Origin: Balneolaceae bacterium
GTDB taxonomy: Bacteria > Bacteroidota > Rhodothermia > Balneolales > Balneolaceae
Assembly: GCA_003561515.1 (NCBI GenBank)
Contig: PWWL01000053.1
Coordinates: forward strand, 1 to 37,184
Length of the DNA stretch: 37,184 bases
Direction: 5' to 3'
Shown: positions 1-37,184 of the stretch, in pieces
Layout: the number at the start of each line of letters is the position of its first letter
Numbering within the stretch: position 1 is the first letter of the stretch
The notes under the pieces: model-generated
Seen by the model: the letters and a program-made list of their open reading frames with translations, nothing else
Database searches by the model: none
What the model was told of the DNA's origin: nothing
Made by a program: the position numbers and the translations under genes

Positions 1-160
1 ATTGTTGATTGTTGATTGTTGATTGTTGATTGTTGATTTTTTGCCCTTTCCCCCAATCTGCAATCATTCAATCTGCAATTTTACAATTTGCAATTTCCCC
101 AATCTGCAATTTCCGATCTGCAATCCCCCCAATCTGCAATCTGCAATCCTCCCATTCCCC
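1..160. repeat. Simple-sequence repeats upstream of paaZ
   Basis: Five head-to-tail copies of the 7-mer ATTGTTG occupy bases 1-35. They are followed to about 160 by an irregular array of the motif ATCTGCAAT (five exact copies plus variants such as ATTTGCAAT) separated by C-rich spacers. A 60-codon reading frame through it is built only of the repeat and is not credible as a gene. Such arrays are common between genes in this group of bacteria. The left edge is cut by the window, so the array may be longer. Confidence 0.85.
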
Positions 161-208
161 GATCTTTTATTATCTTCCGCTAAATAATAACAACATAACT
201 GCCATAGC

Positions 209-2248
209 ATGAAGGTAACCTCCTATTCTCAGGGAAAATGGATTGAAAAGGGAACATCAACCGATATGATCAGTGCCGTGACCGGCAAACCCGTGGCAGC
301 ACTGATTGAAGCTGATCTGGATTACAAAGCCATGTGCGATTATGCACGAACCACCGGGGGACCCAAACTCCGGGAGATGACCATTCACCAGCGCGCGTTC
401 AGAATCAAGTTCCTCGGCCAGTATCTGATGAAGCACAAGGAGGAGTTTTATGAGCTCTCCACACATACCGGAGCTACCCGTCGCGACTCGTGGATCGACA
501 TTGAGGGAGGAATCGGCTCCATCTTTACGCTTTCGAGCAAGGCCAGAATCGAGCTTTCCGATCTCCCCTTTCACGTGGAGGGCGGAGTGGAACGGCTCTC
601 GCGCGGCGGCACCTTTATGGGGCAGCACATCTGCGTTCCCAAACACGGTTTAGGAGTTCATATCAATGCATTCAACTTCCCGATATGGGGAATGCTTGAG
701 AAGTTTGCCCCGGCATTCATTGCCGGAATGCCGTCCATCATCAAGCCGTCACCGCTTGGATCCTATCTTGCACATGCCGTTTTCAAAAAGATGATTGATT
801 CGGAACTGCTGCCCGAAGGTTCAGTACAGTTCATTGCCGCCGACAAACCGGGCGATCTTCTCGATTACCTTACCAGCCAGGATGTTGTGGCCTTTACCGG
901 ATCTGCAGAAACAGGCCGTAAACTTAAGGCGCATCCCAATATCATCGCCAACAGCATACCGTTTAACCTGGAGGCCGATTCACTCAACTGCTCCATTCTC
1001 GGGCCCGATGTAACGCCCGGTATGGAAGAGTTCTCGCTTTTCATAAAGGAAGTAGCGAACGAGATGACGGTGAAGACCGGACAGAAGTGTACCGCCATTC
1101 GGCGAACCATAGTACCGGCGGGACTAACCGATGATGTAGTTTCAGCACTCAGGGCGAGGCTCGAGAAAACAACCATCGGTGATCCTGCAAAAGAAGAAAC
1201 ACGGATGGGGCCGCTGGCAAGTGCGCTGCAGTCGAACCGATTCGAGGAGCAGTACAACCGGCTTACAGAAGTGACCGATACCGTTTATGCGGCAGATAAT
1301 GGCCTGAAGGACGCATTTACAAACCCCAGGGTGCTGCTATGCCACAAGCCATTGGAAGTGGACGATGTACACACCATCGAAGCGTTCGGGCCGGTAACCA
1401 CGGTTCTGCCATATCAGAATATCGATGAAGCCATTGCCATCGCCAACAAGGCCGACGGATCTCTCGTGGGCTCTCTATTCACCGCCGATGACGATGTGGC
1501 GCGCGTCATTACCATGGGCTGTGCACCCTATCACGGCCGGTTTATGATTGTGAACCGCCACTCCGCGAAAGAATCTACCGGACACGGTTCGCCCATGCCT
1601 CACATGGTTCACGGCGGACCCGGCCGGGCAGGCGGCGGAGAAGAGCTTGGCGGCGCCCGTGCAGTACTTCACAACATGCAGCGCGTGGCACTTCAGGGTT
1701 CGCCCACCACGCTGATGAACATTGTGCAGCAGTACATCAAGGGCGCCGAAACCAAAGAATCTGACATCCACCCGTTCAGGAAGTATTTTGAAGAGCTCAC
1801 AGTTGGCGAAGCCCTTACTACACATCGCCGCACCGTTACCGAAGCCGACATTGTGAATTTTGGATCGCTCAGCGGTGATCACTTTTATGCCCATTTCGAT
1901 GAGATCGCCGCTAAAGATTCCCTGTTCGGCAGGCGCGTGGCTCACGGCTATTTTGTGCTGTCGGCCGCCGCGGGCATGTTTGTGCACCCCTCCCCCGGTC
2001 CGGTGATGCTGAATTACGGGCTGGAGGATCTGCGATTTTTGGCACCGGTGTATCCCGGTGATACCATACAGGCAAAGCTGATTGTGAAGAAGAAAACGGT
2101 GCGCCAGAAACGTGAGACGGACAAGGATCCGTACGGAATGGTCTGGTTCGATGTGCATGTGATTAACCAGAATGAGGAGATGGTGGCCGAGTACACCATT
2201 CTTACTTTGATTAAAAGAAAAAAACGGCTTGATATTGACCTGGATTAA
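209..2248 (+). CDS. paaZ: Bifunctional PaaZ: oxepin-CoA hydrolase / 3-oxo-5,6-dehydrosuberyl-CoA semialdehyde dehydrogenase
   Basis: The 679-residue protein matches the usual length of PaaZ (E. coli about 681). Residues 1 to about 510 form an aldehyde dehydrogenase domain with the general base E255 (in NLEAD) and the nucleophile C294 (in GQKCTAIRR). Residues about 525-679 form a MaoC-like hydratase domain with the D557-x4-H562 pair in GDHFYAHFD. In phenylacetate catabolism the C-terminal domain opens the oxepin-CoA ring and the N-terminal domain oxidises the resulting aldehyde; both act in the cytoplasm. All four key residues are present, so the enzyme should be active. No other paa gene lies beside it, so it is either a lone copy or part of a scattered pathway. 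The ATG at 209 has no Shine-Dalgarno, as elsewhere in the window. Confidence 0.95.
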   Translation: MKVTSYSQGKWIEKGTSTDMISAVTGKPVAALIEADLDYKAMCDYARTTGGPKLREMTIHQRAFRIKFLGQYLMKHKEEFYELSTHTGATRRDSWIDIEGGIGSIFTLSSKARIELSDLPFHVEGGVERLSRGGTFMGQHICVPKHGLGVHINAFNFPIWGMLEKFAPAFIAGMPSIIKPSPLGSYLAHAVFKKMIDSELLPEGSVQFIAADKPGDLLDYLTSQDVVAFTGSAETGRKLKAHPNIIANSIPFNLEADSLNCSILGPDVTPGMEEFSLFIKEVANEMTVKTGQKCTAIRRTIVPAGLTDDVVSALRARLEKTTIGDPAKEETRMGPLASALQSNRFEEQYNRLTEVTDTVYAADNGLKDAFTNPRVLLCHKPLEVDDVHTIEAFGPVTTVLPYQNIDEAIAIANKADGSLVGSLFTADDDVARVITMGCAPYHGRFMIVNRHSAKESTGHGSPMPHMVHGGPGRAGGGEELGGARAVLHNMQRVALQGSPTTLMNIVQQYIKGAETKESDIHPFRKYFEELTVGEALTTHRRTVTEADIVNFGSLSGDHFYAHFDEIAAKDSLFGRRVAHGYFVLSAAAGMFVHPSPGPVMLNYGLEDLRFLAPVYPGDTIQAKLIVKKKTVRQKRETDKDPYGMVWFDVHVINQNEEMVAEYTILTLIKRKKRLDIDLD

Positions 2249-2351
2249 TCCGGCAGCATTTAGTCACAATCCGAATTAAGCCTGCCAAAGAAAAGTTGCG
2301 AGTTTCTTATCTTGAGACAGATTGCTAGCCGATTCGGGTTCAGGACTTATT

Positions 2352-2428
2352 CGGCATGTGGCGCAGCCCGCTAGCGCGCTTCGTTCGGGACGAAGAGGCA
2401 GCATGTTCAAATCCTGTTAACCCGACCA
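2352..2428 (+). tRNA. Degenerate tRNA-Pro(CGG), probably a pseudogene
   Basis: A 77-nt cloverleaf with encoded CCA can be drawn. The D stem is GCGC/GCGC, the anticodon stem CTTCG/CGAAG encloses the loop TTCGGGA (anticodon CGG), and the T loop is TTCAAAT. The fold is damaged, however. The acceptor strands CGGCATG and TAACCCG have two mismatches, the T stem GCATG/CCTGT has one, and the invariant G19 of the D loop is C. The six bases CGGGTT at 2336 would pair perfectly with the 3' acceptor strand, as if the 5' strand had been split by a 17-nt insertion. It is probably a decayed or redundant copy, although a poor functional tRNA cannot be excluded. Confidence 0.6.
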
Positions 2429-2527
2429 TTTCCACGTTTACTACCTGAAGCCTGCAGCATCAGGCTACGGTATACGGGAGTTCAATTCCGTGTCCGGTTT
2501 ACTAAAACCTTTCAACAATTCACACCC

Positions 2528-3082
2528 ATGGCAAAATCACTCAAAGGGCTGGTCCGCCTCATGAAATATCAAAAACTGCTGACGGAACGAGCCATTGACC
2601 AAATCCCTGAAGAGCAAACCTATGAAGTTCTCCCTGGCTTTGAGCATTCTGTCGCCGTGCTTATGAAGCATATCAGCGGCAACCTGCACTCTCACTGGAC
2701 CAACTTCAGAACCGAAGACGGTGAAAAACCCTGGCGCAACCGTGAAGGCGAATTTGAGGATACCTTTGCAAACGGGCAGGAGTTAATGGAGCACTGGAAT
2801 CGCGGATGGGAAACGTTCTTCATAGCGATGGATTCGATTTCAGACGATGAGACTGAGTCCTTCATGTATATTCGGAATGAGGGGCACACCCTTGCCGAGG
2901 CGGCCATGCGGTCGTTGTCTCACATCTCCTACCACACCGGACAAATCGTAATGATAGCCCGCTGCTTTGCCGGGGAAAACTGGAACTCGCTTTCAGTGCC
3001 AAAAGGGAAAACGGAAGAGTACAACAGGAAGAAGTTTGCACAGGAAAAGTCGATCGGATTCTACAAAGAAAGGCTCAAATAA
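2528..3082 (+). CDS. DinB-like protein (DUF1572 family)
   Basis: This 184-residue protein has the four-helix DinB/YfiT fold signature. Three histidines, H48 (VLMKHISGN), H132 and H136 (SLSHISYHTGQI), are spaced like the metal-binding triad of the superfamily. The stretch SHISYHTGQIVMIAR is typical of DUF1572 members. Related proteins bind a divalent metal, and some transfer or cleave small thiols, but the substrate here is unknown. It is cytoplasmic, with no signal peptide. It stands alone, in the same direction as the damaged tRNA upstream. The start at 2528 gives MAKSLKGL, a plausible amino terminus. Confidence 0.8.
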   Translation: MAKSLKGLVRLMKYQKLLTERAIDQIPEEQTYEVLPGFEHSVAVLMKHISGNLHSHWTNFRTEDGEKPWRNREGEFEDTFANGQELMEHWNRGWETFFIAMDSISDDETESFMYIRNEGHTLAEAAMRSLSHISYHTGQIVMIARCFAGENWNSLSVPKGKTEEYNRKKFAQEKSIGFYKERLK

Positions 3083-3667
3083 ATCGCGAACTAATAAACT
3101 GCCCCTTCAATGGGTAGCAAAAAAATCTATTAACCGCAGAGTAATAAACACACCAAGCCAAGCGGCACAACAGATAGGACAAAAGCAATACAGAATAAAA
3201 AAAGAAAGCCTTTCACCCGGGAATACTCTGACAGCTATCAGCAATACGTGTGGATATTCTGTATAACTTGCAGGACGATGATCACCGTAGTTCACACCAT
3301 CCGGGCCTGAGATTCTTGTTCCGGGAAAAAGGCTCCGGTTTCAGATTGTCGTGCATTTGACAAATCCGACAAAGTCGGATTGGGACGACTTTTTAGGGCC
3401 GCCATATAGGTCATAATACAGACTCACTGACCTGAAATCATTATATCAAACCAGGTTTGATCAATGATTCTATTTGTAATATAACCCGTTTTAATAATGG
3501 TACAATATGTGCGATTTATGTTCTTTTAAGAACTTTTATAGAAGATCATGCCTAGTTGCATGTATGCATTATGGTTTTGTTTGATCAGGTAAACAGAAAA
3601 ATTTTTTACCGTGATCAATGACCGCTCGTGCTTCCTCCGAAAGGCCTCAATTCCCTGAGCAGTTTGA
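3083..3667. other. Gene-free stretch between DinB and mreB
   Basis: About 585 bases lie between two convergent genes. The only clear structure is a small perfect hairpin, AATCCGAC-AAA-GTCGGATT at 3363-3381, which is not followed directly by a T-run. The short reading frames on both strands have no recognisable motif, and the minus-strand one (3107-3295) is only a hydrophobic, cysteine-rich stretch. I see no RNA gene. Confidence 0.6.
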
Positions 3668-4744
3668 TCAAATTAAAACGGACTGGTACTCTTCATGTTT
3701 ATCGAGGATTTCACCGGCACCTTCCACAACCGTGGTGAGCGGATTATCGGCGATATGCACGGGAAGATCAATTGCTTCGGAAATCAGGCGGTCTATCCCC
3801 TTCAGGAGGGCTCCGCCGCCCGTTAGCATAATTCCCCGATCCAGAATGTCTGCTCCCAATTCGGGTGGCGTATTTTCAAGGGATTTTGTTACAGCGTCGA
3901 GACAGGCATTAACTGTTTCTGAAATAGCTTCCCGAACATCGCGCGGTGTAATGGTGAGCGTTTTGGGCACACCGCTTACAAGATTTCGGCCTTTGGTTAG
4001 TGTTTCTTTCTCATTTTCGGCCGGAACTGCTGATCCAATTTCATGTTTTATTTTTTCAGCAGCTCGTTCACTGATCAGCAGATTGTACTTGCGTCGCACA
4101 TAGCTCACAATTTCCTCGTTCATCTGCTCACCGCCAATTCGAATGGATTGTGAATAAACAATGCCCGACAACGATATAATGGCGATCTCCGTTGTGCCTC
4201 CGCCAATATCGACCACCATATTTCCGACAGGTTCTTTCACATCGAGTCCTAGCCCTACGGCAGCGGCTACTGTCTCCTCAACAAGAAATACTTCTTTTGC
4301 CCCAGCGTTTTCGGCACTGTCGCGTACGGCCATCCGCTCAACCGCTGTAATTCCATTGGGTACCGTTATAAATAGTCTTTTGATTGACGAAAACCATTTT
4401 CTATCCATCACTTTCCGGATCATTTCACGCATCATCTTCTCCGCGATCTCAAAATCGGCGATAACTCCCCCCTTCAGAGGACGTACCGTTCGGATTTTCT
4501 TATGAGTTTTCTCGTGCATCAGCTGCGCTTCATGGCCAAAAGCAATGGTATTGCCTTTTGAGTCTAAAGCAACGATTGTTGGTTCGTTTAATACAACTCC
4601 CTGCCCGAGAGCATAGATTAGTGTATTAGTAGTGCCCAAATCGATTGCAAGGTCGGTATTCAAAGAACCGAAAAATCCCGTTTTTTTGCGTTTAGTTTTT
4701 ACCTGCTTTTTTGTTTTTTCTTCAACGGGTGTTTCCGTGTGCAT
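3668..4744 (-). CDS. mreB: Rod-shape-determining actin homologue MreB
   Basis: MreB forms ATP-dependent filaments under the inner membrane and directs elongation of the cell wall. This 358-residue protein has the actin-fold motifs in order: phosphate-1 DLGTTNT (35-41), connect-1 around VEETVAAAVG (155-164), phosphate-2 DIGGGTTE (179-186) and the adenosine motif MLTGGGALLKG near 310-318. Compared with typical MreB it carries about 25 extra, very lysine-rich N-terminal residues before the conserved core, which might help membrane contact (inference). No mreC, mreD, pbp2 or rodA gene lies beside it, so this is either a second, orphan copy or a split mre locus. A perfect palindrome lies 44 bases upstream of the start. 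Confidence 0.95.
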   Translation of the reverse strand: MHTETPVEEKTKKQVKTKRKKTGFFGSLNTDLAIDLGTTNTLIYALGQGVVLNEPTIVALDSKGNTIAFGHEAQLMHEKTHKKIRTVRPLKGGVIADFEIAEKMMREMIRKVMDRKWFSSIKRLFITVPNGITAVERMAVRDSAENAGAKEVFLVEETVAAAVGLGLDVKEPVGNMVVDIGGGTTEIAIISLSGIVYSQSIRIGGEQMNEEIVSYVRRKYNLLISERAAEKIKHEIGSAVPAENEKETLTKGRNLVSGVPKTLTITPRDVREAISETVNACLDAVTKSLENTPPELGADILDRGIMLTGGGALLKGIDRLISEAIDLPVHIADNPLTTVVEGAGEILDKHEEYQSVLI

Positions 4745-4787
4745 GTGAGATCCGATAATTGATGGTATAGATAGGTAATTGATAACC

Positions 4788-4809
4788 GGTGAATAAATGT
4801 TTATTCACC
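4788..4809. promoter_or_regulatory. Perfect 22-bp palindrome upstream of mreB
   Basis: The arms GGTGAATAAA (4788-4797) and TTTATTCACC (4800-4809) are exact inverse complements with a 2-base centre. The site lies 44 bases upstream of the mreB start and about 280 bases upstream of the divergent DUF805 gene. The size and perfect symmetry suit an operator for a dimeric regulator. The loop is too short for a stable RNA hairpin, which favours a DNA site. The regulator is unknown. Confidence 0.5.
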
Positions 4810-5091
4810 AAAGAGAATGTTCACTGATGTATGAACGACAAGTCTCCGGTATTCGTGAACGGGACTTAGCCAGTTTGTATTCTGCTCAACCGGAAATGTT
4901 TCTTTTAAAGCCGGTTTTATTCATTTCATTTATAAAAAGCAGGTTACAGGTTATTGTTTGAATCTTACAAATAAATTCTTCATAATTATGCACGAGCTTT
5001 TCTGACGTAAACGGGTGCCACAAGAATGTAACATATTGAAGTGCGGCGTCCGGATAATTTACTCACTAACCAAAACAATAGGGATAAATTC

Positions 5092-5454
5092 ATGAATGAA
5101 CTAATCGAATGGTACCTGAAACCATTAAAGCAATATGTTGACTTTGATGGCCGTGCGCGCCGAAAAGAGTATTGGATTTTTCTGTTGGGAAATATTCTAA
5201 TTTCGATCATTTTGGGCGGTGCGGGTTTTGCAATAGGCGGTGGTAGTGAGTTCTTAAGCTCATTATTTTCTCTATTTGTCTTTATACCGTCGATTGCTGT
5301 AGGTGTAAGGCGGCTTCATGATATCGGCCGAAGCGGCTGGTGGTACCTGATAGGCCTGGTTCCTGTAATCGGGTTCTTTGTATTGCTCTACTTCTTTTTG
5401 TTAGAGGGCGACTCTGCTGCAAATGAATATGGCCCGAATCCAAAGGCGATCTGA
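5092..5454 (+). CDS. DUF805 small integral membrane protein
   Basis: The 120-residue protein begins MNELIEWYLKPLKQYVDFDG and continues GRARRKEYWIF, the usual DUF805 opening. It has three hydrophobic segments (about 27-48, 55-70, 83-103), and the conserved VGVRRLHDIGRSGWWYL lies before the last one. The C-terminal GDSAANEYGPNP is also typical. I chose the ATG at 5092 because family members start with this segment; an upstream GTG at 5041 would add 17 atypical residues. It is an inner-membrane protein of unknown function. It is transcribed divergently from mreB and shares its upstream region. Confidence 0.9.
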   Translation: MNELIEWYLKPLKQYVDFDGRARRKEYWIFLLGNILISIILGGAGFAIGGGSEFLSSLFSLFVFIPSIAVGVRRLHDIGRSGWWYLIGLVPVIGFFVLLYFFLLEGDSAANEYGPNPKAI

Positions 5455-5591
5455 CCGGATTTATGTAAGATAACCGACTGTGAAAATTGTAGAATAGAGA
5501 ATAGTGGGCCTTCCCGAAACTCACTATCGATCATGTTTCCCCGCTGCGGGACAGGCTATTAGTCCGGCCAAACTCTTGAATTAGCTGGCAT

Positions 5592-5624
5592 AAAAAAGCT
5601 CCTGATTAGAGTTTAAACAGGAGC
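5592..5624 (-). terminator. Intrinsic terminator overlapping the end of the small HTH-like gene
   Basis: Read on the minus strand, GCTCCTG (5624-5618) pairs perfectly with CAGGAGC (5604-5598) and is followed at once by six T residues. The 5' arm lies inside the last codons of the 54-codon gene and its stop codon sits in the loop, so gene and terminator are interlocked. It would also end any transcript coming from the fic remnant. Confidence 0.85.
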
Positions 5625-5770
5625 TTGTACGTCGGGCTTGGAATCTTGAGATCATCATAGATCTTCGTAATCTGATATACATTAATCTTGTAATATTTTG
5701 CATTCTGGATCATGGGTTTTTCCCAAAGCTCTTTGAATAGCTTAGTCCTATTAAAAGTGATGTTTTTCAT
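5606..5770 (-). CDS. 54-residue HTH-like small protein
   Basis: The frame starts at an ATG (5770) with MKNITFNRTKLFKELWEKPM and ends ...IPSPTYKLLFKL. The segment from LFKELWEKPM to LKIPSP aligns without gaps to a widespread bacterial domain of the pattern LYELVWSKPMTKLAKEYGIS...LKKICKKLNIPVP, a presumed helix-turn-helix. Conserved positions are the W, the PM pair, the A-K and Y, the I before the turn, the K, and the final IP-P. The usual GYW ending of the domain is missing, so this may be a minimal form or a remnant. It is 87 bases downstream of the broken fic gene on the same strand and ends in its own terminator. Function unknown; DNA binding is an inference. Confidence 0.6.
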   Translation of the reverse strand: MKNITFNRTKLFKELWEKPMIQNAKYYKINVYQITKIYDDLKIPSPTYKLLFKL

Positions 5771-5856
5771 AGTTTGGTTGATAAGACACTATTTACAATC
5801 ATACTTCTCCAAAAAACTAGTCAGATAGGCTGGTCATTAATTTCGAAGGGAAATCA

Positions 5857-7334
5857 TCAACTAACATCGATAAAAACTTCTTGATATTTGTTCTCCAATA
5901 ACCTGACTTCATCATCGGTAAACGCTTCAAATTCTCTGTTCAAAGCACGTTTAGAAAGTTTGCCGCTATTTTGACGCAATAAACCGATCAAGTTTTCCAT
6001 CTTTTTATCAGGCATGTCGAAATGCTCCTGTATGAAGGTTCTCATTTTATCATGGCACTCAAGATACTGTACTTCTTCCAGCAGTGATTTGAGAACCGTT
6101 TCTTCTACACACTCATAAAGAAATTCCGCCTGCTTCGTCGCATCAAAGTAGCGGTAGAGATCGATGGTTTCATTTAAAACCTCAACATTTCCATCCGGTG
6201 TCGGTTTCCATTTAATGAAATCAAGGCGTGGTTTGGAAAATGATTCCAGGACGTTTCTGTAATCATCAATCCGATCCAAAATGACAGCTGAAACCGGGAT
6301 TATAAGTCTTTTGGAGAGAATCCTTTTCGGGCCAACACATGATGAAACAGATACCGGTGTACGCGGCCGTTCCCATCAGCGAATGGGTGGATAAATACAA
6401 ACCCAAATGCAATTGTAGACGAAGCTAAGACAGGATCATATTCACTGCCAATGAGAGACTTATTGCTTTTTAACAGGCCATGGATAAGCTGTGGTAAATC
6501 CTGCCATTTGGCAGATATATGATCCGGAAGGGGCTTGCCAGCAACCCGGTTATGTACACCGACAAATCCCCATTCTTCTCGCCAGCCCATATCAACAAAC
6601 CGTCTGTCTTCAATTACAATCTCCTGGAGTCGAAGCAATTCTTCTTCAGTAAGGTCTTTTTGTCCGGCCTGTCCGATTGCTTTTCCCCAGCGTTGTACCC
6701 TGTTTTCAGGAGGGGTTTCCCCTTCGATGGCATACGAAGCTTTGGAGTCTTTTTGCAGTAGAAAAGCTGCGGCTCGTGATAGTAGATCCGGGTGTATTTT
6801 TCCTATCGTATCAGATACTTTCTTTTTCAGCTCTTCAGTACAAAACCGTTCGAGTTTTTCAGTGCGGTATATTAGCGGACAAAAATCCCTGTTTCCCGGC
6901 AGGTTATTCCACACACGATGTCGCTGTGATCTTTGTTTTGGGCCGGGGTATTGCAAACCGGGATCAAGAGCCTCAACATAATTCCCTCTTTTTGCATCTT
7001 CTACGTTGAGATTATCATCCATCAGCCATTCATAAAAAAACCAAATTCTACGGCTGTTTCGGCTTGTTGGCTGGTCTTTTACAATTTATTCAATTTCACT
7101 TTTATTGACAGTCTCAAAGAGTTTTTTGAGAACCAACAGATCCACTCCTTCGTACTTAAGCGCAAATGTGAGGTGGCCAAGAAGAGTTGATAAAGGTTCC
7201 CGTCCGGTTTTAAACACACGCCACTTACCCTCAGTATAGCTTCTGTGCTTCTTACTTATTGCAGAAATCAATTCTGGCAAAGGTACCGCTAAATCGTAGA
7301 AATGTATTAAAGCGCTATATCCGGCCAGCTTCAT
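5857..7334 (-). pseudogene. Fic-family AMPylase-like gene, broken by a stop codon and a frameshift
   Basis: Three consecutive minus-strand reading frames together spell one Fic protein of about 492 residues. Part 1 (7334-7086, MKLAGYSALIHFYD...) ends at an in-frame TAA, after which the same frame continues (IVKDQPTSRNSRRIWFFYEWL) into part 2. Part 2 carries an intact Fic motif HPFADGNGRVHR and the inhibitory-helix motif SYAIEG of self-inhibited Fic proteins. Near 6309 one base appears lost: restoring it joins ...RKGFSPK to LIIPVSAVILDRIDDYRNVLE in part 3, which runs to 5857. Fic enzymes transfer AMP from ATP to a protein hydroxyl group. The catalytic core is still readable in one frame, but the complete protein cannot be made without suppression of both lesions. 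Confidence 0.88.
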
Positions 7335-7533
7335 ACCGGTTTCAAAAAGTATAATTTCTGAAAACGGTTATATTTTCTTCAAGTCGATTATTCTCAGCCA
7401 TAATTCGTCAAAACCGATTACTTTTGGTGAGGGTTTGGTCAAATTTATAAGTTAATGTCTATTCGGCACCAATCCTTCACATTCGTTCAGGCCTGGCTTC
7501 TCGCCCTGCGAGCATTGCAAGAATTTGAAACAT

Positions 7534-7567
7534 AAAAAAAGCCCTCACCTGATAGCAGATGAAGGCT
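7534..7567 (-). terminator. Intrinsic terminator of tRNA-Leu
   Basis: On the minus strand, immediately after the tRNA 3' end, AGCCTTCATCTG pairs with CAGGTGAGGGCT across a 4-base loop, and a run of seven T residues follows. This is a standard rho-independent terminator. Confidence 0.9.
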
Positions 7568-7569
7568 TG

Positions 7570-7657
7570 TACCTCGGGCCGGGCTCGAACCGGCACTGGC
7601 ATTTAAATACCAATTGGATTTTAAGTCCAACGCGTCTACCAATTCCGCCACCGAGGC
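7570..7657 (-). tRNA. tRNA-Leu(TAA)
   Basis: This is an 88-nt class II tRNA. The acceptor stem GCCTCGG/CCGAGGT has a G1-U72 pair as in other leucine tRNAs. The D arm reads GCGGAATTGGTAGACGC. The anticodon stem TTGGA/TCCAA encloses CTTAAAA (anticodon TAA), followed by a long variable arm. The T arm GCCGG-TTCGAGC-CCGGC is perfect. The discriminator base is A and CCA is not encoded. Confidence 0.95.
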
Positions 7658-7724
7658 TTAGATTGATGTACAGAATTTAAATATACGGCGAACTTTTTCA
7701 TTTCCACAAACCGATTTATCGGCC

Positions 7725-7934
7725 TTAAGACTTATCCATGCAATAATCTGACGGTGACACGTGAAGAGTATAAAAAATACCTCCGCTTCCGCAGGATTCT
7801 AGTTCTCTCTGCACCGGATGATCCTCAGAAGCGGAGGTCCCATCTTGATTCCGTCTTGATCTAATCTGCTCTGTTAAATAAGCACTCAGCTGTCTCAACT
7901 CTGGCCGAATTCTAGCATATCTTTTATCCGGCAT
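7725..7934 (-). CDS. Possible short protein of unknown function (weak)
   Basis: An ATG-started frame of 69 residues begins MPDKRYARIRPELRQLSAYL. The first 30 residues are charged and helix-prone and look protein-like. The second half is encoded by a terminator-like hairpin (7773-7838) and looks random, so the frame may be the 5' remnant of a gene or chance. I recognise no family. It lies between tRNA-Leu and yjbQ. Confidence 0.2.
   Translation of the reverse strand: MPDKRYARIRPELRQLSAYLTEQIRSRRNQDGTSASEDHPVQRELESCGSGGIFYTLHVSPSDYCMDKS
7773..7838 (-). terminator. Long terminator-like hairpin
   Basis: On the minus strand ACCTCCGCTTC (7838-7828) pairs perfectly with GAAGCGGAGGT (7789-7779), an inner AGGAT/ATCCT pairing extends the stem, and ATTTTTTAT follows. 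It looks like an intrinsic terminator for a minus-strand transcript, although no convincing gene lies just upstream. A small RNA ending here is an alternative. Confidence 0.5.
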
Positions 7935-8082
7935 CTTCACTTACATATGCGCAAAGCCGAACAAAATAGTGTCATCGTTGAGATTAAAATTTTCTAAATC
8001 TCAAAAATGATCCTTGAATTAACTGAATTATGTTTAAGCTATCCCTGTCTTGATAAAAGCAGATGACCAATATCCCAACATA

Positions 8083-8505
8083 ATGACCATCAAAACCTTC
8101 GATCTTAATCTCAGTACTAAAGGCTTTTCAGATATACATGATGTTACAAGCCAGGTAAGGGCAAGAATCTCAGAATCAGGAATAACCGAGGGATTTTGCC
8201 ACATTTTTGTGACCGGTTCAACGGCCTCAGTTTCGACTATGGAGTTTGAACCCGCACTGGTAAAAGACATAAAGAAAAAGCTTGAGGACTTTGCATCTGA
8301 ACATGAGCGTTCTCACCATTCCGAAACCTGGGGCGACGATAACGGATTTTCTCATATCAGGGCTACCTTCATGGGTCCGGGCATTACGGTACCTGTAAGA
8401 AATAGCACTCCAATTCTTGGAACATGGCAACAAATCGTTGTGCTCGACCATGACAACCGAAGCAGAAACAGACATGTGGTCATACAAGTTGTCGGGATAG
8501 AGTAA
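8083..8505 (+). CDS. YjbQ family protein (UPF0047, secondary thiamine-phosphate synthase type)
   Basis: The 140-residue protein from the ATG at 8083 (MTIKTFDLNL) fits the family length. It contains HHSETWGDDNGFSHIRA and the later PILGTWQQIVVLDHDNRSRNRHV, the two hallmark segments whose histidines form the putative active site. Members show weak thiamine-phosphate synthase activity in complementation tests, but their true role is not settled. The N-terminal half (FVTGSTASVSTMEF) differs from the usual HTTAgVtiNE, as in some archaeal-type members. It is cytoplasmic and monocistronic here. The upstream TTG at 8050 would add 11 non-conserved residues, so I reject it. Confidence 0.9.
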   Translation: MTIKTFDLNLSTKGFSDIHDVTSQVRARISESGITEGFCHIFVTGSTASVSTMEFEPALVKDIKKKLEDFASEHERSHHSETWGDDNGFSHIRATFMGPGITVPVRNSTPILGTWQQIVVLDHDNRSRNRHVVIQVVGIE

Positions 8506-8698
8506 CGATCAAGCAGTGTCACCAAAATATAAAACTTCGATTTAGCCGGGAACAGATAACCAAATAGCAGGTAGTAATAAAGATTCGCCTTACTACATTT
8601 TTCCGGCGAAGATCCACAATCTGACGCTCACATGGATTTGAGCGGGGTAAATATGTTTACATCGCAAGTACGATGGTTTTCAGAGCTTAACATTGCAT

Positions 8699-10999
8699 AT
8701 GATTAACGGGGACAAGAAACGCAGCAGAGTCAGACAGTTTCTGGCAGCTATTTTCACAGGGCTGATATTTGCCCTTGTCGTGCTCTATACGTGGAAACTG
8801 AATGCCGAAGATATTGAAAAACAAAAGGCTGAGCTTTTCTCGGGTGAGGTCACATTTGTTTTAGATCAGCTTGTGCAACAACTTGAACTTGAACTGGAGA
8901 GATTATCAGCACTGAAGCTGCGACTGGAGAGAAATGAATCGTTTAGCGAAGAAATATGGCAGTACGAGGCTGATCTAATAAAAGATCAATCATCCGCAGT
9001 GCGTTTTATTCAGTGGATTGATTCCGATATGGGCGTACGCTCAATGAATGAAGCAGGATACACCGCTTACGCTCCTGCAGTTATGGATCCCTCAAAAAAC
9101 GACATCAGAAGAGTATTCTGGAGAAAAGCTGAACAGGATTCAGTTCTATCTCTATCCCAAAGCTTTCAAAACGAAGCTGTATCTGATCCTGAAAATGAAA
9201 GCACCAACGCTGCTCAATTCATTTTTTTAGCAGATCTGCCTGTTTACAATGATGAGTCATTTACAGGTACTATAAGTGCAGGACTCGATTTCAATAAACT
9301 AATCGATTCAGTATTACAACATCGCGACATATTTCATCTTGAATTAATGGATGAAGCAGGGCAACTTTTTTACTCCAGCCGATCATTGAACGAGGGAATG
9401 CTTTATTCCAACATGTCTGAATACAGACAGATACCGCTTCCCGTTACAGACGATCATTTCTGGTATGCCACAATGATCCCCACCAACAATTTTTTCAGTA
9501 CAGGCAGTGAAGAAAGCCTGTATTTAAATCTCATTCTCGGTCTGCTACTTTCTGTTTTGATGGCGGTTGGAATCTTTTTCATTATTGGATTTTATTCGGC
9601 AAAAGAGTCTTACGACTTTTCAAACAGGAAGCTCAGAACCGTAGTTGCCGCATCACCTCTGGCAATTTTTGTAGTTGACAAAAAAGGTGTTGTTACCGGT
9701 TTTTGGAACAGAGCCGCAGAACAGATGTTCGGATACAAGGCAAACGAAGTTCGCGGACAATACCTCCCGCATGTTACTCGCGAACCTGCACTCGAATTCC
9801 AGCAAATGCTGGAAACCGTGTTGAAAGGTAAGCCCTACAAGGATGTGGAAAGCAAAAGGTATAGAAAAGACGGTGCGGAATTCGATGTAAAAATTCATGC
9901 CGCTTTGGTACGTACAATTCCGGGTAAAGCAGGAGACGTAGTTGTGATGGTTGAAAACGTGTCCCGACAGAAACAGGCTGAATTTGAACTCAAAAATGAA
10001 AAGCAATTTGCAGATACCGTTTTAAAAAGCCAGCCGGGACTATTTTATGTAATAGATGAAAAAAGGCGGCTGGTTCGGTGGAACAGCAATGTAAATGACT
10101 TTTTGGGTATGAGCGATAACCAGCTTAAAGGCATGAACTTTCTTGATATTTTTATCGAGGATGAACGTCTCAAAGTTCTGGAAAAGTTGCAGAATGCTCC
10201 CTACAACGGCAAGCTTGAAATGGAAACGATAGTTAGGAGTAAAGGACGGACATACGATTTCTATATCAACGGGACCCAGATGGTTATTGGTAAGCGGCAA
10301 TTTATCGTGGGTAATGGAATTAACATCACGGACCGAAATAAGATCAGAAATGAATTACAGCGATCGGTTGATGAAAAAGACGTTCTTCTAACTGAAATAC
10401 ATCACAGAGTCAAAAACAACCTTGCCATTATTGCAAACCTGATAGACCTGCAAATGCTCGATGTGGATGACGACGCCATGACGGAGATACTTCGTGAAAC
10501 GCAAAACAGAATTTTCTCAATTGCAGGCGTGCATGAGATGCTGTACGATGTAAAGAGCTTCTCAAAAATTTCATTCAAAGAGTATCTGCAAAAACTGTTC
10601 GACAGAATTTTCGACATGTATGATAAAGAGCATAAAATGACCGCCCACGATATGCAGGTAAAAGTAGAGTACTTAAATATCAACCAGGCTATTCCGCTGG
10701 GCCTCATACTCACCGAACTCTTTACAAATTCGTTTAAACACGCGTTTGACAGTAAACAGGCTGGAATGATAACCACAGAAATTACTGGCGGTCCGGATCT
10801 GATTCACGTTGTCTACAAAGACAATGGCAAAGGGTTTGATCCCAATATTTTTGAAAAGTCTTCTTCCATGGGTATGATCCTGATACGTTCACTGCTTAAG
10901 CAGCTAAAAGCTGAATATTCGGTAAATGGGGATAACGGGTTCGAGCTTAGTTTTTCATTTACCATGCAAATGCGTGGGGCACATTCCACAATGGTGTGA
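8699..10999 (+). CDS. Membrane sensor histidine kinase, PAS-PAS-HisKA_2-HATPase
   Basis: The protein has 766 residues. A first membrane helix (about 13-33) and a second (about 274-297) enclose an extracytoplasmic sensor region of about 240 residues. Two PAS domains follow (about 311-425 and 436-550). Next comes a HisKA_2 dimerisation domain with the H-box EIHHRVKNNLAIIANL (histidines 568/569, the phospho-acceptor probably the one before R) and a HATPase domain with the N-box LTELFTNSFKHAF and G-box DNGKGFD. HisKA_2 kinases usually signal through response regulators encoded elsewhere; none lies beside this gene. The ATG at 8699 is preferred over the in-frame TTG two codons earlier. The signal sensed is unknown. 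Confidence 0.92.
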   Translation: MINGDKKRSRVRQFLAAIFTGLIFALVVLYTWKLNAEDIEKQKAELFSGEVTFVLDQLVQQLELELERLSALKLRLERNESFSEEIWQYEADLIKDQSSAVRFIQWIDSDMGVRSMNEAGYTAYAPAVMDPSKNDIRRVFWRKAEQDSVLSLSQSFQNEAVSDPENESTNAAQFIFLADLPVYNDESFTGTISAGLDFNKLIDSVLQHRDIFHLELMDEAGQLFYSSRSLNEGMLYSNMSEYRQIPLPVTDDHFWYATMIPTNNFFSTGSEESLYLNLILGLLLSVLMAVGIFFIIGFYSAKESYDFSNRKLRTVVAASPLAIFVVDKKGVVTGFWNRAAEQMFGYKANEVRGQYLPHVTREPALEFQQMLETVLKGKPYKDVESKRYRKDGAEFDVKIHAALVRTIPGKAGDVVVMVENVSRQKQAEFELKNEKQFADTVLKSQPGLFYVIDEKRRLVRWNSNVNDFLGMSDNQLKGMNFLDIFIEDERLKVLEKLQNAPYNGKLEMETIVRSKGRTYDFYINGTQMVIGKRQFIVGNGINITDRNKIRNELQRSVDEKDVLLTEIHHRVKNNLAIIANLIDLQMLDVDDDAMTEILRETQNRIFSIAGVHEMLYDVKSFSKISFKEYLQKLFDRIFDMYDKEHKMTAHDMQVKVEYLNINQAIPLGLILTELFTNSFKHAFDSKQAGMITTEITGGPDLIHVVYKDNGKGFDPNIFEKSSSMGMILIRSLLKQLKAEYSVNGDNGFELSFSFTMQMRGAHSTMV

Positions 11000-11288
11000 T
11001 GCAGAAGCCTGAGCTATCTGAAACAAACATCTTACAAAAAGAACGGATTGCTGCAGGCAGAAAGTTGCGGTAACGCCCTTTCTATACACATAATACCATA
11101 TTTGTCTGCTTGACTTTAGCTATTTGATACTAATTATTTTCAGAATAGTTAGATATTGGTTTATAAAACGCTTATACTGAGTCTTTACAATAATAACACC
11201 TGGTAAGCACTTCTCTGGACAAGACGCGTTAACCCAACTCTCAACTTTGAATCACTTCTGGGTGCACTAACAATACCAATACAATACA

Positions 11289-11507
11289 ATGACACAACAA
11301 GGAAAAGTAAAATGGTTTGACGCCGAAAAAGGCTTCGGCTTCATCGAGCCAAATGATGGTGGAAAAGACATCTTCGTACACAGAAACAACGTAGAAAATT
11401 TAGGCCCCACACAGGGACTCGAAGACGGTGAAGAAGTAGAATTCTCCGTAGAAGAGACCCCTAAAGGTTTAAGCGCGGTTGATGTGAGAAGCCTTACGTA
11501 CGAATAA
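11289..11507 (+). CDS. Cold-shock domain protein (CspA family)
   Basis: This 72-residue single cold-shock domain binds single-stranded RNA/DNA through RNP1 (KGFGFI, residues 14-19) and RNP2 (DIFVH, residues 27-31). Its size and the opening QGKVKWFDAEKGFGFI are typical of CspA/CspC proteins. A gene-free AT-rich stretch of about 290 bases upstream leaves room for the long regulatory leader common in cold-shock genes, and a strong terminator follows, so it is a single-gene transcript. Whether it is cold-induced cannot be told from sequence. Confidence 0.95.
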   Translation: MTQQGKVKWFDAEKGFGFIEPNDGGKDIFVHRNNVENLGPTQGLEDGEEVEFSVEETPKGLSAVDVRSLTYE

Positions 11508-11530
11508 GAAGAAATTCTGTTCTAAAAAAT

Positions 11531-11558
11531 AAAGCCCCGGCAGTGCCGGGGCTTTTTT
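11531..11558 (+). terminator. Strong intrinsic terminator of the cold-shock gene
   Basis: AAAGCCCCGGC pairs perfectly with GCCGGGGCTTT around a 3-base loop, continuing into a run of six T residues. It begins 24 bases after the stop codon. Confidence 0.97.
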
Positions 11559-11643
11559 ATTTTGTTTACGTTTTCGGGTTTTACATCAGACCCTCCCATT
11601 GCTGATTTACTCCCTCCTTTTTTTACCCCTTTTTACCCCTGTT

Positions 11644-12111
11644 TCAGATTGCTGTAACAGGCAGTTTATCCAGTCCTCCCTTTTTAGCTGCTATACTGTA
11701 CCGAGTGTGCGGGGCAAACTCAAGGCGCCCTTTCTCTATGGGCTGTCCGGTTGCACGGCAGATGCCGTATGTTCCGTTTTCGATCCTTGCAAGTGCCCGA
11801 TTCAGCTCTTTTATAAACTTTCGATTTCTCTCAATAAGGCGATATGTGAGATCCATACTCTCTTCTTTACTACCAAGATCGCCCATATGATGAGTAAGTG
11901 ATGAAGCGTCATCATCATCATTCATTCTCTGATCTTCGATCGAAGCCATCAGATAGTCGAGCTCATGCTGTGCTTCTTCCCTTTTTCTGAGAATAATAGC
12001 CTCAAAATAAGCCAGTTCATTTTCGTTCATGTTCGTTCTGAGATCCTTGGTTCTGTCGGGTCTATTTTTGATTGCTTCCATGGCTTTGGGATTTTGGGTT
12101 AAACTGCTCAT
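11644..12111 (-). CDS. TraR/DksA family transcriptional regulator
   Basis: From the ATG at 12111 the protein has 155 residues. It has a helical coiled-coil region (about 27-105), with acidic residues DDDD near the tip, then the C-terminal zinc-finger-like motif YGICRATGQPIEKGRLEFAPHTRYSI. Only one of the four zinc cysteines of classical DksA remains, which is common for this family in Bacteroidota. DksA-like proteins bind the secondary channel of RNA polymerase and change promoter response, often together with ppGpp. A longer frame back to 12240 exists, but its extra 43 residues look non-coding. Confidence 0.9.
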   Translation of the reverse strand: MSSLTQNPKAMEAIKNRPDRTKDLRTNMNENELAYFEAIILRKREEAQHELDYLMASIEDQRMNDDDDASSLTHHMGDLGSKEESMDLTYRLIERNRKFIKELNRALARIENGTYGICRATGQPIEKGRLEFAPHTRYSIAAKKGGLDKLPVTAI

Positions 12112-12389
12112 TTCTTTTGGTTTGTTTCTGTGAGCAGAATAACGATAAAGCAAGGCGCCCGAAATCGGGGAATCCCCTATGTGGAGTTGAGGAAAACGAG
12201 CATCAGTGGTTGAAAACGTAAGGGTTGGGAGTAAGGGCAAGATGCAGGCAACAAGCAGTAAGCCTCAGACTATTCGAGATAGAGTACGAAGCTTCAAAGT
12301 TCTAAATCCGAATTTTCTAAATCCTAAAGAAACTTGCTTGCCGCTTGCAACTTACAGCCTGGAGTATGAAGCCTGCACCTTGTTCCTCG

Positions 12390-13250
12390 TTACACCTCCG
12401 CCTTTTGATAGAGAAGCTCGCTATACCCTTCCTGAATTGCGCGCACAACATCACCGGGCTTTCCCGATCCAACAGGTTTACCGTCGATTACAGTTACCGG
12501 CTGAATGTCGGTTGTTGTACCGGAAAAGAAAAGTTCATCAATTTCGTGAAGCTCGTCAAACCGAACCGGCTCGTAAATAACCGGTATTCCACTTTGTTCG
12601 GCTATCTTCAGCACGGCACGCCGCGTGATGCCATTCAAAATATATGGTGATGCGGGATATGTGTATAGCACACCATCTTTGGCACAAAAAATATTGGCAT
12701 TCGGGCTTTCGGTTATCACACCGTCTCGCACCATCACAGCACTGTTTACTCCTGCTTCTTTCGCCTGCTGTTTCGCCATAGTATTTGGAAGAAGATTGAT
12801 TGTTTTAAGATTGCAGCGGCTCCAGCGTACATCCATAACGGAAATAGCATCCACACCCTCTTCATGTAGTTTTGTATGAGGTTTAAATGGAGCACTGGAA
12901 AGGTATACGGTTGGCTCTACCGGTGGTGAAGGAAATTCATGGGTTCTGGGAACTGAGGCTCCGCGGGTTACCTGAAGATAAACAGTAGCCTCGCCTTCAA
13001 GATGACCATTTTTGGTAAGCAGTTCACGGCTTATAACTGGAATTTGCTCAAAGACAGATTTGTGAAGATTGATCTTTAATCCATTGAGCCCTTCCTCCAA
13101 GCGCCCAAGGTGCTCGTTTTCCATTATGAATCTGCCATCTACTATTCGCGTCACCTCGTAAACGCCATCACCGAATACAAATCCACGATCGGCAACTGAA
13201 ACCTTTGCTTCCTCCTGCTCTACGAACTCACCGTTTAGATATACTTGCAT
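12390..13250 (-). CDS. dat: D-alanine (D-amino acid) aminotransferase, PLP fold type IV
   Basis: The 286-residue protein opens MQVYLNGEFVEQEEAKVSVADRGF, the class IV signature. The PLP lysine is K149 in RCNLKTINLLPN, the cofactor-contacting glutamate lies in GVITESPNANIF, and the C-terminal GTTTDIQPVTVIDG matches Bacillus D-alanine aminotransferase. The enzyme interconverts D-alanine and D-glutamate with their 2-oxo acids and feeds peptidoglycan precursors. A branched-chain aminotransferase is the main alternative, but the alignment of this C-terminal segment favours Dat. The ATG at 13250 is preferred over a TTG two codons upstream. Confidence 0.88.
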   Translation of the reverse strand: MQVYLNGEFVEQEEAKVSVADRGFVFGDGVYEVTRIVDGRFIMENEHLGRLEEGLNGLKINLHKSVFEQIPVISRELLTKNGHLEGEATVYLQVTRGASVPRTHEFPSPPVEPTVYLSSAPFKPHTKLHEEGVDAISVMDVRWSRCNLKTINLLPNTMAKQQAKEAGVNSAVMVRDGVITESPNANIFCAKDGVLYTYPASPYILNGITRRAVLKIAEQSGIPVIYEPVRFDELHEIDELFFSGTTTDIQPVTVIDGKPVGSGKPGDVVRAIQEGYSELLYQKAEV

Positions 13251-13702
13251 GATCAAAAATTTATTTCTGCATTATTATTTCAGAACACCGGGTTATTTTA
13301 CATGGTTTGAAACCCGGCAATACTCTATCGTAGCAAATACAGTATATCTTTTTCGCTATAAAATTGATACAGCATATTCTGTTTTTTAAAACAGGCTGCC
13401 AGACTGCATCTGTATCCACCCGCGGCATTGTTGAGAGCCTGCATGATTGACCGCATCATTTCCCGCTCCGGACAAAGCGTTACCCGCGTGCAAAAAAGAG
13501 AAATTATCGACGTGAAGCTTAAATACCAGCTCTTTCAAATTTGAATGAAGCAAAGGCCTTGAAATAATTGTTTATAAAATTTTACAAATAGCACAACAAC
13601 TTGAACGCTCGTCCGTAAAAGATAGTTGTAATCTTATCGTAAACAATAGCTTTTGAATTCGAATGCGGATTTCCGGCTTTTACATTTTGTTAAAACGAGC
13701 TT
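13251..13702. other. Gene-free stretch between dat and the SRPBCC gene
   Basis: These 452 AT-rich bases lie between divergent genes and should hold the promoters of both. A 33-codon ATG frame at about 13444 is probably chance. I see no hairpin, repeat or RNA gene. Confidence 0.6.
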
Positions 13703-14158
13703 ATGCGAAAAATTGAGACAGTAATTCACATACACAGACCCCTGCAGCAGGTATGGGAGGCGCTGTTGGATTTTTCATCTTATCCCGCATGGAATCCATT
13801 TATCACATCTATTTCAGGAAATCCATATCCCGGAAATCGTATTAAGGTATCGGCAAGTCTCCCCGGAAAAAAAACGATGTTGTTTAAACCCCTGGTGGTC
13901 AAATCTGAACCAATGTCTGAACTTCGCTGGAAAGGAAAACTCTTTTTTAGAGGACTCTGCGACGGTGAGCACTATTTTATTTTAAATCAACTTCCCAACG
14001 GAAGCACTGCTCTCCACCACGGTGAAATTTTCAGTGGCCTTCTCCCTCCCGTTATGAAAAGCATTTTCAAGAGAACTGAAATGGGTTTCCAAAAAATGAA
14101 CGTTGCACTCAAGGAAAGGTGTGAAGGAGAATACACAAGCACCAGCCTGTACGCCTGA
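13703..14158 (+). CDS. SRPBCC (START-like) domain protein
   Basis: A 151-residue single-domain protein. IETVIHIHRPLQQVWEALLDFSSYPAWNPFI is the typical first strand and helix of the SRPBCC/polyketide-cyclase-like fold, and LHHGEIFSGLLPPVM and the long C-terminal helix complete it. Such proteins enclose a hydrophobic ligand in a cavity, and this subgroup is functionally uncharacterised. It is cytoplasmic. It lies 91 bases upstream of the Crp/Fnr gene on the same strand and may be co-transcribed. Confidence 0.85.
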   Translation: MRKIETVIHIHRPLQQVWEALLDFSSYPAWNPFITSISGNPYPGNRIKVSASLPGKKTMLFKPLVVKSEPMSELRWKGKLFFRGLCDGEHYFILNQLPNGSTALHHGEIFSGLLPPVMKSIFKRTEMGFQKMNVALKERCEGEYTSTSLYA

Positions 14159-14249
14159 TGAAACCGTTTTAGACAGTGAAAACCACTTCTGATGGTTGTA
14201 TCTTGTGTGAGCAACAGGTAGAAACCAGATCGGCTCACATTACTGGAAA

Positions 14250-14864
14250 ATGAATCCCTCAAAAACCGCAAAGGCTGATAAAGAGTTAATCAGCGAGTTA
14301 AAAAAGTTTGGCTATGTAAAGACCTACCAGAAGAACGATGTATTAATAGAAGAAAATAGCAGCATCCAGGTTGTGCCCATCGTTTTAAAAGGAAGTGTCA
14401 AAGTTATACAAAGCGATAACGACTATCGCGAAATGCTTCTCTATTTTCTCACCCCGGGCGATACCTGCATCATGTCGTTTCTTGGTGCTTTATACAACGA
14501 CGATAGTAAAGTAAGAGTGATCGTTAACGAAGAGAGTGAAATTTTGCTTTTGCATGTCCGGCATATCGGTGAACTTACCCGGCGCAATCCTGAATGGAAC
14601 AGCTACATTTTCAGAGCCTATCACGAACGTTTTCAGGAACTTCTTGATGTGGTAAATGCAGTTGCTTTTAAAAAAATGGATGACCGGCTGCATCAGTTGC
14701 TTTTAAGAAAGAGCGAAATAACCGGTAAATCAGAGATTCATTTGACGCACGAAGAGCTGGCTGGAGAATTGGGCACCGCACGAGTAGTTGTGTCGCGGCT
14801 TTTGAAACAGATGGAAAAGGAGGGTATCGTAGAGCTAGGCCGAAATAAAATATCTCTTTTGTAA
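14250..14864 (+). CDS. Crp/Fnr family transcriptional regulator
   Basis: The 204-residue protein has a cyclic-nucleotide-binding-like beta-roll (about 20-115) and a winged HTH at about 160-204, with recognition segment LTHEELAGELGTARVVVSRLLKQME. No FNR-type cysteine cluster is present, and the cAMP-binding arginine-serine pair is not evident, so the effector is unknown. It stands first in a run DUF2892-thioredoxin-OsmC, which suggests it regulates this redox cluster. A perfect palindrome just after its stop codon is a candidate operator. Confidence 0.92.
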   Translation: MNPSKTAKADKELISELKKFGYVKTYQKNDVLIEENSSIQVVPIVLKGSVKVIQSDNDYREMLLYFLTPGDTCIMSFLGALYNDDSKVRVIVNEESEILLLHVRHIGELTRRNPEWNSYIFRAYHERFQELLDVVNAVAFKKMDDRLHQLLLRKSEITGKSEIHLTHEELAGELGTARVVVSRLLKQMEKEGIVELGRNKISLL

Positions 14865-14888
14865 CATTTGTGACTGAGTTCTACCCGC

Positions 14889-14903
14889 TAACTTGTTAAG
14901 TTA
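14889..14903. promoter_or_regulatory. Palindromic candidate operator between the Crp/Fnr gene and the DUF2892 gene
   Basis: TAACTT-GTT-AAGTTA is a perfect 6+3+6 inverted repeat 86 bases upstream of the DUF2892 start. The size resembles Crp/Fnr half-site pairs, and it sits between the regulator and its probable target genes. That the regulator binds it is an inference from position. Confidence 0.45.
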
Positions 14904-14989
14904 CTTACCGACACTTAGCAATGCATTGGCATCGGGCAGATTTTACGCCGAATCGTACCTATTAATATAAACCTGTAGCTCTATTTCGA

Positions 14990-15226
14990 ATGAAAACCAT
15001 TTCAACATTTTATCAAAATCTTAGTTCTGGATGGCATCCAATGCGCTGGGTAGCATTAGGACTCGGCCTCTTTTTGGGATACAACTGGCTTGTTAACTCT
15101 GCACCGGTTTCAGGATTTTTATCCATCTTTTTTTTGTGGCAGGCCATAAGCAATACTGGCTGTATTGCGGGAAGTTGTGCAATACCTGAACCGCCGCACA
15201 ACGTTTCAAACAAAGACCCTGAATAA
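14990..15226 (+). CDS. DUF2892-like small membrane protein
   Basis: This 78-residue protein begins MKTISTFYQNLSSGWHPMRW. Two hydrophobic segments (about 19-36 and 40-57) are followed by NTGCIAGSCAIPEP, with two cysteines. The layout resembles the membrane part of the YgaP-like DUF2892 family, often found beside rhodanese, thioredoxin or persulfide genes. It lies 31 bases before the thioredoxin gene. Its role is unknown; the two cysteines near the membrane surface could take part in thiol chemistry (inference). Confidence 0.75.
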   Translation: MKTISTFYQNLSSGWHPMRWVALGLGLFLGYNWLVNSAPVSGFLSIFFLWQAISNTGCIAGSCAIPEPPHNVSNKDPE

Positions 15227-15257
15227 TTTTTTTAAAATTTAAAATCTCAACAGAAAG

Positions 15258-15593
15258 ATGAGCACCGATATAAAAAAGAAACCCTTCAGTGAGGTAATTC
15301 GCGGCGAAACCCCGGTACTTGTGGATTTTTATGCCGATTGGTGTGCGCCATGCCGTATGATGCCCCCCATTTTAAAAGAGCTGAAGCAAAACATGGGAAA
15401 CAGCCTAAACATCATCAAAATTGACACCGAAAAAAATCCGGATGTAGCAATCAGATACCAGGTTCGCGGAATACCCAACCTGATTCTTTTCAAGGAAGGA
15501 AATGTACTTTGGCAGCAAGCAGGGGTTATTCCCGCACAACAGTTACAGGCCATCATCACTCAGAAACTTGCCGAATATGAACAATCAAAATGA
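15258..15593 (+). CDS. Thioredoxin
   Basis: A 111-residue single-domain thioredoxin with the active-site motif WCAPC (C29 and C32), the buried aspartate in VDFYADW and the cis-proline P73 in RGIPNLILF. It reduces disulfides in the cytoplasm; no signal peptide is present. It is the middle gene of the DUF2892-thioredoxin-OsmC unit. The next gene starts inside its last codons, suggesting coupled translation. The length and motifs leave little doubt about the family, but this is probably not the only thioredoxin of the cell. Confidence 0.95.
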   Translation: MSTDIKKKPFSEVIRGETPVLVDFYADWCAPCRMMPPILKELKQNMGNSLNIIKIDTEKNPDVAIRYQVRGIPNLILFKEGNVLWQQAGVIPAQQLQAIITQKLAEYEQSK

Positions 15594-16035
15594 AGAACAT
15601 CACTATAACGTAGAGGTACAGTGGACAGATGGAAGCACCGGTAAAATGAGTGCTCCCGGAATTGATGAAGAGCTGCAAATTGCAACACCCCCCGAATTTC
15701 CGGGAGGCGTTGAAGGAATTTGGTCGCCCGAGCATTTATATACCGCCTCCGTAGCCGCCTGTTTTATGACCTCTTTTACAGCCGTTGCCCGCTACTCAAA
15801 ATTTGAGTATCTCGATTTAAAGATTCAGAGTTCGGGGGTAATGTCGAAAGAGCAAAATAAATTTGTAATGAGCAAAGTGATACTGAAGCCTGAACTGACT
15901 ATAAACTCGCAAGTGTCCGAAAAGAAAGCACACCGGCTGCTTGAAAAAGCTGAAGAAATTTGTCTCATTACCCGTTCCATAACTGCTGCCGTTGTAATGG
16001 AGCCCATGGTACATGTGTCTGATGCAGCATCGTAG
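15577..16035 (+). CDS. OsmC family peroxiredoxin
   Basis: From the ATG at 15577 the protein has 152 residues, matching OsmC/Ohr proteins. The two conserved cysteines C62 (ASVAACFMTSF) and C129 (AEEICLITRSI) are present; in the family they reduce organic hydroperoxides or related thiol substrates, using dithiols for recycling. The start overlaps the thioredoxin gene by 17 bases. The longer frame back to 15502 would lie inside the thioredoxin gene and is rejected. With the upstream thioredoxin as possible reductant, the pair makes sense as a peroxide or reactive-sulfur defence unit (inference). Confidence 0.92.
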   Translation: MNNQNEEHHYNVEVQWTDGSTGKMSAPGIDEELQIATPPEFPGGVEGIWSPEHLYTASVAACFMTSFTAVARYSKFEYLDLKIQSSGVMSKEQNKFVMSKVILKPELTINSQVSEKKAHRLLEKAEEICLITRSITAAVVMEPMVHVSDAAS

Positions 16036-16109
16036 GCAGGCTATTTTTCGGATTCTGCACATGTGCCGCTTATGATGATTTCAATTCATATACCCGGCCG
16101 GGTAATCGG

Positions 16110-16180
16110 GTGAGCTTAAAGCCCTACTGATCAAGTGAAAGGCAACTATGCCTCCTGCTCACGCATACATGCTTTTTTTT
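16110..16180 (+). terminator. Probable terminator of the redox cluster
   Basis: GTGAGC (16110-16115) pairs with GCTCAC (16157-16162) and encloses a small AGGC/GCCT hairpin. A short GCA/TGC pairing and a run of eight T residues end at 16180. It lies 75 bases after the osmC stop. The multi-stem form is unusual for a plain terminator, but it matches no riboswitch I know. Confidence 0.55.
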
Positions 16181-16293
16181 CGTAGGCTCGTAAGCGAGTT
16201 ATCATTGTCAAAGACACCCATCTTGATCAAAGCCAAAACGCTCCCGCGTACAACGCATCCGTGAATCTAATTTTGCCGGAATTATACCGGGCT

Positions 16294-16320
16294 GTACCTT
16301 GTCCGCAAGGTGCAATTTTT
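16294..16320 (+). promoter_or_regulatory. Terminator-like hairpin in the leader of the Cys/Met enzyme gene
   Basis: GTACCTTG (16294-16301) pairs with CAAGGTGC (16306-16313) around TCCG, followed by AATTTTT. The hairpin ends only 33 bases before the start codon of the downstream gene, where a terminator makes sense only as an attenuator. The rest of the leader (16181-16290) shows no SAM or other riboswitch core that I recognise. Confidence 0.5.
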
Positions 16321-16352
16321 CACTTTCAGTTAACTTCCCACCAAAGGCATTT

Positions 16353-17471
16353 ATGCGATTCGAAACAAAAGCAATTCATACTGGACTAGGAATCGAGAAT
16401 CCATCTAAAGCGATTATTCCGCCCATATCACCAAGTACCATTTTTGAAATTGATGAAAAGGGACGCCAGGAAGGAGACCTTCACTACACCCGGCTTGGAA
16501 ATCCAAACCGTCTTCAGTTCGAACATCTGATTGCAGCCCTCGAGGGCGGATCTGAAGCAGCGGCATTTGCTTCGGGAATAGCTGCTGCAACGGCTGTTTT
16601 ACAGGCACTCGACCCGGGCGACCACATCATTGTTCCGGAAGACATCTATGCAGGGAACCGAAAAATGATTCATGGCATTATGCTGCGCTGGGGCCTCAAT
16701 GCCGATTTTATCGACATGACTGACCCTGCAAAAGTTGAGGAGCACATTCGCCCCGAAACCAAACTGATCTGGGTTGAAACCCCGTCGAATCCACTGATGC
16801 GCATCACCGATATCCGAAAAGTAAGCGAGCTTGCAGCGGAAAGAACCATTCCGGTGATCGCAGACAATACCTGGCCAACTCCAGTAAATCAGCTTCCGCT
16901 TGAACTTGGGGCATCACTTGTGCTTCATTCCACCTCCAAATATTTTGGCGGCCACAGTGATATTCTCGGTGGGGCAGTCATCACCAAAGAAGGGAATGAG
17001 TTATTTGACAGAATCCGCTTCAACCAGCAGATGGGAGGTGCAGTACCCTCTCCTCAGGATTGCTGGCTGCTGAGCCGAAGCACGCGTACGCTGGCATACC
17101 GAATGAGGGGCCATAACGAGCATGCTGAGAAAGCGGCCCTCTTTCTCGAACAGCATCCCTCAATAGAGAGGGTTTGGTATCCAGGCCTCCCCTCACACCC
17201 GCAGCACGAAACCGCCCGCAAACAAATGAAGGGATTCGGCGGGATGATCTCATTCCTGGTTAAGGGCAGCGGCGAGGATGCCCGAAAGGTTGTAGTTGGT
17301 TCCAGGCTTATCAAGAGAGCCACCAGCCTTGGCGGCGTTGAAACCACATGGGAACACCGTGCCGGCAGCGAGGGCGAGGGTTCGGTCTCCCCTCCCACCC
17401 TTATCCGGATCAGCATTGGCCTTGAGCACCCCGATGATTTGATTGAAGACCTGGAACAGGCTTTCAGGTAG
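16353..17471 (+). CDS. Cys/Met-metabolism PLP-dependent enzyme (cystathionine gamma-synthase/lyase-like)
   Basis: From the ATG at 16353 (MRFETKAIHTGL) the protein has 372 residues, normal for the trans-sulfuration family. It has YTRLGNPNRLQFE (phosphate and substrate contact), SGIAAATAVL, the PLP-ring region DNTWPTPVNQLPLELGA and the Schiff-base lysine K196 in HSTSKYFGGHSD. Such enzymes make or split cystathionine, homocysteine or methionine using pyridoxal phosphate. In this position the family usually has DNTFATP; here it is DNTWPTP, so the exact reaction (gamma-synthase, gamma-lyase or O-acyl-homoserine sulfhydrylase) is not certain. The upstream frame to 16299 lies in the leader and is not conserved. 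A possible attenuator precedes it. Confidence 0.88.
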   Translation: MRFETKAIHTGLGIENPSKAIIPPISPSTIFEIDEKGRQEGDLHYTRLGNPNRLQFEHLIAALEGGSEAAAFASGIAAATAVLQALDPGDHIIVPEDIYAGNRKMIHGIMLRWGLNADFIDMTDPAKVEEHIRPETKLIWVETPSNPLMRITDIRKVSELAAERTIPVIADNTWPTPVNQLPLELGASLVLHSTSKYFGGHSDILGGAVITKEGNELFDRIRFNQQMGGAVPSPQDCWLLSRSTRTLAYRMRGHNEHAEKAALFLEQHPSIERVWYPGLPSHPQHETARKQMKGFGGMISFLVKGSGEDARKVVVGSRLIKRATSLGGVETTWEHRAGSEGEGSVSPPTLIRISIGLEHPDDLIEDLEQAFR

Positions 17472-17741
17472 TATTTTCGATGTTGGAACCGCGCGGTAAA
17501 TGAAATTTCGAACCGGTTTTGGTAACCTGACTTACTAAAAATAAAGCTCAATATCCTGTATTTGGAATAATCTGAATACACGATACTGTAACTTGTTCTG
17601 AGTTCCCTGGGGGGCAGCCTTAACTATTTGAAAATTTTTTACATTCCTGAAGCGTTATCAGACATCTTAAATGCTTTGATAAACGCCCCGATTTGACTAT
17701 TCTGTCAGCGTTAACAAATCCTCCAAGATCACCCTTTTCTG

Positions 17742-18539
17742 ATGTTTTATCGACTGTTTCTCTCTCTAACCGTAGTGCTGGCCGCTGCTGCATGTTCAAC
17801 AACTGATCAAATCCACGATCATGACCAGTCACATGAACATCATCAACACTCTGAGGCTGGTATTCATGCTCCAGATACAGGTGATTTATCAGCTCTCGAA
17901 GAGCTGTATTGGTCGCGACTGCAGGAATCGAGAATGAATTTTACTCAGGCGGATATCGATTTTATGACCGACATGATCGTACACCACGCCCAGGCCCTCA
18001 TTATCTCGCGGCTGGCCCCTGAGAATAATGCCAGCCAAAGCGTGCAGACCCTGGCCGCCCGCATCATAAATGCGCAGGACGACGAAATTGCCCTGATGCA
18101 AAAATGGCTGCGCGATCGCGGCCAGCCCGTGCCAATTGTACACATTCACGGCCTGGAGCTGCATGTTGAAATGGAGATGCCTGAAGAGTCTATGGCACAT
18201 GGCGAACACGGCCATGGTCATCACCAGGATGAAGACCGTCATCATGGCCACAACATGCATCATCACGACATGAGCCACCATGATGATATGCCGGGAATGC
18301 TCACGCAGGAACAGATTGAACACCTTGCCAGTTTAAACGGGCGTGATTTCGACCGATATTTCCTGAAATACATGATTGAGCACCACGACGGCGCCGTGAT
18401 CATGGTGCGTGACCTCTTCAGTGTAGATGGTGCCGCAAACGACACCGAAGCGTTTGAGCTGGCATCCGACATCCACGCCGAACAGGTCACTGAAATCAAC
18501 CGTATGCAGCAAATGCTTGATGCAATCGAAGGCCTGTAA
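17742..18539 (+). CDS. DUF305 His-rich lipoprotein
   Basis: This is a 265-residue exported lipoprotein. The signal peptide MFYRLFLSLTVVLAAAAC has a lipobox ending at C18. The DUF305 core is split in two: FTQADIDFMTDMIVHHAQALIISRLA (about 66-92) and RDFDRYFLKYMIEHHDGAVIMVRDLF (about 201-226), each with the HH metal-like motif of the ferritin-like DUF305 fold. Between them lies a very His/Met/Asp-rich linker (about 149-185), and a short His-rich stretch follows the lipobox. Metal binding, perhaps copper or silver, is an inference from these histidines and from family members near metal-resistance genes. The LVIVD lipoprotein follows 79 bases later. Confidence 0.9.
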   Translation: MFYRLFLSLTVVLAAAACSTTDQIHDHDQSHEHHQHSEAGIHAPDTGDLSALEELYWSRLQESRMNFTQADIDFMTDMIVHHAQALIISRLAPENNASQSVQTLAARIINAQDDEIALMQKWLRDRGQPVPIVHIHGLELHVEMEMPEESMAHGEHGHGHHQDEDRHHGHNMHHHDMSHHDDMPGMLTQEQIEHLASLNGRDFDRYFLKYMIEHHDGAVIMVRDLFSVDGAANDTEAFELASDIHAEQVTEINRMQQMLDAIEGL

Positions 18540-18618
18540 GGTAATTTTCGTTTCAGCCTGCTGTCCGCAATCAACTTTTTTTGAATGTAACGCAATCTCT
18601 AATCCTCATTAACCCGAT

Positions 18619-20634
18619 ATGTATCAATCCAGTACCAATCCCCTGTCCGGGGTTCTTCGCATTAATCTTATGCTGATAGCTGCTCTCATCGCACTGATGG
18701 GGTGTGCATCTTCTGAAACCGTACCGTCTGAGCGCTCCTCAGAACCATCGCTGACCCTCATTCACGAACTGGAGCGCCCGTCACCCGATCCCCGTGTAGG
18801 CCTTGCAGCCGGGCTGTTTAATGCCGAAGAGACCATCTGGAATCTGAGGCTGCTTTCCACCACCCCATCACCCGAAGACTTTATCGGGTCCTGGAATACC
18901 GATCTCGCATTTAAAGACAATTATGCATTTCAGGGAAGCTACAACGGATTTGTGGTATGGGATATCTCGAATCCTGCCAACCCTGAGGTTGTAGTTGATT
19001 TCCTCTGTCCTGCATCGCAAAGTGACGTTTCTGTATATGGCGACCTCCTCTTTGTATCGGGTGAAGGGCTCGAAGGGCGGCTCGACTGCGGCACCCAGGG
19101 CGTGGATTCCGTAGTTAGTGAAGAGCGTCTGCGCGGTATTCGCATTTTTGACATCAGTGACATCCGCAATCCCGAGTACATTCATAACGTGCAAACATGC
19201 CGGGGATCGCATACGCATTCGGTGCTTGTGGATCCAAATGACGACGAAAATGTCTACGTTTATGTATCTGGCTCCGCTCCGGTACGGCCCGAAGATGAAC
19301 TGCCCGGCTGTGTGAGTGATTTTCCGGATGAAGATCCCGAAAGCGCACTCTTCCGCATTGAAGTGATCAAAGTGCCGCTGGCCAATCCTGAACTTGCAGA
19401 AATTGTAAGCTCTCCGAGAATTTTTGAAGGGCTCGATGCTCCACCAAGACACGGACTTGCACCTGAAGAGCAAGCGGTTATCGATCGTGCAATTGAACAA
19501 GGCCGTTTTGTAGCCAATTACGGCGGAACCCCGAGAATTGTGAATGACGGCCTCGTTAGGCGATTCCTTGCACAAATCGTACAGGAACGCGATGGCTCCG
19601 GTGAGCCAACGCAAGCCGACTCCACAGCCCTGCGTGAGAAACTCGACTACATGTACACCGATTTTATGGAAGAGAGGCTTGCAGCACGCGGACGCGGACT
19701 GAATGTAGGCCCAAATCAATGTCACGACATTACCCTCTACCCTGAGGTCGGGCTTGCCGGCGGCGCCTGTGAGGGATACGGCCTATTGCTTGATATCAGC
19801 GATCCGGCTCATCCAGTACGAATCGACGCCGTAGCCGATTCGAACTTCGCCTACTGGCACTCTGCCACCTTCAACAACGATGGAACCACAGTACTCTTCA
19901 CCGATGAGTGGGGAGGCGGTACCCAGCCGAAATGTCGCGAAACCGATCCCTACGAGTGGGGTGCAAACGCGATCTATACCATTGAGGACGGCAAGATGGT
20001 TTTCCAGAGCTACTTCAAAATGGATGCCCCTCAAACCTCAACCGAGAACTGCGTGGCGCATAACGGCTCCATGCTTCCAATCCCCGGCCGCGACATCATG
20101 GTTCAAAGCTGGTACCAGGGCGGCATCAATGTGTTCGACTTTACCGATCCGGCCAACCCGGTTGAGATTGCCTACCACGACCGCGGACCCATCAGCGACG
20201 ACCGCCTCGAAGTTGGCGGGAGCTGGTCGATCTACTGGTATAACGGTGTTCTGGTAAACTCCGAAATTGCGCGGGGCCTCGATATCTTCGAACTTCTGCC
20301 CAGTGAATTTGTAACACAGAACGAAATTGACGCCATGAACACAGTTCGAATGGATTATTTCAATCCGCAGGGGCAGCCGATGTTCCACTGGCCGGCCTCC
20401 TTTGCCCTGGCCCGGGCCTATCTCGATCAGCTCGAGCGTAATCGAGACATGGACATGCGGGCAATCAATACCATTCGCAGAGGACTCATCGATGCTGAAG
20501 GGTCCAGCGGCTCATCCCGTGAAAGCCTGCTGTTGCAGCTTGCGGGCGAACTTGAGAATCATGCCGCCTCTACGAACAATGCCGATAAGGTGATGAGAAT
20601 TACCGGCGTGCTGAAAGATCTGGCTGAGGGTTAA
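18619..20634 (+). CDS. LVIVD-repeat lipoprotein, predicted beta-propeller
   Basis: The 671-residue protein has an N-terminal hydrophobic segment with a lipobox ending at C29 (IALMGC), so it should be anchored in the envelope. It contains repeated FVVWDISNPANPEVV-, IRIFDISDIRNPEYI-, LLLDISDPAHPVRI- and INVFDFTDPANPVEI-type segments, the LVIVD repeats that form a beta-propeller. The C-terminal part (about 590-671) is helical. Several cysteine pairs suggest disulfides outside the cytoplasm. Members are common in marine bacteria and their ligand is unknown. It is probably co-transcribed with the DUF305 gene. A terminator follows 32 bases after the stop. Confidence 0.92.
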   Translation: MYQSSTNPLSGVLRINLMLIAALIALMGCASSETVPSERSSEPSLTLIHELERPSPDPRVGLAAGLFNAEETIWNLRLLSTTPSPEDFIGSWNTDLAFKDNYAFQGSYNGFVVWDISNPANPEVVVDFLCPASQSDVSVYGDLLFVSGEGLEGRLDCGTQGVDSVVSEERLRGIRIFDISDIRNPEYIHNVQTCRGSHTHSVLVDPNDDENVYVYVSGSAPVRPEDELPGCVSDFPDEDPESALFRIEVIKVPLANPELAEIVSSPRIFEGLDAPPRHGLAPEEQAVIDRAIEQGRFVANYGGTPRIVNDGLVRRFLAQIVQERDGSGEPTQADSTALREKLDYMYTDFMEERLAARGRGLNVGPNQCHDITLYPEVGLAGGACEGYGLLLDISDPAHPVRIDAVADSNFAYWHSATFNNDGTTVLFTDEWGGGTQPKCRETDPYEWGANAIYTIEDGKMVFQSYFKMDAPQTSTENCVAHNGSMLPIPGRDIMVQSWYQGGINVFDFTDPANPVEIAYHDRGPISDDRLEVGGSWSIYWYNGVLVNSEIARGLDIFELLPSEFVTQNEIDAMNTVRMDYFNPQGQPMFHWPASFALARAYLDQLERNRDMDMRAINTIRRGLIDAEGSSGSSRESLLLQLAGELENHAASTNNADKVMRITGVLKDLAEG

Positions 20635-20666
20635 GAAATCCTTTAGTTCTCTTATAATTTTTCCAG

Positions 20667-20698
20667 AAACCGCCTTCCGCAACCGGGGGCGGTTTTTT
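20667..20698 (+). terminator. Intrinsic terminator after the LVIVD gene
   Basis: AAACCGCC (20667-20674) pairs with GGCGGTTT (20688-20695) and a T-run follows. It closes the DUF305-LVIVD transcript. Confidence 0.92.
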
Positions 20699-20742
20699 TA
20701 TTGTCTGCAATCCAGTACTTCCGAGGTTATGCAAGTGGTTAA

Positions 20743-21276
20743 CACTGCTTCGAAACATCAACGCTCAGATCTATAAAATGGATAGATCTTAAATAAGGAA
20801 GAAGGGAAAAGTGGGCCTGGAGGGACTTGAAGCCCCCGAAGCACTGCTTCGGAACATCAACGCTCAGATTTGCCCACAGGAAAAAATCAAAAAAGGGGGC
20901 TCGATGGGCAACAATTGAAATCCGGGAATTGGCATCGAAACAGGCTACAACCGAAGCACTGCTTCGGAATATCAACGCTCAGATTTGCCCACAGGAAAAA
21001 AATCAAAAAAGGGTGCTCGATGGGCAACAATTGAAATCCTGGAATTGGCATCGAAACAAACTACAACCGAAGCACTGCTTCGGAACATCAACGCTCAGAT
21101 TTGCCCACAGGAAAAAATCAAAAAAGGGGACTCGATGGGCAACAATTGAAATCCGGGAATTGGCATCGAAACAGGCTACAACCGAAGCACTGCTTCGGAA
21201 CATCAACGCTCAGATCTATAAAATGGATAGATCTTAAATAAGGAAGAAGGGAAAAGTGGGCCTGGAGGGACTTGAA
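20743..21276. repeat. 115-bp tandem repeat array bounded by 89-bp direct repeats that include a tRNA 3' end
   Basis: Three units of 115, 116 and 115 bp start at 20836, 20951 and 21067, and a fourth, partial unit starts at 21182. Each begins with the perfect palindrome CCGAAGCA-C-TGCTTCGG and contains TTGCCCA/TGGGCAA and CAATT/AATTG inverted repeats. Outside them 20743-20831 and 21188-21276 are an 89-bp direct repeat with a single mismatch. Each copy contains GATCTAT/ATAGATC and ends with the last 20 nt of the CAT-anticodon tRNA (minus strand); the right copy is part of the intact tRNA. Reading frames through the array exist on both strands but simply repeat with it and are not believed. Confidence 0.92.
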
Positions 21277-21330
21277 CCCCCGACCAATCGATTATGAGTC
21301 GACTGCTCTGACCGACTGAGCTACAGGCCC
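21257..21330 (-). tRNA. tRNA with CAT anticodon, tRNA-Ile2 or elongator tRNA-Met
   Basis: A 74-nt cloverleaf with acceptor GGGCCTG/CAGGCCC, D arm GCTCAGTCGGTCAGAGC, anticodon stem TCGA/TCGA around CTCATAA, T arm GGGGG-TTCAAGT-CCCTC and discriminator A; CCA is not encoded. The CAT anticodon alone does not decide the identity. The GACTCATAATCG core and TTGGTC variable region resemble bacterial tRNA-Ile2 (lysidine-modified by TilS) more than elongator tRNA-Met. Its last 20 nt are duplicated at 20812-20831. Confidence 0.93.
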
Positions 21331-21515
21331 TTTTCTAAAAATCAGATTTCTGCAAACGAGAAATTGATACAGATGACGCTGTATCGCATCATTTAAAGAT
21401 TTCAAAATTACAAGCTTTACAAGCCAGAAACAACCACTTTACACCCGCAAAAATTTTTATTTATAAATTTCAGGCTTTCGCACATCCATCGTTTATACTA
21501 TATTGAATCGGGGTT

Positions 21516-21591
21516 AAGGATTCTGATTGAACATATCACTCTCAGAATTTCCTTACAAAAGCCGGTTACTGTAAGGTAATCGGCTTTTTTT
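21516..21591 (+). ncRNA. Two-hairpin leader or small RNA ending in an intrinsic terminator
   Basis: Stem 1 pairs AAGGATTCTGA (21516-21526) with TCAGAATTTCCTT (21542-21554) with a bulge. Stem 2 pairs AAGCCGGTTAC (21559-21569) with GTAATCGGCTT (21576-21586) and runs into T residues to 21591. CCTTAC (21551-21556) can pair instead with GTAAGG (21571-21576), which would break both stems. The structure lies 80 bases upstream of the membrane-protein start at 21672 and has no plus-strand gene ahead of it. It could be an attenuator leader or a free small RNA. It matches no family that I know. Confidence 0.5.
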
Positions 21592-21671
21592 ATGACTCGG
21601 CATTTGACCCGGAATTCTGAGTCAGTAAATCATTGTTGATCTCATTCTACAGCTTCAGATTTCTTAAATTT

Positions 21672-22358
21672 ATGCTGAACGATTACAAAAATACTTTCTC
21701 TGAACTGATATCCTTTCCCAGAAATGTTGTGGATACATTTCTACATGGCGATCATGAAAAGTTTATGCATCCGTTCAAATTCCTGTTAATCGGTGCGGTG
21801 TTGGTACTTCTGCTGAATACACTGCTGGTTAACTTCAGCTTTGAACCGGATGCAACAGCAGCTTTACCCGACAACGGAGAAGCCGGTGAACAGATTGAGG
21901 AAATAGCCGGCTGGATTCAGGTAAGCAACGTGAGGGCATCCACTCAATTTCTGCCTTTCGGTTTGATTATCCTGTTCATCCCCATGCTGGCGGTTGGCGG
22001 TCTCATTTTTCTCCGAAATGAGGTTGAAGGTTTTTTTAATCACCTGGTCATGAACAGCTATGCAGTAGGTGTGGCCATGCTTTCTCTGCTATTGATGATC
22101 CCCGTCTGGATCTTTTCCGGTATACCCATCAGCGATCCCCTTGTAAACTCCACACTGCCGGCCGTACTGGTCGCCGGAGTCATGATCTGGATCTACAAGC
22201 AGTACCTGCGCCCGGCATCGGTCATGGAGTGGATCCGCATGATTTCGGCCTATGCCACCGGCTATATCTTTTTCATCATCCTGAACGGATTTGTAGCCGG
22301 CGTTGTCGGATATATGATTTTTGCCATCCGACGCATTGCGGAGTTGTCGGGCAGTTAA
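21672..22358 (+). CDS. Multi-pass membrane protein, possibly DUF3667-related
   Basis: From the ATG at 21672 (MLNDYKNTFSELISFPRNVV) the protein has 228 residues and about five hydrophobic segments (near 36-53, 94-114, 127-148, 158-177 and 190-217). The segment FPRNVVDTFLHGDHEKFMHPFKFLLIGAVL resembles the start of the membrane part of DUF3667 proteins (an xxPgxxixxyLxGxRxxyxxPxxYL pattern), but the N-terminal zinc ribbon of that family is absent. The function is unknown. A frame extending upstream to a TTG at 21633 is less likely. Its 5' region contains a possible attenuator. It is convergent with the next gene. Confidence 0.7.
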   Translation: MLNDYKNTFSELISFPRNVVDTFLHGDHEKFMHPFKFLLIGAVLVLLLNTLLVNFSFEPDATAALPDNGEAGEQIEEIAGWIQVSNVRASTQFLPFGLIILFIPMLAVGGLIFLRNEVEGFFNHLVMNSYAVGVAMLSLLLMIPVWIFSGIPISDPLVNSTLPAVLVAGVMIWIYKQYLRPASVMEWIRMISAYATGYIFFIILNGFVAGVVGYMIFAIRRIAELSGS

Positions 22359-22413
22359 TGGTATAATCTTTGGGAGCTTGAAGATAATTTGTCACCCAAT
22401 TTAGGTATCGCCC

Positions 22414-22467
22414 AATTAACCTTTACACGAATACACGATTAACCATTATACGTTTAACCATTAACGA
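22414..22467. repeat. AT-rich motif repeat
   Basis: The stretch repeats variants of CGATTAACCATTATACG and TTAACCATTAACGA and overlaps the last codons of the kynureninase-like gene. Related motifs occur in the frr-smc spacer and near the right end of the window. Confidence 0.6.
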
Positions 22468-23647
22468 TCCCATGAATCTCCTCCTCAAGCGCATCCATTA
22501 CCGCTTCGCACTGCTGAGATGTGGTGTATGGCGCCGGACCAAACCGTATGATCTGATCGCGTGCATCGGTGAAAATTCCCTTTTCGAGCAGTTTTGCCCG
22601 AATGGATCGCGCATGCGGTGACTTTAGTGCCAGAAAACCGCCGGTTTCTTCCAGGGGCCGCGTATTGGCGTGCCTGATCACTTCCTGGTGAAATCCCTTT
22701 GCGTCAAACAATTGACGGAGATACCCAACCTGATCCATGTACTGTTTTCGCAGCACATTACGTGTGAGGCCCTGCCTCACAAAAAAATCCGTCACAGCCG
22801 CTGCGCGATATTGTGAGATGGGATCGTAGGTGGCCGTGGCAAATTTTTGATCGCCCGCGTCGAACGCTACAGGATCGTTGTTCCTAGGCTGATCGAGTTT
22901 TTCAAAAGCAGAGAACCAGCCTGTAATCACCGGTCTCAACAGGCAGTTTTCAGGGAACCTCAGAAAACAGTTTGCCTCCCCCCACTGCAGATATTTATAT
23001 CCACCAATGAGAATATAGCAGTCCTCCAGCCCCTGCTCCTTTACCGAAAGCGGCACTACATTGGTACCATGGTAGTCGTCGATCATCAGCGGCACACCGG
23101 CAACCCGGCAGGTATTCGCAATCTCCTGAATCCGTGTATTCACCTCGGATGTTTCATAATAAATATGGGACAGCATCACCGCCGACGTACGGTCGTCCAG
23201 CTCTTTTGTGATAAGCTCCGACAGCCGGCTGTCATCCTCATGCGGCAGGTACACAACCTCAAGGCCCGCTTCCTCAAGCCGACGAAGCTGACGATACATG
23301 GAATGAAACTCACCGGTGGTAGTGATGATCTTCGGTTTGTTCTTCAGGTCGAGAGCCGACAGCCACGACACCAACAGCACATGGGTGTTCTGCTCACGGC
23401 AATAGAGTCCCATAGGATCTTCATACCACCGGCGCAGGTAATTTCGCATGATCTCGGTCTTCTCAAACCCGAAGCCCCACTTCTTATCAACCTGCTCCGA
23501 AACCATACTCATGTACTGCTGCACACCTTCGAAGGCCACATCGGGCCACGCCTGGTGTGAATGGCCAGTAAAAAGGAGCCGATCGGCAACGTTAAAATGT
23601 GAATAATGCGATTGAAGGGATTGTGCTAAAGCGTCGAACTCCTGCAT
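22454..23647 (-). CDS. Class V aminotransferase-fold PLP enzyme, kynureninase-like
   Basis: This 397-residue fold-type I PLP enzyme has the Schiff-base lysine K218 in LIGGYKYLQWGEANCF and the cofactor aspartate and histidine in MIDDYHGTNVVPL (D190, H193). The SYKY-like lysine motif followed by G-x-A and the aspartate-x-x-histidine pattern are closest to kynureninase-type proteins. Kynureninase splits kynurenine to anthranilate and alanine, but no other tryptophan-degradation gene is nearby and the substrate is uncertain. It is cytoplasmic. Upstream, mnmD lies on the same strand about 390 bases away, beyond the repeat region, so it probably has its own promoter. Confidence 0.82.
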   Translation of the reverse strand: MQEFDALAQSLQSHYSHFNVADRLLFTGHSHQAWPDVAFEGVQQYMSMVSEQVDKKWGFGFEKTEIMRNYLRRWYEDPMGLYCREQNTHVLLVSWLSALDLKNKPKIITTTGEFHSMYRQLRRLEEAGLEVVYLPHEDDSRLSELITKELDDRTSAVMLSHIYYETSEVNTRIQEIANTCRVAGVPLMIDDYHGTNVVPLSVKEQGLEDCYILIGGYKYLQWGEANCFLRFPENCLLRPVITGWFSAFEKLDQPRNNDPVAFDAGDQKFATATYDPISQYRAAAVTDFFVRQGLTRNVLRKQYMDQVGYLRQLFDAKGFHQEVIRHANTRPLEETGGFLALKSPHARSIRAKLLEKGIFTDARDQIIRFGPAPYTTSQQCEAVMDALEEEIHGIVNG

Positions 23648-23725
23648 AGTTTCGTATAAAGTCAGTTTCGTTTTTGATGTGAGGTGAAAATACAGAATAA
23701 GCTGTTAAGGTATTTTAATTCCCGC

Positions 23726-23899
23726 TTTGTTTAGAGAGTTCCCTCGCTTCACTCGAGAAGACAAGCCTCATCAGGAGGAATTCGGGCGGCAAAATCGAGG
23801 GATCTTCCTATTTTAAAATCTACCTTTGTTCAGGGAGATCCCTCCATTCGCTATCGCTCAGTCGGGATGACAATCCTCATCAGGAGGAATTCGGGCGGC
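23726..23899. repeat. Two diverged copies of a dispersed intergenic repeat
   Basis: Two copies (about 23726-23790 and 23825-23899) share an exact 25-base segment, 23766-23790 and 23875-23899, that begins CCTCATCAGGAGG and ends GGGCGGC. Upstream of it are related GAGATCCCTCC-like segments, and a third version starts near 37131. The 390-base stretch between the kynureninase-like gene and mnmD shows nothing else. Confidence 0.8.
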
Positions 23900-24039
23900 T
23901 CAACTCAAAACCTTTATACATCCACTGCCCTCAATGCACCGCCCATTGAAACAAGGGTTCATTGTCTTCCCGAGCGCAGATACAAAAGCTGCAGCGCAGG
24001 TGGAGTAGTCGAAAGATCTTTTTACTTTGACTCCCGGGT

Positions 24040-24816
24040 TCAATCAAAATCACCCCTTTTATAGCGTTCTATCAGTCTCCGGTTATTCAGCAATTTAAAC
24101 TTCGATAATCCGGACTCTGCCAGAGAAGCTACTGTCATCTCCCGCTTTCCCAGTGCGCCGGTTGCGCGGGCCGTTTTCCATCCTGCAACAGCCATGGCAG
24201 CTCGTGCCGATGAAGCAGCGCAATAGGTTACAAGTTTGGCATCATCCGCCGCCATCGCAATCAGTGCTTGAAACACATCCGGTGTCCACAGTTCCCGGTT
24301 CACCTCCGGTGAAAATGGATCGTGGAAGAAAAAGTTAAACTTATCACCGGGCAGCGTCATCTCCGAAAAGGGTCCAACCCAGAGATGGAGCTTTATCAAC
24401 CCGGTTATTTCAAACCTGTTCCAGCCGGGCTTCAGCGACGCGAAAATCTTGCCAAGAAGGGCATTCGGATTGTGTTCTTCCAGCTCTGATCCAAAATCAA
24501 GCTCACTCGCCACATCAGGCGTTACCGGAAATGCCTCCGTGCTGAAGAACTGAACCCTGCATGTTGAACCGGACCTTTCGAGATAATCTTTGGCCAAAAT
24601 CAAATTCAGTCCTGTTCCAAAACCTGTTTCAAAAATATTGATCTCCTCTGATTTTTTGATCGAACCCGGTACACCTGCCGTTTTGAAAAATACATGACGG
24701 CTCTCCGCAACGGCCCCATTGGGATTGTGATAGTGCTGCGAAAACCGGCCGGAGTAAAGCGTTGTAGACCCATCGCCGGTTGTGACAATTTCAATTTCGT
24801 TTGCGTGATCTTCCAT
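24040..24816 (-). CDS. mnmD: tRNA 5-methylaminomethyl-2-thiouridine methyltransferase MnmD
   Basis: The 258-residue Rossmann methyltransferase has the SAM-binding motif IFETGFGTGLNL (61-72), the MnmC/MnmD N-terminal segment TLYSGRFSQHYHNPNGAVAESRHVFF and the motif FFHDPFSPEVNRELWTPDVF. It uses SAM to methylate the 5-aminomethyl-2-thiouridine of wobble position 34 in tRNAs. It lacks the FAD oxidase half of bifunctional MnmC, so this is the stand-alone MnmD form seen in many bacteria that use other routes to the aminomethyl intermediate. It is cytoplasmic and monocistronic here. Confidence 0.9.
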   Translation of the reverse strand: MEDHANEIEIVTTGDGSTTLYSGRFSQHYHNPNGAVAESRHVFFKTAGVPGSIKKSEEINIFETGFGTGLNLILAKDYLERSGSTCRVQFFSTEAFPVTPDVASELDFGSELEEHNPNALLGKIFASLKPGWNRFEITGLIKLHLWVGPFSEMTLPGDKFNFFFHDPFSPEVNRELWTPDVFQALIAMAADDAKLVTYCAASSARAAMAVAGWKTARATGALGKREMTVASLAESGLSKFKLLNNRRLIERYKRGDFD

Positions 24817-25073
24817 TACCCAAGTTAGATGAAAATTCCGGGATTGTCGTGAAGTTTTTAGCCGTATTACAAGAGGGTTTCTATGAACGAAATTCGAAAT
24901 AATATGCTCCTAAATTTAACAGTTCCACTACCTGTATATGAAAGTTTTCGGATTTAGAACATTCGAAATTTTAATCTCTTCCTGCATATCTGCATCCCTA
25001 TTCAATCTCAAAATATTCCTTTCCATCAATTTCCCTATCTTGTTCACAACTCACGCAAACGGATCAGAAAGCC

Positions 25074-27116
25074 ATGAACCGACTCGCGAATGAAAAATCT
25101 CCCTATCTGCTTCAGCACGCCGATAATCCTGTAGACTGGTATCCCTGGGGTGATGAGGCGTTTACCAAAGCGCGTGAGAAGGATAAGCCTGTGTTTCTCT
25201 CGATCGGGTACGCCACCTGCCACTGGTGCCATGTGATGGAGCACGAAAGTTTTGAGGATGAAGAGGTGGCGCGACTGATGAACGAGGCGTTCGTGAACAT
25301 CAAGGTGGATCGCGAGGAGCGCCCCGATATCGACAATACCTACATGACCGTCTGCCAGATGCTGACCGGGCACGGCGGCTGGCCGCTTACAATCATCATG
25401 ACGCCCGACAAGGAGCCGTTCTACGCAGCCACCTACCTGCCCAAAACATCACGGCCGAACCGCATCGGCATGACCGACCTGGCACCGGCTCTTGCAAAAG
25501 CCTGGAAAGATGATCGCGAACGCGTGATGGAATCGGTACAGCGAATCAAAAACGGATTTGAGAAAAGCCTTGAACTGGGCCGCTCGGAACTGGACCTGCC
25601 TGCTTCGATTGTGGATGCCGGTATCGAAGCGCTGAGTCAGCTTTTCGACGAAGTGAACGGCGGTTTCGGCGGCTCCCCGAAATTTCCATCACCCCACAAC
25701 CTGCTGTTCCTGATTCAGAATGCCCGGATCAACGCCCACGAGAAGTCTAAAACCATGGTAGAAAAAACACTGACCGGTATGCGGCTGGGTGGACTTTGGG
25801 ATCATGTCGGGTTCGGCTTTCACCGTTACTCCACCGATCGCTATTGGCTGCTGCCCCATTTTGAAAAGATGCTCTACGACCAGGCCCTGCTGCTGATGGC
25901 GTACTCCCTAGGATGGCAGCTAACGGGCAACCCGCTTTTCAGGCAAACAGCCTACGAAATCGTTCAGTATGTGGATGAATGCCTCACCTCCCCGCAAGGC
26001 GTTTTTTACTCGGCCGAGGATGCCGACAGTGAAGGTGAAGAGGGCAAGTTCTATGTGTGGACAACGGAAGAAATACGCGCGATCTTACGGGCTGCCGATG
26101 CGGAGTTTTTCCTGAAGTTCTACAACTTTGAACCTGATGGCAACTTCACAGACGAAGCAACCGGGCAGAAAACCGGTGCCAACATCCCTCACCTCGTTGA
26201 ACCGGTGCCGGCCGACTCGCGCGACCGTGTGGAAGACCTGCTCAGGCAGCTGAAGAGAAAGCGTGAAAAGCGCGTGCGTCCCCTGCTCGACGACAAAGTG
26301 CTTACCGACTGGAATGCGCTGATGATCGCCGCCCTTGCCCGCGCCGGCGTTATTTTTGATGACGCCAAACTGACAGCACGCGCCGAAAAAGCGTGGGAGA
26401 TACTCAATGAAATCTGTCTCTGCCCCGGTGAGCGCATCCTTCACCGTCTCAAGGATGATGAAGCCGATATAACAGGAATGGCTGATGATTACACGTTTTC
26501 GATTTGGGCGCTCACTGAGCTCTATCACGCCACCTTCAACCCGGAATACCTGGTTCAGGCGCTTCATCTTCAGGAGATTTTTGACCGGAACTGCTTTGAT
26601 GAGGAGCATGGGGGCTACTTTTTTACCCCGCATGACGGCGAGCATCTGCTGGGCCGCCAAAAAGAGATCTACGACGGGGCCATTCCCTCATCCAATTCCG
26701 TGGCTGCACTGAACGGTTTTCGGCTGTCGCGTCTCACGGCCAATCCCGAATACGAAGAGAGGGCGCACTCCATTTTCAAAGCGTTTTCCGAGCCTGTTGA
26801 GGATGCACCCGCAGGCTACACGTTTGCCCTTGCCGCCAGGCAGCTGATGAACGGCAATACTCAGGAGATCGTGATTTGTGATCCGGAACACAGCGATGCA
26901 TCCCATGAGGCCATCCGGATTTGCCGCGAGAAAGCGGCGCCGGGATCTGCGATCGTCCTCAAAACGGATGAAACGGAAATCCTGCTGAATAAGGCGGACG
27001 TCTTCTCGAAATATGATGCGCAAAACAACGGATTCACCGTATATGTTTGTGAAAATTTCAGCTGCCACAAACCGGTACACTCCATCGAAGAGCTGAAAGA
27101 AATTTTTGCCAAATAA
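25074..27116 (+). CDS. DUF255 thioredoxin-domain protein (YyaL/SPATA20-like)
   Basis: The 680-residue protein starts [30 protein letters not shown], the family opening. The N-terminal thioredoxin-like domain (about 1-165) has CHWC (C49-C52) in [12 protein letters not shown] followed by [14 protein letters not shown]. The rest (about 180-680) is an alpha/alpha-toroid with [37 protein letters not shown] and [13 protein letters not shown], resembling carbohydrate-epimerase-like folds. The family is widespread in bacteria and eukaryotes; activity and substrate remain unknown, though the CxxC is conserved. It is cytoplasmic and alone in its transcript. Confidence 0.93.
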
Positions 27117-27578
27117 GGGCTTATCTCTTGCCGAATAAATCTTGTTCAGAGTCCAGGATTCTTAGCAATTATTTATCAAAAGTAAGAAAACATAATGACG
27201 TTATAACTCTCGCTACAGAACCGGCCTTGAATTGATTGTCGGGGACAGGGTGACTGAAGGATGACGAATTGAAAAATTTCATCAGCCGCCTGTAAATTGT
27301 CAAATTCTATAAAAATTTATCGGCCTTGAAATTTTTCCGTCATTCGGCAGCACCCGCCGACAAGCAATTCACTGCCTTGATTTTTTCGTTCTTTTGTATC
27401 AAGACAAAAGAACAAAACTGAGTGAAGTTAATGGGAAATTTTCTTTAAATAGCAGGTACTTATAAAGCACTTAGGTTTTGAAAAATGTTTTGTGCAATCC
27501 AATGAAGGTCTCTATATATTTTCATCAAACAAAATGAGTTATTGCGAACCATAATTTTAGAAAACAAGATCATCTGCC
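27117..27578. other. Gene-free stretch with a 10-bp palindromic hairpin
   Basis: GTTCTTTTGT (27388-27397) and ACAAAAGAAC (27404-27413) form a perfect hairpin with loop ATCAAG. The surrounding TTGATTTTTTCG-type context resembles intergenic palindromes common in Bacteroidota. No gene or RNA is apparent. The second half should hold the promoter of the enoyl-CoA hydratase-like gene. Confidence 0.65.
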
Positions 27579-28349
27579 ATGAGTAAACCTGCAAAAGGAA
27601 GCATCAGCTATAATGTGAACAACAAAATCGCAACGATTGAATTTTACCACCCCAAGGGAAATTCACTGCCGGGAGAGCTGCTTCGCAAGCTTGCCGATAC
27701 CATTACCAAGGCCGGGGAAGATGCAAGCGTAAATGTTATTGTGCTTTGCAGTAAAGGCGATGGTGCTTTTTGCGCAGGGGCTTCGTTTGAGGAGCTGCTT
27801 GCAATATCAAATATTGAGGAAGGGAAAAACTTTTTTATGGGATTCGCGCACGTGCTCAATGCGATGCGAACCTGCCCGAAAATGATTATCGCCCGCATTC
27901 ACGGCAAAACGGTGGGTGGCGGAATCGGCATTGCCGCGGCTGCCGATTACACGTTTGCACATACCAGCGCTTCGGTGAAGCTGAGTGAGCTGGCGCTTGG
28001 AATCGGGCCGTTCGTTGTGGGTCCGGCCGTTGGGCGGCGCATCGGAGTAGCGGCCTTCTCTACCCTCTCGCTGGACGCCCGCACGTGGTACACCGCCGAG
28101 TGGGCGCGTCAAAAAGGCCTGTTCAACAAGCTATTGGCCACCACCGAAGAGCTGGATGAAGCCGTACATAAGCTCGCCACCGAGCTGGCCGCCAGCAATC
28201 CCGAAGCCATGAAAGAGCTGAAAGACATCATGTGGCAGGGAACCGGCCACTGGCACGCCACACTCGAACAGCGCGCTGAAATCAGCGGACGCCTGGTACT
28301 CTCCGATTTCACCCGCGAATTCATTGAGGAGTTCAAGAAGAAGGATTGA
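27579..28349 (+). CDS. Enoyl-CoA hydratase/isomerase family protein
   Basis: This 256-residue crotonase-fold protein has the oxyanion-hole segments GAFCAGASFEE (62-72) and GKTVGGGIGIAAAADYTFA (109-127), and the second catalytic glutamate E137 in VKLSELALGIGP. The first catalytic glutamate of standard enoyl-CoA hydratase, in the GGGxE motif, is replaced by glycine (G117). The pattern resembles Bacteroidota proteins annotated as methylglutaconyl-CoA hydratase-like, but dehydratase, isomerase and hydrolase functions are also possible. It is cytoplasmic. It could serve fatty-acid, leucine or phenylacetyl-CoA breakdown. Confidence 0.85.
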   Translation: MSKPAKGSISYNVNNKIATIEFYHPKGNSLPGELLRKLADTITKAGEDASVNVIVLCSKGDGAFCAGASFEELLAISNIEEGKNFFMGFAHVLNAMRTCPKMIIARIHGKTVGGGIGIAAAADYTFAHTSASVKLSELALGIGPFVVGPAVGRRIGVAAFSTLSLDARTWYTAEWARQKGLFNKLLATTEELDEAVHKLATELAASNPEAMKELKDIMWQGTGHWHATLEQRAEISGRLVLSDFTREFIEEFKKKD

Positions 28350-28495
28350 ATCTTAATGAGTATTGACGGGCTGTTAACCTGAATACCGGGTGCGTGACCA
28401 CGGTATATTTTATTCCTCTTGCAGCTCTGGTTTGGATGCATCACAGATTTGATTTTCGAGATGATTCCTGTCCCGCTTTTCTCACCAAGCTCCTC

Positions 28496-28636
28496 TTTTA
28501 TCCCGCGAAGCGAAATTTGGTCACATGCAAGGCGTCCTGAAAATGGTGGCGGAAGCGTATCTGAGTACGCTGAGCAAACCACCCCGAAGCCTCGGGACGC
28601 AGCAGGTGGTCAAATTTCGCTGTCGCGTTCATAAAA
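28496..28636. repeat. 141-bp nested palindrome in a 718-bp gene-free stretch
   Basis: The arms pair in order: TTTTAT/ATAAAA, CGCGA/TCGCG, GCGAAATTTG (28510-28519)/CAAATTTCGC (28611-28620), CAC-a-TGC/GCA-g-GTG, GCGTCC/GGACGC, GGTGG/CCACC and an apical GCGTA/TACGC. It could fold as DNA or RNA into one long imperfect hairpin. The right outer ATAAAA-T can also pair with ATTTTAT at 28689-28695. The rest of 28350-29067 has no credible gene; the frames overlapping the element on either strand look like shadows. Confidence 0.7.
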
Positions 28637-28890
28637 TGGGCACTGCGTGGGAATCGCATTCGCTCTGAGCGCAGAACTTACCCACTGTATTTTATAAAAG
28701 CTGAATAATTTGCCGCTGGACATTGATTTAGAATGAGTTAACAACTTAACACAGTATTATTTGTGAGTACCGAGCGAAGCGATAACCGTGAAACGCTCAT
28801 ATTTTCCTCACGCAGTGAAATGCGGGCTAGCCGGAACATCGAATAACCTGAGTTTTTCAAAAAGATCCCTGTGGGAAACACACGTTAAAT

Positions 28891-28957
28891 AATAAGCTGG
28901 CATGTGAATGTGTCAGATTCTCAACTTACCACCAATCAATTCTGTTGTCAGCTTATT
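28891..28957 (+). promoter_or_regulatory. Stem-loop in the rplM leader
   Basis: AATAAGCTGGCA (28891-28902) pairs with TGTCAGCTTATT (28946-28957), twelve pairs with one G-U, enclosing 43 bases, about 110 bases before the rplM start. It could be an autoregulatory leader of the L13 operon, which is an inference from position. Confidence 0.4.
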
Positions 28958-29067
28958 GTAATACATCACTCTGTGCCAAATTTATTGAAGATTTCAGTAT
29001 TGCAATCAAATAGATTTACCTTTATCTTTATCGACTTGTCAATTTTGTATAAAACAGAGTAAACATC

Positions 29068-29511
29068 GTGAATACGATCAGCAATAAAACATTTAGTGCA
29101 ACACCTGCTACCACTGAGAAGAAGTGGGTTATCATTGACGCTGAAGATCAGCCGCTCGGGCGCCTCAGCACACGTGTTGCAACAATATTACGCGGGAAAA
29201 ATAAACCGGAATTTACCCCTCACATCGACACCGGCGACAACGTTGTCGTGATCAATGCTGAGAAAGTTGTGCTTACCGGCAAAAAGATGACCGATAAGCT
29301 CTACTTCAAGCATACGGGATACATTGGAAGTGAAACCTTTACATCCGCCAAAGACCTAATGGAAAAAGATCCAACTTCTCTTGTGACAAGGGCCGTTAAG
29401 GGCATGCTTCCCAAAAATAAACTGGGCCGCAAGCTTCTGAAAAACCTTCGTGTGTATGCAGGACCGGTTCACCCTCACACCGCACAACAACCAGAAATTA
29501 AAGAGATATAG
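29068..29511 (+). CDS. rplM: 50S ribosomal protein L13
   Basis: The 147-residue protein contains [54 protein letters not shown], the L13 signature, and ends in the conserved [16 protein letters not shown]13 is an early-assembly protein of the large subunit that binds 23S rRNA. The start is a GTG at 29068 with no Shine-Dalgarno; the following [10 protein letters not shown] matches the usual Bacteroidota amino terminus. It is the first gene of the block with rpsI 8 bases downstream. A stem-loop in its leader may regulate it. Confidence 0.98.
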
Positions 29512-29519
29512 TATCTCAC

Positions 29520-29906
29520 ATGGCAAAAGCAAATTACATAGGACGCAGAAAGACTTCCACAGCCCGGCTTTATATTGAAGAAGGAAAAGGCAACTTTCTT
29601 GTAAATGGCAAAGCGATTGAAGACTATTTCAAAACCAAGGCCCGCCTTAACATAGCCAAGCTGCCACTCGACTCTACCGAGCTCGACGGCAAGTATGATA
29701 TCAAGGTAACAGTACGCGGTGGCGGCATCACCGGTCAGGCAGGAGCTATCTCACTGGCACTTGCACGTGCCCTCGACGACCTGAACGATGACGTACACGC
29801 AACACTGAAAGAACGAGGACTTCTTACGCGTGACGACAGAATGGTTGAACGTAAAAAATACGGCCAGCCAAAAGCGAGAAAGAGATTCCAGTTCAGCAAG
29901 CGGTAA
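29520..29906 (+). CDS. rpsI: 30S ribosomal protein S9
   Basis: The 128-residue protein has the S9 opening YIGRRKTSTARLYIEEGKG and the conserved basic C-terminus KKYGQPKARKRFQFSKR, whose tail reaches the P-site tRNA. Ribosomal proteins L13 and S9 are paired in nearly all bacteria, and here they are separated by 8 bases, so they are co-transcribed. The start is an ATG at 29520 preceded by TATCTCAC, with no Shine-Dalgarno. Nothing unusual is seen. Confidence 0.98.
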   Translation: MAKANYIGRRKTSTARLYIEEGKGNFLVNGKAIEDYFKTKARLNIAKLPLDSTELDGKYDIKVTVRGGGITGQAGAISLALARALDDLNDDVHATLKERGLLTRDDRMVERKKYGQPKARKRFQFSKR

Positions 29907-29999
29907 AGTAGTAGGCCAGGCAGCCTGCCCGGCGACTTTTGGTTTAGTTCCTGGTATACATGAATTAAATCTATTGTTCTTTCTACGTATTAAAATTTT

Positions 30000-30118
30000 G
30001 ACGGACAGGCTGTCCGTCGTACTAATCGGACAAACTGTCCGAACACAATCACACATACGCAGCGACCCTTTGCCGGGTGCTCCTTCCTTGAAACGAGGTC
30101 GGGGTTGGCATCAAGGGG
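30000..30118 (+). promoter_or_regulatory. Paired hairpins in the rpsB leader
   Basis: GACGGACAG-g-CTGTCCGTC (30000-30018) is a perfect palindrome. TCGGACA-aac-TGTCCGA (30026-30042) is a second hairpin with the same core, so the arms can also pair across the two. CCCTTTG (30066-30072) pairs with CAAGGGG (30112-30118). They lie in the 258-base rpsI-rpsB gap. A ribosomal-protein leader is one reading and a dispersed palindromic repeat is the other. Confidence 0.5.
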
Positions 30119-30164
30119 CTGACCTGTGTAGCGGATAAACTCAAACACATATCTTTTATTTACT

Positions 30165-31109
30165 ATGCCTAAAGCAGCATCAGTCGAAGAACTGTTAAAA
30201 TCAGGTGCGCACTTCGGCCACCTCACACGACGCTGGAATCCCATGATGAAAGAATTCATCTTTATGCAGCGAAACGGGATTCACATTATAGACCTCAAGA
30301 AATCTCAGTCTTATCTCCAGGAAGCCCTTGACGAAGTAACGAAGCTTGCACGTGCAGGTAAAACCATTCTTTTTGTAGGTACCAAGAAGCAAGCTCAGGA
30401 AATCATTAAAACCGAAGCGATACGCTCCGGAATGCCGTTTGTTACACACCGATGGCTCGGAGGAATGCTCACCAACTTTAGTACCGTGAGAAAAAGTATT
30501 TCGCGCATGGAAGAAATTGAGCGAATGAAAACCGATGGTACGTTTGATGAGCTCACCAAGAAAGAGGGACTTATGCTGGAGCGCGAACGCGAAAAACTGG
30601 AGCAAACGCTCGGTGGTATCGCAAACATGACGCGTATTCCGGGTGCCATCTTTGTAGTGGATACAATCAAAGAGCATATAGCTATCAATGAAGCCGTGAA
30701 GCTTAATATTCCGATTATCGGGATGGTTGATACAAACAGCGATCCGGATATTCCTGACCACATTATTCCTGCGAACGATGATTCAGCAAGAACCATCCAG
30801 CTCGTTGCCGCTCAAATTGCTGACGCTATCATTGAAGGCAATGCCGAGCGTGAAGCGATAAAAGAAGAAGAATTGATGGTTGAAGCTGCCGCTGAAGCCA
30901 AAAAAGATTCATCCGACGCAGCAGGCGACACTGCAGATGATGCAGCTGTTAAGACCAAGCGCAGAAAGAGACGCCGCAAAACAACAGACTCCGTCGAAGA
31001 ATCCGGATCTGAAGATGCTGAATCTGCAACAGAAGCTGAAACCGCAGAGGAAAACGCACCTGCAGCCGAAGCCGATTCCGAGTCTGAATTGAATTCTGAA
31101 AAGAAGTAA
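30165..31109 (+). CDS. rpsB: 30S ribosomal protein S2 with long C-terminal tail
   Basis: The 314-residue protein starts [33 protein letters not shown], the S2 signature, and has the conserved [33 protein letters not shown]2 completes the small-subunit head/platform and contacts S1. The core ends near residue 225. About 80 further residues are highly charged, a cluster [12 protein letters not shown] followed by an acidic stretch. Such tails occur in related bacteria; their role is unknown. It is followed 36 bases later by tsf, the usual order, with a structured leader ahead of it. Confidence 0.97.
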
Positions 31110-31145
31110 CCGGTTCAACCCCAACTGAAAACTATTTCAAACACC

Positions 31146-31976
31146 ATGAGTATTAGTGCTAAAGATGTTATGAAACTCCGTGAAGCCACCGGCGCAGGGA
31201 TGATGGATTGTAAAAAAGCCCTGACCGAAGCTGACGGCGATATGGATAAAGCGGTAGAAATTCTTCGCAAGAAAGGCCAGCAGGTTTCTGAAAAGCGCGC
31301 CGAACGTGAAGCTAACGAAGGTTTGATTCTGACCCGCTTGAGCGATGATGCCAAGACGGCTTCCGCAGTTGAACTGAATTGCGAAACTGACTTCGTTGCA
31401 CGCAATGAAGATTTTCAGGCACAGGCGCAAGCATTTTTAAATATTGCTTTTGAGAAAAAAATTGCTTCCGTCGAAGAATTGCTGAAGGAGGAAGTTGACG
31501 GACTGACCATAGAAAAACACCTCGAAGGAATGGTTGGCAAAATCGGTGAAAAAATTGAAATCAGCCGTGTCGTATTTGTGAACACCGACGGTGCACTTGT
31601 CGATTATATTCACCCGGGAAATCAGCTTGCCGTAATTGTAGAATTTGACGGCAGTGTACCGGAACAAGCTATCGGTAAAGATGTAGCCATGCAGATTGCC
31701 GCGATGAATCCACTTGCCGTTACACGCGAAGGAGTTGATTCTTCCGTCATTGACAAGGAATTGGAAATCGCCAAAGAGCAGCTGATTAACGAGGGTAAGC
31801 CTGCTGAGATTGCTGAAAAAGCCGCTCAGGGCAAACTGCGAAGATTCTACGAAGAGCGCGTACTCCTCGAGCAGAAATTCGTTAAGGATAATGGAGTATC
31901 CGTTAAAGATTACCTGCAGAGCAATGACGCTCCGCTGGTCAGGTCATTCCACAGAATGCAGCTTGGCGAAGCTTAA
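31146..31976 (+). CDS. tsf: Elongation factor Ts
   Basis: The 276-residue protein has the N-terminal UBA-like domain VMKLREATGAGMMDCKKALTEADGDMDKAVEILRKKG and the core motif NCETDFVARNEDF, whose TDFV loop pushes into the EF-Tu switch regions. It acts as the nucleotide exchange factor for EF-Tu. Its length is typical. It follows rpsB closely and is separated from pyrH by a terminator, so the downstream genes may be expressed partly by readthrough or from their own promoter. Confidence 0.98.
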   Translation: MSISAKDVMKLREATGAGMMDCKKALTEADGDMDKAVEILRKKGQQVSEKRAEREANEGLILTRLSDDAKTASAVELNCETDFVARNEDFQAQAQAFLNIAFEKKIASVEELLKEEVDGLTIEKHLEGMVGKIGEKIEISRVVFVNTDGALVDYIHPGNQLAVIVEFDGSVPEQAIGKDVAMQIAAMNPLAVTREGVDSSVIDKELEIAKEQLINEGKPAEIAEKAAQGKLRRFYEERVLLEQKFVKDNGVSVKDYLQSNDAPLVRSFHRMQLGEA

Positions 31977-31987
31977 TTAATTCTCAG

Positions 31988-32017
31988 AAAAAGGCTACCT
32001 TCAGGGTGGCCTTTTTT
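31988..32017 (+). terminator. Terminator between tsf and pyrH
   Basis: AAAGGCTACC pairs with GGGTGGCCTTT around a TTCA loop, with one T-G pair, followed by T residues. It begins 12 bases after the tsf stop. Confidence 0.9.
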
Positions 32018-32045
32018 GTATCCGTTAATTTTTAAAGTGTGAACA

Positions 32046-32768
32046 GTGTCGAACAACTATAAGCGCATTCTCTTAAAACTGAGCGGTGAAGCGCTGCTCG
32101 GAGAACAAGGGCACGGTATTGATGCGGATATCCTCTCTCAGTATGCCAATGAGATCAAAAGTGTACAGCAGGAAGGAGTAGAAGTTTCAATTGTAATTGG
32201 CGGTGGAAATATTTTCAGGGGAGTGAAAGGTGCTACCGAAGGCATGGATCGCGTACAGGGCGACTACATGGGAATGCTCGCCACCATGATTAACAGCATG
32301 GCCCTCCAGGATGCGCTCGAGCGCAAGGGAGTTCATACCCGTTTGATGAGCGCTATACGTATGGAAGAAATCGCGGAACCTTATATACGGCGCCGGGCTA
32401 TCCGTCACCTTGAAAAAGGGAGGGTCGTAATTTTCGGAGCCGGAACCGGTAACCCTTACTTCACTACCGACACCGCTGCATCTCTGCGAGCAATCGAAAT
32501 TGAGGCCGACGTTATTTTGAAAGGAACAAGGGTTGACGGTATTTATGATTCCGATCCTGAAAAAAATGAAAACGCCGTAAAATTTGACACTATTACCGGT
32601 GATGAAGTGCTCAATAAGCGGCTCAATGTGATGGACCTGACTGCATTTACACTATGCCGCGACAACCGCACTCCAATCATCGTTTTTAACATGAATGTAA
32701 ACGGGAATCTTCGAAAAGTGGTGTGCGAAGACAAGCCGATAGGCTCAACCGTTATTTGGGATCAGTAA
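32046..32768 (+). CDS. pyrH: UMP kinase
   Basis: The 240-residue amino-acid-kinase-fold protein has [15 protein letters not shown] (the ATP-phosphate loop), [10 protein letters not shown], the uridine-specific [17 protein letters not shown] and [19 protein letters not shown]. It phosphorylates UMP to UDP and is usually hexameric, regulated by GTP and UTP. The start is a GTG at 32046 giving SNNYKR, the typical amino terminus. It sits in the conserved tsf-pyrH-frr order. A terminator lies just upstream. Confidence 0.97.
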
Positions 32769-32855
32769 CAGTTTTATTACCTTTTATCATAGTGATTTAA
32801 CAAATTCCTGAAACGCAAGCGCATAGCTGCCGACGTAAAAACGCAAGATACCGAC

Positions 32856-33425
32856 ATGATACCAGAAGAACTCCAACTCATCATTGACACAGCAGAAGAA
32901 AGCATGAAAGAAGCCATAGATTTCTGCAAGAAAGAGTTTTCCCATATCAGGGCGGGGAAGGCTTCTCCAACCCTGCTTAACGGAATCAAGGTGAACTACT
33001 ACGGAGCCCAGACACCTCTGAATCAGCTTGCCACCGTTTCGGCTCCTGAAGCACGATTGCTTGTGGTACAGCCATTCGATAAATCAACAATGGAAGACAT
33101 TGAAAAAGCAATCATGTCTTCAGGCTTGGGCCTCAATCCAAACAATGATGGCAGCATTATCCGAATTCCGCTTCCGATGCTTTCTGAAGATCGCCGTAAA
33201 GAGCTTGTAAAACACGCCAAGGATGTAGCTGAAAAAGCTCGCATCAGTATCCGAAACTCGCGCCGTGATGCCAACGATGAAGTGAAAAAAACGGTGCAGG
33301 AAGAGTCGCTGCCCGAAGATAGCCGCTTCGAAAGTGAAGATGCCGTACAAGCCATCACCGACAAGTATATCGGTCAGATCGACAGCCTCCTTGAAACCAA
33401 GGAAAGCGACATCATGACCGTATAG
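32856..33425 (+). CDS. frr: Ribosome recycling factor
   Basis: The 189-residue protein has a long three-helix bundle opening with MKEAIDFCKKEFSHIRAGKASPTLLNGIKVNYYG and contains LNPNNDGSIIRIPLPMLSEDRRKELVKHAKDVAEKARISIRNSRRDAND, the RRF signature. With EF-G it splits post-termination ribosomes. It follows pyrH by 87 bases. A long palindrome lies after the stop. Nothing unusual is seen in the protein. Confidence 0.97.
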   Translation: MIPEELQLIIDTAEESMKEAIDFCKKEFSHIRAGKASPTLLNGIKVNYYGAQTPLNQLATVSAPEARLLVVQPFDKSTMEDIEKAIMSSGLGLNPNNDGSIIRIPLPMLSEDRRKELVKHAKDVAEKARISIRNSRRDANDEVKKTVQEESLPEDSRFESEDAVQAITDKYIGQIDSLLETKESDIMTV

Positions 33426-33427
33426 TC

Positions 33428-33510
33428 GAGTCGTTAATCGTATAATCGTTAATCGTATAATGGTGTAATCGGACACGAATAACGATTATACAACTAACGA
33501 TTAACGACTC
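33428..33510. repeat. Long imperfect palindrome between frr and smc
   Basis: GAGTCGTTAATCGT (33428-33441) pairs with ACGATTAACGACTC (33497-33510) and GTATAATCGTT (33440-33450) with AACGATTATAC (33481-33491), giving a stem of about 24 pairs with a 5-base bulge and a 30-base loop. It starts 3 bases after the frr stop and a T-run follows at 33515-33520, so it may end the frr transcript. The motif is shared with 22414-22467. Confidence 0.75.
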
Positions 33511-33541
33511 ACCGGTTTTTTATCCGTTATTTTTTGCATGC

Positions 33542-36500
33542 ATGTATATCTCTGATCTTCACTTACACGGTTTCAAAAGCTTTGCCCATAAAACTCACGT
33601 AAAATTCGACAGCGGAATAACCGCTATTGTTGGTCCCAACGGATGCGGAAAATCCAACATTGTTGACGCACTCCGCTGGGTTTTAGGAGAACAGCGCCCT
33701 ACCCTTCTTCGCTCAAGCGCAATGAGCAATGTCATTTTCAACGGTACAGCAAAAAAGAAAGCGCTTGGCATGGCCGATGTTTCACTCACATTCGTGAACG
33801 ACAAAGGCATATTGCCGGTAGAATACAGCGAACTCACCATTACACGTCGCCTATACAGATCGGGCGACAGCGAATACCTCATCAACAATACCCCCTGCCG
33901 CCTAAAGGATATCATGGAGCTCTTCATGGATACGGGCATGAGCTCTGATGCCTACTCCGTGATTGAGCTGAAAATGGTTGAGGAGATTCTAAACGATCGC
34001 AATAACGACCGCAGGCGACTGTTTGAGGAAGCCGCAGGAGTTACCCGCTACAAAGAGAAACGTAAACAAACACTTCGTAAGCTCGACGAAACCCTGAAAG
34101 ATCTTCAGCGTCTTGAGGATATTCTCGTTGAAGTGCGGAAAAAGGCCCGTTCACTCGAAATACAGGCGGAAAAAGCTGCAAAAGCTAAAAACTACAGGAC
34201 CGAACTCGAAACTCTCGACAAAGCATACACGCTACACGAGTACAGCGCCATCAAAGAGGAGCTTGAGCCGTTGCAAACGCGTATTGGGAATGCGGAAAGG
34301 GAGAAAAAGGAAATTGCTTCAAGGCTGGAGGAGCTTGAGCAAAACGAGGAGAATGCACGGAACCGCTTATTGGAGCGAGAACGCAATCAGGCCGAAGCTC
34401 AACGTCGCGTAAGCCAGCTCCACTCGTCTATTCGCGAAATGGAAACCAACCTCCGTATTACAAAAGAGAAGATTGTGAATGAGGAGGGTGTGATTAAACA
34501 GCACCAGTCCGACATTGAACAGAGCGGAAAAGACCTGCAGGAACTTGAGGAGCTGCGGGAGAGCAGCATCAAAAAGCTGGAGAACTTCTCGGATGAGAAA
34601 GAGCGGTCGGAAAAAAGTCTGAAAGAGTCGAAGCAGAAATTTGCCGATGTACAGCAGCAATTCACCAAAATACGGCATGAACTCTACGAGCTTGAAATTT
34701 CGATCAGTGATGCAAGCCGGAAACTATCGGGGCTGCAATCCGACCGCATTAAACTGGAGTCGAAGCTTGAAAACAGTGAAGACGACCAGCTACGGATGGA
34801 CCGTGATATTGAAGACCTTGAAGATGAAATCCTGAATGCGAAAGGCGAGCTCAATATCGCCAAAGAAACACTCGAAGCGGTTAACAGCGAACTTGAAGCC
34901 GAGGAAAAACGCCTTCTATCGGCTATTGAAAACAGGCAGCAGCTTGAGGAGAACCGGGAACAGCTCAGGGAAGCCATCCGCTCACTGCGCAGCCAAAGAG
35001 ACGCTGTTCAATCCGAAATATCCCTGATGCAGAGCTTGTCTGAGTCGAACGATGCTACACCATCGTCGGTGGCCTGGCTCATAAAACATCATGGCGACGA
35101 ATTCCAGATGCTTAAGCCTGTTGGAGATGTGCTGCACACCCGCGAAGAAACCGCTCCTGCACTTGAAACCGCACTTGGCGAGGCAATCAACTATGTAATT
35201 GTGATGACGATGGGTGACGCAATTAAAGCCTCACGCCTGCTCAAGGACAATAAAAAAGGACGGGCCACCTTTATTCCTCTTTCCGAGCTAAGAAAGAGTT
35301 ACTCCGTGCATGAGAAGTCGATCGCAAAAGAGGTAAAATGCGATGCGCAGGTAAAAGCAGTTTCGGAACTGCTTCTGGGATCTGTGCTCCTGGTTGAAGA
35401 CCTGGAGCAGGCCGCCTCACTGTTGAATGGAGCGGCATCATCGGCCGTAACGTCAAATGGCGACCAGATTACGGCACACCGTTTTCTTAAAAGCGGAAGC
35501 AATCACAAACAGGCCGGTATCCGACTTGGCCTGAAGGATAAACTTGAGAAACTTGCCAAACGAAAAACAGAGCTTGAAAATGAACTGACTGATCGTGATG
35601 GTGAACTGGAAGCGCTGAATGCTGAAATCTCAAAGCTCGACCTTGAAAAGATCCGGCAGCAAATACGCAGTATTCAGAAGAATGCACGCGAGCAGGAGCA
35701 GAAAGCCAGCAGGTTTCAGTCGAGCATTCAGGTTTATGAGAAGAATATTAACGATCTAAAAAACCGCAAAAGCTCTCTCCTCTCAAACCAGGACAGTGCA
35801 CGAGAAGAGCTCGATACTCTTCATCCGCGCCAGAAAGAATTGCAGCAGAAAATTTCGGAACTGTCAGACCTGCAGGAAGAGAAAAAAGAGACCATGCGCA
35901 AGCTTGAAGAAGAGCGTGCCATCGCCCAAAACCGCTACAACGATGCCCAGTTGAAGCACCAGGATGTTCGCAATAAAGCGGACAATCTTGAAAAGGAAGT
36001 CGAGCGGGCGGAGACGGGCATTGCGTCGATTAAAAGCAGACTGAGCTCTCGTCGTGAGCGTTTAACGGAAAGCCGGGAAAAAATTGAGACCTATAAATCC
36101 GGAATAGAACAAACGGAGAAACAGCTCGAAAATACCCAAACGCTGAAAAGTGAAGCGGATAAGAAACTGACGGAAGCGGATGAAGCGAGCAGCCATCAGC
36201 GGGGCGAAATCAACGAAATAGAGAAAGAACTAAAGGAGCTGCGCCGCCGAAAAGAGGTAAATCTGGAACTGGTGCACCACCTTACAATGGCCCGCGAGAA
36301 GTTTGAAATGCAGTCTCAGTCACTCTCCGACCATATCTGGGAAACCTATGGCATTCTTATGGACCAGGTGAAGGCTGAAATCCCGGAAGAGAGTACGCCC
36401 GAAGAAGCAAAGGAGCGAATTGCCTGGCTGAAACAGAAACTAAACCGGATCGGTGATGTGAATCCGCTCGCCATCGAAGAGTTCAAAGAAGAGAAAGAGA

Positions 36501-37063
36501 GGCTCGATTTTTACGAGGAGCAGATTGAGGACCTTCAGAAGGCTGAGAAAGAGATGCGCCAGACGATTGATGAAATCAATCAGACCGCGACCGAGCGATT
36601 TAACGACACGTTTGAGAAAATCCGCGAAAATTTCAAGATCGTATTCAACACGCTCTTCCATGAGGATGACTTCTGCGACCTGCTGATTCGGGACGACGAA
36701 GACGACCCTCTGGAAGCCAAAATTGATATCCGGGCCAATCCCCGCGGTAAGCGGCCTTCGAGCATCAATCAACTCTCGGGCGGTGAAAAAACCCTGACGG
36801 CCATTGCACTGCTCTTTGCAATTTACCTGGTGAAGCCCTCTCCCTTCTGCGTATTGGATGAGGTTGACGCTCCGCTCGACGATGCCAACATAGAACGTTT
36901 TGCCTCCATGATCCGCAAGTTCAGCAAAGATACACAGTTTATCATCATCACGCATAACAAGAAAACCATGTCGAAAGCGGAGATGATGTACGGCGTTACC
37001 ATGCCCGAAACGGGTGTGAGCCGCCTCGTGGGCGTGAGGCTCGACGAAGTTGCCGAAGTTTGA
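33542..37063 (+). CDS. smc: Chromosome segregation protein SMC
   Basis: The 1173-residue protein has normal SMC architecture. The N-terminal ATPase half has Walker A GPNGCGKSN (31-39). A coiled coil (about 170-500) leads to a hinge (about 505-660, with SSVAWLIKHHGDEFQMLKPVGDVL), followed by a second coiled coil (about 665-1010). The C-terminal half has the ABC signature LSGGEK (1078-1083) and Walker B with D1106 and E1107 in FCVLDEVDAPLDD. It dimerises at the hinge, joins ScpA and ScpB and extrudes DNA loops. No scp gene is in the window. The start is the ATG at 33542. All ATPase motifs are intact. Confidence 0.97.
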   Translation: MYISDLHLHGFKSFAHKTHVKFDSGITAIVGPNGCGKSNIVDALRWVLGEQRPTLLRSSAMSNVIFNGTAKKKALGMADVSLTFVNDKGILPVEYSELTITRRLYRSGDSEYLINNTPCRLKDIMELFMDTGMSSDAYSVIELKMVEEILNDRNNDRRRLFEEAAGVTRYKEKRKQTLRKLDETLKDLQRLEDILVEVRKKARSLEIQAEKAAKAKNYRTELETLDKAYTLHEYSAIKEELEPLQTRIGNAEREKKEIASRLEELEQNEENARNRLLERERNQAEAQRRVSQLHSSIREMETNLRITKEKIVNEEGVIKQHQSDIEQSGKDLQELEELRESSIKKLENFSDEKERSEKSLKESKQKFADVQQQFTKIRHELYELEISISDASRKLSGLQSDRIKLESKLENSEDDQLRMDRDIEDLEDEILNAKGELNIAKETLEAVNSELEAEEKRLLSAIENRQQLEENREQLREAIRSLRSQRDAVQSEISLMQSLSESNDATPSSVAWLIKHHGDEFQMLKPVGDVLHTREETAPALETALGEAINYVIVMTMGDAIKASRLLKDNKKGRATFIPLSELRKSYSVHEKSIAKEVKCDAQVKAVSELLLGSVLLVEDLEQAASLLNGAASSAVTSNGDQITAHRFLKSGSNHKQAGIRLGLKDKLEKLAKRKTELENELTDRDGELEALNAEISKLDLEKIRQQIRSIQKNAREQEQKASRFQSSIQVYEKNINDLKNRKSSLLSNQDSAREELDTLHPRQKELQQKISELSDLQEEKKETMRKLEEERAIAQNRYNDAQLKHQDVRNKADNLEKEVERAETGIASIKSRLSSRRERLTESREKIETYKSGIEQTEKQLENTQTLKSEADKKLTEADEASSHQRGEINEIEKELKELRRRKEVNLELVHHLTMAREKFEMQSQSLSDHIWETYGILMDQVKAEIPEESTPEEAKERIAWLKQKLNRIGDVNPLAIEEFKEEKERLDFYEEQIEDLQKAEKEMRQTIDEINQTATERFNDTFEKIRENFKIVFNTLFHEDDFCDLLIRDDEDDPLEAKIDIRANPRGKRPSSINQLSGGEKTLTAIALLFAIYLVKPSPFCVLDEVDAPLDDANIERFASMIRKFSKDTQFIIITHNKKTMSKAEMMYGVTMPETGVSRLVGVRLDEVAEV

Positions 37064-37129
37064 GTTGCCGAATCGGGCGGTATAAAAGACCACCTGTGAA
37101 ATCACTTTATCCCGTTAATCGTCAATAGT

Positions 37130-37184
37130 ATTCAGGAGATCCCTCCGCTTCATCCCGACGGAAAAGCCCGTCGGAATTCCGGTC
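37130..37184. repeat. Partial dispersed repeat at the right edge
   Basis: After smc, TTCAGGAGATCCCTCCGCTTC matches the beginning of the repeats at 23.7-23.9 kb in simplified form. CCGACGG (37155-37161) and CCGTCGG (37168-37174) form a hairpin. The window ends inside it. Confidence 0.65.

Follow-up and report, generated by a model that had tools for sequence, protein, structure and literature searches.

In many tRNA and tmRNA genes of a single bacterial genus, units of about 100 bp are found again and again at the same exact position, each time with the 3′ end of the gene regenerated. We consider these units to be, probably, minimal non-autonomous mobile elements that insert at the GGTTC of the T-arm and restore the RNA gene, with recombination building arrays from them. 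As far as could be found, the family has not been described previously. One of the arrays lies in the window, by which we mean the whole stretch of 37,184 nucleotides of the Balneolaceae contig PWWL01000053.1 that was analysed.

In the window, a tandem array (Table 1) is bracketed by two copies of an 89-bp direct repeat that differ by one mismatch, at 20753, and it is located downstream of a tRNA-Met(CAT), since this tRNA is encoded on the minus strand. A previous reading of the letters alone (the sequence-only reading) had proposed an array of about 115-bp units between such repeats, directly behind a CAT tRNA whose 3′ end is duplicated, and Tandem Repeats Finder and repeat comparison, together with ARAGORN and Rfam for the tRNA, bore this out. 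In the sense of the tRNA, the order is tRNA-Met, its 3′ end, a short trailer, module M0 and the inner units A, B and C, followed by the displaced tRNA 3′ end GGGGGCTTCAAGTCCCTCCAGGCCCAC, the trailer repeated and a decayed last module, with the palindrome of inner unit C directly abutting the displaced tRNA piece. The part common to tRNA-Met and the displaced copy comprises about 21 nt when matched exactly and about 25 nt when one extra base is allowed, this base being a C in the displaced T-loop (GGGGG-C-TTCAAG vs. GGGGGTTCAAG). The numbers in the sequence-only description of the unit were right, with the correction that the array has units of two kinds: three inner ones of 115-116 bp, which are free of tRNA sequence, and a single outer one containing the tRNA 3′ end. 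Its statement that the array shows no separate terminator, so that it might be transcribed with the tRNA, agrees with our search for intrinsic terminators in the window, which found none between tRNA-Met and the first unit; within the array, only the palindrome resembles a terminator on the minus strand, and its T tail is poor.

Table 1. Positions of the array components in the window, and of related loci in other genomes
Feature	Position	Strand	Basis or remark
Intact tRNA-Met(CAT), gene with duplicated 3′ end	21256-21330	-	ARAGORN; Rfam RF00005, 74.7 bits
Right copy of 89-bp direct repeat: tRNA 3′ end, trailer, start of M0	21188-21276	-	Repeat comparison
Module M0: AGATCTGAGCGTTGATGTT plus palindrome CCGAAGCAGTGCTTCGG (tRNA sense)	21182-21217	-	Sequence
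Tandem array, period 115, 3.3 copies, 95% matches, score 709	20836-21215		Tandem Repeats Finder
17-bp palindrome CCGAAGCACTGCTTCGG, four copies in array	20836-20852, 20951-20967, 21067-21083, 21182-21198		Sequence
Inner unit A, 115 bp, no tRNA sequence; own palindrome (21067-21083) at tRNA-sense end	21067-21181	-	Tandem Repeats Finder; homologous inner units on own-genome contig C92
Inner unit B, 116 bp, palindrome 20951-20967	20951-21066	-	Tandem Repeats Finder and own-genome unit search
Inner unit C, 115 bp, palindrome 20836-20852, then displaced tRNA 3′ end (tRNA sense)	20836-20950	-	Tandem Repeats Finder and own-genome unit search
Displaced tRNA-Met 3′ end, T-stem to nt 74, one extra C in T-loop	20811-20835	-	Sequence comparison with tRNA
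Left copy of 89-bp direct repeat: displaced tRNA 3′ end, trailer, decayed module M4	20743-20831	-	Repeat comparison
Decayed last palindrome TTTCGAAGCAGTGTTAA (tRNA sense), array end	20737-20753	-	Sequence
tmRNA with displaced own T-arm/3′ end	L136 1259-1624; L144 1098-1463; L145 1162-1531; L148 1545-1912
Dispersed subfamily loci (G022, G001)	L024, L028, L052, L143, L153-L157, L160-L164		Inserted in low-complexity GGTTCAAGGTGCAGGG-type DNA

A scan of the window with Rfam gave only tRNA at gathering score, and the array had no match to rtT even at a permissive E-value. Weak matches to the XIST A-repeat and to Plastid-ycf2 were taken as chance or tRNA-derived; the latter (RF04354, 32 bits, below cut-off) falls on the plus strand of 21256-21330, antisense to tRNA-Met, and this Rfam family may itself be derived from tRNA antisense. 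A 136-aa ORF at 20827-21237 was rejected as a gene, being an artefact of the repeat, and a phage origin of the unit was discarded after IMG/VR returned no match. Elsewhere in the window, an Rfam tRNA match of 37 bits on the plus strand (2352-2425) that ARAGORN does not call may represent a divergent tRNA or a pseudogene, and the contig end (1-165) carries short-period arrays, ATTGTTG repeated 5.4 times and a CAATCTG-based one.

The sequence-only reading had proposed searching for the unit in its own genome and in relatives, and both searches found it at further tRNA loci. Matches to the 116-bp unit number 15 in the genome of the window and fall on contigs C328 (the window), C92, C139 and C261/C290, the last two probably being one copy split by a contig break. 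Contig C92 holds a second array behind another tRNA-Met, with inner units homologous to those of the window and a match of 69% over about 400 nt that comprise the inner units plus the tRNA-derived part. The copy on C139 lies behind the 3′ half of a tRNA-Arg and that on C261 behind tRNA-Pro(GGG), and all 14 exact palindromes of this genome fall within these loci. Across the genus (Balneolaceae, Rhodohalobacter group), the palindrome SCGAAGCANTGCTTCGS or CGAAGCANTGCTTCG is present in 23 of 28 genomes, most of them fragmented MAGs in which arrays often stand at contig ends, and the pattern searches favour, and so over-sample, close matches. A reversed-pattern control gave no match in 27 of the 28 genomes and one match per strand in G005; chance is no serious alternative for the recurrence of the palindrome. 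Among 92 genomes of the family, the module was found in 20 of 28 genomes of the window's genus and in two of four genomes of another genus, the remaining genomes being without it. A scan of the whole collection found unit bearers to be mostly Balneolaceae MAGs, plus Rhodohalobacter sulfatireducens, and the isolate names suggest that these MAGs come largely from salt and soda lakes. A unit together with tRNA-Arg(ACG) was also seen on a contig labelled Pleurocapsales (L053, JADEXJ010000221.1, coverage 2.5); this tRNA and a Balneolaceae tRNA-Arg(ACG) (L062) differ in one T-stem pair, and the contig is probably contamination of the cyanobacterial assembly.

Altogether 119 palindrome copies were examined, of which 95 remained after removal of near-duplicates. 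GGTTC stands directly after the palindrome in 46 of these 95, against a background of 0.0013 per position, and in 29 an intact tRNA is found on the same strand within 120 nt upstream, at a distance of 58-106 nt, mostly 74-87. Among the 32 units beside a tRNA, the displaced sequence matches its own tRNA strictly better than any tRNA with another anticodon in 26 cases, the exact match having a median of 18 nt and never exceeding 24, compared to a median of 6 for other tRNAs. In the cleanest cases (11 of 32), exactly 23 nt are displaced, from G52 to nucleotide 74 (C74). Host tRNAs cover at least 10 anticodons, for Met, Ala(GGC), Arg(TCG, TCT, ACG), Pro(GGG, CGG), Asn, Glu, and Leu, and tRNA-Asp is a further host known from L018. 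A second, rarer junction lies just past the T-loop (CCC...; L055, L063, L071, L076). Moreover, the host range extends to tmRNA: in G003, G011, G017, and G013 the tmRNA gene, confirmed by ARAGORN, has its own T-arm and 3′ end duplicated behind the palindrome SCGAAGCANTGCTTCGS (Table 1). At L152 the sequence resembles these loci, but ARAGORN calls no tmRNA there. When module M was aligned with tRNAs, anchored at GGTTC in a pseudo-tRNA frame of 22-56, the score was 7.05 of 19 at the predicted offset and 7.2 at an unrelated one.

Two further kinds of locus were observed. Displaced tRNA pieces at L046, L047, L049, L080, L247, and L251 have a hairpin like GATCCCTTYGGGA in the T-loop, which represents a second recurrent hairpin type. 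At the non-tRNA locus L056 (3860-4300), a protein gene is followed by a terminator hairpin that contains GGTTC, and the stretch reaching from this GGTTC to the T tract is present twice, as though an RNA 3′ end had been the unit of duplication.

Empty and filled orthologous sites could be compared at tRNA-Ala, which in this genus sits upstream of the 4.5S RNA gene. The gap between both genes measures 62-87 nt and lacks a unit in G005, G012, and G016, which are empty sites, while ten genomes (G002, G004, G007, G008, G010, G013, G020, G023, G025, G026) have filled sites with one or two palindromes 72-81 nt past the tRNA, and those that preserve the displaced 3′ end have about one unit of additional gap length. 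The insert of G014 resembles a unit whose palindrome has decayed, and its displaced T-loop contains an additional hairpin; G011 and G018 have other inserts. Some of the differences between filled and empty sites could be losses. For the locus in the window this comparison fails because no orthologue carries a tRNA there: the orthologues of the flanking gene lack tRNA-Met at that place, and no empty orthologue was found. Among the genomes compared, a recent insertion is seen in no strain-level pair. As in integrative elements, the insert is bordered by direct repeats of the tRNA 3′ end and the tRNA is intact, which is seen both in the 26 of 32 units whose best match is their own tRNA and in the empty and filled sites.

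The sequence-only reading had left two origins side by side, integration of a small element at the tRNA 3′ part and unequal duplication of a block. The former holds for the step of origin, given the recurrence of the module at many tRNAs and tmRNA, the empty versus filled orthologous sites and the fixed GGTTC boundary; the latter holds for the tandem copies within one array, which are near-identical in the window and at L029, L057, L077, and L168. A purely local accident, with the tRNA 3′ end and trailer of each locus copied separately by template switching at hairpins or by unequal crossing-over and no mobile element involved, would account for such near-identical tandem units and for the locus-specific bodies at tRNA loci. 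It is unlikely, and as the origin it is refuted because the module is common to unrelated sites: the same palindrome of 15-17 nt, usually with the same upstream module, is shared by unrelated tRNAs, tmRNA and non-tRNA sites. For the growth of arrays once a first unit has inserted, local recombination is nevertheless the best explanation. The bodies of successive units in an array may differ (L066, L009) or be nearly identical (L029, L057), and therefore repeated insertion and tandem duplication both occur; the different bodies, and the body sequence that dispersed G022 copies have in common at unrelated sites, argue against the local accident.

That palindrome-ended units move follows from a dispersed non-tRNA subfamily in one genome, G022. 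In this genome and its relative G001, at least 12 copies of a two-hairpin unit of about 100 bp, ending in the palindrome SCGAAGCANTGCTTCGS, occupy unrelated sites with bodies that are 84-100% identical, as expected of MITE-like elements. Their right flanks begin with GGTTA, GGTGC, GGTTC, and similar sequences, and hence the target is like GGTTC. A 23-bp target duplication at the dispersed G022 copies gave no match above shuffle level, and a simple fixed-length target-site duplication, usual for MITE-like elements, was rejected for the dispersed non-tRNA copies. The sequence-only reading had named frequent occurrence of the unit away from tRNAs as what would make it an ordinary dispersed repeat; this is found in G022 and G001, but not in the genome of the window, where all 14 palindromes lie beside a tRNA or a tRNA 3′ half. 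At tRNA loci, bodies are common mainly to the same tRNA in different species, and such locus-specific bodies would seem to fit old or tRNA-specific insertion better than frequent jumping from tRNA to tRNA.

The outermost pair of the palindrome is G-C in 55 copies and C-G in 28, four further double compensatory changes keep the stem paired, and broken pairs occur mainly in decayed or doubtful copies. These substitutions support maintenance of the palindrome by selection or by a copying process. Covariation of the stem is also what would be anticipated of a functional RNA or tRNA-processing element, in which tRNA and unit form one transcript whose palindrome and duplicated T-arm serve 3′ processing or work as a small RNA in the manner of E. 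coli RttR; that units keep a constant orientation and spacing relative to the 3′ end of the RNA gene, and that no terminator precedes the array of the window, points in the same direction. This function is nonetheless improbable: many tRNAs and several whole genomes of the genus lack the unit, displaced 3′ ends have decayed at L071, L072, and L147, the RNA gene is separated from the palindrome by a terminator hairpin in many relatives, including at tmRNA and several tRNAs, and dispersed copies are found far from tRNAs.

Short repeats ending in hairpins with a strand-specific orientation recall REP elements, in which a Y1 (TnpA-REP) transposase would use single-stranded hairpins to spread the palindromes, and Y1 transposase genes are indeed present in 25 of the 28 genomes. 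However, G011 (98% complete) and G006 (95%) have no PF01797 match yet contain eight and six palindromes, palindromes and Y1 genes show no correlation (rho -0.12), none of 30 Y1 loci adjoins a tRNA, and duplication of a tRNA 3′ end is not a property of REP units. Y1/RAYT was rejected as mobiliser, and the reading, largely refuted by the Y1-less genomes, is very improbable.

A more substantial rival concerns single-domain GIY-YIG genes. At least 15 of 30 located ORFs of this type in the genus follow a tRNA of the same strand at a distance of no more than 350 nt, and 11 of the 30 have a significant displaced copy of the adjoining tRNA, counts that are a sample since many loci had no located ORF; the corresponding figure for adjoining a tRNA in the Y1 control is zero of 30. 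In the displaced copies, a palindrome or hairpin often takes the place of one arm (L246, L248, L252, L236, L274, L277, L279, L287), for example TCCCGAGACTTCGGGA instead of the anticodon arm of tRNA-Asp, and a palindrome in or next to a displaced tRNA copy is a feature of GIY-YIG loci and of the array of the window alike. The layout of tRNA, GIY-YIG ORF and displaced tRNA recurs in other families of the phylum, at tRNA-Lys (L274), tRNA-Val (L277 and L288), tRNA-Asp (L279), and tRNA-Asn (L287), and four loci join a GIY-YIG ORF and the palindrome module at one tRNA (L018/L248, L074/L238, L080/L250, L081/L254). On this basis, and with a precedent in fungal mitochondria (PMC3630166), the units might instead be passive or degenerate derivatives of tRNA-parasitic GIY-YIG elements, consisting of a free-standing nuclease gene in a tRNA gene plus a replacement tRNA 3′ part, and be mobilised by the same nuclease. 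We hold this to be possible but doubtful. Palindrome and GIY-YIG copy numbers show no positive correlation over 28 genomes (Spearman -0.31, p 0.11), G009, G012, and G024 are rich in GIY-YIG genes without having palindromes, the palindrome sequences differ between GIY-YIG loci and units, and the displaced copies at GIY-YIG genes often start further 5′, in the D-arm, versus the T-arm in the units. Because the copy numbers do not correlate, we do not claim that the GIY-YIG nuclease moves the units; its role as their general mobiliser is not supported by co-occurrence and is retained as a rival. The array of the window has no GIY-YIG ORF between the intact tRNA and the displaced tRNA part. NCBIfam has no name for two of the GIY-YIG proteins, and a search of open-access papers on bacterial GIY-YIG with tRNA and on tRNA-linked palindromes, which is weak evidence, returned only fungal mitochondria or unrelated work.

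Returning to minimal non-autonomous elements as the preferred reading, the following scenario can be proposed. Non-coding units of about 90-120 bp, bounded on their 3′ side (tRNA sense) by the perfect palindrome SCGAAGCANTGCTTCGS, would insert immediately 5′ of GGTTC, where the T-loop of tRNA and tmRNA genes begins, through a putative enzyme that recognises the palindrome plus the GGTTC of the T-arm. A replacement 3′ end, supplied either by the incoming unit or by repair of the cut, would keep the tRNA functional, and the old 3′ end would be pushed outward and be free to decay. In the window, inner 115-bp units with the same palindrome would have been added after the first event, with unequal recombination between identical repeats thereafter. 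In a wider and tentative extension, to which we give rather less than even credence, there may exist a class of minimal selfish elements homing to the T-arm of tRNA and tmRNA genes, which carry a replacement 3′ end and leave the displaced end marked by a palindrome; its autonomous members, with only a single-domain GIY-YIG nuclease, would occur across Bacteroidota, non-coding units such as those of the window array would be the non-autonomous members, and E. coli rtT would be the fossil of a like process. Single-domain GIY-YIG genes are common in Bacteroidota and mostly unexplained, and they become possible tRNA-homing nucleases.

tRNA and tmRNA genes are well-known integration sites, and the elements known from them are large and carry integrases. 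Genomic islands integrating through tyrosine recombinase att sites at tRNA 3′ ends resemble the units in their insertion in the 3′ half of a tRNA, in the intact tRNA and in the displaced fragment as a direct repeat. In contrast, the units end in a perfect palindrome and are far too small for an integrase; being non-coding and 90-120 bp long, they encode none. Neither an integrase nor another enzyme could be linked to them, and among the loci read no shared gene was seen beside them. REP/BIME elements and MITEs are likewise short, palindromic, dispersed and non-coding, but the units target the GGTTC of the T-arm, duplicate the 3′ end of the RNA gene and show no Y1 dependence. In the mobile ORFs of fungal mitochondria (Allomyces atp6; Glomus atp6, atp9, cox2, and nad3), the element brings a replacement 3′ end of the gene and the native end is displaced (PMC3630166). 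This displacement of the native 3′ end of the host gene is common to our units, whereas the fungal elements have protein genes as targets and contain an ORF for a homing endonuclease, and the units are non-coding and of 90-120 bp; the tRNA-linked GIY-YIG genes of this phylum would be the closer counterpart of the fungal elements. The closest known system to the units is the E. coli tyrV-rttR repeat. As checked on the sequence of E. coli K-12 MG1655, rttR behind tyrV repeats the last 19 nt of tRNA-Tyr in three displaced copies, which are spaced at 178 nt and each have hairpins upstream, and tyrV/tyrT rttR (rtT RNA) thus has, like the array of the window, tandem units directly 3′ of a tRNA with hairpins and the tRNA 3′ end. 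Its displaced copy starts inside the T-loop (AATCC...), whereas the units described here start at GGTTC; it lacks the palindrome SCGAAGCANTGCTTCGS, there is no evidence of the E. coli unit moving, and it is found at one tRNA operon of E. coli, to our knowledge being confined to the tyr operon, whereas the present units are found at 10 or more anticodons and at tmRNA. The origin of the long-standing E. coli tyrT/rtT repeat becomes testable in a genus where such repeats are common.
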